From contig JAQJDB010000005.1 in NCBI GenBank assembly GCA_032139905.1, positions 45,001-109,000 of the forward strand: a stretch of 64,000 nt of DNA, written 5' to 3'. Shown here piece by piece: positions 1 through 64,000 of the stretch (positions are counted from its first letter, which is position 1; each line of letters opens with the position of its first letter). The translations under genes were made by a program, and so were the position numbers. The DNA is from Nitrospira sp. MA-1 (lineage in GTDB: Bacteria; Nitrospirota; Nitrospiria; Nitrospirales; UBA8639). Under the pieces are notes generated by a model. The model saw nothing but the letters and a program-made list of their open reading frames with translations. It was not told the origin of the DNA and searched no databases.

Positions 1-2311
<2,311 letters not shown>

Positions 2312-2411
2312 AACATTTGTTCTTGATAGACATGGTCTAGGTGAATATATGAGTTAATCTTTAAAAATAAGATAATAATTTTAAAGTTAAACATAAAATT
2401 CACGAAAATTT
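2312..2411 (+). other. 23S-5S internal transcribed spacer
   Basis: This short AT-rich spacer separates 23S from 5S rRNA. It holds no tRNA. It is expected to contain RNase processing sites of the primary rRNA transcript, but I see no specific motif. Confidence 0.75.
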
Positions 2412-2529
2412 TCTCGGTGACCTTACCGGAGGGGTCCCACCCGTTCCCATTTCGAACACGGAAGTTAAGCCCTCCAGGGCCGATGATACTGCAGCCGTGA
2501 GGCTGTGGGAAAGTAGGTCGTTGCCGAGA
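2412..2529 (+). rRNA. rrf: 5S ribosomal RNA
   Basis: The ends pair as the 5S terminal helix: TCTCGG at 2412-2417 with CCGAGA at 2524-2529. The core carries the conserved bacterial 5S signature CCCATTTCGAACACGGAAG. The length of about 118 nt is normal. It directly follows 23S and precedes an intrinsic terminator, so it closes the rRNA operon. Confidence 0.96.
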
Positions 2530-2539
2530 TTTAATTAGG

Positions 2540-2573
2540 AAAAGCCCAGAGATTAAATATCTCTGGGCTTTTC
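2540..2573 (+). terminator. rRNA operon terminator
   Basis: A perfect 14-bp inverted repeat (AAAAGCCCAGAGAT at 2540-2553 with its complement at 2559-2572) encloses a 5-nt loop. The 3' arm ends in TTTT. It lies 10 nt after 5S rRNA. The 5' arm begins with AAAA, so it may also act on the minus strand for the convergent STAS gene. Confidence 0.9.
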
Positions 2574-2597
2574 TTGTTCAAGGAATGTTCGTTAAAT

Positions 2598-2951
2598 TTA
2601 ACACTCTTGATAAGCACATTGTGGGCGATGTATCGCATCATACATGGTGCTAAAAATAGGTATGGTACCTGGAACTTTTCCTCCCACAAGTTCGTTTCTT
2701 ACAGAACTAAGTGGACTTACTAATGAAAATGTTATTGAGTGCGCTTGAAGAAATTGCTGACCAAAAAAAAGAAGATTTACCACTTTTGAGTCCAAGTAGT
2801 ACAAAGGGGATAAATTTAATATTAGGTGTTGAATGCCTTGATTTTGTAATTGTTCCAGCCGTTGAATAAATTGATTCGTGTCTTCTTCATCAAATCTTCC
2901 AAAACAATCAACAATTGTTATTTCATTCTTCCTTCGTTGTTCACAATACAT
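2598..2951 (-). CDS. STAS-domain protein (anti-sigma factor antagonist-like)
   Basis: This 117-residue protein is a single STAS domain of the SpoIIAA/RsbV type. The pattern is a beta strand (ITIVDCFGRFD), a helix (TNQFIQRLEQL), a strand (HLILNLSPL) and then YLDSKVVNLL, where the serine after Asp occupies the position phosphorylated in classical antagonists. STAS proteins of this kind bind anti-sigma kinases or act in partner-switching modules. No kinase or phosphatase partner lies beside it. The gene converges on the rRNA terminator and is flanked upstream by an AT-rich noncoding stretch. The fold assignment is good; the partner is unknown. Confidence 0.75.
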   Translation of the reverse strand: MYCEQRRKNEITIVDCFGRFDEEDTNQFIQRLEQLQNQGIQHLILNLSPLYYLDSKVVNLLFFGQQFLQAHSITFSLVSPLSSVRNELVGGKVPGTIPIFSTMYDAIHRPQCAYQEC

Positions 2952-3665
2952 CAGTGCATCCCAATATGTTCAAGAATTGTTACCACTAATATAAATTTTT
3001 CGGTTAAAAGTTTAAAAAATAAATAGGTAAAAAATTCTCTTTTTATTAATGAGAATAGTTTGGACTTTTAGGGGGTCTATTTTGACACTTTTTTTGGAAC
3101 GAATTTATGTTTTCTCGTATGTATTGGGAGCATATTCTCGTTAAATCATTTATGAGGATTTTATTCTGAACAAATACCTAATTTATTTTGAATTGGAGTT
3201 TGCTAGATTATTAGAGCTTTAGTGTTGAAACTTTTGAAGTGCTATCCTGTTGGGGTTAAGAAAGAGAAAATTGGGTGCATTTGGAGAATCAGTATTTGAG
3301 GGATTTTTTTTATGGGAATTAAGTGGGATCTTTTGGTGGTATTCCCTATATTGTTGGAAATTTCCTGTATTAATCAGATGAAATTATTTGGAAGTGTTTA
3401 GGGCCTTACGGGATCCGCCGTTTCCCAAAAAATATATAGTTGGGCTTTGGAGATCCGGTAAAAATTAGAGTGAGATTAAAGGAAATTTATATTGAAGTAT
3501 TTTAATTAATTTAGGGAAATTTTGATTTTTCATATAATTCGGACGTATTTCCTGAAGGACTGGGCTGGGACTGCTTATTGAGAATTTGGTGGTGCATTTC
3601 CTTTTGTGATAACAATTGCCAAATTGGGACATTAAATTACTTTGAAACATTGGAGGAGTGTGTCT
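2952..3665. other. AT-rich intergenic region upstream of hemL
   Basis: These about 710 bases are clearly more AT-rich than the surroundings and hold no convincing gene on either strand. The divergent promoters of the STAS gene and hemL should lie here. A TTGACA-like hexamer occurs near 3081, but I see no well-spaced -10 box. No repeats or known RNA motif were recognised. Confidence 0.5.
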
Positions 3666-4952
3666 GTGAAAACAACAAGGTCTCGGGCATTATTTCAACG
3701 TGCTAATTCCTATATTCCCGGTGGTGTCAATAGTCCCGTCAGAGCATTCCGCTCGGTCGGAGGAGATCCTTTATTCATCAAGGAAGCTAAGGGGATTTTG
3801 CTAGAAGATGTGGATGGCAATAAATTTTTGGATTATGTTTTATCTTGGGGACCTATGATTCTCGGTCATGCTCATTCTCAGGTGTTAAAGGCTGTCATCA
3901 GCGCTACCAAACGCGGGACAAGCTATGGGGCGCCCTGCGAGGGAGAAGTGGATTTAGCCAGGCAAATTGCCAAGATGGTTCCTTCGATTGAACAAGTTCG
4001 TCTCGTTAATTCAGGAACGGAAGCTGTTATGAGCGCCATCCGTTTAGCGAGGGCATACACTAAGCGTGACTCCATTTTGAAATTCGATGGCTGCTATCAT
4101 GGTCATGCCGACCATTTGCTTGTAAAAGCTGGATCGGGAGTGGCTACCCTAGGGATCCCAGATAGCCCTGGTGTACCAGAATCGTTTGCCCGTCATACCT
4201 TGACTGCGCCCTATAACGATATTAAAGCTACCGAAAGACTCATACATAAACATGCCAACAATTTGGGCGCCATTATCGTGGAGCCTATTGCAGGGAATAT
4301 GGGGGTGATTCCTCCATCGGATGAATTTCTGCCCTGGCTCAGAATGATCACCAAAAAGTACGAGATTCTCTTGATTTTTGATGAAGTCATTACCGGATTT
4401 AGAGTGAATGCCGGTGGAGCGCAAGCCCTCTATAAAGTCATTCCAGATCTCACGATTTTGGGGAAAATCATCGGTGGGGGCTTACCCATTGGAGCGTATG
4501 GAGGGTCCAGGGACATTATGCAAATGATTGCCCCGGCGGGACCAGTGTATCAGGCCGGAACTCTCTCCGGAAATCCAGTGGCCGTGGCTGCTGGACTAGA
4601 GACTATCCGACTCCTTCAAAGCCCTGGTGTCTATAAAGATTTAGAAAAAAGATCCAAGGAACTGGCTGAAGGCTTGGGTGAAGCGGCAAAGCAAGCAAAA
4701 ATTTCCTACTATCAAACACGGGTCGGATCAATGTTGGGTGGATTTTTTTCGGGAGGACCTGTCAACGACTACGCGGGAGCCAAAAAATCAGATACCGTGA
4801 GATATGCTAAGTTTTTCAATGGAATGCTTAATCATGGAATTTATTTGGCTCCCTCTCAATTTGAAGCCATGTTACTTTCAACGGCTCATACCAAAAAGCA
4901 CATTCAACAGACAATTGCTGCGGCACAAAAGGTCTTTCCAACCCTCCGATAA
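3666..4952 (+). CDS. hemL: glutamate-1-semialdehyde 2,1-aminomutase
   Basis: HemL is the PLP enzyme that converts glutamate-1-semialdehyde to 5-aminolevulinate in the C5 tetrapyrrole pathway. The sequence has the HemL N-terminus (SYIPGGVNSPVRAF), DEVITGFR, and the PLP-lysine region TILGKIIGGGLPIGAYGG. I place the start at GTG 3666, nine bases after GGAGG (3652-3656), giving 428 residues, the usual HemL size. An upstream TTG at 3642 would put the ribosome-binding site inside the gene. A perfect 11-bp hairpin (4978-5009) lies just downstream. The gene appears monocistronic. Confidence 0.95.
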   Translation: MKTTRSRALFQRANSYIPGGVNSPVRAFRSVGGDPLFIKEAKGILLEDVDGNKFLDYVLSWGPMILGHAHSQVLKAVISATKRGTSYGAPCEGEVDLARQIAKMVPSIEQVRLVNSGTEAVMSAIRLARAYTKRDSILKFDGCYHGHADHLLVKAGSGVATLGIPDSPGVPESFARHTLTAPYNDIKATERLIHKHANNLGAIIVEPIAGNMGVIPPSDEFLPWLRMITKKYEILLIFDEVITGFRVNAGGAQALYKVIPDLTILGKIIGGGLPIGAYGGSRDIMQMIAPAGPVYQAGTLSGNPVAVAAGLETIRLLQSPGVYKDLEKRSKELAEGLGEAAKQAKISYYQTRVGSMLGGFFSGGPVNDYAGAKKSDTVRYAKFFNGMLNHGIYLAPSQFEAMLLSTAHTKKHIQQTIAAAQKVFPTLR

Positions 4953-5288
4953 CCCCTTTGTTTTTGAAAAGCCCTGTTCTGGATTGGCATTTGGATAGGC
5001 CAATCCAGATAACCCCATAGTTTCCCAACTTGCCTTTGAACAGGATAACCGAGCCAGGGCTTTTATCTATTGTCCTGATTGCAGATCCAGGGGCAATTGT
5101 AGTGGTCAAGTATTTATGGAACCGAACAAAATTTGCGTTAGAAATTGCGGCGTCGTCATAATAAGAGATAATGGGGAGCCAGCGACAATATTAGATTGGC
5201 TACTCATTTAGGTTTTTAAGCCAATTCATAGCCCTAAGTCTTGAAATCTGCCCCAGGTGAATTTCTTTTGGAGAAAGGGAGGTACCCG
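4953..5288. other. hemL-aldehyde dehydrogenase spacer with hairpin
   Basis: A perfect 11-bp inverted repeat (TCTGGATTGGC at 4978-4988 and GCCAATCCAGA at 4999-5009, 10-nt loop) follows hemL. It lacks a U-run, so it is at best a weak intrinsic terminator or an mRNA 3'-end stabiliser. I see nothing recognisable in the remaining bases; the promoter of the next gene should be here. Confidence 0.5.
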
Positions 5289-6797
5289 ATGAGTATGGCG
5301 ACTTCAACCGAACAACTTCATCCTGATGTACAATCTTTTGTGTCCCACCCACGAAAAATGCTGATCAATGGCCAGTGGGCGGACGCTCGATCAGGCAAAA
5401 CATTTTCCACGTTTAATCCTGCAACGGGTGAAGTCATAGCGGAGGTGGCGGAAGGCGATAAGCCAGATATTGATTTAGCTGTGCGAGCGGCGAGAAATGC
5501 ATTCGAACAAGGCCCTTGGCGAAAAATGACGCCTTCTGATCGCGGCAAACTCCTTTGGAGGTTGGGGGACCTTCTGGAATCGAATCTGGAAGAGTTTGCC
5601 CAGTTAGAGTCTCTTGATAACGGCAAGCCGTTAACCATTGCGCGAGCAGCTGACGTCCCGTTGGCTGTCGATTTATTTAGATATATGGCGGGATGGTCAA
5701 CAAAAATTGAGGGCAATTCCATTCCCATTTCAGTTCCCTACATGCGTGGGTCTCAATTCCTGGCCTACACCCTTCGTGAGCCGGTTGGAGTTGTCGGGCA
5801 AATCATTCCCTGGAATTTTCCTCTATTGATGGCGGCATGGAAGCTCGGCCCGGCTTTGGCCGTGGGATGCACCATTGTGATGAAACCGGCTGAACAAACT
5901 CCTTTGTCAGCGCTGCGGTTGGGAGAATTGTTTCTGGAGGCAGGGTTTCCCGAAGGAGTCGTGAACGTTGTTCCCGGCTATGGTGAAACCGCAGGTGCGG
6001 CCTTAGCTGCACATCCTGATGTGGATAAAATTGCGTTTACCGGATCGACCGAAGTCGGCAAACTTATTGTGAATGCCGCGACAGGAAATCTTAAAAAAGT
6101 CACGTTGGAACTCGGTGGCAAATCACCAAGTGTCGTCTTGCCGGACGCTGACCTGGAAATTGGAATACCTGGAGTCGCGAGTGCGATTTTCTTTAATCAT
6201 GGGCAATGTTGCGCCGCAGGCTCACGGTTGTATGTGGAAAAAGGCATTTTTGATAAGGTCGTGGCAGGGGTTGCCGATCAAGCCAAACAAATTAAGATAG
6301 GCTCGGGATTAGATCTCACCACTCAAATGGGACCGTTGGTTTCTGATGAACAGCAACACCGTGTCCTGGGATATTTGGAGTCGGGATTTGCCGAAGGAGC
6401 TCAAGCGGTTGCGGGTGGAAAACGGTTTGGAGACAAAGGGTACTTTGTTGAACCGACTGTCTTGGTCAATACCAAATCAACCATGAAGGTTATTCAGGAA
6501 GAAATTTTTGGCCCTGTGGTTTGTGCTGAACCCTTCACAAATGTGGAAGATGTCATCGCCAAGGCCAATGATAATATCTATGGATTGGCGGCATCGGTAT
6601 GGACTAAAGATTTGAGTAAGGGGCATCGCATTGCCGCACAATTGCGGGCCGGAACGGTTTGGATTAACTGTCATAACGTTTTTGATGCGTCACTTCCTTT
6701 TGGTGGGTACAAACAATCCGGCTGGGGACGCGAAATGGGCCACGAGGCCTTGAATCTCTATACGGAAGTGAAATCCGTCTGTGCCAAACTTGCATAA
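5289..6797 (+). CDS. NAD(P)-dependent aldehyde dehydrogenase
   Basis: This 502-residue protein belongs to the ALDH superfamily, class 1/2-like, oxidising an aldehyde to its acid with NAD(P)+. It has the dinucleotide and active-site elements GQIIPWNFPL, FTGSTEVG, the general base in VTLELGGKSP and the catalytic cysteine in NHGQCCAAGSR. The C-terminal FGGYKQSGWGREMG is typical of phenylacetaldehyde, betaine-aldehyde and related ALDHs. The ATG at 5289 follows a good GGGAGG box, so the in-frame TTG at 5241 is not used. The substrate cannot be told from sequence, and no pathway genes adjoin. Confidence 0.9.
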   Translation: MSMATSTEQLHPDVQSFVSHPRKMLINGQWADARSGKTFSTFNPATGEVIAEVAEGDKPDIDLAVRAARNAFEQGPWRKMTPSDRGKLLWRLGDLLESNLEEFAQLESLDNGKPLTIARAADVPLAVDLFRYMAGWSTKIEGNSIPISVPYMRGSQFLAYTLREPVGVVGQIIPWNFPLLMAAWKLGPALAVGCTIVMKPAEQTPLSALRLGELFLEAGFPEGVVNVVPGYGETAGAALAAHPDVDKIAFTGSTEVGKLIVNAATGNLKKVTLELGGKSPSVVLPDADLEIGIPGVASAIFFNHGQCCAAGSRLYVEKGIFDKVVAGVADQAKQIKIGSGLDLTTQMGPLVSDEQQHRVLGYLESGFAEGAQAVAGGKRFGDKGYFVEPTVLVNTKSTMKVIQEEIFGPVVCAEPFTNVEDVIAKANDNIYGLAASVWTKDLSKGHRIAAQLRAGTVWINCHNVFDASLPFGGYKQSGWGREMGHEALNLYTEVKSVCAKLA

Positions 6798-7204
6798 GAA
6801 ATGACTATTTAATCCGTTTAAATTTCAGGCGAGTATATCCAAAAACGTTTGAGAAATATTCCATTTGCAGAATTGCGATTGATGAGGGGGTGAATTAAAG
6901 CGGGAAGATTCGTTTGTTCCTGGATCGCCCCAGGAAAAGACAAATGGAGGAGCGGAAAGTGCTAATAAGTATTTGAGAAGGGATTTGAGCCCTCCTCATC
7001 TCTTGGAACCTATCGATTGCTTTCTCAGGACGTCCATTCATGGCCAAGAGCCATTGAGAACTTTTCTGTGACAAATGAAGAAAAATAAAAAATGGTAAAT
7101 TACGACAATCGGCTTTGTTTATGCTCTCCGCTGTTTCACAGCGTGCATTGGTTGGATGTGCTTGGAAAGAAATGAGTCACCAATACGGAGGAGAGTAGTT
7201 CGCT
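6798..7204. other. intergenic region, no feature recognised
   Basis: About 400 bases between convergent genes contain no convincing ORF, RNA gene or repeat. I do not see an intrinsic terminator for either gene. Confidence 0.4.
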
Positions 7205-7441
7205 CTATTCATCATCGTCATCTTCGTCTGCGGCGTCGATAGCCTCTTGGCGCATCTGTTCCTCCATGGCATTGTGGATGAGCATCCTCATGAACATGGA
7301 AATTACCGAGCCTTTTTCAAGAGTCCCGCCTGGAGGAATTGCGATTTTACCTTCCTCAACCATTCTGTCTAACCATTTCTTCTGATCCGGGGTCACATGA
7401 ATCGGAATTTCCAATAGGGGAATCTTTCCAAACATATCCAT
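7205..7441 (-). CDS. small acidic-tailed hypothetical protein
   Basis: This 78-residue protein is of unknown function. It begins MDMFGKIPLLEIPIHVTP, has a predicted helical middle (QKKWLDRMVEEGK and SMFMRMLIHNAMEEQMRQEA) and ends in an acidic run DAADEDDDDE. The start at 7441 is chosen because AAGGAG lies nine bases upstream; an ATG at 7465 would place that box inside the gene. There are no cysteines, signal peptide or membrane segment. It stands alone. Confidence 0.65.
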   Translation of the reverse strand: MDMFGKIPLLEIPIHVTPDQKKWLDRMVEEGKIAIPPGGTLEKGSVISMFMRMLIHNAMEEQMRQEAIDAADEDDDDE

Positions 7442-7796
7442 GAAAACAGTCTCCTTATGATTCAATAAGTCTGATGAAATGGCTCACTCGTCTTCCCTGG
7501 GTATCCAACGCTCTTAGAGCATTCAAGAGAGTGGCGTTGAGAATTCATATCGTTCGCAAGCCTTCCTCGATAAGACCATGTGCTCTCTGACTTTGTCAAT
7601 GAAAGAGTCGGGTATCGTCAGTTTAGGGCAAGCTCTTTAGGCTTGGATGAGCATCGTCTGGTTTATCGACTTGGGGACATTGTGAAAGGTGAGGGGACAA
7701 ACGCTATTGTTGTTGAAAGAAAATGATGGATAAATAGGACACGGTGATGGCTATCGGATTACCTGCCACCATCACTGAAAAATTAAGAAAGTTGGT
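7442..7796. other. intergenic region downstream of dapB
   Basis: These about 355 bases hold the promoter of the small acidic protein gene and the 3' end of the dapB transcript. An inverted repeat (GTGATGG at 7744-7750 with CCATCAC at 7769-7775) lies just after dapB, but no U-run follows on the minus strand. Nothing else was recognised. Confidence 0.4.
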
Positions 7797-8600
7797 TTAC
7801 TTTAAGCCTAAGACGTCGGCCATGGAATAGAGACCAGGTGGTTTATTGGCCACCCATTCTGCTGCGCGGAGGGCGCCTTGGGCAAAGGTATCGCGGGTGT
7901 GGGCCCTGTGGGTGATTTCAATGCGTTCGCCTGGTCCACCCAATAAAATGGTGTGGTCGCCAACGATATCCCCTGCGCGGATGGTTTGCATCCCAATTTC
8001 ACGGGTTTGGCGTTCGCCGGTGATGCCATGCCGTGTATAGACGCCTACTTCTTGTAAATCCCATTCCATTCCTTCCGCTAAAGCCTCAGCGAGTTTCAGC
8101 GCGGTTCCGCTGGGGGCGTCCTTTTTTTTGTTGTGATGGGCTTCGATCACTTCAATGTTGTATTGCTCTCCTAAGGACCTGGCGATTTTCCCGACCGTGC
8201 CGAGGAGCACATTAATGCCTACACTCATGTTGGGGGAGAACACACAGGGGATTTTGACAGCAAGCATTTTGAGTTTGGCCAATTCTTGTTCAGAAAAACC
8301 TGTGGTTCCAATGACCATGGATTTGGCGGCATTGACAATGTGTTGGAGATTGACCAGGCAAGATGAAGGAGCCGTGAAGTCGACGACCACATCTCCTTGA
8401 GAGAGGCAGGCCTGTAAATCATCGGTGATCGGGATATTGATTCGTCCAATTTGAGAGACTTCGCCTGCATCTTTCCCAATAGCTGGATGTCCTTTTACTT
8501 CGACGGCGCCGGCAAGTTGGAGTCCAGGGGAGTCTTGAGTCAATGCGATTAACCTCGTGCCCATTCGGCCGGCCGCGCCGGTAATGATTGTTCGAGTCAT
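7797..8600 (-). CDS. dapB: 4-hydroxy-tetrahydrodipicolinate reductase
   Basis: DapB reduces hydroxy-tetrahydrodipicolinate with NAD(P)H in the lysine/diaminopimelate pathway. The 267-residue length is normal. The N-terminal Rossmann motif ITGAAGRMG, the catalytic segment EAHHNKKKDAPSGTA and the C-terminal HRAHTRDTFAQGALRAAEW are diagnostic. It is the last gene of the minus-strand arg-lys cluster and starts 13 nt after the dapA stop, so the two are probably cotranscribed and translationally coupled. Confidence 0.97.
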   Translation of the reverse strand: MTRTIITGAAGRMGTRLIALTQDSPGLQLAGAVEVKGHPAIGKDAGEVSQIGRINIPITDDLQACLSQGDVVVDFTAPSSCLVNLQHIVNAAKSMVIGTTGFSEQELAKLKMLAVKIPCVFSPNMSVGINVLLGTVGKIARSLGEQYNIEVIEAHHNKKKDAPSGTALKLAEALAEGMEWDLQEVGVYTRHGITGERQTREIGMQTIRAGDIVGDHTILLGGPGERIEITHRAHTRDTFAQGALRAAEWVANKPPGLYSMADVLGLK

Positions 8601-8613
8601 GTGTTCTATTTCC

Positions 8614-9486
8614 TCAGAGCACTCCGGCTTGTTTTAAGGCTTCCTGGAGTGCTGGTCGAAATTCAGGGGAAAGCGGGGTAAGCGGCAGTCGAACCTCTTC
8701 TGACATGATTCCCATCATGGCTAGGGCCGCTTTCACTGGGATTGGATTCGTCTCCAAAAATAATGACCCAAATAAGGGAGAGAGTTTGAAGTGCAGAGCC
8801 CTAGCTGTTTCGTAGTCACCTTTTAGTGCTGCATTGACCATGTTGGCCATAGCGGTGGGGGCAACGTTCGCGGTGACGGTGATCACGCCTTTTCCGCCCA
8901 GGACCATCATGGGGAGTGTCAAGGGATCATCGCCGGAAAGCACAAGGAAGTCAGGGCGGGATCGTTGTATGATTTCGGATACTTGTTGGAGCGATCCACT
9001 GCCTTCTTTGATGCCTATAATATTTGGGATCTCTGACAGACGGCTCACCGTGGCCGGCAACATATTGATGCTGGTCCTCCCTGGAATATTATAGAGGACT
9101 TGGGGAAAGTCCACGGCTTTGGCAATAGCGGAAAAATGACGATAGAGTCCTTCCTGTGGAGGTTTATTGTAATACGGAGTGATGAGCAATGCCGCATCGG
9201 CACCGACGGCTTTTGCATGCTTGGTAAAGGTAATCGCTTCATCGGTTGAGTTTGAGCCTGTTCCCGCAATGACAGGAACCCGCTTATTGACTACTTCGAC
9301 GGTGACCGACACGACCCGTTCATGCTCTTCAGGAGTTAACGTGGCTGATTCACCCGTTGTCCCACAAGGCACAATGCCATGAGTTCCTGAAGCAATTTGA
9401 GTTTCTATGAGGTCGGCCATGGCCTTTTCATCAAATTTTCCCTTCGAAAATGGGGTGACAATGGCGACTATGGAACCACTGAACAT
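8614..9486 (-). CDS. dapA: 4-hydroxy-tetrahydrodipicolinate synthase
   Basis: DapA condenses pyruvate with aspartate semialdehyde, the committed step to lysine and meso-diaminopimelate. The 290-residue TIM-barrel protein has GTTGESATLTPEEH, the catalytic-triad tyrosine region LITPYYNKPPQEGL and the Schiff-base lysine in IIGIKEGSGS. It lies between lysA and dapB, with about 97 nt to lysA, which could hold an additional promoter. Confidence 0.97.
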   Translation of the reverse strand: MFSGSIVAIVTPFSKGKFDEKAMADLIETQIASGTHGIVPCGTTGESATLTPEEHERVVSVTVEVVNKRVPVIAGTGSNSTDEAITFTKHAKAVGADAALLITPYYNKPPQEGLYRHFSAIAKAVDFPQVLYNIPGRTSINMLPATVSRLSEIPNIIGIKEGSGSLQQVSEIIQRSRPDFLVLSGDDPLTLPMMVLGGKGVITVTANVAPTAMANMVNAALKGDYETARALHFKLSPLFGSLFLETNPIPVKAALAMMGIMSEEVRLPLTPLSPEFRPALQEALKQAGVL

Positions 9487-9583
9487 AATGATTGCCTCAA
9501 TATCTGGTGTAGTGAATTTGGTGTTCTTTAACTAGAAAAACCAAGAGCGCTTTGGGGAATCAACATAAAATGAGTTCGAAAAA

Positions 9584-10846
9584 TTAATTCGAGAAGGCAT
9601 CTGAAATGGACTCACCCCGGATCAGGTCCTCGTAGCTTTCTCGTTTTCGAATGACCGTGATCTCCTTTCCTTTTACGAGTATCTCGGGAACGCGCGGACG
9701 GGAATTGTAATTTGAAGCCATCGTGAAACCATACGCTCCTGCACTCATGACGGCAAGGAGATCTCCTGGTTGAGATTGGTGCATTTTTCGATCTTTTGCT
9801 AAAAAGTCTCCTGATTCGCAAATGGGTCCCACGACATCAACGGTGTTGACCACGGACGACTCTTTCTTTAAGACCGGCTGAATATCGTGGTGGGCATCAT
9901 ATAAGCTTGGTCGTAGGAGATCATTCATCGCGGCATCGACAATGACGAAATGCTTGTCCGCGCTTTCTTTGTTGTACAATACCTTGGTCACCAATATGCC
10001 CGCGTTCCCTACGATGGATCGACCCGGCTCCATAATGATTTTGCATGAAACGGATTGAAGCAACGGGGAAATGGCCGCAGCCAGTTCTTTTGGATGAGGA
10101 GGAGTTTCGTCCGAGTAGGTAATGCCCAGTCCCCCGCCTATGTTGAGGTATTGAATCTGAAGGCCTTTAGCTTGGAGCGTCTGAATTAAAACAATAGCCT
10201 TTTTTAAGGCATCTACAAATGGGGTGATCTGTGTTAATTGTGAGCCAATGTGTGAGTGCACACCGACGACCTCAATATGAGGAAGGCTTTCTGCTGCGTC
10301 AAATTCGGCAAGAGCCCGGTCTGCCCCAATCCCAAATTTACTTTTCTTTAGCCCGGTAGAAATATACGGATGGGTTTGGGGATCAATATCCGGATTGATT
10401 CGCAAGGCCACTTTGGCGCGCACCCCCATGGAGCCGGCCACTTCATTGATCTGTTGCAGTTCACCAGGAGATTCAACATTGAACATCAGAATTTCCGATT
10501 GCAATGCATATCGAATTTCCTCCTTAGATTTCCCGACCCCGGCAAAGACGATTTTGTTTGGTGCCATTCCGGCTGTTAATGCGCGAAAGAGTTCTCCTCC
10601 CGACACGATGTCTGCGCCACTCCCTTCCTTAGCAAGAAGTCGCAGAACGGTTAAGTTCGAATTCGATTTCATGGCAAAGGCTACGATATGTGGAATAGCC
10701 TTAAAAGCCTGATCGAACGCCTGAAAATGACGAATTAAAGTTCGGTGACTATAAATGTAACATGGAGTGCCGACCTGTTCAGTAATTTGTCGAATAGGGG
10801 CCTCTTCACAAAATAATTCGTCCCCTTGGTAGTGAAAATCATGCAT
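9584..10846 (-). CDS. lysA: diaminopimelate decarboxylase
   Basis: LysA decarboxylates meso-diaminopimelate to L-lysine using PLP. Visible are the PLP-lysine strand VAFAMKSNSNLTVLR, HSHIGSQ, the glycine-rich LNIGGGLGITY, and the substrate and dimer residues in GPICESGDFLA and GAYGFTMASNYNSRPR. I choose ATG 10846 (MHDFHYQGDEL, 420 residues). This start overlaps the end of the upstream radical SAM gene by 8 bp, implying translational coupling; a longer in-frame reading from 10900 adds a sequence not seen in the family. Confidence 0.95.
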   Translation of the reverse strand: MHDFHYQGDELFCEEAPIRQITEQVGTPCYIYSHRTLIRHFQAFDQAFKAIPHIVAFAMKSNSNLTVLRLLAKEGSGADIVSGGELFRALTAGMAPNKIVFAGVGKSKEEIRYALQSEILMFNVESPGELQQINEVAGSMGVRAKVALRINPDIDPQTHPYISTGLKKSKFGIGADRALAEFDAAESLPHIEVVGVHSHIGSQLTQITPFVDALKKAIVLIQTLQAKGLQIQYLNIGGGLGITYSDETPPHPKELAAAISPLLQSVSCKIIMEPGRSIVGNAGILVTKVLYNKESADKHFVIVDAAMNDLLRPSLYDAHHDIQPVLKKESSVVNTVDVVGPICESGDFLAKDRKMHQSQPGDLLAVMSAGAYGFTMASNYNSRPRVPEILVKGKEITVIRKRESYEDLIRGESISDAFSN

Positions 10847-12716
10847 GCTGGATATCCTCATCAAATAAGTCAAAATGATCGAGAGCGATTTCTGAAACAA
10901 TTGCTTGAAAGGCTTTTGTTAAATTTCGATACCGTAACTTTGTGTGGGGGAGGATGGCCTGGAGAATTTCTCCATCCAATAATGTGAAAATAGCTTTTGG
11001 GGTCGCTTGTTTTAGGTTCTCAAAGTTAACCACGATATCCATTTTTGCTGCCCGCCCAGCCTGTTGAATCCGTTTTAGTAGTTCCTTGGCGTTCAGGTGG
11101 TCTAGGGTTCCCTCCAGGTCAATGAGCAAGGCGGCAAAGGCATCGTGCCGACGAGCTTTCATTTTCAGGTAAAGCTCCTGGGGTTTGGGGTCAGGAGAGG
11201 GTTGGGGGTGGAGAGCGTTAGGAATGAGTTGCTGGGTTTCGGAGGTTGGCAGTTTGACTTGCAGGCTTTTTAAGACCTTAGCCAAAGGGGAAAGCGAGCC
11301 TTTGGGTGTGGTGCGGTATATCAATTTTCGAAATTCCCAATTCATTTCAAGCCTGGGAATCAGTCGTTGGCGGGTATGCCCCAGGCGATTCCAGATAGAG
11401 GACCATGAATAAAACTGGTGGTTGGCCCAGAAAAACCCTTCTTGTAATTGTTCGGCTGTCATGCGCTTGGGTGTGAAGACCACATGTTTCCCGTCATATT
11501 TGGACCAGTCTTGATCAATGAGCCGGTCTTCCTGTTTGAAGCGTTCAAACAGGGCCGTACCGGGAAGGGGTGTCAAAACATTAAAGTAGGCCAATTCGAC
11601 TTTGTTTCGCGTTAAAAATTCCACTGCGGTCTCGAATACGGATTCGTCATCATTATCAAATCCAAAAACGAGCCCGGGGTTCACCATGATGCCGTGGTCA
11701 TGAAACATTTTAATTTGGTTTTCAAATTTCCTGACCTGATTGAATCCTTTGTTGGTTTCATCAAGTGAATCATCAGACAGCGATTCCATCCCGACAAACA
11801 CCGATACGCAACCACTATCGGCGGCCAATTTGACCATTTCAGGATCGTCGCCAAGGAAGAGGGTGGATTGGCAGCCCCATTTTATATTGAGAGATTTCAG
11901 GGATTGCCATAACTCACGGCAATAGGCTCGATGACTGTTGTGCAGGTCATCAACAAAAGCAACGATCGATCCTTCTTCCAGTCCTACCCAAATTTTCAGG
12001 GAAGTCGTTAAGGCATGGAACAGTGATCCGTGAGTCATCCGTTCGACAATGTCTGAACGCAGCCACTCTTTGGCTCGCTTCAGCTCTTCGATGACTTCGG
12101 GAACGGGTCGGCGTCGAGTGGTTTTGCCATTAAATGGGGAAACACTGCAAAATTCGCAATCAAAATGACATCCTCGCGTCGTGAAGGTACATAGCCTGGT
12201 CATATAAGAATCAGGGCTGAGCAATTCAATACGCGGTGGTTTGTAGTGACTCAAGGTTGGAAATTGTTCCATCCGATAGATTCGTTTCAAGGCCCCGGCT
12301 TCGATGTCCGTGATGACTTGAGGCCAAAGGTCTTCGGCTTCCCCGCAGATAATAGCATCACAATGACGAAGGGCTTCATCTGGGCAATAGGTGGGATGGA
12401 CCCCTCCGAGAATGACCGGTTTCCGACGTCGACGAAATTCATCGGCGATTTCATAAGCCCTCGGGGCATAACACGTCATGATGGATATTCCAACCACATC
12501 ACAGGGAGTCTCAAAATTGATATCCATAACGGCTTCGTCCACGATTTCGACATTCCATGTTGTCGGAGTATAGGCTGCAATCGCTGGTAGGCTGAGCTTC
12601 GGAAACCAGATCGACCGGCGTTCGCTTGCGCTCATGCGATAGGGATTATTTCGTGGATAGGGATCAAGCAACAGAAGTTTGGGCCGAATTTCACTGTGAG
12701 TGAGAGGGGTATCCAT
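10839..12716 (-). CDS. B12-binding radical SAM protein with C-terminal STAS-like domain
   Basis: This 625-residue protein has a cobalamin-binding-type N-terminus (about 10-150; VVGISIMTCYAPRAYEIADEF, GGVHPTYCPDEAL), a radical SAM core with CxxxCxxC (TTRGCHFDCEFCSVSP, about 183-195) and a C-terminal segment (about 525-605, LLIDLEGTLDHLNAKELLKRI) that reads like a STAS fold. Between the CxxxCxxC strand and the usual VDD strand there is an insert of about 30 residues (MTHGSLFHALTTSLKIWVG). B12 radical SAM enzymes typically methylate or cyclise unactivated carbons. The start at 12716 follows GGAGG. It sits between an LptM-like lipoprotein gene and lysA, overlapping lysA by 8 bp. The substrate is unknown; the STAS call is an inference. 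Confidence 0.8.
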   Translation of the reverse strand: MDTPLTHSEIRPKLLLLDPYPRNNPYRMSASERRSIWFPKLSLPAIAAYTPTTWNVEIVDEAVMDINFETPCDVVGISIMTCYAPRAYEIADEFRRRRKPVILGGVHPTYCPDEALRHCDAIICGEAEDLWPQVITDIEAGALKRIYRMEQFPTLSHYKPPRIELLSPDSYMTRLCTFTTRGCHFDCEFCSVSPFNGKTTRRRPVPEVIEELKRAKEWLRSDIVERMTHGSLFHALTTSLKIWVGLEEGSIVAFVDDLHNSHRAYCRELWQSLKSLNIKWGCQSTLFLGDDPEMVKLAADSGCVSVFVGMESLSDDSLDETNKGFNQVRKFENQIKMFHDHGIMVNPGLVFGFDNDDESVFETAVEFLTRNKVELAYFNVLTPLPGTALFERFKQEDRLIDQDWSKYDGKHVVFTPKRMTAEQLQEGFFWANHQFYSWSSIWNRLGHTRQRLIPRLEMNWEFRKLIYRTTPKGSLSPLAKVLKSLQVKLPTSETQQLIPNALHPQPSPDPKPQELYLKMKARRHDAFAALLIDLEGTLDHLNAKELLKRIQQAGRAAKMDIVVNFENLKQATPKAIFTLLDGEILQAILPHTKLRYRNLTKAFQAIVSEIALDHFDLFDEDIQHA

Positions 12717-12803
12717 TATTTTTATCCTCCACAAACAGATGGATAAGCTGTGGGGGGATTCTATTCTACTCTGCGAGGTTCTTCCTGAACAAATCCCTGC
12801 ATA

Positions 12804-13055
12804 TTATCGGGTATCGATAGGATACACGGTGGGTAATTCAACTGCCTCCTCCAGCGGTACATTCGAGGGGTCTTCGTCAATGCCTCCCTCTATTCTGGCC
12901 TGCTCTCGCTGTTGTTCGAGTATCTTCGCTTCAATGCCAACCTTTTCAGGAGGAATGGGAGGGCCGACCGCCCCGCAACCTATTGGGGAAAAGAGCAGGA
13001 CCAGCATGCAAAAAGGGAGGAAATACTGGGTAGAAGTCCTAAAAATATGACTCAT
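12804..13055 (-). CDS. lptM: LptM-like small lipoprotein
   Basis: This 83-residue protein has a short signal peptide ending in the lipobox FSPIGC, followed by GCGAVGPPIPPEKVG. That resembles the CG..GP.Y.P motif of LptM (formerly YifL, prokaryotic lipoprotein-attachment family), which in enterobacteria helps the LptD-LptE LPS translocon mature. LptM genes are often found next to lysA/dapF, and here lysA lies one gene downstream. The ATG overlaps the argH stop by four bases (ATGA). The tail (IEAKILEQQREQARIEGGIDEDPSNVP) is longer than in E. coli. The assignment rests on a short motif plus context. Confidence 0.6.
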   Translation of the reverse strand: MSHIFRTSTQYFLPFCMLVLLFSPIGCGAVGPPIPPEKVGIEAKILEQQREQARIEGGIDEDPSNVPLEEAVELPTVYPIDTR

Positions 13056-14551
13056 GCCGTTCGTGGTTGTTTCATGGAGCGTTTCATTTCGGCCTGTAAT
13101 GATTTCTTCCAACCATTGATCTGTTTTGTGACTTGGGCCGTAGCGGTACCACCTATAATGTTTTTACTGTTAATTGCCGCTTCGGGAGTTAAAACTTGAA
13201 AGGCCTTGGCATCAAAAGACGATGAGGCGTTCACTAGATCCTGCTGCGTGAGTTGCCCTAAATCCTTCCCTTTAGCTAAACACTCCCGTACTAGGCTTCC
13301 CACCACGTGGTGAGATTCACGGAAAGGCATTCCCTTTTTAACCAAATAGTCCGCCAACTCCGTTGCCAGCAGAAAACCCTCAGACACGGCTTCTTTCATG
13401 GAATCAGGTCGTATCGTGAGTTGCGCCAGGAGTTCTGCGTAGATTTTAACTGATGTGGTTACGGTATCTAATGTGTCAAACAATGGTTCTTTATCTTCCT
13501 GAAGGTCTCGATTGTAACTGAGTGGCAAGCCTTTTAAGGTGGTCAGGAGGCTGAACAAATGTCCATATACCCGACCAGTTTTTCCACGGATCAGTTCCGG
13601 GACATCCGGATTTTTTTTCTGTGGCATCATACTGCTGCCCGTACAAAATCCGTCGGAAATATCCGTGAAGTGGAATTCTTGCGAGGACCATAAAATGAGT
13701 TCTTCACTTAGCCGAGAGAGGTGCATCATCACGATGGTGCAAGCGCTGAGCACTTCAATGACGTAATCTCGGTCCGACACGGCATCCAGGCTATTCTGGG
13801 TCACGCGAGGGAAATGTAGTAAGGAAGCCGTATAGTGACGGTCGATCGGGTAATTGTTTCCAGCTAATGCGCCGGACCCTAGAGGCATGACGTTAATCCG
13901 TACCAAGGCGTCCTGAAGGCGCCCCTTGTCCCGCTCTACCATCTCAACATAGGCCAGGGCATGATGCGAAAAGAGAACGGGCTGAGCCCGCTGTAGATGT
14001 GTATAGCCCGGCATCATCACTCCCATATACCGCTCAGCGAGGGTTACGAGGGACTGTTGAAGTAACCGGAGATCATTGCTTAGGTGTTGGAGAGTATCCC
14101 GAAGGTAGAGTCGAAGGTCCAGGGTGATCTGATCATTCCGACTCCGGCCGGTGTGCAGTTTTCCCCCAACAGGTCCAATGAGTTCAGTCAGCCGCCGTTC
14201 AATGCTCATATGCACATCTTCGTCCTCGGTCTTCCATTGATGCCGACCGGCGCGAATGTCCTCGCGAATGGCCTGGAGCCCTCGAATGATGGTTTGGCAT
14301 TCTCGCTGTGGCAAGACCTTAGCCCGTTGTAACGTTTTGCAATGGGCGATACTGCCTTCAATATCGTATTCATACAGGCGGCGGTCAACGTGAATCGAGG
14401 CCGTGAAGGTTTCCACGAGTTGATGTGTTTGGCCTTGAAATCGCCCTCCCCAGAGTTTTTGATCTCCTGTTTTTTGTGGCGGCATTGGAGAAGGAGGCCC
14501 CGCAGAACGGGATCGGTTGCTGGGCAGGGTTATGCCGGCGCGTTTCTTCAT
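13052..14551 (-). CDS. argH: argininosuccinate lyase
   Basis: ArgH splits argininosuccinate into arginine and fumarate, the last step of arginine synthesis. The fumarase-superfamily signature GSSMMPQKKNPD is present, as are HTGRSRNDQ and TEDEDVHMSIERRL. From ATG 14551 the protein has 499 residues, longer than the typical 460 because of a Ser/Pro-rich N-terminal extension of about 35 residues before KLWGGRF. This start overlaps the argF stop by four bases (ATGA) and has AGGAAGG eight bases upstream, which supports it over an ATG at 14572. Confidence 0.96.
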   Translation of the reverse strand: MKKRAGITLPSNRSRSAGPPSPMPPQKTGDQKLWGGRFQGQTHQLVETFTASIHVDRRLYEYDIEGSIAHCKTLQRAKVLPQRECQTIIRGLQAIREDIRAGRHQWKTEDEDVHMSIERRLTELIGPVGGKLHTGRSRNDQITLDLRLYLRDTLQHLSNDLRLLQQSLVTLAERYMGVMMPGYTHLQRAQPVLFSHHALAYVEMVERDKGRLQDALVRINVMPLGSGALAGNNYPIDRHYTASLLHFPRVTQNSLDAVSDRDYVIEVLSACTIVMMHLSRLSEELILWSSQEFHFTDISDGFCTGSSMMPQKKNPDVPELIRGKTGRVYGHLFSLLTTLKGLPLSYNRDLQEDKEPLFDTLDTVTTSVKIYAELLAQLTIRPDSMKEAVSEGFLLATELADYLVKKGMPFRESHHVVGSLVRECLAKGKDLGQLTQQDLVNASSSFDAKAFQVLTPEAAINSKNIIGGTATAQVTKQINGWKKSLQAEMKRSMKQPRTA

Positions 14552-15552
14552 GAAGGCGACCTTCCTAACCATTCAAGCAAAATAGCTTTTTGGATGTGTA
14601 GGCGGTTTTCGGCTTGGTCGAGAACTACTGATTGTGGGCCGTCCAGCACCTCTTCGGTTATTTCCTCCCCCCGATGGGCTGGCAGGCAATGCATGACCAG
14701 CGCATTGGATTTTGCCTCTTTCATCAGCTGACCGTTGACCTGATAGGGGGTCAAAGCGCTCATGCGTGGTTGTTGTTCGTGTTCCTGGCCCATGCTGATC
14801 CACACATCTGTGTAAATCACATCAGCGTCCGTTGCTGCGTTTTTAGGATCGTGGGTGATTTCAATCCTGGCACCGGTTTGTTGGCTTTCTATTTTGGCTG
14901 CCTCAATGACGCGGGGATCAGGTTCATAGCCTTTTGGGCATCCTACGACCACGTGCATACCTACCTTAGCTCCAATCTCAACAAGGGAGTGCGTGATATT
15001 GTTTCCGTCTCCAATATATGCCAGCTTTAAGCCTTTCGCGTGGTCTCTGTGTTCAACAATGGTCAAAAGATCAGCCAAAGCCTGGCAGGGGTGACAATCG
15101 TCCGTTAACCCGTTGATAACAGGAATCGAGGTGTGTTGAGCCCATTCTTCTAGGGAGGCTTGGTTGAATGTTCTTACAACGAGTCCATCCAAATATCGTG
15201 TTAAGACTTTTGCCGTATCGGCTAAGCTTTCCCCACGACTCAATTGGATTTTTTCGGACGCAAGAAAAATGGCTTGTCCACCCAGTTGATTCATGCCTGC
15301 TTCAAACGAAACCCTGGTCCGCGTAGAAGGTTTTTCAAAAATAAGACCAAGCGTTTTGCCCTTCAACGGAAAGGTAGAGCGCCCCTGTCTTCGGGCAGCC
15401 TTCAGTTTTTGAGCAAGTGCAATCAAATGGTGAATCGTATCCCGGGGAATGTCGGCCACCGTTAGCAGGTCTTTGGGGAGAGCTGTCGTCTTTTTGCGTG
15501 GTGCGACAGTAGTAGATTTTTGAGTACGAGAGGACTGACTTGATGGTGACAT
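14548..15552 (-). CDS. argF: ornithine carbamoyltransferase
   Basis: ArgF forms citrulline from ornithine and carbamoyl phosphate. The 334-residue protein has the carbamoyl-phosphate loop KPSTRTRVSFE, the DCHPCQALAD segment and the HCLPAHRGEE motif that distinguishes OTCases. A basic Ser/Thr-rich N-terminus of about 25 residues precedes the family start; an internal start is possible but no better ribosome site is evident. It begins 3 nt after argD and overlaps argH by 4 nt, so argD-argF-argH form one operon. Confidence 0.96.
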   Translation of the reverse strand: MSPSSQSSRTQKSTTVAPRKKTTALPKDLLTVADIPRDTIHHLIALAQKLKAARRQGRSTFPLKGKTLGLIFEKPSTRTRVSFEAGMNQLGGQAIFLASEKIQLSRGESLADTAKVLTRYLDGLVVRTFNQASLEEWAQHTSIPVINGLTDDCHPCQALADLLTIVEHRDHAKGLKLAYIGDGNNITHSLVEIGAKVGMHVVVGCPKGYEPDPRVIEAAKIESQQTGARIEITHDPKNAATDADVIYTDVWISMGQEHEQQPRMSALTPYQVNGQLMKEAKSNALVMHCLPAHRGEEITEEVLDGPQSVVLDQAENRLHIQKAILLEWLGRSPS

Positions 15553-15555
15553 GAT

Positions 15556-16788
15556 TTATCGATGTTTAGAAAGAACTTCAGAGAGGACGGACAAGAGCCG
15601 GTCAATCTGTGCGTGGCTGATGATTAAGGGAGGCACAAATCTGAGAACTTTTCCCATTGTGCAGTTTATGAGGACCCGTCGCTCCAAGCATTCCAAGACC
15701 AGAGGTTTTCCGTCTATGGTTAATTCTAGACCCTGGAGTAGGCCCTTTCCACGGACTTCCTGAATACAGGAGAATTGTTCTTTCAGGGAACTGAGTCCTT
15801 TGGCTAAATAGTGACCGGCAGCCTGGCCCTGTTCAAGTTTCCCGCATTCAATAAGGAGTTCTAAGACTTTTAAGGCTACCGCGCAGGCTAAAGGGTTGCC
15901 TCCAAACGTGGAGGCATGCGTGCCTGGCTCAAATGCCGCTGCGACGTTGTCGGTGGCCAAACAGGCCCCAATGGGAATGCCTCCCCCTAGCCCCTTAGCT
16001 AACGTCATAATGTCAGGTTGAATTTCGAACTGTTCGTAAGCGAATAACGTCCCTGTTCGTCCCATCCCCGTTTGGACTTCATCAAAAATAAGGAGAATTT
16101 GTTGCTCGGTGCAGAACTCTCGAAGTTTTTTCAAATAGGAAGGATGAGGAACTATAATCCCACCTTCAGCCTGAATGGGTTCTAACATCACAGCTGCCGT
16201 TTGTGGAGTTATGTTGGCTTTCAACGCCTCTAGATCATTGAATGGGGCGTAGCGAAATCCAGGAACAAGCGGTCCGAAGCCTTCTTGTAATTTTGGCTGT
16301 CCGGTTGCCGTGAGGCTCGCCAATGTTCGTCCATGAAAAGAGTTGATCATGGTCAGAATTTCAAAGCGTTCCGGACCGAAGGTGTTGTGGGCATACCGTC
16401 TGGCTAACTTAATGGCGGCCTCGTTGGCTTCTGTTCCGCTATTGCAAAAAAAGACTTTGTCGGCAAAGGACAGTTCTACCAGCCTTTGGGCCAATTTGGT
16501 TTGGGGTTCGGTGTAAAACAGGTTGGAGGTATGAATGAGTTGTCGGGCTTGTCGTGTGATGGTCTCTACCAGATCCTGGTGGGCATGACCTAAAATATTG
16601 ACGGCAATCCCCGCGAGACAATCGAGATATTCCCTGCCTTCTGCATCATACACGAGGCATCCATTTCCCCGAACAAGTGAAATGGGTAGGCGGGCATAGG
16701 TATTCATCAGAAATCTATCCGCATTATCTTGGAGTTCACTTGTAATCATATTGGCAAAAACCCGCGTGAATGCAGGCGAATTTATCAC
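15556..16788 (-). CDS. argD: acetylornithine aminotransferase
   Basis: ArgD is a class-III PLP aminotransferase making N-acetylornithine; in many bacteria it also serves the succinyl-DAP step of lysine synthesis, which would fit the linked lysine genes. Motifs include GTEANEAAIKLAR, LLIFDEVQTGMGRTG and the PLP lysine in TLAKGLGGGIPIGA. The reading starts at GTG 16788 with a weak GAAG box; an ATG at 16749 is an alternative but has no visible ribosome site. It is the first gene of the minus-strand arg-lys cluster. Confidence 0.94.
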   Translation of the reverse strand: MINSPAFTRVFANMITSELQDNADRFLMNTYARLPISLVRGNGCLVYDAEGREYLDCLAGIAVNILGHAHQDLVETITRQARQLIHTSNLFYTEPQTKLAQRLVELSFADKVFFCNSGTEANEAAIKLARRYAHNTFGPERFEILTMINSFHGRTLASLTATGQPKLQEGFGPLVPGFRYAPFNDLEALKANITPQTAAVMLEPIQAEGGIIVPHPSYLKKLREFCTEQQILLIFDEVQTGMGRTGTLFAYEQFEIQPDIMTLAKGLGGGIPIGACLATDNVAAAFEPGTHASTFGGNPLACAVALKVLELLIECGKLEQGQAAGHYLAKGLSSLKEQFSCIQEVRGKGLLQGLELTIDGKPLVLECLERRVLINCTMGKVLRFVPPLIISHAQIDRLLSVLSEVLSKHR

Positions 16789-16840
16789 ACGACTTCTTCG
16801 GTTCGCAATAATGAGCTAGGTGGGAGATTGGTCGGATAAC

Positions 16841-16868
16841 AAAAAGGCAGGAGAAGAGACTCCTTCCC
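16841..16868 (-). terminator. intrinsic terminator after desaturase gene
   Basis: Read on the minus strand, an 8-bp stem with one mismatch (GGAAGGAG ... CTCCTGCC, arms at 16860-16867 and 16846-16853) is followed directly by TTTTT (16841-16845). It ends the desaturase transcript and insulates the arg-lys operon. Confidence 0.75.
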
Positions 16869-16911
16869 AGAGCCCAATTCAGGTAAAGGAGCCTTTAAAT
16901 GCTAAATATCG

Positions 16912-17772
16912 TTACGGCTGGTCAGGAGACTGCCGCCGAAGATCATAGGCTAAGCCCAATCTGCTCAATGTCCATATAAGCCACTTTGAGGGATCAAAAT
17001 TATACCAGCGAACCCCATTTCGGTAGTCACTTTGATACATATGATGATAGTTGTGATATCCCTCTCCAAATGTGAGTAATGATATCCACCAACTATCCCT
17101 GCTCGAATCAGATGTGCCATGGGGTTGATCGCCCCAGATATGGCAAATGGAATTGATGAAAAACGTTGAGTTTAGAACAAAGAAAGTACGTGCAAGCCCA
17201 GCCAGCAGAAAACATCCGAGACCGCCAATCCACCCATTGTACAGAAATCCCACTACGAATGGCAGCACCAGTCCAGACAAAAGAATGGGAAGGTAATATT
17301 TGTCCTGCCACAAAATCAGAGGGTCCTGAAGAAGGCGTGTGGCATATTTGGGATCACGATTGGGATCCTTCCAGAAAATCCAGCCACAATGGCTGTGCCA
17401 AAAGCCCAGTGTGGCGTTATAGGGGTCTTCCTTCTGGTCGCACCGGGCATGGTGCCTAATATGGTCGCTGGCCCATTTTAACGCCGAGTTTTCTAACGCC
17501 ATACCGCCTGCGATTAAGAATATGGCTTTGATCCAGTTTGGGCACTTGAAGCTCCTATGGGTAATTAACCGATGATAGCCCACTGTAATGCCTAATCCTG
17601 TAAATAGGTAAAGCGTGATAAACATGGTCCAGTCTACCCAGGAAAAATCGTAAAAATAGGCATACAAAGGGAGCCCGATGATTGTGGTCAACACAATTGA
17701 TCCAAACAGAATCATTGTGGGGAAATCTCGTTGTGGAGTTCCGGCTAAGGATGGATCTAACGTTCGTGACAT
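16912..17772 (-). CDS. acyl-CoA/acyl-lipid delta-9-type fatty acid desaturase
   Basis: This is a membrane di-iron desaturase of 286 residues that introduces a double bond into fatty acyl chains. The three histidine boxes are present: HRLITH, HIRHH and HNYHH (in GEGYHNYHHMYQSDYRNG). Hydrophobic segments (ILFGSIVLTTIIGLPLYAYF, MFITLYLFTGLGITVG, YYLPILLSGLVLPFVVGFLY) fit four membrane passes. The spacing and WxxxDP tail (VRWYNFDPSKWLIW) match stearoyl-CoA desaturase-like bacterial enzymes. It is probably a single-gene unit controlling membrane fluidity. Confidence 0.92.
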   Translation of the reverse strand: MSRTLDPSLAGTPQRDFPTMILFGSIVLTTIIGLPLYAYFYDFSWVDWTMFITLYLFTGLGITVGYHRLITHRSFKCPNWIKAIFLIAGGMALENSALKWASDHIRHHARCDQKEDPYNATLGFWHSHCGWIFWKDPNRDPKYATRLLQDPLILWQDKYYLPILLSGLVLPFVVGFLYNGWIGGLGCFLLAGLARTFFVLNSTFFINSICHIWGDQPHGTSDSSRDSWWISLLTFGEGYHNYHHMYQSDYRNGVRWYNFDPSKWLIWTLSRLGLAYDLRRQSPDQP

Positions 17773-18055
17773 AGCTGACTAAGTCCTCTTATATCTCCAG
17801 TCACCAAAGAGAATGTTCCCCATACAAGAGGGAAAATTCAACGGCGAGAGATTTGTTTGTGAAATAAAACCTAGGATTGAAATCTCTTTTACATATACGA
17901 AAGTGGGTTGTTGAAACCGACTAACACGGGCCTTGATTTTCCCGTGTAAAAGAGTGGCTTGAGTTTATAATGTAACAATTTAGTCGGGAAGAGGCAATCC
18001 CATGGCAGAATTCAATAATGACACTCTTTATGTGTCCAGAATACCAGATGTAATG
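17773..18055. other. desaturase upstream region with a small palindrome
   Basis: The desaturase promoter should lie in this stretch. A perfect 7-bp inverted repeat, ACACGGG (17924-17930) and CCCGTGT (17941-17947) with a 10-nt loop, could be an operator or a leader hairpin. No coding sequence is supported. Confidence 0.4.
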
Positions 18056-18092
18056 AAAAAAGCTAGGGGACCCTGTACAAGCCAAGGCCCCC
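18056..18092 (-). terminator. intrinsic terminator downstream of ahcY
   Basis: On the minus strand GGGGGCC (18092-18086) pairs with GGTCCCC (18072-18066), including one G-U pair. The hairpin is followed by TAGC and a run of T residues (18061-18056). It lies about 120 nt after the ahcY stop, ending the metK-ahcY unit. Confidence 0.7.
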
Positions 18093-18212
18093 TAAATACT
18101 ACTGTCTGGTATTTATTTTTGAATTCGCAAACAAAATTGCGGACCAGTGCATTTGTAATGGTCTTTGTTAAGAAGTCCCTTGAAGAAATATCAGAACTGC
18201 CTGAGCTATATT

Positions 18213-19595
18213 TTAATACTTGTAGCTGTCTTCTTTGAATGGTCCATTAACTGGGACGTGAATATAGGCAGCCTGAGTTTGGGTGAGTTTAGTGATAACC
18301 CCTCCAAAGCCACGAACCATATGGGCAGCCACTTCTTCGTCGAGATGTTTCGGTAAAACTTGCACTGTAATGGTTCCACCTTTTTGGTCTGCGAATTTCC
18401 GTTCGTAGAGGTATATTTGCGCGAGGACTTGGTTGGCAAATGAACCATCCATTATTCTGGAAGGGTGTCCGGTCCCATTTCCCAAATTCACCAGGCGACC
18501 TTCGGACAGTAAAATGAGGTGATCCTTGCTGGCTTTGTCACGATACACCGTATGCACCTGAGGTTTTACTTCTTCCCATTCCCAGTTCTTCCGCATAAAA
18601 GCAGTGTCAATTTCATTGTCGAAGTGTCCGATATTGCAAACAACCGCCCCAGATTTCAATGATTGCAGTATGGCTGAATCGCAGACATTCAAGTTGCCGG
18701 TAGCTGTGACGACCAAATCTGTGTTTTGAAGAAGGACGGAGTTGGTGTCTTCGACCTTGCCTGTATTGATGCCACCTTTGTAGGGAGAGACCACTTCATA
18801 GCCATCCATGCAGGCTTGCATGGCACAGATTGGATCAATTTCTGAAATTTTGACAATCATGCCTTCCTGTCGGAGTGATTGAGCGGAGCCTTTCCCGACA
18901 TCGCCGTACCCAATTACCAGGGCTTTTTTCCCTGACAGGAGGTGGTCTGTGGCGCGTTTGATTGCGTCATTTAAACTGTGGCGACAGCCATATTTATTGT
19001 CATTCTTTGATTTGGTGATTGAATCATTCACATTAATGGCTGGAACCTTTAGTGTTCCATTTTTTAACATTTCCAATAAACGATGGACCCCAGTGGTTGT
19101 CTCTTCAGTGATTCCATGAATTCGCTCCAGCATAGCTGGATATTTTTTGTGGAGCATCATAGTCAAGTCTCCACCGTCGTCCAGGACCATGTTTGCATCC
19201 CAGGGTTGTCCGCCCTTTAAAATGGTTTGCTCCAAGCACCAATCATATTCTTCTTCTGTTTCACCCTTCCAGGCGAATACAGGAATTCCTTTTGCGGCGA
19301 TGGCAGCGGCAGCATGATCTTGTGTTGAAAAAATATTGCAGGATGACCAGCGGACTTCAGCACCCAGTTCGATGAGCGTTTCAATTAACACTCCTGTCTG
19401 AATGGTCATGTGAATGCAGCCAAGAATTTTTGCGCCTTTTAATGGCTGGGACTGGCGGTATTTCTCCCGAAGAGCCATCAATGCCGGCATTTCTGTTTCG
19501 GCGATGCATAATTCTTTTCTCCCCCAATCAGCCAAACGGATATCCGCAACTTTGTAGTCAATCGGAGCGGTTTTGGTCATAGTTGCAGTGCTCAT
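18213..19595 (-). CDS. ahcY: adenosylhomocysteinase
   Basis: AhcY hydrolyses S-adenosylhomocysteine to adenosine and homocysteine, closing the methyl cycle with metK just upstream. The 460-residue protein has the NAD-binding [30 protein letters not shown] and the C-terminal [10 protein letters not shown] typical of the family. I place the start at ATG 19595 ([19 protein letters not shown]) because it follows an AAGGAG-type box and matches the family N-terminus. The longer in-frame upstream reading runs into the metK intergenic hairpin. Confidence 0.97.
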
Positions 19596-19637
19596 AGGAA
19601 TTGTCTCTCCTTCTCTGTTTGAGTATTGAAGGTCTGT

Positions 19638-19668
19638 TGAAAAGGGGGAAGGTTTGGTCCCCTTCCCC
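19638..19668 (-). terminator. metK-ahcY intergenic hairpin (terminator or attenuator)
   Basis: On the minus strand GGGGAAGG (19668-19661) pairs perfectly with CCTTCCCC (19652-19645) around an 8-nt loop, followed by CTTTTC. It lies between the metK stop and the ahcY start. It could partly terminate metK transcripts and so set the metK:ahcY ratio. The short T-run makes full termination uncertain. Confidence 0.6.
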
Positions 19669-19695
19669 ATCATTCGGCGGGCTAGGCACTTGAAA

Positions 19696-20847
19696 TTATA
19701 AGCCTGCGCCTTTTCGGAGCAAGCTGGCTTTGTCTGTCTTCTCCCAAGTGAATCCTGGTTCGTTTCTGCCAAAATGTCCGTATGCAGCGGTCCTTTTATA
19801 TATAGGACGCCGCAACTTGAGGTGCTCAATGATACCCCTGGGGGTCAATGGGAAATGCTTGATGATGAGCTTTTCAATGCGATCAATAGGTGCTTTTTCG
19901 GTGCCCTTTGTATCGACCAAAACGGAAACCGGTTCGGCGACCCCAATGGCATATGCCAATTGTACTTCACATTTTTCTGCCAATTGGGCCGCAATGATAT
20001 TTTTTGCAATATAACGGGCCATATATGAGGCTGATCGATCTACTTTACTGGGGTCTTTCCCTGAAAAAGCGCCTCCTCCGTGACTGCCAACTCCGCCATA
20101 TGTGTCTACGATGATTTTTCTTCCTGTAAGGCCAGTATCACCCATGGGGCCACCGACGACAAATCGCCCGGTGGGGTTAATATGGAATTTGGTGGATTTT
20201 GGATTGAATAATTTCTTAGGCATGACGGGAATAATCACTTTTTCCATCACATCTTTTTCGATTTTCTTCGAAGTGACAGCATCGCTGTGTTGGGTGGAAA
20301 CTACGATGGTGTCAATGCGAATAGGTTTGCCGTTTTTATATTCGATGGTTACTTGTGATTTTCCATCAGGGCGAACCCAGGGAAGTATGTTCTTTTTCCG
20401 AACCTCCGCGAGTCTTCTGGTAAGCCGGTGGGCCAGGATAATTGGCATTGGCATGAGTTCAGGGGTCTCATTCGAGGCATATCCGAACATCAACCCTTGA
20501 TCGCCAGCGCCTCCAGAGTCCACTCCCATGGCAATGTCACCTGATTGGTTATGAATGGCGGTCAAAACCGAGCAGGTGCTGTAATCGAATCCCCATGTGG
20601 CATCTGCATATCCAACCTCCCGAATCGTTTCACGGATAATCTCAGGAATTTCTACGTATGCCCGGGTGGAGATTTCCCCGGCTACAAAGGCGATTCCTGT
20701 TGTCAGAATAGTTTCACAGGCCACCCTACAGTTCTTATCTTTGGCAATGATTGCGTCAAGAATGCCGTCGGAAATCTGATCGGCAATCTTATCGGGATGC
20801 CCTTCCGTGACCGATTCCGAGGTGAAAAGGAAATTGGTTTGTCTCAT
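19696..20847 (-). CDS. metK: S-adenosylmethionine synthetase
   Basis: MetK makes SAM from methionine and ATP. The 383-residue protein starts [27 protein letters not shown] at ATG 20847, preceded by [21 protein letters not shown] and the P-loop-like [17 protein letters not shown] are family signatures. It is the first gene of a metK-ahcY unit. I looked for SAM or SAH riboswitch patterns upstream and did not recognise one. Confidence 0.97.
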
Positions 20848-21615
20848 CGAGTTCCCCCTAACCAATTGCTTGAGCCCACATGTCCGTGCCGGGCATGGTC
20901 TCAGTGGTGAATAAAGCAAAGCGCAAAACATTCAATGTAGCGTAACTTAACCGCCTTCCGCAATTTTTGATATTGGCTATAGCTGAATTTTTGGTTTTAT
21001 GCTGGTTAACTCCTTGTTTTCGACGTTTTCGGTGGGAGAATCGGTGAAACGTGAAATTCTCCACAACGAGCAGTTCCCCTAACCCTAATAAAGGAGTGCA
21101 AGGGTGAACCGGGCCCTGGCAATGAATAGATTTCTTTTTGATATGATTTTCCAGGAACACATATCGTCCTACACGCACCCATCGGATTGTGAAGGTTCCA
21201 GAGTCAGCCATCGCTCTTCGAACTTTTTGAGTCTTGCGTGCTTTTTGGTGGGAATTTGTATTAGGTTCGATTAGTGATAGTGTAGGGCACAAGCATTAAC
21301 TGGTTTCATATTGAAACATTAGATTAGAAGTAAGCTAAGGGAAGGCAAGTAATTTTACGTGGTTGACCTGAATTTGGTAAGAACTGGGAAAACCCCCACA
21401 GTAGACTTTGAATTCCACTGATAAATATATGATATTTATTATCTCACTCATGTCAAGGTGGAAATGTTCATTGGGTTGCGTACCTAGAATTCTCAGTGGT
21501 AAGATCCGCTCTTATTTCGTGTGAAAAAACATCTGTTTATAAGCATTTCCCGGCGATTGAGACGTGGGTGTGATGCCGCTTTTTCTGAGGCGGAAATCTC
21601 TAAGGAGGCTTGTTG
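20848..21615. other. divergent intergenic region between metK and the stress-protein operon
   Basis: About 770 bases contain the promoters of two divergent transcripts. A minus-strand reading of 144 residues across part of it is rich in Arg, Lys, His and Thr without any domain, so I do not call it. No riboswitch, tRNA or repeat was recognised. Confidence 0.45.
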
Positions 21616-23715
21616 ATGTACAAAACAATATATGTCCCGGTTGATAATTCAGACCATTCGAATATGGCTGTAGAACTGGGGGTGCAGTTCGCGAAAATTT
21701 TCGGATCGAAAATTGTGGGTAGTCATGTGTATGCGGCGAAGATGCATGATAAGCGGTTTAAGCAAATGGAGGCAGGTCTTCCTGAGGAATATCACGACGA
21801 AAAGGAGTTAGATCGCCAACGCCAAATACATGATTCCCTTATTACCAGAGGTTTGCAAATAATTACAGATTCATATTTGGATTTTGTCGATCAGAAATGC
21901 GCGGAAGCGAACATTCCTCTGGAGCGGCGCTCACTCGAGGGACGAAATTGGAAGGCGATTGCAGAAGATATTTCAAAAAATGGGTATGACTTGACCATTA
22001 TGGGGGCCTTGGGGGTTGGGGCAGTGAAGGACTCTGTGATCGGCAGTAACACGGAACGTGTGATCCGTCGGATTCGTAATTCGGACATGTTCGTTGTGAA
22101 AGATACCAAACCCATGAATGGTGGGAAAATTGTGGTAGCTGTAGATGGGAGCCATTACTCCTTCGGCGGATTGAAAACCGCACTCGCCTTGGGAAAGGCG
22201 CTCAATAAGCCTGTAGAAGCGATTTCGGCATTCGATCCCTATTTTCATTACGCCGCGTTTCACAGTATTTCCGGTGTCCTGAATGAAGAGGCTGGAAAGG
22301 TGTTTCGATTTAAGGAACAGGAAAAGCTTCATGAGGAAGTCATTGACAGCGGGTTAGCAAAAATTTACCAGTCTCATCTTGATGTCTCTCGCGATGTCGC
22401 CCAGGATGAGGGCGCGGATATTAAGACAACTCTTCTTGACGGCAAAGCGTTTGAGAAAATCATTCAATACGTTCGGAAAGAGCAGCCATGGCTGCTAATC
22501 GTTGGACGGATTGGGGTGCATAGCGACGATGATATGGATATTGGCAGCAATGCCGAGAATCTTTTGCGTTCAGCTCCTTGCAATGTATTAATATCTAACA
22601 AGAAGTTTGTTCCTCCGATTGACACGCAGGCCGAATACACGATCGCATGGACGGAAGAAGCCTTACGGCGGATGGAAAAGATACCTGTCTTTGCACGGGG
22701 AGTGGCCAAGACTGCGATTCATCGATATGCTATCGAAAAGGGGCATACCATCATCAGTAATTCTGTCATTGATGATGCGGTTGGTGATATTCTACCCAAA
22801 GGGGCCATGGACGCCATGAAAACATTAGGCGGTACTCTCGATGCTGCTGGAGTCGATCGGAATGCCATGCAGGCAGGGGATGAGGTGGCGCAGGACTTGA
22901 TGGGTTCCACCCTGAGCGGCATGATGTCTCAGGTGGTGGAAGAAAAGCCGTCGGAGGCTTCTGCGCCAATGAGCGCAGGGAACAAGTCGTATCTAGCTCG
23001 AATGTCCAGAGACTATTATGTTTGTGGTGGATGTGGATATATTGGGAAAGGCGATCAACCGGTGATGTGCCCTGTCTGTGGTCTGGATGGAGCACAATTC
23101 AAACAAGTAGATAAATCTATTTTTGATGCGGCTGCCAAGGCGGAAGGTGGCTTGGAAACCCAAGTATCATATGACGATATTCCTATGCAGTGGACGAAAG
23201 ATGCTCGTGAAGCCATTCGAGCCGTTCCCGCTGGATTTCAACGCCGACGGGCAAAAGCGAAAATCGAAAAAACTGCAAGAAAACTTGGAATGACCACGAT
23301 TACGTTGGAATATTCAGGAGCAATGATTCAAGAAGCGGCAAGCGAGGACTATACACCAATTTTTGCCAATAAAACGGCTGGGGAGACGGCACCTATGGTC
23401 TCTGAATCCAAAACTGAAAATACTGGCAATAATAATGGAGCCGACCCGTATGTGTGGGAGCCTGATGCCCTACAACGATTGGAAAGAGCTCCTGCCGGAT
23501 TTATGCGTGATTGCACCAAAGCCTTAATTATCAAACATGCTGAAAAAATTGGTACTACAACCATCACTCTAGATGTGGCGAACCAGGGAATTGAACAAGC
23601 CAAAACTACTATGGAAGAAGCCATGAAAACTGGCAATGTCAAAGACATCGTGGCCAAGTTGACTGGCACAGGGGCTCCCTCGGAAGCTCAATCCGGAGCC
23701 GGACATAATGGGTAA
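21616..23715 (+). CDS. tandem universal-stress protein with rubredoxin-like and three PCP_red domains
   Basis: This 699-residue soluble protein has two UspA-type domains (about 1-155 and 170-325; VPVDNSDHSNMAVEL and VAVDGSHYSFGG, with GALGVGAVKDSVIGSNTERV). These are followed by a PCP_red-like helix-turn segment (340-387, WTEEALRRMEKIPVFARG), a rubredoxin-like Cys4 site (467-488, CGGCGYIG ... CPVCG) and two more PCP_red segments (523-565 WTKDAREAIRAVPAGF and 611-660 WEPDALQRLERAPAGF). PCP_red is named from a light-independent protochlorophyllide reductase subunit. ATG 21616 follows AAGGAGG. The next gene overlaps by 8 bp and ends in the same PCP_red segment. A redox or tetrapyrrole-linked role is inferred; the function is unknown. 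Confidence 0.85.
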   Translation: MYKTIYVPVDNSDHSNMAVELGVQFAKIFGSKIVGSHVYAAKMHDKRFKQMEAGLPEEYHDEKELDRQRQIHDSLITRGLQIITDSYLDFVDQKCAEANIPLERRSLEGRNWKAIAEDISKNGYDLTIMGALGVGAVKDSVIGSNTERVIRRIRNSDMFVVKDTKPMNGGKIVVAVDGSHYSFGGLKTALALGKALNKPVEAISAFDPYFHYAAFHSISGVLNEEAGKVFRFKEQEKLHEEVIDSGLAKIYQSHLDVSRDVAQDEGADIKTTLLDGKAFEKIIQYVRKEQPWLLIVGRIGVHSDDDMDIGSNAENLLRSAPCNVLISNKKFVPPIDTQAEYTIAWTEEALRRMEKIPVFARGVAKTAIHRYAIEKGHTIISNSVIDDAVGDILPKGAMDAMKTLGGTLDAAGVDRNAMQAGDEVAQDLMGSTLSGMMSQVVEEKPSEASAPMSAGNKSYLARMSRDYYVCGGCGYIGKGDQPVMCPVCGLDGAQFKQVDKSIFDAAAKAEGGLETQVSYDDIPMQWTKDAREAIRAVPAGFQRRRAKAKIEKTARKLGMTTITLEYSGAMIQEAASEDYTPIFANKTAGETAPMVSESKTENTGNNNGADPYVWEPDALQRLERAPAGFMRDCTKALIIKHAEKIGTTTITLDVANQGIEQAKTTMEEAMKTGNVKDIVAKLTGTGAPSEAQSGAGHNG

Positions 23716-25090
23716 GTCTCTGCCTGTTCTCAATTCATTCCTTAACACGCTGAATTCGTTAGGGGCCGGAGCAATTTCTAAGTTTGAATCATTTCGTCCA
23801 GACTCCGGAGCGCCTGGGGATGGTCGAACCGTGGATGATTTTAAGCCCTACCTCGTGGCTCTCAATTTAACCAAGCGTTGCAATCTCAAATGCGACCATT
23901 GTTATCTGGATGCCACAACGAAAATGGGTGGTGGGCAGGATGAATTGACGACAGAGGAATGTTTTCAGCTTATTGATCAGATTGCCCAAGTCAATGCCGG
24001 TAGTCTTCTTGTTATTACCGGAGGAGAGCCGTTGGTTCGTCCTGATATTCTTGAAATCGCGCGTCATGCAGTCGAGAAGCGATTTATGGTCGTATTTGGC
24101 ACCAATGGTATGCTGATTGACGATAAGATGGCGAAAGCCATGGTAGACATTGGTGTGATGGGCGTAGGAATTAGTATTGATTCCTTAGATTCAGCAACAC
24201 ACAATGCGTTTAGAGGTTTACCTGGCGCATGGGAAGGCGCTATGGCTGGCATTGAAGCCTGCAAACGAAACGGTCTTCAATTTCAAGTACATTTCAGCGC
24301 ACAGCCCATGAACTACAAGGAATTACCAGCGGTCATCGATTGGTCACACGATTTAGGTGCCAAAGTCTTAAATGTCTTTTTCATGGTGTGTACTGGACGG
24401 GGTGAAGAACTCACTGACATCACTCCTTCGCAATATGAAGAGGTCTTGACTTATATGGTTGAGAGCCAAGATAAATACCAGGACATGTTGGTTCGGGCGC
24501 GTTGTGCGCCACATTTCAAACGCTTGGCCTACGAAAAGGACCCAAATTCTCCCATCACCAAAGCGACAGGATATATGGGAGGAGGATGTCTGGCAGGCAC
24601 AAACTATGCGCGAGTGACGCCAAATGGCGATCTCACGCCATGCCCATATATGCCCCTTTCTGCAGGAAACATTCGCGACACCAGTTTTGTCGATTTATGG
24701 GAAAATTCAGAAGTATTCAACTCCTTTCGCTATCCACACCTCAAGGGTAAATGTGGAGATTGCGAATACAGTGAAATTTGCGGCGGGTGCCGTGCTCGTC
24801 CTTATGTGGACCACGGGGATGCGATGGATGAGGATGAATGGTGTCTGTACACTCCCAAAGGGGGAGAAAAAATTAAAGTGGCCTTCAATATGCCGGAAGC
24901 CTCGTCGGTGGAATGGGAAGCCGACGCAGAAGAACGGCTCAGTCGGATCCCATATTTTCTTCGAGCCATGGTCAAAAAAGGTGTCGAGCGTCATGCCGTT
25001 GAACAAGGTCTTCCAATCGTGACCATTGAATTAATGGAAGAACTTCGGAAGCGTCGATTCGGAAATGAAAAACCTGTGTTTAAGTTCTAA
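23708..25090 (+). CDS. radical SAM-SPASM protein with C-terminal PCP_red domain
   Basis: This 460-residue protein carries the radical SAM cluster motif CxxxCxxC (CNLKCDHCYLD, about residues 57-64), ITGGEPL, and a SPASM-type auxiliary Fe-S region (cysteines near 294, 311 and 349-361, ending KCGDCEYSEICGGCRARP). It then has a PCP_red segment (about 400-445, EADAEERLSRIPYFLRAMVKKG). Its closest recognisable relatives are the haem-modifying NirJ/AhbD group and peptide-maturation SPASM enzymes; sequence alone does not choose between them. It overlaps the upstream stress-protein gene by 8 bp and shares one base with the downstream membrane-protein gene. Confidence 0.87.
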   Translation: MGKSLPVLNSFLNTLNSLGAGAISKFESFRPDSGAPGDGRTVDDFKPYLVALNLTKRCNLKCDHCYLDATTKMGGGQDELTTEECFQLIDQIAQVNAGSLLVITGGEPLVRPDILEIARHAVEKRFMVVFGTNGMLIDDKMAKAMVDIGVMGVGISIDSLDSATHNAFRGLPGAWEGAMAGIEACKRNGLQFQVHFSAQPMNYKELPAVIDWSHDLGAKVLNVFFMVCTGRGEELTDITPSQYEEVLTYMVESQDKYQDMLVRARCAPHFKRLAYEKDPNSPITKATGYMGGGCLAGTNYARVTPNGDLTPCPYMPLSAGNIRDTSFVDLWENSEVFNSFRYPHLKGKCGDCEYSEICGGCRARPYVDHGDAMDEDEWCLYTPKGGEKIKVAFNMPEASSVEWEADAEERLSRIPYFLRAMVKKGVERHAVEQGLPIVTIELMEELRKRRFGNEKPVFKF

Positions 25091-25617
25091 TGGAGTCCCT
25101 CCTCGGAGTTCTCACCGATCTTAATCAGATTATTCCCATCCTGGTGCATTGGTTGCACCTACTGTCTGCCGTGGTGTGGATTGGTGGTTTGGCGTTTCTT
25201 GTTATGGCCGTAACGCCCTGTCTCAAAAACACTGTTCCAAAACAATTTATCCGACCAATATCTGAAACCTTTTATCAGCAATATAAACGGGTGGTCGGGA
25301 TTCTCTTGGTAGTTATCCTTTTTACTGGAGGATTCAATCTCCATTATGTCAGTGAGGGGATGGTCATGCAGTCTGGGGAAGGTGTCTCCCATCATGCCAA
25401 ATACCTTACTGTTTTCTTTATTAAATTGTTCTTGGTGCTAGGAATTCTGACCATCTTTCTATACACCATTATCTTTAAAAATGAACCCACAGGTGGTGAG
25501 ACAAGCGAAGAATTAGAAGAGATGGCCATAGAGCCAGTTCCATTTCAGCGTGTAGCATTGTGGATGGGGGTGTTTATCATACTTTGTGCGGCAGCGATGA
25601 AACATCTCCATGTGTAA
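25090..25617 (+). CDS. CopD-like integral membrane protein
   Basis: This 175-residue protein has four likely membrane helices: ILVHWLHLLSAVVWIGGLAFLVM, VVGILLVVILFTGGF, LTVFFIKLFLVLGILTIFLYTI and VALWMGVFIILCAAAM. Histidines stand at helix ends (HWLHLL, HHAKY, KHLHV). The WLHLLSAVVWIGG motif resembles the CopD and cytochrome-b-like families, where such histidines may bind haem or copper. Its start codon overlaps the preceding stop (TAATG), so it belongs to the stress-protein/radical SAM operon and may be the membrane partner. Family assignment is tentative. Confidence 0.75.
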   Translation: MESLLGVLTDLNQIIPILVHWLHLLSAVVWIGGLAFLVMAVTPCLKNTVPKQFIRPISETFYQQYKRVVGILLVVILFTGGFNLHYVSEGMVMQSGEGVSHHAKYLTVFFIKLFLVLGILTIFLYTIIFKNEPTGGETSEELEEMAIEPVPFQRVALWMGVFIILCAAAMKHLHV

Positions 25618-26033
25618 TTAATTTTTTTACATTGAATTTTGCATGGCGTAGTTTTAGAGGCTTTTCCCCTGCTTCAATCTTCTGAATAATTGAACCTACC
25701 AGTGGGATTGGCTGGGTTGACCACAAAAAAGCCTAACCCTTTCGAATACCTGTCATAGTTGATACCAAATAGCTAAAGAATTCGAAGGGATCCATTTCTC
25801 AAAATGGATCCAACTGCAGAAAAGATCTTCCTCGATAAATTACCGTGTGGCTGAGGAAAAATCAGGGTCTTAATGAAGGTTAATTTCCAGATAGTTGACT
25901 GGGTAGCTTTATCCAGGCTATCACTGGGCGGGTTCCTTTGATAAATCGTCTTGTTGATCTGGTAGACGACCGGACGCCTGAAAATTAATTTTCCTACCAA
26001 TTTGCTCCACCCTATTAGGTTATTTGCTGTCCA
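25618..26033. other. intergenic region with a perfect palindrome
   Basis: A 10-bp perfect inverted repeat, GGATCCATTT (25788-25797) and AAATGGATCC (25802-25811), with a 4-nt loop stands in this stretch without a following T-run. It may be an operator or a transcript-end hairpin. No gene is supported; the der promoter should be here. Confidence 0.45.
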
Positions 26034-27449
26034 ATGGCTCGATCTTCCCGTTCTCGCACCCCTCGCTCCCGTACCAGACCATCTCTGGAATCGTCCCTAT
26101 CGTCTGATCTGCCTGTCGAATTTCCCTTGGAACCACCCCCACATAGACCATTGGTAGCCCTGGTGGGACGGCCGAATGTAGGGAAATCTACGCTGTTTAA
26201 TCGGATTGTCGGCCATCGCACGGCAATTGTAGATGATGTATCAGGGGTCACTCGGGATAGAAACACGGCAGAGTGCGATTATCAAAATCGGATATTCACG
26301 TTGGTCGACACCGGTGGGCTGGATCTGACCACCGACGATGTCATTGTGGAACAGATCAAATTTCAAACCCAAGCGGCTATTGAGGAGGCTGATCTGATCA
26401 TTGCGGTCATGGATGGCCGTGTGGGGTTGTCTCCGCTGGATGCGGACCTGGTTAAGCTATTGCGACCGGTGACCAAGCCCGTTTTTCTGGCGGTCAACAA
26501 GATTGATACTCCTCAGGCTGAACCGCTCTTGGCCGATTTCTACAAATTAGGGGCAAAGGAGATTTTCCCTATTTCGGCCGAAGGAGGATTAGGAGTGGAT
26601 GAATTACTGGAAGCCCTTTTGCCCTATCTTCCTCAAGCCACCGAGAATGAAGTCCAAAGAGAGATCCCAAGGATTGCGGTGGTGGGTCGACCCAATGTGG
26701 GTAAGTCGACGCTGGTCAATGCCATTCTCGGTGAACAACGACTCATTGTTAGTGATATCCCAGGAACGACCCGCGATCCAATTGATTCAATGGTCAGTCT
26801 TCATGGGCGACGGTATATCTTTACAGATACGGCAGGTCTCCGGCGAAGGGGGCGGATCGAGCGTGGAATTGAAGGCTATAGTGTCGTGCGAGCCATTCGA
26901 GCGTTGGGACGATCTGATGTTGCCGTGCTGGTTTTGGATGGGGTAGAAGGAGTCACAGAACAAGATACGAAAATTGCCGGCTTAATCAGTAAGCAAGGGC
27001 GAGGCTGTATTATCCTCGTGAATAAATGGGACTTGCGCGCGGATGATCGTGAGGCGTACCCCGCCTACAATCTTGAATTAGCTCGGCGGTTTCCATTTTT
27101 TACCTATGTGCCGGTTGTCTTTGGTGCCGCCATTCAATCGGAAACGCTCACGCGAATCTTTCCAAAGATTGATCAGGTAGTGGCAGATTTTTCCAAGCGT
27201 ATTCAGACCCGTAAGCTGAACCTCTTTGTTCAGGAACTTCTGGAAAAAAATCCCATGACGTTGGTCCGAGGCAATCCAAAAAAATCCGTATTTATCACTC
27301 AGGTCGCGACCAAGCCGCCTACCTTTGCGTTATTTGTTAAATCCGCACCAAAAGTTCCAGCCTCCTACCTCCGTTATCTAGAAAACTCCATCAGGACGGA
27401 ATATGGTTTTGAGGGCATTCCGCTCCGGATATTGTTGCGCAGTCAATAA
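26034..27449 (+). CDS. der: ribosome-associated GTPase Der (EngA)
   Basis: Der has two tandem G domains and a KH-like C-terminus and is needed for 50S subunit assembly. Both P-loops read GRPNVGKST, with DTGG/DTAG G3 motifs and NKID/NKWD G4 motifs. The C-terminal KKSVFITQVATKPPTFALF and RYLENSIRTEYGFEGIPLRI are typical. The predicted start adds about 38 Ser/Arg/Pro-rich residues before RPLVALVGRPNVG, which is longer than usual. No strong ribosome site is seen at 26034 and no better internal start exists, so the exact N-terminus is uncertain. Confidence 0.95.
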   Translation: MARSSRSRTPRSRTRPSLESSLSSDLPVEFPLEPPPHRPLVALVGRPNVGKSTLFNRIVGHRTAIVDDVSGVTRDRNTAECDYQNRIFTLVDTGGLDLTTDDVIVEQIKFQTQAAIEEADLIIAVMDGRVGLSPLDADLVKLLRPVTKPVFLAVNKIDTPQAEPLLADFYKLGAKEIFPISAEGGLGVDELLEALLPYLPQATENEVQREIPRIAVVGRPNVGKSTLVNAILGEQRLIVSDIPGTTRDPIDSMVSLHGRRYIFTDTAGLRRRGRIERGIEGYSVVRAIRALGRSDVAVLVLDGVEGVTEQDTKIAGLISKQGRGCIILVNKWDLRADDREAYPAYNLELARRFPFFTYVPVVFGAAIQSETLTRIFPKIDQVVADFSKRIQTRKLNLFVQELLEKNPMTLVRGNPKKSVFITQVATKPPTFALFVKSAPKVPASYLRYLENSIRTEYGFEGIPLRILLRSQ

Positions 27450-27556
27450 AAAATAAGGAACACTGGAAATCACGCGAGTTCCCTAAGTGAAGCATCGTGA
27501 GTCAGACAGGCTAGAAATTTTTGAAGTTCAGAGATTCATGCAGTACAATTTGACGG

Positions 27557-27943
27557 ATGAATCGGTTGCTGTGGATATGCGTCCTGATCCTTTTAGGCTT
27601 TACCGCTTCCTATGAGACAAGGGACGTTGAAGCGCAACCCGAAGGGAAGCAGGGGCGAGACCTCTATCGTATTCATTGTCTGGAATGTCATGGGGCGGAA
27701 GGACGGGGTGATGGTCCACGGGCGGCCCTGTTGGCCCCTCGCCCCGGAAATCTAGTTTCGGCAGCCACCTCTACCAAAACCGATGAAGAACTCCTTGAGA
27801 TCCTTGCCAATGGAGTTCCCCGAACGGCCATGCATGGCTGGAGTGATCAATTGTCAGAAGAGCAACGGCGCAATGTCCTCGCCTACGTTCGAACCCTCGT
27901 GCATTTTCATGACCTATCTTCTCCTCCTTCTCCAGGACCTTAG
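27557..27943 (+). CDS. periplasmic monohaem cytochrome c
   Basis: This 128-residue protein has a signal peptide (LLWICVLILLGFTASYE) and one haem-attachment motif CLECH in a class-I cytochrome c context (GKQGRDLYRIHCLECHGAEGRGDGPRA). A methionine in RTAMHGWSDQLSEEQRRNVLAYV is the likely sixth ligand. It resembles small electron carriers abundant in chemolithotrophs. The gene ends in a 4-bp overlap with the convergent peptidase gene. Confidence 0.88.
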   Translation: MNRLLWICVLILLGFTASYETRDVEAQPEGKQGRDLYRIHCLECHGAEGRGDGPRAALLAPRPGNLVSAATSTKTDEELLEILANGVPRTAMHGWSDQLSEEQRRNVLAYVRTLVHFHDLSSPPSPGP

Positions 27944-29343
27944 CCTGTTGTCGGTTTGAGGCGGGTCTTGGATTTATCCGGTCGCATCCGACTCAAGTGA
28001 TCGAAGTAGTGCACGAAGGCTTGTATCCCCCCTGAAGCTTGTCCCCAATCGAAATATTCATTGGGGGCATGGTACCCATGTTCGGGTAGGCTGAGACCCA
28101 TAAACAGAATCGGGACCTTCCAGGCGCGTTGTAACACCGCAATGGCCCCAATAGATCCACCTTCCCGCACAAACACCGGTCGGCGTCCAAAGCCCTGGGC
28201 TACCGCCTCTTGCAGCGCCTCCGCATAGGGGCCATCGGAAATTCCATGATAGGGTTCCAGTTCTCCATCATTAATCACTTCAATATCAGGATTGCGGGCA
28301 CGAAGATGTTTTTTCAGGAGTCGGAAAATTTTTGAGGGATGTTGATTTGGAACTAATCGCATACTCACTTTGAGTTCGCCACAGGCCGGCACAATGGTTT
28401 TGACGCCTGGTCCCATGTGCCCACCCGTTAATCCATGCACTTCAAAGGTGGGAGAGGCCCAGATCCGTTTGAGTAAATCTTGAGGATCGGAGGTTCGAAG
28501 CGATCGCAGTTGATAGGCCTCTTTAAAAAGGCGAACCTGAAATCCTGATGCCAGAAAATTTTTCATTTCGGTTCGGGTGGGCGGGACGACATCATCGTAG
28601 AATCCTGGGATTTTCACGCGTCCGGTTTTCGCGTCCAAGCAGGAATAGGCGGCGTCACATAATTCAGCCAAGGGATTGCGCGCCCCGCCGCCCGTGAGAC
28701 CGGAATGAATATCGGTTTCCCCTGTGCGAAGCAGCAACTTGGCGACCAACAAACCACGAAGCCCACAGGAGAGGGCCGGGCGATCCTTCGCCACCCAAAT
28801 CGTGTCGGACACCAGTACCGAATCAGACGGTGGGACAGCTTTACGGTTTTGAAGGACCTCGGGGAAATTCGGGCTGGCAATTTCTTCCTCCAATTCCCAG
28901 AGGATCCGAATGTTTAGGGGAATGCCGACTTCTCTTGCGAATTTTGCAGCAAAGAGGGCGGTTAACGCCGGGCCTTTATCATCCGTTGCCCCACGGCCAC
29001 AGTACCGATCACCATCCTTTTTAAAGGCAAAGGGAGGCTGACGCCATTCGGGTTCTTGAGCCGGTTGGACATCGAGATGATTGTAAATGGTCAGACTGGG
29101 GTGTTGTCGACCGGCCACCCATTCGCCAGCTACGCTTGGGTAACCCTTGGTGTTCACGATAGAGGCCTTGGCTCCAAATTGTTCCAGGTATTGAACGGCT
29201 AATTGGGCCATTCGGTGCATATCGTGGGCATGCTCAGGGTCTGAACTTACTGATGGCACTTCTACCATCTGACCTAAAAGGTCTTCAAAGTTGGGGCGCT
29301 GATCTTGAATGTAGGTGTGTAATTGGGATTGATAATCACTCAT
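27940..29343 (-). CDS. M20-family dipeptidase/metallopeptidase
   Basis: This is a 467-residue co-catalytic zinc peptidase of the M20/ArgE/DapE/carnosinase group. Metal-site segments include YNHLDVQPAQ, GRGATDDKGPALTAL, WELEEEIASPNF and EHGYHAPNEYFDW near the C-terminus; the dimerisation domain contains TGGHMGPGVKT. The pattern fits cytosolic dipeptidases (PepV/CNDP-like) rather than DapE. There is no signal peptide. It is transcribed convergently with the cytochrome gene and codirectionally with the M50 protease. Confidence 0.9.
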   Translation of the reverse strand: MSDYQSQLHTYIQDQRPNFEDLLGQMVEVPSVSSDPEHAHDMHRMAQLAVQYLEQFGAKASIVNTKGYPSVAGEWVAGRQHPSLTIYNHLDVQPAQEPEWRQPPFAFKKDGDRYCGRGATDDKGPALTALFAAKFAREVGIPLNIRILWELEEEIASPNFPEVLQNRKAVPPSDSVLVSDTIWVAKDRPALSCGLRGLLVAKLLLRTGETDIHSGLTGGGARNPLAELCDAAYSCLDAKTGRVKIPGFYDDVVPPTRTEMKNFLASGFQVRLFKEAYQLRSLRTSDPQDLLKRIWASPTFEVHGLTGGHMGPGVKTIVPACGELKVSMRLVPNQHPSKIFRLLKKHLRARNPDIEVINDGELEPYHGISDGPYAEALQEAVAQGFGRRPVFVREGGSIGAIAVLQRAWKVPILFMGLSLPEHGYHAPNEYFDWGQASGGIQAFVHYFDHLSRMRPDKSKTRLKPTTG

Positions 29344-29450
29344 GAGATGACGGTTCCTTTTCGTGAGTGGGCTGAGAGTGCAAGTACGAAAACGAGAGTC
29401 GGGAATACGGATGGCATTCCAAAAACAACGACAAGGGGGCTAGCATGTCG

Positions 29451-30581
29451 TCATCCAACTGAAAACGGCACCGGAGCAAAAGTCACAATGAAAATAGCCA
29501 AGGCCGCCCAGGCGACCCATCGCCGGTGTTTACCCAAAACCGTGTGCGGGTCCATAACTGGCGGGTGGGCAATCCCGACAAGGCTGGCCAATCCGACCCA
29601 GAGAATCCACCCAGGCCAACCCGTGAGGCCCAAATAAATGAGGATGGGAATCGTGCCCAATGCCAGGGAGCGTTGTCGACGGCCTAATACCGCAAATGCC
29701 ACATGGCCTCCGTCCAATTGCCCCAAGGGTAATAAATTAATCGCGGTGACGAAAAACCCGAACCACGCGGCAAAAGCAATCGGATGGAGCACAATATCGT
29801 GCGTGGGTGGAATTGGGCCAAACATGAGCCAGGCAAACCATTGCAGCAGGAGAGGTTCGCCCAACTGTAACCCATACGTTTGGGATCTGGGGACGATATG
29901 GGAGAAAGAGAGGCCGATAATAATGGCAACAACTGCGGCGATAAATCCGGCAATGGGACCTGCAACGCCAATATCAAAAAGCGCGCGACGATTCATGATT
30001 GCGGATCGCATGCGAATGACCGCCCCAAAGGTACCAATGAAATGTGGGGGACCGGGAATGAACAGCGGTAAGGACGCGGGAACACGATGGATGCGGGAGA
30101 GAAGGTAATGCCCGAATTCATGGGTGACGAGGATTCCTAATAGGGTTGCGGCAAAGGGGATCCCATTGACTAAAGAGCCGGGATAACGCATTAAAAAATC
30201 CCAGGCCCCGTTGACTGGTTTCATATTAACCTGAAATGCTCCTGCCCAGAGTGTAGTAAATATGGTGAGCCCAAAGAGCAAAATAGGAAGTCCCCATTGG
30301 GAAAAGGCGCTGGGAGTTGGAGGTGGGAATTCATCCACCTCATCTCGAGAGTCGAGCCGGTCAGGTTGAATTGAATGCCAATGACCTATTCCGCGGGAGG
30401 ATGTTTCGAGTGTGCGTTCTCGAAGCATGGCGTCTTTGGAGATTGGCATGATCAGAGGTGGAGGGGAAATTGGGTTAGTTGAAGGCAGTGAATCGGTGGG
30501 AGCAATAGGATTCAATAGAGAAGGTGGGGGTGTTGGGTTGTTCTCCGAAGGCGTTGAATGTGTAGGCGATTCGTGATCCAT
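29451..30581 (-). CDS. membrane metalloprotease, M50 (site-2 protease) family
   Basis: This 376-residue membrane protein has the zinc motif HEFGH in LGILVTHEFGHYLLSRI and the third-ligand motif in INLLPLGQLDGGHVAFAVLG. Six or more hydrophobic segments are visible. A Pro/Ser-rich cytosolic N-terminus of about 95 residues precedes the first helix. The ATG at 30581 follows AAGGAC. Family members cleave transmembrane substrates such as anti-sigma factors, or act as plant EGY-like proteases; IPGPPHFIGTFGAVIRM is typical of the EGY-like branch. The substrate is unknown. Confidence 0.88.
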   Translation of the reverse strand: MDHESPTHSTPSENNPTPPPSLLNPIAPTDSLPSTNPISPPPLIMPISKDAMLRERTLETSSRGIGHWHSIQPDRLDSRDEVDEFPPPTPSAFSQWGLPILLFGLTIFTTLWAGAFQVNMKPVNGAWDFLMRYPGSLVNGIPFAATLLGILVTHEFGHYLLSRIHRVPASLPLFIPGPPHFIGTFGAVIRMRSAIMNRRALFDIGVAGPIAGFIAAVVAIIIGLSFSHIVPRSQTYGLQLGEPLLLQWFAWLMFGPIPPTHDIVLHPIAFAAWFGFFVTAINLLPLGQLDGGHVAFAVLGRRQRSLALGTIPILIYLGLTGWPGWILWVGLASLVGIAHPPVMDPHTVLGKHRRWVAWAALAIFIVTFAPVPFSVG

Positions 30582-30631
30582 TAACACGTCCTTATTGAAT
30601 GCCAAGCCAGGAATTGGTCTGATATTCAATA

Positions 30632-31483
30632 TTAGGCAAATGGATTGTGCGCTTGTTCCTCAAGCACTGTCGTGGAGGGACCATGGCCAGGAAACAAGGC
30701 GGTGTCTTTTGGTAAGTGTAACAGGGTATGGCGAACGGATTGCAAATGCCGTGGATACAGGGAAAAAGGGTTGGAGCGCCCTACCGACCCGGAAAAGAGC
30801 GTATCTCCCACAAAACACAGGGTTTGGCCTTTGAGCGATAACAGGTAGCAAAATCCTCCAGGGGTATGGCCCGGGGTGGCCAAGCATTCAACCGTCAAAT
30901 CCCCCAGGGCAATCATCTGATGGTCGGCTGGTATTTTTATTGAGGCGTCAGGCGGCGTCCAGGGGAGCAGGTCGAAATCGCCATTACCCAGATAGACCGG
31001 CACTGGCCATTGAGCCAAAATCTCTTTCAGCCCTCCCGCATGATCCGTATGCCCATGGGTGAGGCAGACGCCGATCAAGGTCAATTCACGTTGGGAGATG
31101 CTCGAAAGCATCTGTTTGGCATTGTACCCAGTATCAATCATAATGGTCTGGTTGGTGACCGGATCAGTTAATAGATACCCTTTGACTTCATACCCGCCAA
31201 TATCGCCTTTGATGGTCTGAACAAGATCGTGTTCAGTCGTCCACTCTGGTTGCGGTTGAGGTAACCATCCGTCCAAAGTCAGGTTAATCAGGGGGTCAAC
31301 GCGTAGGTGCAAGGCCTGGCTGATTCCATGAATTTCGCTTTTGGTCGGAGTTCGGTTACCTTTCTCAAGGTCCTCCATGTCGGCCTGCTCCATTTTCGCC
31401 AATTCCGCCAGGGTCTCAATCCCCAGCCCTTGCCCAAAACGAGCCTTTTTAATGATATCGCAAAATTCATCTTCTAAACTCAT
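30632..31483 (-). CDS. HTH (XRE)-metallo-beta-lactamase fusion hydrolase
   Basis: This 283-residue protein has an N-terminal helix-turn-helix of XRE type (about 8-65, LGIETLAELAKMEQADMEDLEKGNRTPT) joined to a glyoxalase-II-like MBL domain. The MBL metal site reads THGHTDHAGG, with ATPGHTPGG, FVGDTLFSGSVGR and FPGHGPST. The MBL part suggests a hydroxyacylglutathione hydrolase-like thioester hydrolase; the DNA-binding head suggests a regulator or localisation role. It lies about 50 nt upstream of the M50 protease in the same direction and could be cotranscribed. Confidence 0.87.
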   Translation of the reverse strand: MSLEDEFCDIIKKARFGQGLGIETLAELAKMEQADMEDLEKGNRTPTKSEIHGISQALHLRVDPLINLTLDGWLPQPQPEWTTEHDLVQTIKGDIGGYEVKGYLLTDPVTNQTIMIDTGYNAKQMLSSISQRELTLIGVCLTHGHTDHAGGLKEILAQWPVPVYLGNGDFDLLPWTPPDASIKIPADHQMIALGDLTVECLATPGHTPGGFCYLLSLKGQTLCFVGDTLFSGSVGRSNPFSLYPRHLQSVRHTLLHLPKDTALFPGHGPSTTVLEEQAHNPFA

Positions 31484-31782
31484 TTACATGCTCAAATTGA
31501 AATTGGCTATGGTGATGGAAGTTCCCTCTCTTGGCTTGCTGCTTCATCTAATCAAAAAAGAGGGGCCTGGGGAAAGGGCTATCTGTCTTTTTTTGAATCA
31601 GGACGGTTGACCCATTTGAGATGTTCTTGTGAGAGGGGCGTATTTTTCGATGAAAAATGAGTAGGGGTTCATTGCTTCACATAAGGCATTTCTCCAAAAT
31701 GGAGAGCGTGTCAACGCTTCCACAAGTCATGATACTTTGCAAATACCGATCCTTTATCGAACTCTGGGGTGGGAATTTTTTC
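31484..31782. other. divergent intergenic region
   Basis: This region separates the MBL-fusion gene (minus) from the TRL-like lipoprotein gene (plus). No RNA gene or coding sequence is supported; T-rich tracts near 31583-31595 are not preceded by a good stem. Confidence 0.4.
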
Positions 31783-31811
31783 TTGACATTAATAGGGGAA
31801 TAGGCTACTTA
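31783..31811 (+). promoter_or_regulatory. sigma-70-type promoter of the TRL-like lipoprotein gene
   Basis: A perfect TTGACA (31783-31788) is separated by 17 bases from TACTTA (31806-31811, four of six to consensus). It lies about 65 nt upstream of the start codon. Confidence 0.6.
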
Positions 31812-31876
31812 AATGAAAACAATTATCTGGGATAAAGTGCCACTTACAATCCAATAACTTTAATGGGAGGCAGGAA

Positions 31877-32194
31877 ATGAAAAATCTGCTAATTGCTGGT
31901 TTTTTAGGGTTTTGTTTACTCAATTTGACCGGATGTATGGGGGTAGCCTCACCTGTTGCAGGATGGGCCTATACTGAAGCTAAATTCGGCAACCAAGTTA
32001 CTGATGGCGCTGCTGGGACTAAAACTGGAACAGCCTGTGCAACTTCAATTCTTGCTATGGTTGCGACAGGTGATGCTAGTCAGGAAAAGGCCATGGCGAA
32101 TGGTGGAATAACTCAGATTACCTACGTTGATCATTCTGCAAAAAATATTCTTGGAATCTGGGGTGAGTGGTGCACTATCGTGCATGGTTCGTAA
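31877..32194 (+). CDS. TRL-like family lipoprotein
   Basis: This 105-residue protein has a signal peptide ending in the lipobox LTGC, followed by MGVASPVAGWAYTEAKFGNQVTDGAAGTKTGTACATSILAMVATGD, the pattern of the TRL-like (tRNA-associated locus-like) family. These are small envelope lipoproteins of unknown function. A GGGAGG box sits six bases before the ATG. The gene is a compact single unit with its own promoter and a strong terminator. Confidence 0.82.
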   Translation: MKNLLIAGFLGFCLLNLTGCMGVASPVAGWAYTEAKFGNQVTDGAAGTKTGTACATSILAMVATGDASQEKAMANGGITQITYVDHSAKNILGIWGEWCTIVHGS

Positions 32195-32219
32195 TCGGTT
32201 AGTAAATTAATTTTTTTGT

Positions 32220-32262
32220 GGGATTGTCCTAAGGGTGACTTAGGACAATCCCTTTTTTTTTT
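32220..32262 (+). terminator. strong intrinsic terminator of the TRL-like gene
   Basis: A perfect 14-bp stem (GGGATTGTCCTAAG at 32220-32233 with its complement at 32239-32252) and a 5-nt loop are followed by ten T residues. Confidence 0.95.
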
Positions 32263-32313
32263 CCGGGAAAAGTAGTCCAAACACCTAGACCTAGATAGTG
32301 ATGGTAATTTTTA

Positions 32314-32399
32314 TTGCATAGGCCAGTTTCTCAAACTATAAAGTACATGCCTCTATTTTCAGATAGGCTCTTTCCAGCCAAAGGGGAAAGCCTGTTTTT
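32314..32399 (+). ncRNA. possible very short transcript: promoter-like and terminator-like pair
   Basis: TTGCAT (32314-32319), 17 bases, then TATAAA (32337-32342) could start a transcript near 32349. A terminator-like hairpin with one bulge (GGCTCTTTCC at 32366-32375 with GGGAAAGCC at 32384-32392) is followed by TGTTTTT. The RNA would be only about 50 nt and no gene lies between. This may be chance. Confidence 0.25.
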
Positions 32400-32434
32400 G
32401 CATTAAAATCTTCGTGGCCATACTGTGGGATAAT

Positions 32435-32842
32435 TTAATTGACGAGGTTCCTCTTCGCTCTGCTTTGTTCTTGTAGAAACTGCTGAATAGCCAATTCTCT
32501 CCCCCTACTGGCTTTTCGTAAAAGCCATAGGACTAAAAACCTCCCGCCCCACAACTTTTTTGAGCGTCAGTTCCCCTCGAGGCCCAGTTTGGTCCCTGAT
32601 ACTCTGGGAAATGTGCACCATTTGCCAAGGCAAAAACCTTCGGATCGGCCCAACACAGCAGATGGACGTAATCCCTCACTGCCTAGGCGGGCAAGCTCTA
32701 TGTCGTAGGGTTTGGCAAGGCTGAGCGTTACCTCCGCATTGACGCCAATCAGATCATTATCCAACAAAGAATCCGGCGGTTTTTCATTTGGCTGAAGAAT
32801 ATAATGGTGAAAAAGGATGGGACCAAAAGAGGCGAATTTCAT
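32435..32842 (-). pseudogene. possible decayed ORF with an in-frame TGA
   Basis: A minus-strand frame reads MKFASFGPILFHHYILQPN ... KLGLEGN, stops at TGA (32567-32569) and then continues in the same frame for 43 more codons to TAA at 32435, ending AIQQFLQEQSRAKRNLVN. Both halves look weakly protein-like, but no family was recognised and no good ribosome site precedes the ATG. It may be a broken gene or chance. Confidence 0.3.
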
Positions 32843-32949
32843 TTCCTAGTGTGTTTTCTTGACATATTAGGCAAGAGCACCTGGAATATAATTTCAGGCG
32901 ATCTAAGGTTTCTTAAGCATGTTGATTTAGAATTTACTCGGAGAGAGAG

Positions 32950-33591
32950 TTGTATTTTTCCATAAAATTTGTATTGCTCCTTTCCTGGGTTGTGGCAATT
33001 TTTCTTCCCTGTCGTTTGGAGGCTTTGGATGACATTGAGATTTATTTGGCGGGCTATGGTATGGGGTCACAACCTTTAAATAAGGGAGTTTCGTTTAAAA
33101 GCAGAGAGGTTTCAGGCGAGAAGCTGAATGGAGATCCTGGTTTGGGATTTAAGGTAGGGTTCTTCCCTCATTTTGCCAGTGGATTCCTTGGTCTTGAATT
33201 GGAATCATTTGGAAATAATAATTCAATCCGTTTTCCCATAGACAGTAGTTTGAGACCGACAAAGGGTAACAGCAGCCTTATAACTTATCAGTCCATGGTC
33301 AATCTTATCGTGCGATATCCAGGGACTCTGTTCCGACCGTATGCGGGCATAGGAGGCGGGCTTTCAAACGGAATTTTAAGAAATGCCGATATTCCAGGAA
33401 GAAAAGATAAAAATTTTGAAACAGGAACGGCTCCTGGATATCAGTTTCTAGGAGGCATGCAACTATTCATTACCGAACGATGGTTTGTATTTGGAGAATA
33501 CAAATATTTCTCTGCGAATTACCATTGGAAGGAACTTTCCTTAAATTTCAGGAGTGAATATTTTTTGGGGGGCATTGGTTTTTTGTTTTAG
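32950..33591 (+). CDS. predicted outer-membrane beta-barrel protein
   Basis: This 213-residue protein has a signal peptide (FVLLLSWVVAIFLPCRLEA) and alternating strands rich in aromatic and Gly residues (GLGFKVGFFPHF, FRPYAGIGGGLSNGIL, WFVFGEYKYFSANY, YFLGGIGFLF). It ends in Phe, as outer-membrane barrels do. It fits the OmpA/OmpW-like small-barrel group. The start is a TTG at 32950 after GGAGAG. The cargo or role is unknown. Confidence 0.72.
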   Translation: MYFSIKFVLLLSWVVAIFLPCRLEALDDIEIYLAGYGMGSQPLNKGVSFKSREVSGEKLNGDPGLGFKVGFFPHFASGFLGLELESFGNNNSIRFPIDSSLRPTKGNSSLITYQSMVNLIVRYPGTLFRPYAGIGGGLSNGILRNADIPGRKDKNFETGTAPGYQFLGGMQLFITERWFVFGEYKYFSANYHWKELSLNFRSEYFLGGIGFLF

Positions 33592-33625
33592 GTTTTATGT
33601 TTCTGTTAAAGCTTTTGCGAAGTAA

Positions 33626-33645
33626 GGCCCAGGCAGGCCTGGGCC
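33626..33645. terminator. GC-rich hairpin between convergent genes
   Basis: An 8-bp stem (GGCCCAGG with CCTGGGCC) and 4-nt loop stand between the ends of the barrel gene and the DUF4105 gene. Only short A/T tracts flank it, so it is a weak bidirectional terminator at most. Confidence 0.5.
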
Positions 33646-33654
33646 CTTTGGGAG

Positions 33655-35562
33655 TTAGAAATATCCGTGAAGAACAGTGAGAACTTCATTGTCACGATCA
33701 TGGTGAGTGAACGTGGCGCGCACCGCGAAATTTTTGGCAAATGTCCATCGTTGTCCCACAGAAACAGGGATGTCATGCGATCGATCTCCAAGGGGATAAT
33801 ACAAATATCCTGCTGAAATGAGCCATTTCCATCTCGGAGTGATTGTGGCCATCACGCCGCCAGATATTCCTCCCCCCACTCGATGATTTTCTTTGTACGC
33901 GCCACTGACGTTGGCATCTATCTCCCCAAGGAGAAAAAAGACCTCCCGTTTAAAGATCTGAGTTTCTTGGGCTCCACCGATTCCTGCATTAATGTTTCCG
34001 TTAGAACAGAGGTCGCAACTTGAGGTCTTGACGGTGTCCATTCCAACATTAAATTTCCATGAGGGCGAAATGAACAAGGAATCAATGGGGGCCAAGGAGA
34101 GGATATTTGCAAAAGTAAAACGTTCTACTCGAAATTGATTTCGGCTGTGATAATGCCTCAACCGTAAATCAAGTAATTCTATTTGGGCATCTTGGGTATA
34201 TCCTGCGTCAGGATCTAGGAGATCGTGATAGGCGGCTCGGACGCTGATTTCTTCGAATATCTCATGGTTTCTCCACCCGAATCCCTCGCCGACTCTTAGT
34301 GAATTGTGTCCGTGATCGGGGGAAAGGGAAAATGGCTCCACATGAAAGGAGGGCGAAGGTATTTTTATTTGACTGCGCGTCACTAATATAGATCGATTTT
34401 TGGCCTTATAGTCTTCAGACTTGTCTTGATCGGTTGCGGCTTTATATCGTAATACGTCTGATGCGAAATCCAGAAGAAAAATTTGGCGATTCCTTGGTAG
34501 TTGGCGAAATTCAAATCGCTCTGTCAAATGAGGATCGTTGAGGAGTTTAGGAAGTAACGAGGTTTCTTGTTTCTCCAAATCGCTTCGCTTTCTTTTAAGC
34601 AGAGTGCTGCGAGCAGGTCGGTACACGCTCTCTTTGACCAATCCTTTGTAACGAAAAAGGAGGCGAATGGTGTTGCCTGGAATCGTAGCAAAATGAAACT
34701 GATCGGTCAGATGCAGATTGGGATCGGCCACTTCCAATAAAGAGAGGATATGGTACGCACAATTTTCTTTAAAGAAGTAATAGTCGAAATAGGCATTCCC
34801 TAATTCCCACACATGCATCAACAGCCGATGAATTTGATCGGGAGAAAAATTCAAGCGATATTCCCAGATGTCTCGATTTTCAATGTCTCCGTATTCTTTG
34901 ACTTTCATATAATAGGGAATAGTCGAAAAAAACCCTTTGTATCCTCCAAATACTCCTTTGTAAGCGTATTCAATTCCAGGATTGGGCGGCACCTCTGCCG
35001 CATAGTTAATCGTATAGGCGAGAATCCGTGTTTGTTCGGTTTGGCCTTTTGGATCAACTCTGAGGAAAGTGTGCCCAAACATGGAAGCTGGGTTCCCCAT
35101 AAAGGCTGAGGGGAAAATCATGGAAATAAATTCGGCATCAAATTCATCATACCAATGATGAAACCGTTCACATTCGTGAGAAGGGAGTTTAGCCTCTTCA
35201 AATTTTAATTTTTCTTTCAGCCAATGATAGCGGGCGACAAAGGCGCACTGGGCAGGTTGTTGTGACCGACCGACCAATTTATCAGAAAAAAAGAAGGAAA
35301 TTGTTGCCCGTAACTCAGCCTCGGGATCTTCTTTCCCATTTTCTGATAGGAAAAACCCTGGATCATCCACTTCGCTGGTGTGACCACCAAAGAGGCTTGG
35401 CTGGTAATGAAGTAAGAGGTGCCAGTAGCGTTGCTCATGGAGTTTGTCCCTGACGGCTTGCTCATTCAATTCTTGAAGATACAGTGGGGTTGCCCCTTGT
35501 ATGGGGGAGACAAAAAAATGGAAAGAAAATAGCCAAAGGCCAATAAGAAGGCGTATTACCAC
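33655..35562 (-). CDS. DUF4105 (Lnb N-terminal domain-like) envelope protein
   Basis: This 635-residue protein has a signal peptide (MVIRLLIGLWLFSFHFFVSPIQGA). A central DUF4105 domain contains MIFPSAFMGNPASMFGHTFLRVD and a later ENCAYHILSLLEVADP, whose His and Cys are the conserved candidate catalytic residues. DUF4105 includes the periplasmic domain of the lipoprotein-processing acyltransferase Lnb. The C-terminal about 250 residues alternate short strands (FRVERFTFANILSLAPI, WKWLISAGYLYYPLGD, NFAVRATFTHHDRDNEVL) and look like a beta-barrel. Family naming is reasonably firm; the activity is not. Confidence 0.78.
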   Translation of the reverse strand: MVIRLLIGLWLFSFHFFVSPIQGATPLYLQELNEQAVRDKLHEQRYWHLLLHYQPSLFGGHTSEVDDPGFFLSENGKEDPEAELRATISFFFSDKLVGRSQQPAQCAFVARYHWLKEKLKFEEAKLPSHECERFHHWYDEFDAEFISMIFPSAFMGNPASMFGHTFLRVDPKGQTEQTRILAYTINYAAEVPPNPGIEYAYKGVFGGYKGFFSTIPYYMKVKEYGDIENRDIWEYRLNFSPDQIHRLLMHVWELGNAYFDYYFFKENCAYHILSLLEVADPNLHLTDQFHFATIPGNTIRLLFRYKGLVKESVYRPARSTLLKRKRSDLEKQETSLLPKLLNDPHLTERFEFRQLPRNRQIFLLDFASDVLRYKAATDQDKSEDYKAKNRSILVTRSQIKIPSPSFHVEPFSLSPDHGHNSLRVGEGFGWRNHEIFEEISVRAAYHDLLDPDAGYTQDAQIELLDLRLRHYHSRNQFRVERFTFANILSLAPIDSLFISPSWKFNVGMDTVKTSSCDLCSNGNINAGIGGAQETQIFKREVFFLLGEIDANVSGAYKENHRVGGGISGGVMATITPRWKWLISAGYLYYPLGDRSHDIPVSVGQRWTFAKNFAVRATFTHHDRDNEVLTVLHGYF

Positions 35563-35590
35563 ATGCGGGGAGAGAAAATTGAGAGACGAT

Positions 35591-35619
35591 AAGGCTCCGC
35601 CTCTAAGAGCCGGAGCCTT
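35591..35619 (-). terminator. hairpin downstream of the DUF3015 gene
   Basis: AAGGCTCCG (35591-35599) pairs perfectly with CGGAGCCTT (35611-35619). It lies 8 nt past the DUF3015 stop on the minus strand and 28 nt before the DUF4105 gene. The T-run is short, so partial read-through into DUF4105 is possible. Confidence 0.6.
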
Positions 35620-35626
35620 TCGGAAT

Positions 35627-36139
35627 TTACTTGTTGGTTGTGGTTTGGGCTAAAATAATGTGGCCCTGCATCGCGTTATTTATTGCTTTCACAACGGCTT
35701 TCGGTGAACTTTCTCCGGCTTGCACCAGAGTCGAATATTTCTCTTGCGTCATTGAAAAAAACTCTGGGTGCTGTTCTTGAGGTATCCCCATTAATGTGGC
35801 TAGTGATGTCAAATGTTCTCCTTGGCCTTGCGCCATTTCTTGGGATAGGTTGTCGAAATTCAGGGCTGTAAACACATTGACTTTTTCGGATGCAAAAATT
35901 TTCCCATCATTGGTGCAACCGGAAGTGCCTGAACTGATTGCAAAAGTTTGAAAGCCGGTACCATTGGTGGTGGCCATCAGGACCTGACCACCAATGCTTT
36001 CATTTTGGCTGGACTGTTCCCACGCGAGTTTCCCTAATCCGCAACCTGGACCATTGTTTGGGGGATTCCCTAACGCCATGCCTGACATTCCCATGACCAG
36101 AAAAAATGTTGACACCAATGCCAATGGTTTTTTTGCCAT
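35627..36139 (-). CDS. DUF3015 family secreted protein
   Basis: This 170-residue protein has a signal peptide (LALVSTFFLVMGMSGMALG). The family core follows: GCGLGKLAWEQSS, GGQVLMATTNGTGFQTFAISSGTSGCTNDG and EKVNVFTALNFDNLSQEMAQGQGEHLTSLATLMG. Two cysteines (GPGCG and SGCTND) could form a disulfide. DUF3015 proteins are periplasmic and of unknown function. The gene precedes the DUF4105 gene in the same direction, separated by a hairpin. Confidence 0.85.
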   Translation of the reverse strand: MAKKPLALVSTFFLVMGMSGMALGNPPNNGPGCGLGKLAWEQSSQNESIGGQVLMATTNGTGFQTFAISSGTSGCTNDGKIFASEKVNVFTALNFDNLSQEMAQGQGEHLTSLATLMGIPQEQHPEFFSMTQEKYSTLVQAGESSPKAVVKAINNAMQGHIILAQTTTNK

Positions 36140-36300
36140 GCTTTCCTCCTAATTTGGTGGTGAGAGATAAAGGAATTGTTTTACGACTTGTGAAGATGAT
36201 TATAACAAATGGAAGGCTATTGGAAAGTCAAAATTTACACAAACATGTTCATTCCCCATTGACGCCTGACGGGAGCCCCTCTGGCTAGTTTATTTTGTGT

Positions 36301-37395
36301 TCAGACTTCAGTGGTTGAATATTCCCTGTTGGTCAAAGCAGGAATATTTCGTGATGCGTCAGCCGGAGAATGGTGACTGGTTGTGGATAAGGAAGGAATT
36401 CTAGCTGGCTTTAGATCAGGGCATTTCTCGATGAGTTGTCTGAGCGTTCGATGGCCTTCTTCGTAGCCAGGGTGGAGGGTGATGATTTCTTTCATGGTGG
36501 CAAAAGCTTTTGGTAGCTGTCCGGTTTTGATTAATAATGCTGCCAACCGTAACCTTCCTTCTAAATTTACCGGATTCTTATTGACCAGCATTTGCAACGT
36601 CTGAATTCCTTCTTGATAGTTGCCTGCATCCGCGCAGTGGTCGGCATAAATGCCATAAAGATGGTTATCCCATTCAGAGACAAAGTGCGGTTGTTTCAAC
36701 TCCTCCCAGTCCATTGGGACAGGGGTGCTTATTGGACCGATCTTTTGTGCCAGTCGGAATCGATGGCTGTGTGGGTCAGATAATTCTGTGAATTCGGGAT
36801 CCGATGATGGATGAAAACCTAGGCCGTTCCGCCTAAGGCTTTCCTCAATTTCCTGATTGGAATACGACCGTATCCCAATGGTGTCCTCGAGAGGAACGTC
36901 TTGAAAATGGCCTATGGGCAGTTGAAAGACCAGATACCCCTTAGGAGTCAAGACGCGGTGGATTTCTCTCAGGTACCGTTCAAATACAGGACGAGGCATA
37001 TGCTGAAATGTGACATAGGAATAGACTAGATCAAATGAGGAGTGAGGAAATTCCAAAAGATCCACCCCAGAGGTTTCATATGTGTGGATATGGGGAAAGT
37101 CAGCTAACCATTGTTTGCTCTGGGCAATCATTGCGGAAGAGACATCGACACCTACTAAATGATGAAAATGGGAGGCGAGGGCTTTGAGGACTCTGCCAAT
37201 GCCGCATCCGATATCTAAAACATTCCACGACGGCAGGTGAGGGACTGGGAGAGTTGCCAGCAAGGCCTGGGCAGTGTTTTTTCCTGATTGAGTAAACATT
37301 TCCTCTGTGTGGTAAGCCTCGGTGGCAATCCAAAATCTGGCATGGTGTTGGGCTCGTTCGTTCCAGTCATGTTTCATTTTTTCCGCAATGTTCAT
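36301..37395 (-). CDS. SAM-dependent methyltransferase with TPR-like C-terminus
   Basis: This 364-residue protein has a class-I methyltransferase domain (about 40-165; VLDIGCGIGRVLKAL binds SAM, VGVDVSSAMI, FDLVYSYVTFQHMPRP) and a C-terminal TPR-like part (about 245-330, YADHCADAGNYQEGIQTLQMLVNKNP and AALLIKTGQLPKAFATMKEI). ATG 37395 follows GAGGAAACCT. The substrate is unknown. The combination resembles methyltransferases of surface-glycan loci, but no such genes are nearby. Confidence 0.8.
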   Translation of the reverse strand: MNIAEKMKHDWNERAQHHARFWIATEAYHTEEMFTQSGKNTAQALLATLPVPHLPSWNVLDIGCGIGRVLKALASHFHHLVGVDVSSAMIAQSKQWLADFPHIHTYETSGVDLLEFPHSSFDLVYSYVTFQHMPRPVFERYLREIHRVLTPKGYLVFQLPIGHFQDVPLEDTIGIRSYSNQEIEESLRRNGLGFHPSSDPEFTELSDPHSHRFRLAQKIGPISTPVPMDWEELKQPHFVSEWDNHLYGIYADHCADAGNYQEGIQTLQMLVNKNPVNLEGRLRLAALLIKTGQLPKAFATMKEIITLHPGYEEGHRTLRQLIEKCPDLKPARIPSLSTTSHHSPADASRNIPALTNREYSTTEV

Positions 37396-37929
37396 AGGTT
37401 TCCTCGCCTCCATCAGTTCGAGATATTGCACCTGGTCCAATGTTGAACTTTTTCTCTGTGTGCTTGGGTATGTTGATGTATCCGTACGAAAGGCTCTGCT
37501 TGTTTAATGATAAGCTTTCCATGCTTTGTCTTGTGACAAAAGGTTTAGCAAGTCCGTTGCCAACTTCATTGGAGAGGGCATGTCATATATCGGGCTCACA
37601 ATTTCCAGAATGTGCTGGTGAAATGCGCATTTTTGAGAGAGAAAGAGTTTATTCAATGTGGAGAAGGCAATGGGCAAGAGATTCTTGTGAGTGGAAAGGT
37701 ATGCCGAGTTTTAAAATTTAATGACTAGGTTAATGTACTTGTTTGCAGATATTTTCGATCAGATGGTGGATGAACTTTAGTAGGGCAGGCTTTGTAATGG
37801 GGCGTCAATAAAAAACGGGACTTCCAAGGTGAGAGAAATATGAAGATTTGAGCGAGGAGTGAATAAGTGTGTACTAAGCGAACACATCAATACGAGAGGA
37901 TATAGCATCCGTTGGTTTTTCAGACGGAA
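37396..37929. other. intergenic region, no feature recognised
   Basis: Short readings here have poor coding character and no ribosome sites. The methyltransferase promoter should lie near the left edge. Confidence 0.4.
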
Positions 37930-38392
37930 TCCCGTCTTCTTTGGTTTTGGGTGCATTTTTTTGCGGGCTGCCGCTTCAATGGTATTGGCTGACCCGTATT
38001 GGCTGACATGGCCACCGTCCGATCCTGGGCTGAAGATCTGCAGGTGCTAGGGCTGCTGGTCGAATTTACTGGGCTTTTTGTATGGTGGATTGTGGATTAC
38101 CTGGGATGAGAAAAGTGGCAATACTGACTTCACCTCCGACCGCATAGAATTTCCCATCAGACCCTCGTTGAAAGGAAAATCTGGCCGCACTTTTGGCTAG
38201 TCTTCCTGATGCTGCTATGTTTGCCTATTGGTTATTTCTAACATCACGATCGCTATTCTGGAGTTCCACGATTTTTTTTTGTATGGAGGGAGTAACTTGT
38301 GATTGTTTGGCCTTGTGCCCGTCAGAATGGTTTTGGAGGGCTAATAGAGAATTCTGGGGTGAAAAGGGTGAGGTGGAAGAGGATATGTTCAT
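37930..38392 (-). pseudogene. decayed SprA-related putative metalloprotease gene
   Basis: Read on the minus strand from ATG 38392, the frame gives MNISSSTSPFSPQ ... IVELQNSDRDVRN, then NQ-stop-AN where the family has HEQAH, then IAASGRLAKSAARFSFQRG, DGKFYAVGGEVSIATF and IPGNPQSTIQKAQ followed by TAA. Continuing, IRPAALAPAD and, after a one-base shift, SAQDRTVAMSAN complete the known family pattern. A short tandem duplication of TCAGCCAATAC follows near 37990. The family is the SprA-related putative metalloproteases. Two in-frame stops, a frameshift and the loss of both zinc histidines show that it is dead. Confidence 0.75.
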
Positions 38393-38901
38393 TAGGGAAA
38401 GCCTGTTCACATTAATTTCGGCTTTTTTGGGGAGATAAATTGACTCATTTTTGGCCAATGGTGGTGGATTAATCGTATAAATAGAACGCCTAAAAAAAGT
38501 TTTGCGGGGGGTGGCGCAGAAACAGTGATGTCCGAAAATTGGTTTGGATATATCGTCCTGAAAACGGAAGCAGGCCATCCCTTTCCACTCTAATGGCCGC
38601 GTCCCAGGCGGTTCTTAGGTCAAAAACCTACTACCACGCGTTCATGCTTCGGTTTTAGAATGAGGAATTGGAGACGGGAACGGGAGATTCAATTGTTCCT
38701 TTCTTATTTTTCCGATAAGACAATGCCTATTGAGAAACTAATGAAAAAATTAACGCAGATTCATTTTCCTATTGCACAAATGGCAGGCTTATTAATTTTG
38801 TCTGAGAGTCCGCTTGAAGGTCTCAAGTGGAATAGGGCTCCCGTGGCCATTGTTTCACCTTAAATTGTTTTGCTTCCGGGGGATTGAAGGATTTTTATTT
38901 T
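38393..38901. other. intergenic region, no gene supported
   Basis: This segment holds only short readings without ribosome sites or family features. It may contain further decayed sequence, but I cannot identify it. Confidence 0.35.
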
Positions 38902-39156
38902 CTAACAGTGCCGGCGCAATTGTTTTGTGATCTTCTTTGTGTCCAAAACAGGCTTTGCGGGCCATAGAGTCAGAACCGCAAGGAAGATACTTGAAAAAAC
39001 AAGTAGTAGAAGTGTGGTGGTGGTGTCTGGTCGCTGGATCTGTTCGAAATATAAGGTTTGCGCATTTGCCAAAACCTTGTCAGCAGCAGATACCCCGCCC
39101 AAGAGTATCATGGTCATGAGGGACCCAATAATCATTCCTCCGAATATTTTCAGCAT
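38902..39156 (-). CDS. small two-helix membrane protein
   Basis: This 84-residue protein has an N-terminal hydrophobic helix or signal (IFGGMIIGSLMTMILLGGVSA), a short external segment (ADKVLANAQTLYFEQIQRPDTTT), a second helix (LLLLVFSSIFLAVLTLW) and a basic tail (TKKITKQLRRHC). The start at 39156 follows AAGGAG by seven bases. No family is recognised. Confidence 0.65.
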   Translation of the reverse strand: MLKIFGGMIIGSLMTMILLGGVSAADKVLANAQTLYFEQIQRPDTTTTLLLLVFSSIFLAVLTLWPAKPVLDTKKITKQLRRHC

Positions 39157-39432
39157 GAGATCACTCCTTTTGTTGAAGACGAAGGTCAACGAGAAAAATT
39201 TTCAATCTCTTGGGTCAACCTCTTCCCAAGGCGGGGAAAGGATTTGTGTTGGGAAGTAAATCCATCCCCTGGTGAAGAGATATAGAGAAAAAGGTTAATG
39301 GGTAAATACCGCTAAAGGATTGGAAGTCTAGCACTGATTAGGAAGGCTATGGAGTTAAGGGGGAGCTTTTTTCTTATCGAGGAAGGGGAGAATACCGTTT
39401 TAAGGAGAAGAGCCGGATGGCAAAGACCAGAC

Positions 39433-39801
39433 TTATTGGTCTAACGCTAGCTGAACCATAGACAGGAACTGACTAAAATTACAGGGTTTATCTAAAATAG
39501 CAAAGACTCCTGCCTGGCGCGCACGATGTTTATCCTGTTCTTTCAGATGTCCACTGAGTAAGATGACGGGGGTTTGGATGGGTTCTTTCTCTTGCAGCTT
39601 GATTTGGTCAATGAAATCTAGTCCTGCCAGAACCGGCATTTGATTGTCGGAAATGATTAAGTCAGCTCGGTGAGTGGATAACCACGCGATGGCCTCCGAT
39701 CCATTGCTGGCCTCAATACATTCTAATTGTTGGGATTCCAGGACTAGGCGAAGGGCTTCCCGAGCATTGAGATCATCATCTACCAGAAGGACCTTTTTCA
39801 T
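39433..39801 (-). CDS. single-domain response regulator (CheY-like receiver)
   Basis: This 122-residue receiver domain has the acidic pair in LLVDDDLNA, the phospho-acceptor Asp in LIISDNQMP, the conserved Ser/Thr in VILLSGH and the Lys in ILDKPC. There is no output domain, so it acts by protein contact or as a phosphorelay element. No kinase gene lies nearby. About 240 bases of noncoding sequence follow it. Confidence 0.9.
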   Translation of the reverse strand: MKKVLLVDDDLNAREALRLVLESQQLECIEASNGSEAIAWLSTHRADLIISDNQMPVLAGLDFIDQIKLQEKEPIQTPVILLSGHLKEQDKHRARQAGVFAILDKPCNFSQFLSMVQLALDQ

Positions 39802-39972
39802 GTTCTTGTTCGCTTATTTAACCCGTTCTTCAATCTTGAGCTATCACCTCATTATTCTAAATGATCAGAACGTCACATTGTCCACCCCCCGAAGAGACTA
39901 GCCGTTTTTTTACGAAAGCTCCAGAGTTTATCCTCCCCAGGATTATTTTAAAACCGAGTTTTGGATTTTTCG

Positions 39973-40218
39973 TTATTGAGAAGAAAGAGGGATAGCCGTA
40001 TAGCCTTTAGACTCCAGGCACCCTTCTAAGGAATAAATATCCTTTTCCCTTTGAGTGCTTCCTGTTGAGAGCAAAGCTTCCTCGCAATCCGATTTATCAC
40101 GGGTAAAGGTTTCCTGGGAGGTGCCAGACCTGTACCACTTCACCGGGTCTGAGGCACAACTCACGCTCGAAAGTATTGTCATTAAGCCTATGAGCAGATT
40201 TATTTTTATTTTCTTCAT
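39973..40218 (-). CDS. small lipoprotein
   Basis: This 81-residue protein has a signal peptide (INLLIGLMTILSSVSC) with a lipobox-like SVSC. Mature sequence: ASDPVKWYRSGTSQETFTRDKSDCEEALL ... EGCLESKGYTAIPL. This resembles the small envelope lipoproteins in which a Cys pair flanks an acidic helix and ends in CLESKGY. A GAGG box lies ahead of the ATG. The role is unknown. Confidence 0.75.
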   Translation of the reverse strand: MKKIKINLLIGLMTILSSVSCASDPVKWYRSGTSQETFTRDKSDCEEALLSTGSTQREKDIYSLEGCLESKGYTAIPLSSQ

Positions 40219-40375
40219 GTATTGCCTCGTTGAGAAAAAGAAGGCGAATTGTAATAACTTTATCTCGAGTATTCAATCAGGCGCATTGAATATGGAAAGA
40301 TTCTAATCTAGAGACAGTATTGACTGGGAATCTGAGAGAATCATGAATAGGTCGACCAGGAAAAATTGGTGGAGA

Positions 40376-41149
40376 TTAGGTATTCGGACCAATTTGGACA
40401 AGAGCCCAGGATGACCAAAAATGCACATTGGGGGTCGGGTCTGTTTCCATGGCTTGTTTCAGTGCAGACACATCCGCACTGGTTCCCAATTTGCCTAAAC
40501 GAAATGCGGCTTCCGATCGCACTCCCACGCTTGGGTCTTGGAGAAGATGGGTGCGTAAGTATGGGAGTCCTCTGGGATCACCTAATTCACCGAGCCCTGC
40601 AATTGCCGATTGACGTGTGAGAGAATCTGGACTTTCCAGAGCTTGGAGATACACGGAATAGGAAAATGGAAATTCAAAGTGAGCGAGAGATTGGATAATG
40701 GTTCTTTGGGTGTCAATTGTGGAAATAGCGTAGGCTTCGGTTAATACCTGCAATAAATCCTCATGCACTGCTGTTCGACCCAAGGCCAATACCACAGCTT
40801 TTTTGACTGAATCGGATGGATCTGTAAGGTGCTGAACCAATGCAACTAGAGACTGATCCGATAAGGATTCGGCCATTGTTCCCAAGGCCCATGCACTTGA
40901 TTGTCGAACCTGGTCATCCGGGTCCGATAAGGCGAGAACAAGGGCTGGTACGCTCTGAGGATCACCAATTTTCCCTAGTGATAAAGCTGCGGTCCGTCGA
41001 ATATCAGGCTGAGTATCGGTCAGAAGTGGAATAAGTCGTTCGGTGACAGTTTCGGGTGGTTCAGGTGGGGATTCAATAACACATCCAATGAGTCCATAGA
41101 AACAAATGGCTCCGATAAGGATAGCAGGACTGGTAGGGAATGGTAGCAA
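40376..41149 (-). CDS. HEAT-repeat lipoprotein
   Basis: This 257-residue protein starts (TTG) with a signal peptide ending GLIGC, a lipobox. At least five HEAT repeats follow (DIRRTAALSLGKIGDPQSVPALVLAL, QVRQSSAWALGTMAE, SVKKAVVLALGRTA, LTRQSAIAGLGELGDPRGLPYL, GVRSEAAFRLGKLGT). Such solenoids are scaffolds in the periplasm. It begins 7 nt after the stop of the TatA-like gene, so the two are cotranscribed. Confidence 0.85.
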   Translation of the reverse strand: MLPFPTSPAILIGAICFYGLIGCVIESPPEPPETVTERLIPLLTDTQPDIRRTAALSLGKIGDPQSVPALVLALSDPDDQVRQSSAWALGTMAESLSDQSLVALVQHLTDPSDSVKKAVVLALGRTAVHEDLLQVLTEAYAISTIDTQRTIIQSLAHFEFPFSYSVYLQALESPDSLTRQSAIAGLGELGDPRGLPYLRTHLLQDPSVGVRSEAAFRLGKLGTSADVSALKQAMETDPTPNVHFWSSWALVQIGPNT

Positions 41150-41156
41150 GAAAAGA

Positions 41157-41945
41157 TTAGGCAGATCCTGAACGTTCTTTGGGGTTCAGAGGCTCTTTAG
41201 CCACTTCGATGGAGTCTTGCATCTCTTTTTCGGCAGACTCCAATTCGGCCTGAATGGTGCGCATTTGAGGATCGATCGAATTTTTAATATCTGCTGCGGC
41301 ATCCCGGAAGGTGCGTACGGCACTTCCAAGACCTTCTCCTAAGGATTGCATATCTCGTGGAGCTAATCCGGACTGCTGGGAAGTCTGGGCTTTCATTGCA
41401 GCTTGCTGGGCTTGGACTCTGGCCACGGCCTGTTTATTGACAACAGCGGCAGGGCGCTTCAGCACGGGCTTTGCCTGTGCCCCAGCCGGGAGGGCAGGGT
41501 ATTGCCTCGAAGCCATAGGGGCGGGTTGCGCTTGCCTATCCTCCATGGACATCGGCAACGGTGCAGAGGGGGCTGTCGTGGTTTGAGGAGAGTTAGGGGC
41601 TACAGTAGATTTAGCTGAAGGCTGGACCACTTGAGGCCCTGCTCCCTGGTAAAGTAACGCTGCCGTGGTTCCAGGCGTTTGTTCAGGACCAGGCTGGAAT
41701 GGTTGATTTGTCGGGGTACCTACCGGGGTAGTCGGTTGGGATTGAGCCTGTGCTGGTTCGGGCGGTGCAGATGGAAGTGGCTCATTGGGGTCCACAGGTT
41801 GAGGGATATCGGCGACTTCCTTCTTAAAGCCTTTTAGAGCTTTCCCGACACCTTCCCCGATTTGCGGGAGACGACCTGCCCCGAAAATAATCAGGATGAT
41901 CACCAGAATGATCATGAGTTCAGAGAACCCCATGGTTCCGAACAT
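41157..41945 (-). CDS. TatA/TatB-like translocase subunit with extended C-terminus
   Basis: The N-terminus is a classical TatA/B module: MFGTMGFSELMIILVIILI with Glu9, a helix, the FGAGRLP hinge and an amphipathic helix (29-47). The protein is 262 residues, far beyond the usual 60-170. A long Pro/Ala/Gln/Thr-rich linker (about 50-190) leads to a second stretch at 202-220 that copies the first amphipathic helix, then an acidic helix (AELESAEKEMQDSIEVAKEP). Tat exports folded proteins. No tatC is adjacent. Whether it works as TatA, TatB or a specialised subunit is unclear. Confidence 0.85.
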   Translation of the reverse strand: MFGTMGFSELMIILVIILIIFGAGRLPQIGEGVGKALKGFKKEVADIPQPVDPNEPLPSAPPEPAQAQSQPTTPVGTPTNQPFQPGPEQTPGTTAALLYQGAGPQVVQPSAKSTVAPNSPQTTTAPSAPLPMSMEDRQAQPAPMASRQYPALPAGAQAKPVLKRPAAVVNKQAVARVQAQQAAMKAQTSQQSGLAPRDMQSLGEGLGSAVRTFRDAAADIKNSIDPQMRTIQAELESAEKEMQDSIEVAKEPLNPKERSGSA

Positions 41946-42120
41946 AGAGAAGCCCCTTTCCCTTCAGCTTACTGTGAAAATATTCAACTAAAAAGACTCT
42001 ATCTTTCAAGATTGACGAGTGTCAACCTAAATACGGTAGGCTTAGAAGGCTATGCCCAAGCCAAGTTTTTGCGTATTCTTCATACTGTGTTGTGCCCTTT
42101 AATTAGTGAGTGGGTCCAGA

Positions 42121-42591
42121 ATGTCATTACTCTCACCACCTCAGATTCCCCTCTTTCGGATTACCCTTTTTTACGGCCCCGAAGCCGTTGAGGGTGACTC
42201 AGATTCAGTGCACTGTGTTTTTAATGTTAAAAAGCGCAGCTGGAAAGGCGGGGTGCAAGTTGAGGTGGTAATGAAAAAGAACCAAATAGCCAAGCTTGAA
42301 GGAATACTTCAGCATTCATCCTGGTTGGAAGTCGTTCTAGGGAGCGTTCCGGTGGAGGACCAGGAGAGCTATCGCGAAAAAAGTCATGATTTGTTGGTAC
42401 AGTTGTTGTGTTTCCACAAGCTCCATGCCTTTATTCATCAGGGAATCAAGCAGGAGAATATCCAGGTTTCCGGAGATGCTCTTGTTGCTGAGACAGATAA
42501 GGTTGTTGAGCTGGAGGCCGAGGAAATCAAGAGGCAGATTTTCATTGAGTTGGATCTGGTTGAAACAGAAGATGGCCCCCATTCACTATGA
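42121..42591 (+). CDS. hypothetical protein
   Basis: This reading of about 156 residues is divergent from the TatA-like gene. It is soluble, mixed in charge and helical in its second half (QESYREKSHDLLVQLLCFHKLHAFIHQGI, ELEAEEIKRQIFIELDLVE). No family is recognised. The start is uncertain: ATG 42121 lacks a ribosome site, while an internal ATG at 42271 (MKKNQIAKLEGILQ) is preceded by GAGGTGGT and may be the true start. Confidence 0.55.
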   Translation: MSLLSPPQIPLFRITLFYGPEAVEGDSDSVHCVFNVKKRSWKGGVQVEVVMKKNQIAKLEGILQHSSWLEVVLGSVPVEDQESYREKSHDLLVQLLCFHKLHAFIHQGIKQENIQVSGDALVAETDKVVELEAEEIKRQIFIELDLVETEDGPHSL

Positions 42592-42713
42592 AGGTATTAA
42601 ATTTGCTATAATTTTTTGTTTTTTATTTAAAAACAGAAGACTGACGAATCATTCATGATTAGAATAACAACCAGAAGGTTTGCATAAAAATTAAACAGGA
42701 AGGAGTATTCCTT

Positions 42714-43106
42714 ATGCGGCAATCCAAGGGTTTATTGAGAGATGGGCTTAACCAGGTAACCGGGGTATGTGTGTTATTGGCTTTTTCACTGGTCCTATGC
42801 CTGGGTGCCACTGGGGTGAGTCTGGCTGCCGAACACGAATTATCGAGCCCAACTAATGAGGCGGGGCTTGGGATTGGGAGTGCTTTGCTGACCGTGGTCT
42901 ATTTCCCCGTTAAATTGGCCTATGCCATCTTGGGGGGGGTTGTGGGAACCTTTACCTATGGATTGACGGGTGGCGACCTTGATACGGCAAAAGCCGTATG
43001 GGAACCGAGCTTCTATGGTACGTATGTTATTACGCCCGATCATCTGAAGGGGAATGAACCCGTTCGATTCATTGGGGTTTCCGCATACGAGGATCAAGCC
43101 CTTTAG
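42714..43106 (+). CDS. secreted or membrane-associated hypothetical protein
   Basis: This 130-residue protein has an N-terminal signal (VCVLLAFSLVLCLGATGVSLA) with cleavage likely at SLAAEH. A second hydrophobic, Gly-rich stretch (SALLTVVYFPVKLAYAILGGVVGTFTYGLTGG) follows, then a polar tail (WEPSFYGTYVITPDHLKGNEPVRFIG). The ATG has an excellent AAGGAG box. It looks like a periplasmic or inner-membrane protein of unknown function, with a short spacer to the next gene in the same direction. Confidence 0.75.
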   Translation: MRQSKGLLRDGLNQVTGVCVLLAFSLVLCLGATGVSLAAEHELSSPTNEAGLGIGSALLTVVYFPVKLAYAILGGVVGTFTYGLTGGDLDTAKAVWEPSFYGTYVITPDHLKGNEPVRFIGVSAYEDQAL

Positions 43107-43139
43107 ACGGACTCATCAAACCTACCCGCCTAAGTTGAA

Positions 43140-43901
43140 ATGACTGGCATGGTCAAACCTATCATTGGGATCACACCGGATTTTAACCCTGGAAATCGTA
43201 AGGATATGGGTGGGAAAGAACCCACCTATTTTTTGCGGGCCAGGTACCTTCAGGCGATTCAGGACGCCGGGGGAATGCCCTTAGTGCTTCCCCTGGTGCG
43301 TGGCCTGGCAAAACAGAAATATCTTTTACAACGGCTGGACGGCCTCCTGGTGACCGGGAGCGGATCGGATTTAGCCCCTGAGTTGTATGGAGAGAAACAG
43401 CGGTATCCTTTTCAGCGAATGAGTGAAGACCGCGCGCAACTTGAGCTAGGACTATCCAAGTTGGCCTTTCGTCAGGGTTTGCCGACTCTAGGCATTTGCG
43501 GGGGTATGCAATCCATGAATGTGGCCTTGGGAGGAACCCTGCTGCAGGATATTTCCTCTCAAATGTCTACCAAAATTGAACATCGTCCCACCAAATCCGC
43601 AACGAAAACAGCCCATCTGATTGACATTGAACCCAACAGTCTCCTTCAGCGTATCGCTAAGCGGTTAAGTATTGCTGTGAATAGTTCCCACCATCAATCT
43701 ATCAAATCTGTTCCGCCGTCCTTTCAAGTCTCTGGGGTTGCTCCAGATGGAGTCATTGAAGCGATTGAATCTTCCCGTCATCCATTCTGGCTTGGGGTCC
43801 AATGGCATCCGGAGTTTTTATACCGGCACGACGCGATTCAAAAACGTCTTTTTATCGCATTGATACAATCCGCAAGACAGTTTGCCGCCAGCCGGACATA
43901 G
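43140..43901 (+). CDS. class-I glutamine amidotransferase-like hydrolase (peptidase C26, PuuD-like)
   Basis: This 253-residue protein matches the gamma-glutamyl-gamma-aminobutyrate hydrolase family. The nucleophile Cys lies in LGICGGMQSMNVALGG and the catalytic His in LGVQWHPEF. LLVTGSGSDLAPELYG is the oxyanion-side strand. These enzymes hydrolyse gamma-glutamyl amides, as in putrescine degradation; no other putrescine genes are nearby, so the substrate is open. A second in-frame ATG at 43149 is an equally good start. Confidence 0.88.
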   Translation: MTGMVKPIIGITPDFNPGNRKDMGGKEPTYFLRARYLQAIQDAGGMPLVLPLVRGLAKQKYLLQRLDGLLVTGSGSDLAPELYGEKQRYPFQRMSEDRAQLELGLSKLAFRQGLPTLGICGGMQSMNVALGGTLLQDISSQMSTKIEHRPTKSATKTAHLIDIEPNSLLQRIAKRLSIAVNSSHHQSIKSVPPSFQVSGVAPDGVIEAIESSRHPFWLGVQWHPEFLYRHDAIQKRLFIALIQSARQFAASRT

Positions 43902-43981
43902 CCTGTCCTCGGCCTTTTTAGCTTAGTTCGCACATGGTCTTTACGAAAGAGAATACCTGGTATGGCGAAGAGGACGGAGTC

Positions 43982-44389
43982 TTACGGAGCTGCGTCTTCA
44001 GCTTCTGGGGCTGGTTGAGGTGGATCCGGCGGAGCTGGAGATTTAGGTGAGGGAGTTTTGGTGTCTTGTGCGGCCGCGGTCTTAGCTGCAGGAGGAGTGG
44101 CGGGTTTAGGAGGAGGAACGGGTTTGGGTTTTTCTGGCTTGATGCCACCTTCCCAATGAGGGCCGGTATACATGTCGTCGGCCAGGTCCCTTTCTTTCCA
44201 CTTGGCTTCAAAGTCTGCTGCGGCTTTATTGGGGGTATCTCCAGATCCAACAGTTTGATTCCATGGATAGATGCGAGGAGAAATGTGGCAGGTGGACTCC
44301 TCCTGGCACATATATAGTGCAATCGGATTTCCTCGATAAGGGCCCATGATAATATGGACCGTGCCAACTAATTCAGGAAGAGACTCCAT
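43982..44389 (-). CDS. hypothetical protein with Pro/Ala-rich tail
   Basis: This protein of about 135 residues has an N-terminal domain (SLPELVGTVHIIMGPYRGNPIALYMC and STCHISPRIYPWNQTVG, two cysteines) and a low-complexity tail of Pro, Lys and Ala repeats (PKPVPPPKPATPPAAKT). No family is recognised. The overlapping alternative frame is less protein-like. The start could be ATG 44389 or further upstream; no strong ribosome site is visible. Confidence 0.5.
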   Translation of the reverse strand: MESLPELVGTVHIIMGPYRGNPIALYMCQEESTCHISPRIYPWNQTVGSGDTPNKAAADFEAKWKERDLADDMYTGPHWEGGIKPEKPKPVPPPKPATPPAAKTAAAQDTKTPSPKSPAPPDPPQPAPEAEDAAP

Positions 44390-44549
44390 GATGACCAACA
44401 CAACCGATTGTTGTCCAAAAAGGAGGCTATACTGCCACAGCCCTCGGCGGTATGCAATATGAATGAAAGAAGTTCATCAGGTATTTTTGACAATAATTTG
44501 ATGTAGGAATGATGAATAAGAAACAGAATATTACTGGAACTCGGAAGGG

Positions 44550-45029
44550 CTATTTGTTGAAAACAGGCACTACGGGGAGTTCGGATTTTCGGTGAAGATA
44601 TAATGCGATCATGAGGACTAAAATCACGACAACATGCAGGGACATATCCATAAGATAATGACGAAAGATGTCATCAGGGACGGAATCCTGGTGCGAAAAT
44701 TCAGCTCCAGCGGTGAGAATTCTTCGGACGGAGGCGATAATCCCTACATGGAGGAAGGGTTCGAGGCGAATACGGTCGTTTTGCAAGAAGCCTAAAACCG
44801 TGCGAAACAACTCCAAAAGAATGATGACGAACAGCAAGTCATTCAGTAAGGTGATGGTGGCCGGCAAAAACCCGGTCTGTACCGATTGAGCATAGGCCAC
44901 CCAACTATAACCGAAAACCAGCATGCCCACGAGGAGAAAACTCAGGCAGGCCGTGATATAGCCCCACCGGTCGAGGAACTGCATCCATTTGACCCATTGC
45001 TTGATCGATTCTGGTGTCCACCCTAACAT
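44550..45029 (-). CDS. PsiE-like membrane protein
   Basis: This 159-residue protein has four predicted membrane helices (ITACLSFLLVGMLVFGYSWVAYA, ITLLNDLLFVIILLELFRTVLGFL, VGIIASVRRILTAG and LHVVVILVLMIALYL). The core LLFVIILLELFRTVL ... EPFLHVGIIASVRRIL is diagnostic of the phosphate-starvation-inducible PsiE family. The biochemical role is unknown. It lies 15 nt after the tandem desulforedoxin-like gene and is probably cotranscribed with it. Confidence 0.85.
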   Translation of the reverse strand: MLGWTPESIKQWVKWMQFLDRWGYITACLSFLLVGMLVFGYSWVAYAQSVQTGFLPATITLLNDLLFVIILLELFRTVLGFLQNDRIRLEPFLHVGIIASVRRILTAGAEFSHQDSVPDDIFRHYLMDMSLHVVVILVLMIALYLHRKSELPVVPVFNK

Positions 45030-45044
45030 GTCGAATGTGTCCTC

Positions 45045-45446
45045 TTAGGCGGTTCCCTGATGGGGGGTGTTGGGGGAGTGTTCCTGCCCCGTGTCCTCTC
45101 CCCGCATCTGACCAAACTCTAAACTCTGAATTGCACTCGCCCCAAACGAATGACCACAGCAGATGACTTCCTGAAAGCCCTCACCTCCCGCCATCACCAT
45201 TAGTCGAAGTCCACAGGAATCAGTCGCAACTATTTTCTCATTGAGTGGCATGCCGACTGCCAAGGCTCCTGCTCTGCGGCCCCGCTCTTGATTAAACGAG
45301 GGAACTACATCTTCCTGGGTCAGGTCATGCCCGCAACACCGAATTTTTTCAAAACCTTCCCCTCCGCCCATCACCTTGAGTACCAGCCCGCAAGAATCCG
45401 GAAACCGTTTGCGTTCGTCGATTATGTCCCCTTTTTTCAATGCCAT
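45045..45446 (-). CDS. tandem desulforedoxin-like protein (Cys3-His sites)
   Basis: This 133-residue protein contains two copies of a unit: DSCGLVLKVMGGGEGFEKIRCCGHDL and DSCGLRLMVMAGGEGFQEVICCGHSF. The unit resembles the desulforedoxin/desulfoferrodoxin N-terminal iron site (CxxCG...GGG...CCG), but the first Cys is absent and the Gln after CCG is His in both copies. A Cys3-His metal site is therefore possible. I choose ATG 45446 because AAGGAG lies seven bases upstream; an ATG six bases earlier is too close. There is no signal peptide. It precedes the PsiE-like gene. Confidence 0.65.
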   Translation of the reverse strand: MALKKGDIIDERKRFPDSCGLVLKVMGGGEGFEKIRCCGHDLTQEDVVPSFNQERGRRAGALAVGMPLNEKIVATDSCGLRLMVMAGGEGFQEVICCGHSFGASAIQSLEFGQMRGEDTGQEHSPNTPHQGTA

Positions 45447-45710
45447 GGCCATGCTCCTTGCTTTCGAAATGAATCATGAAATTCTGTCATCAGCAATAGG
45501 AATAGAGGTTTGGATGTGTCGGTTTATACAGCAAGGTTATTAGCTAAACAAATCTTTGTAGGGAATGTCCAGAATTGGGATATGGCCTTCTTTTGTCAGT
45601 TGGTCAGGTAAGTGATATCGCTGGTATCCATAAAGTGGTCCAGTGGGAGACGAAGCCTCGACTGCCTATTGGAGTATGGACGGTAATCCGTCTTTAAGCT
45701 TTCTATCCAT

Positions 45711-46799
45711 TCAGGTCAAAGTGCGAATTTGGTCTTGGATCTGTGCTAACACATGGCGATGAGCAGGAAGGCCGACGGTATCAAGAATGGAGGGAACATT
45801 GATTGGATGATAGGGAGAGACAAATTGCTGTTTGACGGAGGCTATGCGGGCCAGGCTAGCCTCAAGGTGGCTTTGATCCAACACATTGGATTCAACGGCA
45901 CCACAAACAGCGTTAATGGTATCGGTTGCGAGTCTGCGGGTTTTGCACACCAATAACATATCCACTCCGGCTTGCAACGAGCGTACAGCCGCCTCGCCGA
46001 TTGTCGCATGGTTCACAATGGCGCCCATTTCCAAGTCGTCGCTTAAAATGACACCGGGAAATCCCATCTGCTGCCGAAGCATGTCTGTCAAAATAATGGA
46101 AGAGAGGGTTGCGGGATTTGTGGGGTCGAGGGCGGGATAGTGGACATGGGCCGTCATCATGGCCTGAAGACCGTGAGCAATGGCGTATTGAAAAGGTTTG
46201 AGCTCCACACTTTCGAGTCGCTCCCGGGAGGCATGGACCACCGGCAGTTCCACATGTGAATCCGTACTGGTATCGCCATGACCAGGAAAATGTTTTCCGC
46301 AGGCCAATACGCGTTGGTCGTGCAGGCCGGCAAGAGTGGCCGCTCCCATGAGGCACACCTGTTCCGGCTCGGTCCCAAACGCTCGATCTCCGATAATAGG
46401 ATTGGAGGGATTTGTATGAATGTCCAGGACCGGGGCCATATTCATATTAATCCCTACGGCGCGTAACTCCTTAGCAGTTACGGCCGCGGCTTGGTAGGCC
46501 AGTTCCGTGGATCCCGAGTGGGCAACGGTTGATGCAGGAGGAAAGATGGTAAAGCCTGAAGGAAGGCGGGAGACGCGCCCACCTTCTTGATCGATGCCGA
46601 TGAGAAGCGGGATGTCACCGGCAAGTGCTTGGAGGTCGTTCGTGAGGTGTGCAATTTGAGCAGGGTCAACCAGGTTTCGGGAAAAAAGAATGATCCCTCC
46701 CGGTCGGAATTCCTGCATCCAGGCTCGAAGGTCCGGAGTGACCTCCGTCCCTTCGAACCCGATCATACATAGTTGCCCTACGAGTTCAGCGATAGACAT
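45711..46799 (-). CDS. nagZ: beta-N-acetylhexosaminidase
   Basis: NagZ is the cytosolic GH3 glycosidase of peptidoglycan recycling that removes GlcNAc from anhydro-muropeptides. The 362-residue protein has LIGIDQEGGRVSRL, CGKHFPGHGDTSTDSH (catalytic His/Asp loop) and ILSDDLEMGAI (nucleophile Asp). There is no signal peptide. The start is either ATG 46799 or GTG 46814. It begins just after the pepA stop on the same strand. Confidence 0.95.
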   Translation of the reverse strand: MSIAELVGQLCMIGFEGTEVTPDLRAWMQEFRPGGIILFSRNLVDPAQIAHLTNDLQALAGDIPLLIGIDQEGGRVSRLPSGFTIFPPASTVAHSGSTELAYQAAAVTAKELRAVGINMNMAPVLDIHTNPSNPIIGDRAFGTEPEQVCLMGAATLAGLHDQRVLACGKHFPGHGDTSTDSHVELPVVHASRERLESVELKPFQYAIAHGLQAMMTAHVHYPALDPTNPATLSSIILTDMLRQQMGFPGVILSDDLEMGAIVNHATIGEAAVRSLQAGVDMLLVCKTRRLATDTINAVCGAVESNVLDQSHLEASLARIASVKQQFVSPYHPINVPSILDTVGLPAHRHVLAQIQDQIRTLT

Positions 46800-46814
46800 C
46801 GCGTGTATGGCCAC

Positions 46815-48320
46815 CTAGCGATTGGCATGATTTAGTAAATACTGAATGAGCAACCGGGTCCCGATACCAGTCGGGCCTTTAGGAACATAGGGACGTTCGG
46901 TTGTGCCCCAATCGGTGCTGGCAATGTCCAAATGGACCCAGGGATGGTCTCCGACGAATTTTGATAAGAATAGTGCCGCGGTAATCATTCCGCCTCCGCG
47001 CCCACCGATATTCCGCATGTCCGCCACGTCACTTTTAAGCTGCTCAAAATATTCATCCCACAGGGGCATTTCCCAGACTCGTTCTCCGGCATGATTGCCA
47101 GCCTTTTTGAGTTCGGCTTTCATGGTGTCGTCATTACCCAACATGCCAATCGCGAATTGTCCCAACGCGACAGAGGCCGCACCGGTCAGTGTGGCGATGT
47201 CAATCACGCAGGCGGGTTTGAGCCGTGAGGCATAGCTTAAGCCGTCAGCAAGAATCAGACGTCCTTCTGCATCGGTATTTTGGACTTCCACCGTTTTTCC
47301 TGAGAGCATGGTAAGGATATCGCCGGGTTTAGTAGCTCGTCCCCCCGGCATGTTTTCCGTCACAGGCAAGAGGCCGATCGCATTCACCGGAAGTTTGAGT
47401 CGGGAGGCGGCTCGAATCGTCGCCAAGACTTCAGCACCACCGGTCATGTCGGCTTTCATCTGTTCCATGTTTTCTGATGGTTTTAGGGAAATACCACCGC
47501 TATCAAATGTCACGGTTTTGCCGACAAAGACAATGGGTTTTTGGGTGCGAGGACCGCCCATATATTCCAGAATGATAAATTGAGGCGGTTCGATGCTGCC
47601 TCGAGAGACCCCCAATAATCCGCCCATGCCGAGTTTTTCCTGCTGTTTGCGGTCCAAGACTTTGAGCCGGACTTTGGCTTCCCTGGCGATTTTTTTGGCT
47701 TCGGTGACGACCCGGGAAGGGGTCATCACGTTCGCGGGGTGGTTGCACAAATCCCGGACGAAACAGGTCGCCTCCCCAAGGATTTGGCCACGTTTGGCGC
47801 CATCTTTGGCCTCATTCAGGTGAGCGTTGGAGGGGGTGAGTAGGGTGCAGGATTGCAAGGAGTGGTTATTGTCCGTACGGTCCGTGCGGTACTCATTAAA
47901 CCGATAGTCCCCAAGAACGAACCCTTCCACCATGGCTTGAGCCACGTCATCAATAGGGCCGGTGCTCTTTGGCACGTCCGGCATCACGCAAATAATCCCT
48001 TTGGCCTTGGCGGTGCGGGCGCGTTTGGCAGCGGTCCCCATCGCTTGACGAATTCGTTCCAAGGTCACCGTCTCCCGTGTTCCCAGGCCGACAAGAAGCA
48101 CGCGTTTTGCGGGCAATTTCCCATCGATATGCAGTAAGGCGGTGTTATTCGGTTTACCGGAAAATTCTTCACTTTTGCGCAAGGTGCTCAATTGTCCACC
48201 GAGTTTCTGGTCGACCGACTGAACAACTTTGCTCCAGGTTTTGTCTTGTTCATATTCCAAACATACCAACATGTCCGTTGTTGCAGCGGTGGCTTCACCA
48301 CTCTTCACAAGAATATTCAT
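46815..48320 (-). CDS. pepA: leucyl aminopeptidase
   Basis: PepA is a hexameric two-metal M17 aminopeptidase; some homologues also bind DNA. The 501-residue protein has VGKTVTFDSGGISLKPSENM (metal Lys and Asp), NTDAEGRLILADGL (the M17 signature) and EMPLWDEY. The start at ATG 48320 (MNILVKSGEA) follows GAGGAGG closely. queE lies upstream (56 nt) and nagZ downstream, forming a minus-strand run queE-pepA-nagZ. Confidence 0.95.
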   Translation of the reverse strand: MNILVKSGEATAATTDMLVCLEYEQDKTWSKVVQSVDQKLGGQLSTLRKSEEFSGKPNNTALLHIDGKLPAKRVLLVGLGTRETVTLERIRQAMGTAAKRARTAKAKGIICVMPDVPKSTGPIDDVAQAMVEGFVLGDYRFNEYRTDRTDNNHSLQSCTLLTPSNAHLNEAKDGAKRGQILGEATCFVRDLCNHPANVMTPSRVVTEAKKIAREAKVRLKVLDRKQQEKLGMGGLLGVSRGSIEPPQFIILEYMGGPRTQKPIVFVGKTVTFDSGGISLKPSENMEQMKADMTGGAEVLATIRAASRLKLPVNAIGLLPVTENMPGGRATKPGDILTMLSGKTVEVQNTDAEGRLILADGLSYASRLKPACVIDIATLTGAASVALGQFAIGMLGNDDTMKAELKKAGNHAGERVWEMPLWDEYFEQLKSDVADMRNIGGRGGGMITAALFLSKFVGDHPWVHLDIASTDWGTTERPYVPKGPTGIGTRLLIQYLLNHANR

Positions 48321-48376
48321 ACGCCTCCTCAAAAAATTAATCGCCCCTACCGTAAAACGACCCTTTTCCCGTTGCG

Positions 48377-49030
48377 TCACACGCCGCGGGTTTCAGGATC
48401 CCAGATCACTTTATGCAATTGGAGTTGAAATCGAACAGGCAGTCGATCTTCCAGAATCCATTCAGCCAGGGGTTGCAAATGGAGGACTCCAAAGACCGGA
48501 CTCATATGGACGGGACAGCGGTCCCCCAATAAATACTGGTTCACAATATCACGCGCCCATTCATAATCGGCCCGGTCTTTCAACACAAACTTCACTTCGT
48601 CTTTTCCGGATAGATGTGTGAGGGTATCCCACCGCATCCGATCCGTCATGCCACTCCCTGGGCATTTGACATCCAAAATAATCGAAACCCGCTCATCCAC
48701 GTTGGCAATATCAAACGCCCCGCTGGTTTCCAGCATCACCTGAAATCCCGCGTCGCATAATTGTGTTAACAATACCAGAGAGCCGGGTTGATGCAATGGT
48801 TCACCACCCGTCACCTCGACGAGCGGACACCCATATGATTGCACCTGCGCCAAAATTTCCTCAATCGGCATGGTGGTACCACCATAAAAGGCATACTCCG
48901 TGTCACACCAGGTGCAGCGAAGGGGGCACCCCGTTAACCGGACAAATACGCACGGTTGTCCCACACGGGTGGATTCCCCTTGAAGGCTGTGAAAAATTTC
49001 GGTGATCTTTAAAGAAGGCAAAGTGCTCAT
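48377..49030 (-). CDS. queE: 7-carboxy-7-deazaguanine synthase
   Basis: QueE is the radical SAM enzyme that makes CDG, the precursor of queuosine and archaeosine-type 7-deazaguanines. The 217-residue protein has the cluster motif CxxxCxxC in GCPLRCTWCDTEYAF, the SAM motif VTGGEPL and EIFHSLQGESTRVGQPCVFVRL at the N-terminus. ATG 49030 follows GAGGG by five bases. No queC or queD is linked in this window. Confidence 0.94.
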   Translation of the reverse strand: MSTLPSLKITEIFHSLQGESTRVGQPCVFVRLTGCPLRCTWCDTEYAFYGGTTMPIEEILAQVQSYGCPLVEVTGGEPLHQPGSLVLLTQLCDAGFQVMLETSGAFDIANVDERVSIILDVKCPGSGMTDRMRWDTLTHLSGKDEVKFVLKDRADYEWARDIVNQYLLGDRCPVHMSPVFGVLHLQPLAEWILEDRLPVRFQLQLHKVIWDPETRGV

Positions 49031-49277
49031 AAGAACCCTCGACTCCACGCCCGCATCAGAGGACATTGTACTCAAAGTGTGGGGTGAGGGGGAGGGGAAA
49101 GGAGAATTGTGCGGAAAATGGCTGTCCGGGATGAAGGATTGTCACACGGGTAGATCGGGTTGAGTCGGATTTTTCGGTCATGTGAAACACATAGCGGGGC
49201 TGTTAAATGCAAAAGATTGGGAGAAGCTGTCAAAGTAGCGCAAGCAAGGAGGGCAATGTCATCGCTGATGGCAGCCC

Positions 49278-49973
49278 CTAAGCCCATTGTGTAATCGGCC
49301 AACCCCGCTCGCGGGCAATGCGGGCCATGCCACGAATGGGATTCACCACAAAGGGATGGCCAACCAGTTGGAGTGCGTGGAAATCTCCAGGGCTATCGCC
49401 ATAGGCATAGCTACGCGTCAAGTCCAGGTTGAAGCGGGCGGCCAGGCGCTCCACATACCGGCCTTTTCCCTCACCATAGGGCAACGGGGCAAACACCTTT
49501 CCCGTATAAAGTCCTGCCTGGGATTCCGGTCTTGCGCCAAATACCAAGGAGACTCCAAGTGCCTCAGCCAGTGGTTTCACCAAGAACTCAGGGGATCCGC
49601 TGACGAAGGCCACGACATGTCCCGCATCCCGATGACGGGATAAACGATTCAAAGCCCTCGCTGAGACCCGTGGAACAACATATAACTCCACGTACTCGCT
49701 GGCCATCTGTTCAATGAGGGAGACATCATGCCCCATCAGATACAGCTTCCTCCGTCGCAGAGGGTTGAACGAAATGGGCGGCATTTGCCGAATGGCATAT
49801 TCCAGGCTGTGCCATACCTCCGGCCAACCCATGACACCGTCCTGCCAGAGATACCTGAAAAACCCGATTTCAATCGACGCGCCGGGAATCAACGTGTTAT
49901 CCACATCGAAAAAGGCACCGATCCAATGCTGGGAATGAGTCAGGGGAGCGGGCGAAGTGGTTGAGCGGGTCAT
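49278..49973 (-). CDS. HAD-superfamily phosphatase, subfamily IB
   Basis: This 231-residue HAD hydrolase has the nucleophile motif FFDVDNTLIP, motif II FVSGSPEFL, and motif III/IV YAYGDSPGDFHAL. It resembles SerB/CicA-like phosphatases (HAD-IB), which act on phosphoserine or lipid-phosphate-type substrates; the substrate cannot be named. The gene reads away from the tRNA-Leu gene. Confidence 0.88.
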   Translation of the reverse strand: MTRSTTSPAPLTHSQHWIGAFFDVDNTLIPGASIEIGFFRYLWQDGVMGWPEVWHSLEYAIRQMPPISFNPLRRRKLYLMGHDVSLIEQMASEYVELYVVPRVSARALNRLSRHRDAGHVVAFVSGSPEFLVKPLAEALGVSLVFGARPESQAGLYTGKVFAPLPYGEGKGRYVERLAARFNLDLTRSYAYGDSPGDFHALQLVGHPFVVNPIRGMARIARERGWPITQWA

Positions 49974-50082
49974 GGTGAGCTATAATCCGAACGGTCAGAT
50001 GATCAATGAATGGTCGGGATTCTACTCCGCGCTCCCCTCGTTGACAAGGACATCAGGAGGTTTCATAATCTGCCTACTTCGT

Positions 50083-50166
50083 GCCGAAGTGGTGGAATGG
50101 CAGACACGCACGTTTGAGGGGCGTGTGGGGAAACCCATGCGGGTTCAAGTCCCGCCTTCGGCACCA
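50083..50166 (+). tRNA. tRNA-Leu(GAG)
   Basis: The acceptor stem GCCGAAG (50083-50089) pairs with CTTCGGC (50156-50162), followed by A and an encoded CCA (50164-50166). The anticodon stem CACGT/GCGTG encloses the loop TTGAGGG, giving anticodon GAG. A short extra arm (TGGGGAAACCCA) marks a class-II tRNA, as expected for leucine. The T-arm GGGTTCAAGTCCC is canonical. The total of 84 nt includes CCA. Confidence 0.97.
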
Positions 50167-50610
50167 ACTTTTCCTACCGACTGCATAGACTTCTCGTACT
50201 TCAAAAACTCTTCTTACTCTCAAATGGGGTTAGAGGTATTCCCCCCTTGGGGTGGCCGGAGCGTAGCGGAGGCACGAGGGAACAGGTCCCCTTGTGGGAG
50301 AAGGAGCCAGGCTTCCGCTCCTGCGACTTCAAGTCAGATTTTCAGCTCCAATCCCTTCCTCCCGATTATCTTATTGATTTTGCTCAGGTATACCACTGTC
50401 GCCTCATCCATTCTCGGGATAAAAACTTTTTCAGCGAAAATTGGCATTCCGGTATTTCATTCTTAAAGGAACCGGAGGATATTGAAAAATATTGTCGATG
50501 GGATTCTGGCTCATGCGCTTGCTTGCAGACTACTTAGGGAGATAAACGTTATTCTGATGCTTAGGATAAGGCGAATGAGAAGACATATTCAATTGCCTGA
50601 AAGGACATCC
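50167..50610. other. region between tRNA-Leu and the methyltransferase gene
   Basis: These 440 bases hold readings that run out of the tRNA or lack ribosome sites. No integrase or attachment site duplicating the tRNA 3' end was found. The methyltransferase promoter should be near the right edge. Confidence 0.4.
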
Positions 50611-51234
50611 ATGAAACGCGGGTGGTATTCAGGGCGAGTGTTTCCCAGGCTGGTGCAATGGAGCATGGGGCAAGCGGGTTTTACCCCCTTGCGGCATTCT
50701 TTGGTCGCAAAGGCGTCAGGGTTGGTTTTGGAGATCGGGTTTGGGACCGGTGCCAATTTTTCTTACTATCCTTCCCAGATCCATTCTTTGACGGCGATTG
50801 ATCCCAATCCCGGCATGATCCCTTTGGCCCGTTCGCTTCAGGAGGAGGCCGTGATTCCCGTTCACCTTGTTTTGGGCTCGGCGGAAGCGCTCCCTTTTCC
50901 CTCTTTCTCCTTCGATACGGTGGTGAGCACGATGACTTTATGTAGCGTGCCTCTGCCTTCCAATGCCCTGCAGGAATTGCTTCGGGTTCTGAGACCTGGA
51001 GGGCGGTTCTTATTTTTAGAGCACGGGCAAAGTCCGGATCGTTCAGTTCGCCTGTGGCAGGATGGTCTTACGCCGGTGTGGAAACATCTTGGCGATGGCT
51101 GTCATTTAAACCGTCCAATGGTTCAGATGATTCAATCGCAGGGCTGGACGGTCACAGCACTCGAAAACTTTTATCTTCCCGGCGTTCCGAAGGCTTTTGC
51201 CTATTTTTCTCAGGGGATGGCGGTGAAGGCCTGA
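50611..51234 (+). CDS. class-I SAM-dependent methyltransferase
   Basis: This 207-residue protein is a compact UbiE-like methyltransferase. SAM motif I is VLEIGFGTGANFSYY, motif II LTAIDPNPGM, and FDTVVSTMTLCSVP precedes LLRVLRPGGRFLFLEHG. The arrangement resembles phospholipid or METTL7-like methyltransferases (PMT-like), but the substrate is not determined. ATG 50611 (MKRGWYSGRVFPRL) follows AAAGGA. An upstream in-frame ATG would add 43 basic residues without a better ribosome site. Confidence 0.85.
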   Translation: MKRGWYSGRVFPRLVQWSMGQAGFTPLRHSLVAKASGLVLEIGFGTGANFSYYPSQIHSLTAIDPNPGMIPLARSLQEEAVIPVHLVLGSAEALPFPSFSFDTVVSTMTLCSVPLPSNALQELLRVLRPGGRFLFLEHGQSPDRSVRLWQDGLTPVWKHLGDGCHLNRPMVQMIQSQGWTVTALENFYLPGVPKAFAYFSQGMAVKA

Positions 51235-51351
51235 TCCTCCCGGTGCGCCCTTCCATTTTCCTTGATTTCTTAATACATTGAAGTTGGTGTTCATGAGGGT
51301 TTCGTCTGTTTTTCGGAACCGTCCCAATCTCTGCTTCCTGAGAGTGTCTTG

Positions 51352-53340
51352 ATGGTAAATCGGCGGGTACCTGGCGGTTTAATAGTCTGTGCCGCCATTG
51401 TGGGACTTCTCCTTTTGAAGGGGTTTCCTGGCCTTTCTCTCTCCTATGCGGAGGTGACCGGTGCCTCCCAAGCGGATTCATCTCCCATTCAGGATTCTGC
51501 GGAAGCGCATTTTCAGTTAGGCATTGATTTTTTTCTCACGGATGATCTGGATGTGGCCATTGACGAGTTTCGGGAGACCGCTCGTCAGCGTCCCGGTTTT
51601 GCCGATGCCTATCATAATCTTGGGGTGGCCCTGGCCAAAACGGGGGATTTAACCGGGGCCATTGCGGCCTGGTCGCAAGCGGAACGTTTGGATGTTCAGG
51701 CCACCTCATTGCGGTACCACCTGTCAGCCCTGGTTTCGTATAACTATGGCATCTCCCTGGTGCGAGATGGTCGGCTTGCAGAGGCTCTGGCGCAATGGCG
51801 GGCCGCGCTTCGCATTCAATCTGATTTTCCAGAAGCCCATTATGCGCTGGGATTGGGGTATTTAGCATTAGGCGATCCTGTGCAAGCGGTAGCCCATTTT
51901 CAAGCAACGATTCACGGCGCGACCCATTGGGCGCAGGCCTTTGAAGCCTTGGGATTGGCCTATTATGCCTCACATGAAAATGTTCTGGCCGAGCAGGCCT
52001 GGGGTCAGGCTCTGGCGTTGGAGCCCGATTCCCCCAAGGTCCATGCCAATTTGGGGTTACTTCGTTTGCAGGAGGGAAATTTTCACGAGGCGATCGATCA
52101 TTTCCGGGAGGCGTTGATACTTCAACCTGACCTTGTAGCCGCGCATTACAATATTGGTGTGGCGTTGTTTGCGAAAGGCGACGAGTCAGCCAGTGTTCCA
52201 TCACTGGAAAGGGCCATTTCTCTTGATTCCCGACTAACTTCCGCGAGATTGCTGCTTGGTGTTGTGTGGAGTCGTCAGGGAAATTGGGCGCAGGCCGCCT
52301 CGCTCTGGCGTGAGGCATTACGCCGGGATCCCTTTGCCAACGATGGTGTGTGGCTCCATTACAATTTGGGAGTTGCCATGGCTGCCATGGGACTAATTGA
52401 CGAGGCGGCGGTTGAATTTGATGTCGTGACTGACCAACGTCCTGAATGGGCTCCGGGGTGGTCTCAGTTGGGCTCGGCGCTTCTTGCAACCCGACAATGG
52501 GAAAAGGCCGTGGTTGCCCTGGAATCCGCTGCTCGATTGCAACCGGCCTGGGCACACCTCCATTTTGCCATTGGCAAAGCCCAGGCTGAAGCAGGGAAAT
52601 TGTCTCAGGCTGTTGCCGCCTTTCAGCGAGCGGTCGAGATTGAGCCTCAATTTGTGGATGCATGGTTTCATTTGGGGGTCGTGCTTCGTGCTCAGAACCG
52701 GACCGGTGAAGCGGTCGAGCCGCTTCGTCTGGCGGCGGAAGGCGGATCGGGCGAAGCCCAAAGCCTGTTGGCTTCGATGTATGCCAATGGCAGTGGCATG
52801 GATCGCAACATCCCCTTGGCGATGTTATGGTGGTTCCGGAGTAGTCGGGCCACGATGGCCGATTCGCTCACGCAGACCGCCAGAGAACAGCTCTCACACT
52901 TCCGTCGCGGCCTGCATCGACACCTCTTTTCGCCCGGTGACCGGCAGGAGGTGTTAACCGGTTTTGGTCTTATTCGAGAAGATCTGCACCGGCTGGCTCC
53001 TGCCCATCGCATGTCCACTCAGGTGGCCAATGATGAAGACACCTGGGGCCACCTGATGCCGAGTGAACCCGTTGTTGCATGGGTGATCGACCAGGCTTTG
53101 GCCGGTGATCAGTCTGCCCAGCATACACTCCATGCCTGGTATGTGAATGGAGAGCGTGCTCGCTTGGTTCCAGCAGATCCTCAGATCCGAAATTATTTTC
53201 TGCAAACGGCGAAAGAAGGAGATCCCTTTTCCTGTCAGGTCGTTCGAGCCGTTGCTCCTGAATCGGCCGAGCGTTTTTCAGCAGACTGGCAATTGGCGGC
53301 AAATGGATGTCCGGACCAGACCGTCAAGCCGGGATTGTAA
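51352..53340 (+). CDS. TPR-repeat protein, exported or membrane-anchored
   Basis: This protein of about 662 residues has an N-terminal signal or anchor (GGLIVCAAIVGLLLLKGFPGLSLSYA). Roughly eleven TPR units follow (for example AHFQLGIDFFLTDDLDVAIDEF, AYHNLGVALAKTGDLTGAI, VHANLGLLRLQEGNFHEAIDHF and AWFHLGVVLRAQNRTGEAV), then a Sel1-like piece (AQSLLASMYANGSGMDRNIPLAMLWWF). The C-terminal about 150 residues have no recognised domain. The protein lies outside the cytosol if the signal holds. Its stop is 64 nt before the CHASE2-sigma54 activator gene, suggesting that they are coregulated and could interact through the periplasmic CHASE2 domain. Confidence 0.85.
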   Translation: MVNRRVPGGLIVCAAIVGLLLLKGFPGLSLSYAEVTGASQADSSPIQDSAEAHFQLGIDFFLTDDLDVAIDEFRETARQRPGFADAYHNLGVALAKTGDLTGAIAAWSQAERLDVQATSLRYHLSALVSYNYGISLVRDGRLAEALAQWRAALRIQSDFPEAHYALGLGYLALGDPVQAVAHFQATIHGATHWAQAFEALGLAYYASHENVLAEQAWGQALALEPDSPKVHANLGLLRLQEGNFHEAIDHFREALILQPDLVAAHYNIGVALFAKGDESASVPSLERAISLDSRLTSARLLLGVVWSRQGNWAQAASLWREALRRDPFANDGVWLHYNLGVAMAAMGLIDEAAVEFDVVTDQRPEWAPGWSQLGSALLATRQWEKAVVALESAARLQPAWAHLHFAIGKAQAEAGKLSQAVAAFQRAVEIEPQFVDAWFHLGVVLRAQNRTGEAVEPLRLAAEGGSGEAQSLLASMYANGSGMDRNIPLAMLWWFRSSRATMADSLTQTAREQLSHFRRGLHRHLFSPGDRQEVLTGFGLIREDLHRLAPAHRMSTQVANDEDTWGHLMPSEPVVAWVIDQALAGDQSAQHTLHAWYVNGERARLVPADPQIRNYFLQTAKEGDPFSCQVVRAVAPESAERFSADWQLAANGCPDQTVKPGL

Positions 53341-53403
53341 TTCCGAGCTGAGTTGCATGTATGGGAGTGGGAACTTCCTGAAATTTCCATGATTAAGGCG
53401 TCA

Positions 53404-56013
53404 ATGACAGATCGTTCCAAGACCATGGCATTGGCCCTCGCCTTTTCACTGGTGAGCACGGTGTTGGCTTTTAGCGTCTCCTTTGTTTTTCCCCAGGGAG
53501 AACGATGGTTGACTGATTGGCAACTGGCTCACATGGCACCTGGACCTGTCGACCCTTCACTGGTCATGGTGACAGTCACGAAGAGCACCAGTCCCGCGTT
53601 ATGTGGGGAAGGACGATGGGATCTTTCCGTGTTGCAATCTACCCTGCTGGCCCTTCATGAAGCTGGCGCTGCTGTCATCGTTCCCTCAATTGATGCGTCC
53701 TCCCCGATAGCCTCGGAATGTGGTGGTTTGGCTGGACTGGTTCGGCTGGCTGAAGTGACCAAACGAGTTGGGTCTGTGGTCTATCCAGACTCGGTTCCCC
53801 CCGCCTTGGCGGATGCGGCAACCGCGTTGGGGACGCTGACCTTGATGCCTGATGCGGATGGGGTGTTTAGGGGTGTGAAGTCCGCTACTCTCTCTGCTGA
53901 TTCATCGCCGCATCCTCCGATCGGCCTCGTCATCGCCTCGTTTGTGTCGAAGGAGGCAATGACGATCAATCCTGGGGCTATCGACAATCAGCTTCGGTTC
54001 GTTGGGCGTTGGAAGAATCCTCCATTTCCCACCCATGACTTTTCCGACGTGTGGAACATCATCCAGAGTAAAGATCGCGATCAATTGGTGAAGTTGTTTC
54101 GCGGAAAAGCGGTAATCCTCTTTTCTCTTGTGTCAAAGGAACCAACGCTTTCGACTCCGTGGGAGTCGGCTGTGCCGGGAGAATTTCTTCATGCCTTATT
54201 GAGCAACGCCGTACTCACCAATGGATGGGTATTCACGACTCCTGTATGGGTCGCGTTTCTTGTGACCGTGAGTGTAAGCCTGTTCTTCACCAGTGTTCTA
54301 TTTTGGGGAATTCCGCTAGCCCGCTTTGGGATGATGAGCCTAGCCGGTATTTTCCTTGCGGGGCTTGCTCTCCTGTGGGGACTTCACAGTGGCTGGATGA
54401 GGCCGATCTTGAGTACAGGCTTGGCTTTAGGAATGGCTATGGGGGGAACGCTGGCCTGGCGGGTGTCCAGGTCCAGATCAATTATTCAAGAGCGGATTAT
54501 CCAGGGGAAACAGCAGCTACAACAATTGGAAGCAGAGTTGGCCGATAGACAGCAGCATGTCCGGGAACTCGAAACTCACTTGCATGTGGCAAAAGATCAT
54601 GCACACCATTCGGCGACGGTTATTGAAGGTTTAGAAACGCTGCAAGGGGGAGCGTCTCGCCAATTGGAAAATGCTCAATCCGAAATAGAAGAAACCCGGC
54701 GACAGATTGACCGTTTGGAGGTGGAATTGGAGGATCTCCGGCAGCAGGTGCCGGCGATGCAGCATGCCGGGCATCGGATCCCGGAATCCCGTGAGAATCT
54801 AGAATTATTTCAGGAATGTGAGTCGCTGCATATTCTGACCCGTGCTCCTTCGGTTCTTCGCGTATTTCAGGATTTAAAAAAAGCGTCGGGGACCCGGAGC
54901 CCCATTCTTCTATTGGGAGAAACGGGTACGGGGAAGGAGGTGTTTGCACGAGCGGCCCATGCGTTGAGTCCACGGCATCAGGGGCCATTTGTGTCGGTGA
55001 ATATGGCAGCTATCCGGTCGGAGTTATTTGAAGGGGAACTTTTCGGTCATGTGAAGGGAGCCTTTACCGGAGCGGTAGGCCGTGAGGGATATATCGAAAC
55101 GGCGAATGGCGGAACGCTTTTTTTGGATGAAGTGGGCGAACTCCCATCCGATTTGCAGGCAAAATTACTGCGATTTTTGGAGGACGGGTCATTTCACCGG
55201 GTCGGAGAAAGTCGACTGACCCAGGTGGATGTGCGCATTATCGCGGCCACGAATTGCAATCTTCAACAGGATGTGGAGGCAGGCCGATACCGGGAAGATT
55301 TATACTATCGATTACGGAGTATTGTCTTAACTCTGCCTCCTCTCCGGGAACGAGGAGAGGAAGACTGTCTGTTGTTGGCTCAATCCTTCCTGCAGAATTT
55401 TTCCCGGCAACAGGATCGAATGGATCTGGCGTTCACGCAAGGTGCTCTGGAAGCGATGACGGCCTATCGATGGCCTGGCAATATTCGAGAACTTCGACAA
55501 ACCGTGGCCCAAGCAGTGGCGTTGGCCAACGGGTCCCTCATTACCGAAGCGGATTTGCATCTCAGTAGCCCGGTTATGCCCTACGTGAAGGGTGAGGGGC
55601 ATGGTCTGGTGGAATTGGACCGATTGGAGGATGACATGGTGTTGGAATGCCTGCGCCGCCATAGATTCGATATGCAGGCGACAGCCAAGGCTTTAGGGTG
55701 GGATCGCAGCACCGTCACCCAACGCTTGAAGGGTCTTGGATTTCAAGCATTAGTCGACTATCAGGGGAATATAGAAGCGGCGGCGCAGGCGTTGGCAGGG
55801 GATGAAAATTTGACGCGAATGGTGGGAAGACGGTTGCGCGAGTATTCCAAAAACTTACTCCCTTCTTCCAAACACTATTCGTCCGTTGAAGTCGCAATTG
55901 CCGACTGTCGGAAACGGTTTCGCAATCTTCCGGAGCGTCATTTTCCGGCAGTCGAGCAGTTGGTGCGCCAGCGTTTTATTATGCCGGAACAAATTTCAAT
56001 GCCGCGGAATTAA
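53404..56013 (+). CDS. CHASE2-containing sigma-54-dependent transcriptional activator
   Basis: This protein of about 869 residues joins an extracytoplasmic CHASE2 sensor (about 25-270), three membrane helices (about 280-360), a coiled coil (about 365-470; QQLQQLEAELADRQQHV), an AAA+ domain and a Fis-type HTH (about 742-779, AKALGWDRSTVTQRLKGLGF). The AAA+ part has Walker A GETGTGKE (about 505), the sigma-54 contact loop GAFTGA (about 551) and GGTLFLDEVGEL. There is no receiver or kinase domain, so sensing and transcription activation lie in one polypeptide. The start could be 53389 or 53404. The 3' end overlaps the convergent msrB by 35 bp. Confidence 0.88.
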   Translation: MTDRSKTMALALAFSLVSTVLAFSVSFVFPQGERWLTDWQLAHMAPGPVDPSLVMVTVTKSTSPALCGEGRWDLSVLQSTLLALHEAGAAVIVPSIDASSPIASECGGLAGLVRLAEVTKRVGSVVYPDSVPPALADAATALGTLTLMPDADGVFRGVKSATLSADSSPHPPIGLVIASFVSKEAMTINPGAIDNQLRFVGRWKNPPFPTHDFSDVWNIIQSKDRDQLVKLFRGKAVILFSLVSKEPTLSTPWESAVPGEFLHALLSNAVLTNGWVFTTPVWVAFLVTVSVSLFFTSVLFWGIPLARFGMMSLAGIFLAGLALLWGLHSGWMRPILSTGLALGMAMGGTLAWRVSRSRSIIQERIIQGKQQLQQLEAELADRQQHVRELETHLHVAKDHAHHSATVIEGLETLQGGASRQLENAQSEIEETRRQIDRLEVELEDLRQQVPAMQHAGHRIPESRENLELFQECESLHILTRAPSVLRVFQDLKKASGTRSPILLLGETGTGKEVFARAAHALSPRHQGPFVSVNMAAIRSELFEGELFGHVKGAFTGAVGREGYIETANGGTLFLDEVGELPSDLQAKLLRFLEDGSFHRVGESRLTQVDVRIIAATNCNLQQDVEAGRYREDLYYRLRSIVLTLPPLRERGEEDCLLLAQSFLQNFSRQQDRMDLAFTQGALEAMTAYRWPGNIRELRQTVAQAVALANGSLITEADLHLSSPVMPYVKGEGHGLVELDRLEDDMVLECLRRHRFDMQATAKALGWDRSTVTQRLKGLGFQALVDYQGNIEAAAQALAGDENLTRMVGRRLREYSKNLLPSSKHYSSVEVAIADCRKRFRNLPERHFPAVEQLVRQRFIMPEQISMPRN

Positions 56014-56500
56014 TGCAATAACGTAATCCAGTCGGTTGTGGGCCATCATCAAAAATGTGTCCCTGGTGGCCGCCGCAGCGGGCACAGTGAACTTCGGTCC
56101 GGGGATAAATAATTTTCCAGTCGGTCCGAGTTTCGACCACTTTTTCCGAAATCGGTTGCCAAAAACTGGGCCACCCGGTTCCGCTGTCGAATTTCGTATC
56201 GGAAGAAAAGAGTGGCAGTTCGCATCCCGCACATTGGTAAATGCCTTTGGCTTTACTTTGGTGATATTCATTGGTAAAGGGCGGTTCTGTGTCTTCATGC
56301 CGCAAGACACGATATTGCATGGGGGTTAACAGCGCCTTCCACTCTTCATCCGTTTTCGTTATTTTGGTAATGTCTGATTCCCCGGTTGAGGGATTGGGAG
56401 CGGCCAAGGCCACGCCGAGGGTTTTAGCGAGAACTCCGAAGCCCAATGCCATGCCGATTTTCATAAGATTTCTCCTGTTTACATTCACGTTTATAGACAT
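55979..56500 (-). CDS. msrB: peptide-methionine (R)-S-oxide reductase, exported
   Basis: MsrB repairs methionine-R-sulfoxide. The 173-residue protein has a signal-like N-terminus with a Tat-like start (MSINVNVNRRNLMKIGMALGFGVLAKTLGVALA), two zinc CxxC pairs (CAGC and CARCGGHQGH) and the catalytic Cys in RYCINSAALKF. ATG 56500 follows GAGGAGG. NRRNLMK resembles a twin-arginine motif, and a TatA-like protein is encoded elsewhere in the window; periplasmic repair is inferred. It overlaps the convergent activator gene. Confidence 0.92.
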   Translation of the reverse strand: MSINVNVNRRNLMKIGMALGFGVLAKTLGVALAAPNPSTGESDITKITKTDEEWKALLTPMQYRVLRHEDTEPPFTNEYHQSKAKGIYQCAGCELPLFSSDTKFDSGTGWPSFWQPISEKVVETRTDWKIIYPRTEVHCARCGGHQGHIFDDGPQPTGLRYCINSAALKFVPA

Positions 56501-56756
56501 CTGATATCCCTCCTCTGAGTTGAGACGGTGGAGATTCTCCCCTGTTCCATCCCACCTGATATACTGTATCAGTCTTGCCCAGGTAAAAAAAATTACAGGG
56601 TTGGTCATGAGGCCTTTGACTGAAAGAAGGAAAATTTTTACACTATAGAAAACCAAAAGAAAAGGAGGGTTGACTCAGGATTTCGTCATCCGAAAAACAG
56701 GCCGGAAGGTGTTGGATGTTTCACAGATTTAACGAACAGCCAAAGAAGGAGTGTCT

Positions 56757-57134
56757 ATGGATGAACAATCGCTGGATGTAAAAATTGAGAGCCGAAACGT
56801 TGGCATGACCCCTCGGTGGAAAGCCGAAATTGAGAGACGGACTGAGGCGTTGCAGACGGATACCATTCGCATCATTCATGCCCGTGTCACTCTCACCAAA
56901 AATGCTCATCATAAAAAAGGGGCTGATAACGCGGAGGCGCTGGTTGTCGTGACGCTTCCCCGGCGTCGAACGGTGACTGCCAGAAAAGAATCGAAAACCT
57001 TTGAAGAAGCCATTCGCTCAGCCTTTCAGGCCATAGAGCATGAACTGGATAAAGTTGAAGAAAAACGGTTGGCCCGCAATGCCAAGGCCACAGCCAAAAA
57101 GGCTGAAAAAGCGATGCTATTGACTGCTGTCTGA
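56757..57134 (+). CDS. hpf: ribosome hibernation promoting factor (HPF/RaiA family)
   Basis: This 125-residue protein is the short HPF/RaiA type that binds the 30S decoding region in stationary phase. The pattern LDVKIESRNVGMTPRWKAEIERRTEAL, HARVTLTKNAHHKKGADNAEALVVVTLP and KTFEEAIRSAFQAIEHELDKVEEKR fits, with a basic Lys/Ala-rich tail (ARNAKATAKKAEKA). ATG 56757 follows AAGGAG. It is a single-gene unit with a hairpin downstream. Confidence 0.85.
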   Translation: MDEQSLDVKIESRNVGMTPRWKAEIERRTEALQTDTIRIIHARVTLTKNAHHKKGADNAEALVVVTLPRRRTVTARKESKTFEEAIRSAFQAIEHELDKVEEKRLARNAKATAKKAEKAMLLTAV

Positions 57135-57152
57135 AGTCAAGTTCTCATGAGA

Positions 57153-57188
57153 GTCATTGGGGGAGGGGATTTGCCCACCCCCAATGAC
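57153..57188 (+). terminator. hairpin downstream of hpf
   Basis: GTCATTGGGGG (57153-57163) pairs perfectly with CCCCCAATGAC (57178-57188), with an inner GGG/CCC extension. Only scattered T residues follow, so it is a moderate terminator. Confidence 0.7.
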
Positions 57189-57342
57189 CTTCTTCTCATT
57201 TTGTCCAAGGCCTTTCTTTCATCCTCAATTTCGTACCATTTTCCCTAAAACCTGGTTCTCTTTTACCCTCTAATCCTGGTCTACCGTTTCTTGCCAGAAT
57301 TTGGCCATCGGTCGTTCGGAATAATTGGATCATAGGTAATGG

Positions 57343-57470
57343 ATGGTTCCTCGCTCTTTCAATTGGTTCCCTGCAATGTTCGTCTCCGAGGTCCGACGCC
57401 TTCCGTCCGTTCCTCTAGAGTGGACGCTCTGATGATTCGGCGAACCTTGTTTGAGTCCTTCGACCAGACT
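57343..57470 (+). repeat. dispersed repeat, copy A, left part
   Basis: This segment aligns with 60581-60700. Shared landmarks include TCCTCGCTCTTTCA at the left edge, CGTCTCCGA and GAGTCCTTCG near the right edge. It ends at the CT dinucleotide (57469-57470), where the IS110-family element begins. The right part of the same copy resumes at 58664. It is noncoding. Confidence 0.8.
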
Positions 57471-57699
57471 TGTATGGTGTTTTGCAGCGCATTCTTGAGA
57501 AGCTACGAGGAGCCGGGGTGGAGGGACATCGGCTAGCATCTGCCGCACGGCGGACAGACTTCCTGAGAACTCTCCCACCCACACCACAAACGTCGATGAG
57601 GAATCTCGCGGCAGGGACCCTGACCGCCGATTTACCCGCAAGCTCACGTTGGTGTGTGCCACCCCAGCATCGTTCACGTACTTTTTGGAGGGTACCATC
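57471..57699 (+). ncRNA. candidate bridge RNA region of the IS110 element
   Basis: In IS110-family elements the long left noncoding end encodes a bridge RNA with target- and donor-binding loops. Here GGGTGG near 57515 can pair with CCACCC near 57575, enclosing a small CCGC/GCGG hairpin (57543-57553). After that hairpin CCTGAG (57562-57567) is complementary to the right target half CTCAGG. Further on GAATCT (57601-57606) equals the right element end, and CGCAAG (57637-57642) largely complements the left end CTTG. RNA boundaries and fold are inferred. Confidence 0.45.
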
Positions 57700-58653
57700 A
57701 TGCACACCTGTCTGAATGTCGGCGTGGATGTGGCCAAAGATGCCGTCATGGTTGCCTGCGCCGAGTCATGCTTCCCGGTCCAGAGTGTTCCCAATCAGCG
57801 TGGCTCGTTGCGGGCTTGGCTCAAATCGCTGCCGGCAGGCAGCCGCATTGGCTTGGAATCCACCGGCGCCTATCACGAATTGCTGGCGGACCTCGCGCAG
57901 GCCTACGGTCATACCGTCTTCCTGCTTAATCCCTTGGATACTCGGCACTATGCCAAGGCCATGGGCACCCGCGCCAAAACCGACTGGGTGGATGCGGAGT
58001 TGATCGCCAGACTCATCGCGCAAGAGCACACGCGCTTGCGGGCCTACACGCCCCCCACGGCGAACCAACGCAAGCTCGATCGGCTCATTCGACGGCGCGC
58101 CACGATCGTCCGCCTCAAAGGCACGCTCAAGCAGACGATGCGCCATCTGAGTGGCTTTGCCCACGAACTCAAGGCGGTGATGGGCAAAATGGATGCCTTG
58201 CTCGCCAAGATTGATGCGACCATGGCCGCGCTGGCGGCCTGTTCGCCCCACCATCAGGAGGCGCAACAACGGTTGCAAACCATTGTGGGCGTCGGGCCCT
58301 TGGTGGGCATCAGCTTGACCAATACGTTGGAGCGCGTGCCGTTCCGCAAGGCGGATGCGTTCGTCGCCTTCATTGGCTTGGATCCGCGGGCGAATGACTC
58401 GGGACACAAAACCGGGCGCCGACGGTTGTCCAAACGCGGCCCCGCCGAGTTGCGCCGCTTGCTGTTTAACGCCGCGATGTCGGCCATCAAAACCACAGTC
58501 TGGAAACCCATCTACGAGTCTTACCGCACTCAAGGTTGGAGCACGACGGCCTCTTTGGTCATTATCGCTCGCAAAATCGCCCGTGCGGCTTGGTCTATTC
58601 ATCATTACCGTACAACATTTCATCCAGAGCGGATCACACAATGCTTGACATAA
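57700..58653 (+). CDS. IS110-family transposase (bridge RNA-guided recombinase)
   Basis: This 317-residue DEDD-type recombinase has an N-terminal RuvC-like domain (GVDVAKD with Asp10, GLESTGAY with Glu near 52, KTDWVDAELIARL with Asp near 96-99). The C-terminal Tnp_20 domain has GVGPLVGISL and the serine-bearing segment GRRRLSKRGPAELRRLLFNAA. ATG 57700 follows GGAGGG. IS110 recombinases use one acidic-site and one serine-site domain with a bridge RNA to join the circular element to target DNA. The frame is complete. Confidence 0.95.
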   Translation: MHTCLNVGVDVAKDAVMVACAESCFPVQSVPNQRGSLRAWLKSLPAGSRIGLESTGAYHELLADLAQAYGHTVFLLNPLDTRHYAKAMGTRAKTDWVDAELIARLIAQEHTRLRAYTPPTANQRKLDRLIRRRATIVRLKGTLKQTMRHLSGFAHELKAVMGKMDALLAKIDATMAALAACSPHHQEAQQRLQTIVGVGPLVGISLTNTLERVPFRKADAFVAFIGLDPRANDSGHKTGRRRLSKRGPAELRRLLFNAAMSAIKTTVWKPIYESYRTQGWSTTASLVIIARKIARAAWSIHHYRTTFHPERITQCLT

Positions 58654-58663
58654 ACCATAGAAT

Positions 58664-58817
58664 CTCAGGATAAACTCCGCGAGTTGGTTCGCCCTCCCGT
58701 GACTTGAGTCCATCTCAAGTAATGAGTCCGGACGGGGCGTCAATGGTTTTGGCTACTTTTGCCGGAACAAAAGTGGCTCGGCTGCCGGGCCGAAACCCGG
58801 TAACACAGACAATCACG
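58664..58817 (+). repeat. dispersed repeat, copy A, right part
   Basis: After CT, bases 58666-58817 (152 nt) align end to end with 60701-60852 (also 152 nt). A 10-bp hairpin (58752-58761 with 58768-58777, loop CCGGAA) and a CCGGG/CCCGG hairpin follow. Short readings through this segment are not genes. Confidence 0.82.
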
Positions 58818-59052
58818 GTGATACGAGAGTCTGGTAAAAAGAAGCGACTCATTCACCAACCCGGCTTCTCAGCTGGAAAATCTCAAGATTAATTTCCGAT
58901 GAACCTGAAATTGCTGGAAGGCTAGATCCATATATCCAATATGATCCAAATAATTTGCTCTTCTTAAAAGGGGAAAGCCTCCCCAAAGAAGGCATGGGGA
59001 GAAAATTGCTAATTCGTAAGAAGAAAGGGGAAAGGAAAGGATTTGGAATGAC
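58818..59052. other. spacer between the repeat and the phosphohexomutase gene
   Basis: Nothing recognisable is present. It contains the 3' flank of the minus-strand phosphohexomutase gene without a clear terminator. Confidence 0.35.
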
Positions 59053-60480
59053 TTACCTGGCGGGAAGATGAAGCAGTTCTTTGCCGGCGTTCATGATCTC
59101 GGCGAGTCGTTCAGGGGTTTTGGCTTCGCCATAGCATCGGACGAGGGATTCGGTTCCGGACAATCGAATGAGATACCAGGAGCTATCCGGCAGGAGGAGT
59201 TTGCAGCCATCCAGTTTATTGACATGGCTGACCTCTGCTCCGGCAAACTCCGGTGGTGGATGTTCAAGGACCTGCTTGACCTGTGTTTTGATGTGGTCGC
59301 TCATCGGCAGATCCTGTCGTATCGTGAACGTCGCGCCGACTCGATCAAACAGGTCCTTTAGTAACTCCTGAATGGTCTGTCCGGTAAAGGCCACCATCTC
59401 TGCGACCAACGCCCCGGCCAATATCCCGTCTGCCTCCGGTACATGGCCCTTGATGGACATCCCGGCGCTTTCTTCCCCGCCAAAGACCACTTCCCCTTTC
59501 GCGAGCAATTCGCCGAGGTATTTGAATCCGACCGGGGTTTCGTGGACGGTGAGTCCATGGTGTGCTGCCACGGCATCAATGAGATGGGTGGTGGCAACCG
59601 AGCGGGCAACTCCACCGGTCCATTGCCGACTGCGAATGAGATAATCCAATAAAAGGGCCAGGATGTAGTTGGCTTGAATGAAGGTGCCGTCGGCATCCAC
59701 GATGCCAAACCGGCCTCCGTCTCCGTCGGTCGCCAGGCCGAGATGTGCTCCTTCGCGGCGAACGGTCTCTTGCAGATCCTGAAGTGTCTCGTTGGTCGGT
59801 TCCGGTCGAAATCCTCCAAAATACGGATCTCGCCAATGGTGTAAGACGGCCATTTTTGCGCCCGCTTGTCGGAGGAATTCATCCAGATAATGCCTGGAGG
59901 TTCCATAGAGGGGATCAAAAATCACCCTGATCCGGCCGTTTCGGATGCGGTCGCGATCCACCAGCGATTCCAGAGCTTTCAAATACTCGGGTTGCGGATC
60001 GAAATGCCGCACCATGCCATCGTGGGTCGCCCGCTCCCAGGGGAGCCATTTGATGTGTTCCCCATGCAACAGGGGTAGGATGCGCAGTTCAATGGCTTTG
60101 GTTGTTTCCGGTAGGGCCGGTCCTCCCCAGTCCGGTGTAAATTTGATGCCATTCCATTCATGAGAATTGTGGCTGGCTGAAAAGTTCATGCCGCCTGACA
60201 GCTTACGACTCACCACATGGTAAGAGATGGCGGGCGTCGGGGTATCTCGGTCGCAAATCAGACAAGGGATACCATGGGCCGCCATGACTTCTGCAGCCAC
60301 TTTGGCAAAATGCTCCCCTAAAAATCTTGCGTCGTAGCCAATCAGGATGCCTTGTTGCCCCAACTTCTGTTGACGGAGAAATTGAGCGATTCCCTGGCAC
60401 ACGATACGGATGTTCCGGACCGTAAAGTCCTCGGCCACAATGGCCCGCCACCCTGAAGTCCCGAATTTAATGGAGTCCAT
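59053..60480 (-). CDS. phosphoglucomutase/phosphomannomutase family protein
   Basis: This 475-residue alpha-D-phosphohexomutase has the four family sites: the phosphoserine loop NFSASHNSHEWNG, the Mg loop ATDGDGGRFG, the sugar-binding FGGEESAGMS and the phosphate-binding RLSGTESLVR. It starts MDSIKFGTSGWRAIVAEDF, as glucose-1-phosphate/glucose-6-phosphate mutases of the PGM/PMM type often do. It interconverts hexose 1- and 6-phosphates; exact sugar specificity is open. It stands alone between two copies of the dispersed repeat. Confidence 0.93.
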   Translation of the reverse strand: MDSIKFGTSGWRAIVAEDFTVRNIRIVCQGIAQFLRQQKLGQQGILIGYDARFLGEHFAKVAAEVMAAHGIPCLICDRDTPTPAISYHVVSRKLSGGMNFSASHNSHEWNGIKFTPDWGGPALPETTKAIELRILPLLHGEHIKWLPWERATHDGMVRHFDPQPEYLKALESLVDRDRIRNGRIRVIFDPLYGTSRHYLDEFLRQAGAKMAVLHHWRDPYFGGFRPEPTNETLQDLQETVRREGAHLGLATDGDGGRFGIVDADGTFIQANYILALLLDYLIRSRQWTGGVARSVATTHLIDAVAAHHGLTVHETPVGFKYLGELLAKGEVVFGGEESAGMSIKGHVPEADGILAGALVAEMVAFTGQTIQELLKDLFDRVGATFTIRQDLPMSDHIKTQVKQVLEHPPPEFAGAEVSHVNKLDGCKLLLPDSSWYLIRLSGTESLVRCYGEAKTPERLAEIMNAGKELLHLPAR

Positions 60481-60580
60481 GTTCGATATATGCTCGTTGC
60501 GAAGAAGGGATTTCTCAGCAGAAAACAGTGAAAACGTGATTTGGAGCTTTCGTTCCCAGAAGGGTGATCATACAGAAAAT

Positions 60581-60852
60581 ATGGCTCCTCGCTCTTTCAT
60601 CTGAGTCACTGAAATGATCGTCTCCGACGCCTGCCGTCTGGCATAAGGGAGAGACGCTCTTATCCACCGGCGGGCCTTGTCTGAGTCCTTCGGCATGGCT
60701 CAGGATAGACTCCGCGAGTTGGTCCGCCCTCCTCAGGCTGGCGTCCCTCCCCTCTCATAGGGCCAGACGGGGCGTCCATGGTTTTGGGGCCTTTTGCCGG
60801 AACAAAAGGGCCTCGCCTGCCTGGGCGAAACCCGGCAACACAGAAAAGCACG
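60581..60852 (+). repeat. dispersed repeat, copy B (uninterrupted)
   Basis: This 272-bp noncoding repeat aligns with copy A on both sides of the IS110 insertion. A 10-nt stem (60787-60796 with 60803-60812, loop CCGGAA) is conserved, with two compensatory base-pair changes relative to copy A and one mismatch. A GC-rich hairpin with loop CGAAA follows. The empty insertion site is at CT 60699-60700. A minus-strand reading across it is a shadow. Confidence 0.82.
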
Positions 60853-61075
60853 TTAAACATGAGAGTTGTGCGCACAAATGCATTGGGTTCCCCTGTCAGC
60901 CCCTTTTTTCTGCCAAGCCCCAAGATGGATTTTCGATACACATCGTAAAGCTGTAAGGTCAGAACCATAAATGCTATTGATTCCAAAAGTATTACAGAAT
61001 AGAAGATTTTTGCTCATTTGCCAATCAGATGATTGAGTTTTTCTAATCAATTTCTCCGAAATCGTCCTGGAGTTC

Positions 61076-61497
61076 ATACAATATAAAATTGCGGTTCCTG
61101 AAACCTACGAAAAAGACGGGAAAGAAAAAACTGCGTGGACGACCGTCGGCACGGCCTTTGCCAATGACAGCGGCAATATTACTCTGAATCTTCCCCAACA
61201 TGTGGCCGTCTCGGGCCGGGTGGTGTTGTTTTCAAAAAAAGATGAGCCTGAAAAAAAGAATAGGGTAGGGGCTTTACGAAAAATGGAACCGAATACGTTC
61301 AAGCCGGGTTTGGCGTTTCGGTTTCAGTATGTGGTCGAGGATGTTTTTTCTTTGCCTTTCCAAGTACCATCCTCAAAGGCGACGGCTTATATCGACGATT
61401 CAATATGCAAGGGGCCTTTATTGAACCGGAATGGTATCGGTTTCCGGTTAATTTCAGGTTTTTAAAGCGGGCTGAGGAATTTGATTTGGTCGGATAA
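61076..61497 (+). pseudogene. frameshifted hypothetical ORF, possible ATA start
   Basis: A frame beginning at ATA 61076 after TGGAG reads QYKIAVPETYEKDGKEKTAW, SGNITLNLPQHVAVSGRVVLF and FRFQYVVEDVF. In its own frame it then ends in poor sequence at 61465. If one T is added to the T6 run at 61344-61349, the frame continues FAFPSTILKGDGLYRRFN, MQGAFIEPEWYRFPV and ends EEFDLVG at 61497. The start codon (ATA) and the homopolymer both point to decay, or to a sequencing error at the run. No family is recognised. Confidence 0.5.
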
Positions 61498-61552
61498 CCG
61501 TTATTGTGGAAAAGCAGACGTTCCATTTTTTGACATATCGTCTATAATCGAC

Positions 61553-62781
61553 TGCGGTTTCAACCGGTCGCTGCAACATCTAATCTCTAATAATAGAGAG
61601 GAGGATGTTGAAAATGAAGCGGCGCCCAAGGATTTATTACACAGAAGAACAAAAGGCCTTAATGTGGGATCGCTGGAAGAAAGGTGAATCTCTGGAGTCG
61701 ATTGCGCGGTTATTTGATCGGCATCATCCGTCGATTGAACGTATCCTTCGAGAGCATGGGGGGATACGCCCGCCAGAGCGTCGACGATCATCATGCGCAC
61801 TAACCCTGGCGGAGCGGGAGGAAATATCACGCGGCATAGCTACAGGTTGCTCCATTCGTTCCATCGCAGCCTCCCTGAATCGTGCGCCTTCGACCATCAG
61901 TCGGGAAATCAAACGCAACCATGGGCAAGGCGGTTACCGGGCAAGTCAGGCTGATCAGGCGGCCTGGGCTCGGGCCCATCGCCCCAAAACCTGTAAACTA
62001 GTAGAGAACCGTGCACTGGCTCGAATCGTAGCCAGGAAGCTACAATTGGAGTGGTCACCCGAGCAGATTGCCGGTTGGCTTAAGCACACCTATCCGGACG
62101 ATGAACGTTACCAGGTGTCCCACGAGACGATCTATAGGAGCCTATTCATCCAGGCACGTGGTGCCTTGAAGAAAGAGTTGATGCAGCATTTGAGGCGCAC
62201 ACGAATGATGCGTCGTTCACGCCACCACACACAAAAAACGGAGGAGCACGGCCGGATTACCGACACCGTATCGATCCGTGAGCGGCCTGCCTCTGCGGCA
62301 GACCGAGCCTTACCGGGACACTGGGAGGGTGATCTGCTATTCGGTAGTCATAACAGCCAGATGGCGACGCTGGTCGAACGTCATACACGCTACCTGATGC
62401 TGGTCAAAGTCGACAGCAAAGACACCGAGACGGTGATCAATGCCTTGATCAAGCAAGCGCATAAGTTACCTCGGGAGCTTTACAAGTCACTCACCTGGGA
62501 CCGAGGCAAAGAGATGGCCGACCATAAACGCTTCACGCTGGCGACCGACATAAAGGTATACTTTTGTGATCCACACAATCCCTGGCAGCGAGGGTCCAAC
62601 GAAAATACCAATGGTCTGTTAAGGCAATACTTCCCGAAAGGAATGGATCTGTCGAGAGTTCCACAAGCCAAGCTAAACGCCGTTGCACGGCGTCTCAACG
62701 AACGACCAAGAAAAACGTTAAACTTTGAAACACCTGCTGAACGATTTAACCCATGTGTTGCAGCGACCGGTTGAAACCGCA
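61553..62781 (+). mobile_element. IS30-family insertion sequence
   Basis: The element is 1229 bp, bounded by perfect 25-bp inverted repeats (61553-61577 and 62757-62781; outer end TGCGGTTTCAACC). AC directly flanks both sides, a possible 2-bp target duplication. The single transposase frame is intact. The insertion lies immediately after a TATAATCG sequence. Confidence 0.93.
61605..62774 (+). CDS. IS30-family transposase
   Basis: This DDE transposase has up to 389 residues. The N-terminal HTH region has ESLESIARLFDRHHPSIERIL and the IS30-type second HTH CSIRSIAASLNRAPSTISREIKRN. The catalytic core has GHWEGDLLFG, TWDRGKEMADHKRF and NPWQRGSNENTNGLLRQYFPKG. The stop falls inside the right inverted repeat. 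Start alternatives are TTG 61605 or ATG 61614; the box AGAGAGGAGG lies just ahead. Confidence 0.95.
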   Translation: MLKMKRRPRIYYTEEQKALMWDRWKKGESLESIARLFDRHHPSIERILREHGGIRPPERRRSSCALTLAEREEISRGIATGCSIRSIAASLNRAPSTISREIKRNHGQGGYRASQADQAAWARAHRPKTCKLVENRALARIVARKLQLEWSPEQIAGWLKHTYPDDERYQVSHETIYRSLFIQARGALKKELMQHLRRTRMMRRSRHHTQKTEEHGRITDTVSIRERPASAADRALPGHWEGDLLFGSHNSQMATLVERHTRYLMLVKVDSKDTETVINALIKQAHKLPRELYKSLTWDRGKEMADHKRFTLATDIKVYFCDPHNPWQRGSNENTNGLLRQYFPKGMDLSRVPQAKLNAVARRLNERPRKTLNFETPAERFNPCVAATG

Positions 62782-62852
62782 ACCCAAAGCGGACATTGGC
62801 GACAAATTGGGCAACGAGTCGAGTTTTAAATAAATTTCGGTCTGAGATATTT

Positions 62853-63179
62853 ATGGACATTGATGCATCAAAACGACAGGAAGCTATCGACCTCGCCACC
62901 TCAATAATCAAGGGTACTCTGCATCCATTAGAAGGCTGCCATCGGCTGGCAGGGCTCGCTCACTCTCTTGGATTGGAAGAGAATGAAAGCATTCAACAAA
63001 TTCTTGTGACTTCTAGTGAGATGGATCACTTGCCGTTTGGTTCTCTCAAAGAACAGTGTAGTGTTTCCTATTTGGAGAGAATCGAACGAGAAGAGCGCGA
63101 ATATCTAGAGTCGGCTCTTGATGATATTGTGCGAGCCTGTATGGCAATTATTAAAAAATTGAGTCCTCAGGAAGGTTGA
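62853..63179 (+). CDS. small hypothetical protein
   Basis: This 108-residue soluble, helical, acidic protein begins MDIDASKRQEAIDLATSIIKG and has a middle TLHPLEGCHRLAGLAHSLGL and a C-terminal helix RIEREEREYLESALDDIVRAC. No family is assigned with confidence. It follows the IS30 element and lies between inverted copies of a 13-bp sequence (62785-62797 and 63280-63292). No strong ribosome site is visible. Confidence 0.6.
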   Translation: MDIDASKRQEAIDLATSIIKGTLHPLEGCHRLAGLAHSLGLEENESIQQILVTSSEMDHLPFGSLKEQCSVSYLERIEREEREYLESALDDIVRACMAIIKKLSPQEG

Positions 63180-63311
63180 CCATCAAGTCTTCCAACCTTT
63201 TTCTTGTGCAATGTTCAAGCTTCGGCAGATGACCTTCGACCGCTTTTGGCCGTTTGCGGCCGAACCCCTGCGGTCTACGAATGTCCGCTTTGTAGTGTGA
63301 TAATCGTCAGT
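63180..63311. repeat. palindrome-containing spacer
   Basis: A GGCCG-TTTG-CGGCC palindrome (63248-63261) and the sequence AATGTCCGCTTTG (63280-63292) occur here. The latter is the inverse of the sequence bordering the IS30 element at 62785-62797. Confidence 0.5.
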
Positions 63312-63989
63312 ATGGAACCTGAATTAACATGTGCGTTTTGTGAGCAGCCAGCTACAACAAGAGATCATGTTCCTCCCAAAAGCCTTTTTAAAACATCTCC
63401 TCCAGATAATTTAATAACAGTCCCGGCCTGCTTTTCCTGTAATAATGAAGCTTCTACTGATGACCAATGGTTTCGCAATTATCTCGTATCTGACGATCGA
63501 ATAAAGAATCATCCGGAAGCAAAAGAATTGAATAATGCTTTAGCGCGATCGCTTCAAAGGCCTCAAGGTGTAGGCCTTCAAGAATATATGGATCGAAATT
63601 TAAAGCGTTTTTCTTTGATTACGGAAAGTGGTCTTTTTTACGGCGAAGGGACAGCTTTAGAAAATGATTTCAAGCGAGAGGGCAGGATTTTAACACGGAT
63701 TATGAAAGGCCTTTATTATCACGAGCTTAAAAAACATCATCCAACCCATAACATTAATTCAGTTTATTCGTCCAAAAAAGCCTTTTCACCAGACCCAAAA
63801 GTACGAGAGGAGCGCCAGAACGTAATTTTGGATTTGATTAATGATTTAAAAAATGAGCCTATTAAGAAAATAGGCAATGACGTATTTTCTTATAAATGGG
63901 GTATGGCTAAAGATAATCCTGACGCAAGTTTTTGGGTGTTAGTATTCTTTCATGCTATCCCCTTTTCGGTTATTTCGATACCTCCTTAA
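63312..63989 (+). CDS. HNH-type endonuclease-like protein
   Basis: This 225-residue protein has an N-terminal zinc/HNH core: CAFC (Cys7, Cys10), RDHVPPKSLF (Asp18-His19) and CFSCNNEAS (Cys40, Cys43). This two-CxxC HNH form is common in small phage, defence and mobile-element nucleases. The remaining about 170 residues are helical with no recognised domain. I use ATG 63312 because the upstream reading is a repeat-like spacer. It stands downstream of the 108-residue protein in an accessory region. Confidence 0.7.
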   Translation: MEPELTCAFCEQPATTRDHVPPKSLFKTSPPDNLITVPACFSCNNEASTDDQWFRNYLVSDDRIKNHPEAKELNNALARSLQRPQGVGLQEYMDRNLKRFSLITESGLFYGEGTALENDFKREGRILTRIMKGLYYHELKKHHPTHNINSVYSSKKAFSPDPKVREERQNVILDLINDLKNEPIKKIGNDVFSYKWGMAKDNPDASFWVLVFFHAIPFSVISIPP

Positions 63990-64000
63990 ACATAACACTC

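Follow-up and report, generated by a model that had tools for sequence, protein, structure and literature searches.

Three adjoining genes of Nitrospira sp. MA-1, here called P1, P2 and P3, raise the question of what the PCP_red domain does outside chlorophyll synthesis. The domain takes its name from BchB/ChlB, a subunit of the light-independent protochlorophyllide reductase (DPOR), and occurs here in repeated copies on Usp and radical SAM proteins. The window, i.e., the whole stretch of 64,000 nucleotides that was analyzed, contains the following features of this operon.

21602..21608, forward strand: Shine-Dalgarno-like sequence AAGGAGG of P1, ahead of the ATG at 21616 (sequence)
21616..23715, forward strand: P1, 699 aa, domain order Usp-Usp-PCP_red-Cys4-PCP_red-PCP_red (profiles; conserved with P2 across the class)
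22003..22047, forward strand: first Usp domain of P1, ATP-binding-type motif G2xG9xGS, aa 130-144 (motif)
22504..22548, forward strand: second Usp domain of P1, ATP-binding-type motif G2xG9xGS, aa 297-311 (motif)
22648..22779, forward strand: PCP_red domain 1 of P1 (profile, 53.2 bits)
23023..23079, forward strand: Cys4 rubredoxin/zinc-ribbon-like site of P1, CGGC-x11-CPVC, aa 470-488 (profile, conservation)
23191..23310, forward strand: PCP_red domain 2 of P1 (profile, 41.6 bits)
23455..23583, forward strand: PCP_red domain 3 of P1 (profile, 30.5 bits, slightly below the cut-off of 32.5 when scored alone)
23708..25090, forward strand: P2, 460 aa, radical SAM and SPASM domains followed by PCP_red, member of an AhbD-like clade (profiles, motif, tree)
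23879..23902, forward strand: radical SAM cluster motif of P2, CNLKCDHC (CX3CX2C), from aa 58 (motif)
24503..24844, forward strand: full AhbD-type SPASM motif of P2, CX27CX17CX36CX2CX5CX2CX17C, two predicted auxiliary Fe-S clusters (motif as defined in PMC10452713)
24914..25048, forward strand: C-terminal PCP_red domain of P2 (profile)
25090..25617, forward strand: P3, 175 aa, helical CopD/DUF4149-like membrane protein (profiles, family, model)

Composition and conservation of the operon

A preliminary description had assigned two Usp domains, three PCP_red segments and a Cys4 rubredoxin-like site to P1, and this make-up is supported by Pfam matches and conserved cysteines. Usp matched over two stretches (3.5e-33) and PCP_red (PF08369) over three (2.1e-31; 108 bits against a gathering score of 32.5), while the match of the Cys4 site to RUBY_RBDX was sub-threshold (23 bits, curated cut-off 26.5). 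The four cysteines of this site are kept throughout the class, and both Usp domains match the profile and carry the G2xG9xG(S/T) motif of the ATP-binding type. P2, described as a radical SAM-SPASM protein that overlaps P1 and ends in a fourth PCP_red domain, was confirmed as such by its Pfam matches (Radical_SAM 1.2e-24, SPASM 4.4e-11, PCP_red 5.6e-15) and by a gene overlap of 8 bp; its PCP_red domain scored 55.5 and 59.8 bits in two profile searches, against the gathering score of 32.5. P2 and P3 are coupled by TAATG, as had been reported. The CopD-like character of P3 is weak in the window's protein alone, which matches only DUF4149 (0.0018), and clearer in its family, where CopD (PF05425) was matched by 11 of 13 members (best 1.1e-6) and DUF4149 by 12 of 13. 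The AlphaFold model of P3 (pLDDT 73) had no significant PDB fold match. HemJ was rejected as an identity for P3, with no PF03653 match listed and CopD/DUF4149 matched instead. Scans for promoters and terminators gave no signal beyond chance level.

Nearly every genome of the order has the P1-P2 pair exactly once, with about 80% protein identity, and the two genes were adjacent in every order-mate locus read; the arrangement is not a product of chance. As to whether the three genes separate freely in relatives, P1 and P2 stay together, while P3 does separate and was seen solely in the window's class (20 loci). P2 is present in families f5, f8 and f9 of the class, and in f5 and f8 a gene with four PCP_red domains is inserted ahead of P3. 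In other phyla, a paralogue of protoporphyrinogen oxidase (PPO) is often found downstream of P2 (about 20 loci; profile match above cut-off); the window's operon has no PPO gene. Genes resembling those of NXR adjoin the P1/P2 system in some loci.

PCP_red domains outside chlorophyll synthesis

The PCP_red assignment passed the profile searches, and the genome of strain MA-1 encodes 12 such domains in five proteins. Only P2 among these five has the size of a BchB frame, and P2 is a radical SAM protein, in agreement with the earlier remark that no chlorophyll genes are visible. A chlorophyll pathway was accordingly rejected for this genome, which lacks BchB. Likewise, BchB models matched over the PCP_red end only, and a nitrogenase-type oxidoreductase domain was not found. 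To regard DPOR as the sole other setting of PCP_red proved too narrow. Elsewhere the domain is fused to a protein of the HemQ/chlorite-dismutase family, and the gene of an Fe-S carrier ATPase (NUBPL/Mrp) lies ahead of another PCP_red gene. It is plausible that P1 and P2 bind a common partner via PCP_red. In the literature on PCP_red in connection with Usp, Nitrospira or radical SAM proteins, we found no paper describing the P1/P2 system. PF08369 has been counted among prevalent phototroph families (PMC12815261), and caution is advised in using it as a marker of phototrophy.

Relationship of P2 to AhbD and NirJ2

The full SPASM motif of AhbD has been defined as CX20-33CX17CX36-37CX2CX5CX2CX17-35C (PMC10452713). 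This motif is present in 92 of 93 P2-type sequences, the exception being a clustering stray without PCP_red, and is absent from AhbC/NirJ1. The P2-type proteins, which are spread over about 10 phyla, form one clade (SH-aLRT 99) beside AhbD/NirJ2. The best family models for P2 were NirJ2 (TIGR04055, 326 bits) and AhbD (TIGR04545, 319 bits), while the PqqE model reached 117 bits. The solved structures closest to the P2 model were PqqE, SuiB and SkfB, all SPASM enzymes acting on peptides; no AhbD or NirJ structure was among the structural matches. By its sequence, P2 belongs among the AhbD-like radical SAM proteins and has the cysteines predicted to hold three Fe-S clusters.

Genomic partnership with the bd-like oxidase

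Among 198 Nitrospirota genomes, 82 have both the P1/P2 system and the Nitrospira-type cytochrome bd-like oxidase (hereafter bd-like oxidase), two only the system, one only the oxidase and 112 neither (p 4e-52, with genomes counted as independent and their relatedness ignored). Outside the window's class the corresponding numbers are 19, 2, 0 and 112, and within families f25, f26, f27 and f30 the oxidase tracks the patchy presence of the system. A control with NxrA-like genes gave a far weaker association (51 both, 33 system only, 5 NxrA only, 108 neither; outside the class 7, 14, 4 and 108). In 180 Gemmatimonadota genomes, again with relatedness ignored, 48 have both the P2-type radical SAM gene and the oxidase, two only the former, none only the latter and 130 neither. 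The P2 gene lies immediately upstream, at most 300 bp from the oxidase gene on the same strand, in 48 of 48 cases, and Gemmatimonadota with just weak matches of the canonical CydA type lack P2. Among named genomes, the oxidase was found in 40 of the 43 with a P2-type radical SAM protein, physically linked to it in 14, and in none of the seven with only an AhbD/NirJ2-type protein. P1/P2 and the bd-like oxidase are thus near-obligate genomic partners in Nitrospirota and Gemmatimonadota, and the partnership extends to named genomes from further phyla.

In strain MA-1 the P1-P3 operon lies apart from the bd-like genes. The oxidase operon (OMT-DUF420-PCP_red-M357-bd-like) includes a gene with two PCP_red domains in all eight Nitrospirales checked, and it contains a BchU-like methyltransferase (profile match below cut-off). 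On a single contig (G131:C60), P1, P2, P3, two further PCP_red genes, DUF420 and the oxidase lie within 25 kb. The oxidase is the proposed terminal oxidase of Nitrospira, which has no haem-copper oxidases (PMC6606698). Similar oxidases occur in Nitrospina and anammox bacteria, their haem b ligands are reported to be conserved, and their function has been termed enigmatic (PMC3578206). The assembly factor CtaM, a member of the DUF420 family, supports haem-copper oxidases in Bacillus, as does CopD (YcnJ) (PMC13344008).

The preliminary description had suggested an undescribed redox or haem-modifying system. This interpretation is partly supported: its haem direction fits the AhbD motif, the PPO genes and the HemQ fusion, and the link to the oxidase, whose genes lie outside the window, was missed. 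No evidence for a role in nitrosative or oxidative stress was found.

Haem synthesis and the proposed function

A HemQ-type protein (PF06778) was found in nearly all genomes of the class, mostly at about 200 bits, and strain MA-1 encodes such a protein and a PPO away from the operon. P2-bearing genomes of families f25-f27 and f30 also retain a separate AhbD-like enzyme. Genes for a conventional ending of haem b synthesis therefore exist besides P2, which is not simply the haem b synthase, and its candidacy as the sole such enzyme was rejected. No HemN at scores beyond 1e-100 was found in the window's order, and HemQ, HemN and a high-scoring PPO were not found in lineages f11, f15 and f16.

The AhbD motif, the clade position, the NirJ2/AhbD models, the PPO in operons, the HemQ-family fusion and the BchU-like methyltransferase together point to a tetrapyrrole role of P2. 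We consider it reasonably probable that P1 and P2, with P3 in the class and a PPO paralogue in several other lineages, are a dedicated cofactor maturation system for the bd-like oxidase of the Nitrospira/anammox type. P2 would act on an iron-porphyrin or its precursor to give a modified haem, in the simplest case by oxidatively decarboxylating a side chain as AhbD does. The PCP_red domains may be a shared docking or tetrapyrrole-handling module, and P1, with its two ATP-binding-type Usp domains, may be the carrier or scaffold that hands the product on. P3 might supply copper or handle haem at the membrane, and the finished cofactor would be inserted in the oxidase.

A peptide maturase is an unlikely alternative reading of P2, which would then introduce a radical cross-link or side-chain modification into the oxidase polypeptide or a neighbouring protein, with PCP_red and P1 recognizing the substrate. 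PqqE, SuiB and anSME modify their peptides in this manner, and the solved SPASM structures nearest to the P2 model are of peptide-acting enzymes; the oxidase link would fit equally well and, with the oxidase itself as target, a small precursor-peptide gene would be unnecessary. However, cysteine spacing, the best models (PqqE 117 against NirJ2 326 bits) and the tree place P2 with AhbD/NirJ2, and the downstream PPO-like genes speak against this reading. It is improbable that P2 is a second, oxygen-independent terminal haem b enzyme converting coproheme to haem b at low oxygen. The AhbD motif, the lack of high-scoring HemN in the order, a PPO partner that could serve as coproporphyrinogen oxidase and the three lineages f11, f15 and f16 would suit it, but HemQ-type proteins are nearly universal in the class, an AhbD-like enzyme is kept beside P2 in four families, and this reading would explain neither the tie to one oxidase nor why 112 other genomes lack the system.

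It appears very improbable that the operon serves to load the oxidase and its partners with copper or Fe-S clusters, with P3 importing copper, P1/P2 acting as redox proteins or metallochaperones and no haem chemistry involved. P3 is CopD-like, CopD and DUF420 aid Bacillus oxidases (PMC13344008), DUF420 lies in the oxidase operon, and the NUBPL/Mrp gene precedes another PCP_red gene; yet P3 is confined to the class whereas P1/P2 are wider, metal delivery hardly explains a complete radical SAM enzyme, and copper in the bd-like oxidase is putative. We give scarcely any credence to the idea that the target of maturation is NXR, or a molybdoenzyme related to it, and that the oxidase correlates with the system merely via nitrite oxidation. 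NXR-like genes adjoin some loci, but 33 of the 84 system genomes, including families f3-f9 of the class, yielded no NxrA-like gene, and five genomes without the system have one. NXR as the partner is contradicted by its clearly weaker co-occurrence.

Within the favoured cofactor maturation reading, a more specific proposal is tentative: the bd-like oxidases of nitrite oxidizers, comammox and anammox bacteria might hold a new haem type from a new biosynthetic branch, leading from the PPO paralogue or housekeeping PPO via the AhbD-like radical SAM protein with PCP_red and possibly a BchU-like C-methyltransferase to PCP_red carriers. If a dedicated radical SAM maturation system does serve the bd-like oxidases, the cofactor content of these globally important enzymes would differ from that of canonical cytochrome bd and could be approached by a testable route, and PCP_red would gain a function outside chlorophyll synthesis. 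The proposed role of P1-P3 as an oxidase cofactor system is previously undescribed, and we know of no described oxidase assembly pathway that uses a radical SAM enzyme in such a way.

Comparison with known systems

P2 resembles AhbD/NirJ2 as a radical SAM-SPASM protein whose eight-cysteine spacing (27/17/36/2/5/2/17) fits the AhbD motif. It differs in that its scores of 319-326 bits are below the cut-offs of 500 (TIGR04545 equivalog, TIGR04055), it falls outside the AhbD group in a clade of its own (SH-aLRT 99), and it carries PCP_red at its C-terminus. P2 loci lack the AhbC-type radical SAM protein found beside AhbD/NirJ2 in most control loci, the partner of P2 is the bd-like oxidase, and P2 occurs alongside HemQ-type or AhbD-like enzymes already in the genome. 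With BchB/ChlB the system shares the PCP_red domain, profile-confirmed against PDB 2L09, 2KRU and BchB chains, but here the domain is found on Usp, radical SAM and zinc-ribbon proteins and not in a nitrogenase-like or DPOR context. The bd-like oxidase has the same N-terminal Cyt_bd_oxida_I region as canonical cytochrome bd (CydAB), whereas its Q-loop is replaced by three helices (PMC3578206). The DUF420 gene in the oxidase operon and the CopD-like P3 recall the assembly factors CtaM and YcnJ of haem-copper oxidases; here, however, the oxidase is a CydA-related bd-like protein, and the system is centred on a radical SAM enzyme.

Architecture of the Operon

The genome carrying the window (Nitrospirota, 4.76 Mb), which named loci and the P2 tree assign to the order of Nitrospira, contains three coupled genes, P1 to P3, arranged as follows:

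21616-23715, + strand, P1: two Usp domains, three PCP_red domains, and one Cys4 site
23708-25090, + strand, P2: radical SAM-SPASM protein with PCP_red at the C-terminus
25090-25617, + strand, P3: small helical membrane protein, relative of CopD/DUF4149

The preliminary description had read two Usp domains, three PCP_red segments, and a Cys4 site in a single protein, and this was borne out for P1, the Cys4 site and the third PCP_red falling slightly below the curated cut-offs when each was scored alone. Both Usp domains carry the ATP-binding-type motif G2xG9xGS. The proposed overlapping radical SAM-SPASM gene with a terminal PCP_red agrees with the domains of P2 and its 8-bp overlap with P1, and the TAATG coupling of P2 to a membrane protein was likewise confirmed; the CopD-like character of P3 in this genome is recognized chiefly through its family. 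Divergent genes for S-adenosylhomocysteinase and SAM synthetase just upstream of P1 (window 18213-20931) could supply the SAM cycle to the radical SAM enzyme; L130 and L132 likewise have the homocysteinase gene close to the operon. The window also holds two transposase-like genes (57649-58653 and 61605-62774), which by eye resemble IS110 and IS30.

Relationship of P2 to Known Radical SAM Enzymes

The best NCBIfam models for P2 are NirJ2 (326 bits) and AhbD (319 bits), both with a cut-off of 500, and the PqqE model scores 117 bits. Its eight SPASM cysteines are spaced 27/17/36/2/5/2/17, which fits the AhbD motif as published (PMC10452713). That motif splits AhbD-type from AhbC/NirJ1-type proteins; 92 of the 93 clustered P2 sequences have it, all but a stray that lacks PCP_red. 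In a tree of 105 sequences all P2 proteins form one clade (SH-aLRT 99) beside AhbD/NirJ2 and apart from AhbC/NirJ1 (100); the P2 clade also takes in two relatives, truncated or frameshifted, in which no PCP_red is recognized. An AlphaFold model of the homologue L119 (pLDDT 84) matches SPASM enzymes with PqqE at the top. For the PCP_red segment of P2, matches are the NMR structures 2L09 and 2KRU as well as BchB chains. Taken together, these results identify P2 as a new AhbD-like branch and not AhbD proper.

Conservation and Distribution

P1 and P2 are single-copy and adjoining in nearly all genomes of the window's class, the only class in which P3 was seen. In four deeper families (f25, f26, f27, and f30) P1 is only a tandem Usp protein; PCP_red still ends P2. 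When 84,980 species were scanned, P2 turned up in Nitrospirota, Nitrospinota, anammox Planctomycetota, Thermodesulfobacteriota, alpha- and gammaproteobacteria, Rokubacteria, Gemmatimonadota, Acidobacteriota, and SAR324, among other groups. In these a Usp-Usp-PCP_red gene usually precedes P2, though not in Nitrospina and Brocadia. A FAD protein of 460-488 residues is part of the cluster in 20 loci; the three tested scored 223-254 bits, far above the protoporphyrinogen oxidase (PPO) cut-off of 97.85, and f17 encodes it as a second PPO paralogue in addition to one elsewhere in the genome.

Two further genes lie upstream of P1 in about 15 loci of family f2 (e.g., L158:891-3443 and L162:1034-3592). 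One encodes an MpqE-type methyl-plastoquinone methyltransferase, whose 412 bits exceed the cut-off; the other encodes a B12-binding radical SAM protein related to slr0320, whose 442 bits fall short of it.

Association With a Cytochrome bd-Like Oxidase

Since a bd-like oxidase (PF01654) recurred in P2 loci, its co-occurrence with P1/P2 ("the system") was tested. The genome carrying the window has both; among 197 other Nitrospirota genomes the two agree in 194 (82 both, 112 neither), and the discordant cases, two with the system only and one with the oxidase only, are all draft assemblies. Outside the class the counts are 19 with both, two with the system only, none with the oxidase only, and 112 with neither, and within patchy families presence and absence of the two go together. 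The link of an NxrA-like control gene to the system is far weaker (51 both, 33 system only, 5 control only, 108 neither). In the independent phylum Gemmatimonadota, 48 genomes have both, two only the P2-type radical SAM protein, none only the oxidase, and 130 neither. Each of the 48 has its P2 gene on the strand of the oxidase gene and within 300 bp upstream of it, and genomes of this phylum with only weak canonical-type CydA matches lack P2. Named genomes with this radical SAM protein have the oxidase in 40 of 43 cases, compared with 0 of 7 with only AhbD/NirJ2-type proteins, and both genes share a contig in 14 named genomes, from adjacent to 16 kb apart. The co-occurrence p-values ignore relatedness; the repeated co-presence across families and phyla and the adjacency are independent of them. 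That the system serves the bd-like oxidase is well supported.

A Possible Network of PCP_red Proteins

The genome carrying the window encodes 12 PCP_red domains in five proteins, P1 and P2 included. The others are a 328-residue 4xPCP_red protein (L043), a 164-residue 2xPCP_red protein in a respiratory operon holding two bd-like oxidase subunits (L044), and a 271-residue protein whose gene position hints at contact between PCP_red proteins and Fe-S delivery as well:

L042:7991-9839: zinc-ribbon + 2xPCP_red gene directly 3' of a NUBPL/Mrp-type Fe-S carrier ATPase gene

In all eight Nitrospirales examined, the 164-residue-type gene follows genes for a methyltransferase and DUF420, the CtaM oxidase assembly family (PMC13344008), and precedes those for a 357-residue membrane protein and the bd-like protein. 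Among NCBIfam models the methyltransferase best matches BchU, a tetrapyrrole C-methyltransferase, at 72 bits, well short of the 276-bit cut-off. The 4xPCP_red gene is inserted between P2 and P3 in f5 and f8, and one contig of genome G131 holds P1, P2, P3, the 4xPCP_red gene, the Mrp/2xPCP_red pair (L106), DUF420, and the bd-like gene within 25 kb. Because of these shared loci, the PCP_red proteins appear to form a single functional network. Near the bd-like operon (L044:279-1208) and near an alphaproteobacterial P1/P2 operon (L175:3252-4052) there are genes for similar exported proteins that contain a carboxypeptidase-regulatory-like domain.

PF08369 is one of the Pfam families listed as most prevalent in phototrophs (PMC12815261); as the class has about 12 PCP_red domains per genome without BchB, PF08369 alone would mislead as a sign of phototrophy.

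Putative Function

Family f18, without P1/P2 and the bd-like oxidase, has PCP_red fused N-terminally to a chlorite-dismutase/HemQ-family domain (PF06778 4.7e-19, PF08369 1.2e-14):

L271:4036-5061: PCP_red-HemQ-family fusion
L275:3552-4679: PCP_red-HemQ-family fusion

This makes three kinds of tetrapyrrole-enzyme-family protein with PCP_red, BchB included. Most likely, the system is dedicated to maturing a cofactor for the bd-like oxidase. P1 may serve as an ATP-binding scaffold or carrier, and P3 may be a membrane copper or haem protein. The main rival explanation is that P2 modifies a peptide. Tetrapyrrole chemistry is suggested by P2 being of AhbD type, by its PPO partner, by the BchU-like methyltransferase encoded in the oxidase operon, and by the PCP_red-HemQ-family fusion, which is independent of the system. 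An ordinary haem b route for P2 is unlikely because almost every genome of the class has a HemQ-type protein, PPO is encoded elsewhere in the genome carrying the window, and P2 coexists with a separate AhbD-like enzyme in f25-f27 and f30. A search for HemQ, HemN, and high-scoring PPO found none in P2-bearing L113, L114, L115, and L144 (f15, f16).

The bd-like oxidase of Nitrospina, Nitrospira, and anammox bacteria has been called enigmatic (PMC3578206); for Nitrospira it has been described as the putative terminal oxidase (PMC6606698). We found no paper tying it to a radical SAM enzyme, PCP_red, or P1-P3, the subscription literature being mostly outside the search. The parts are of known kinds, and their assembly and the tie to the oxidase appear new. 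P2 resembles AhbD in its SPASM cysteine spacing and neighboring position in the tree but differs in its separate clade and in its 319 bits against a cut-off of 500.
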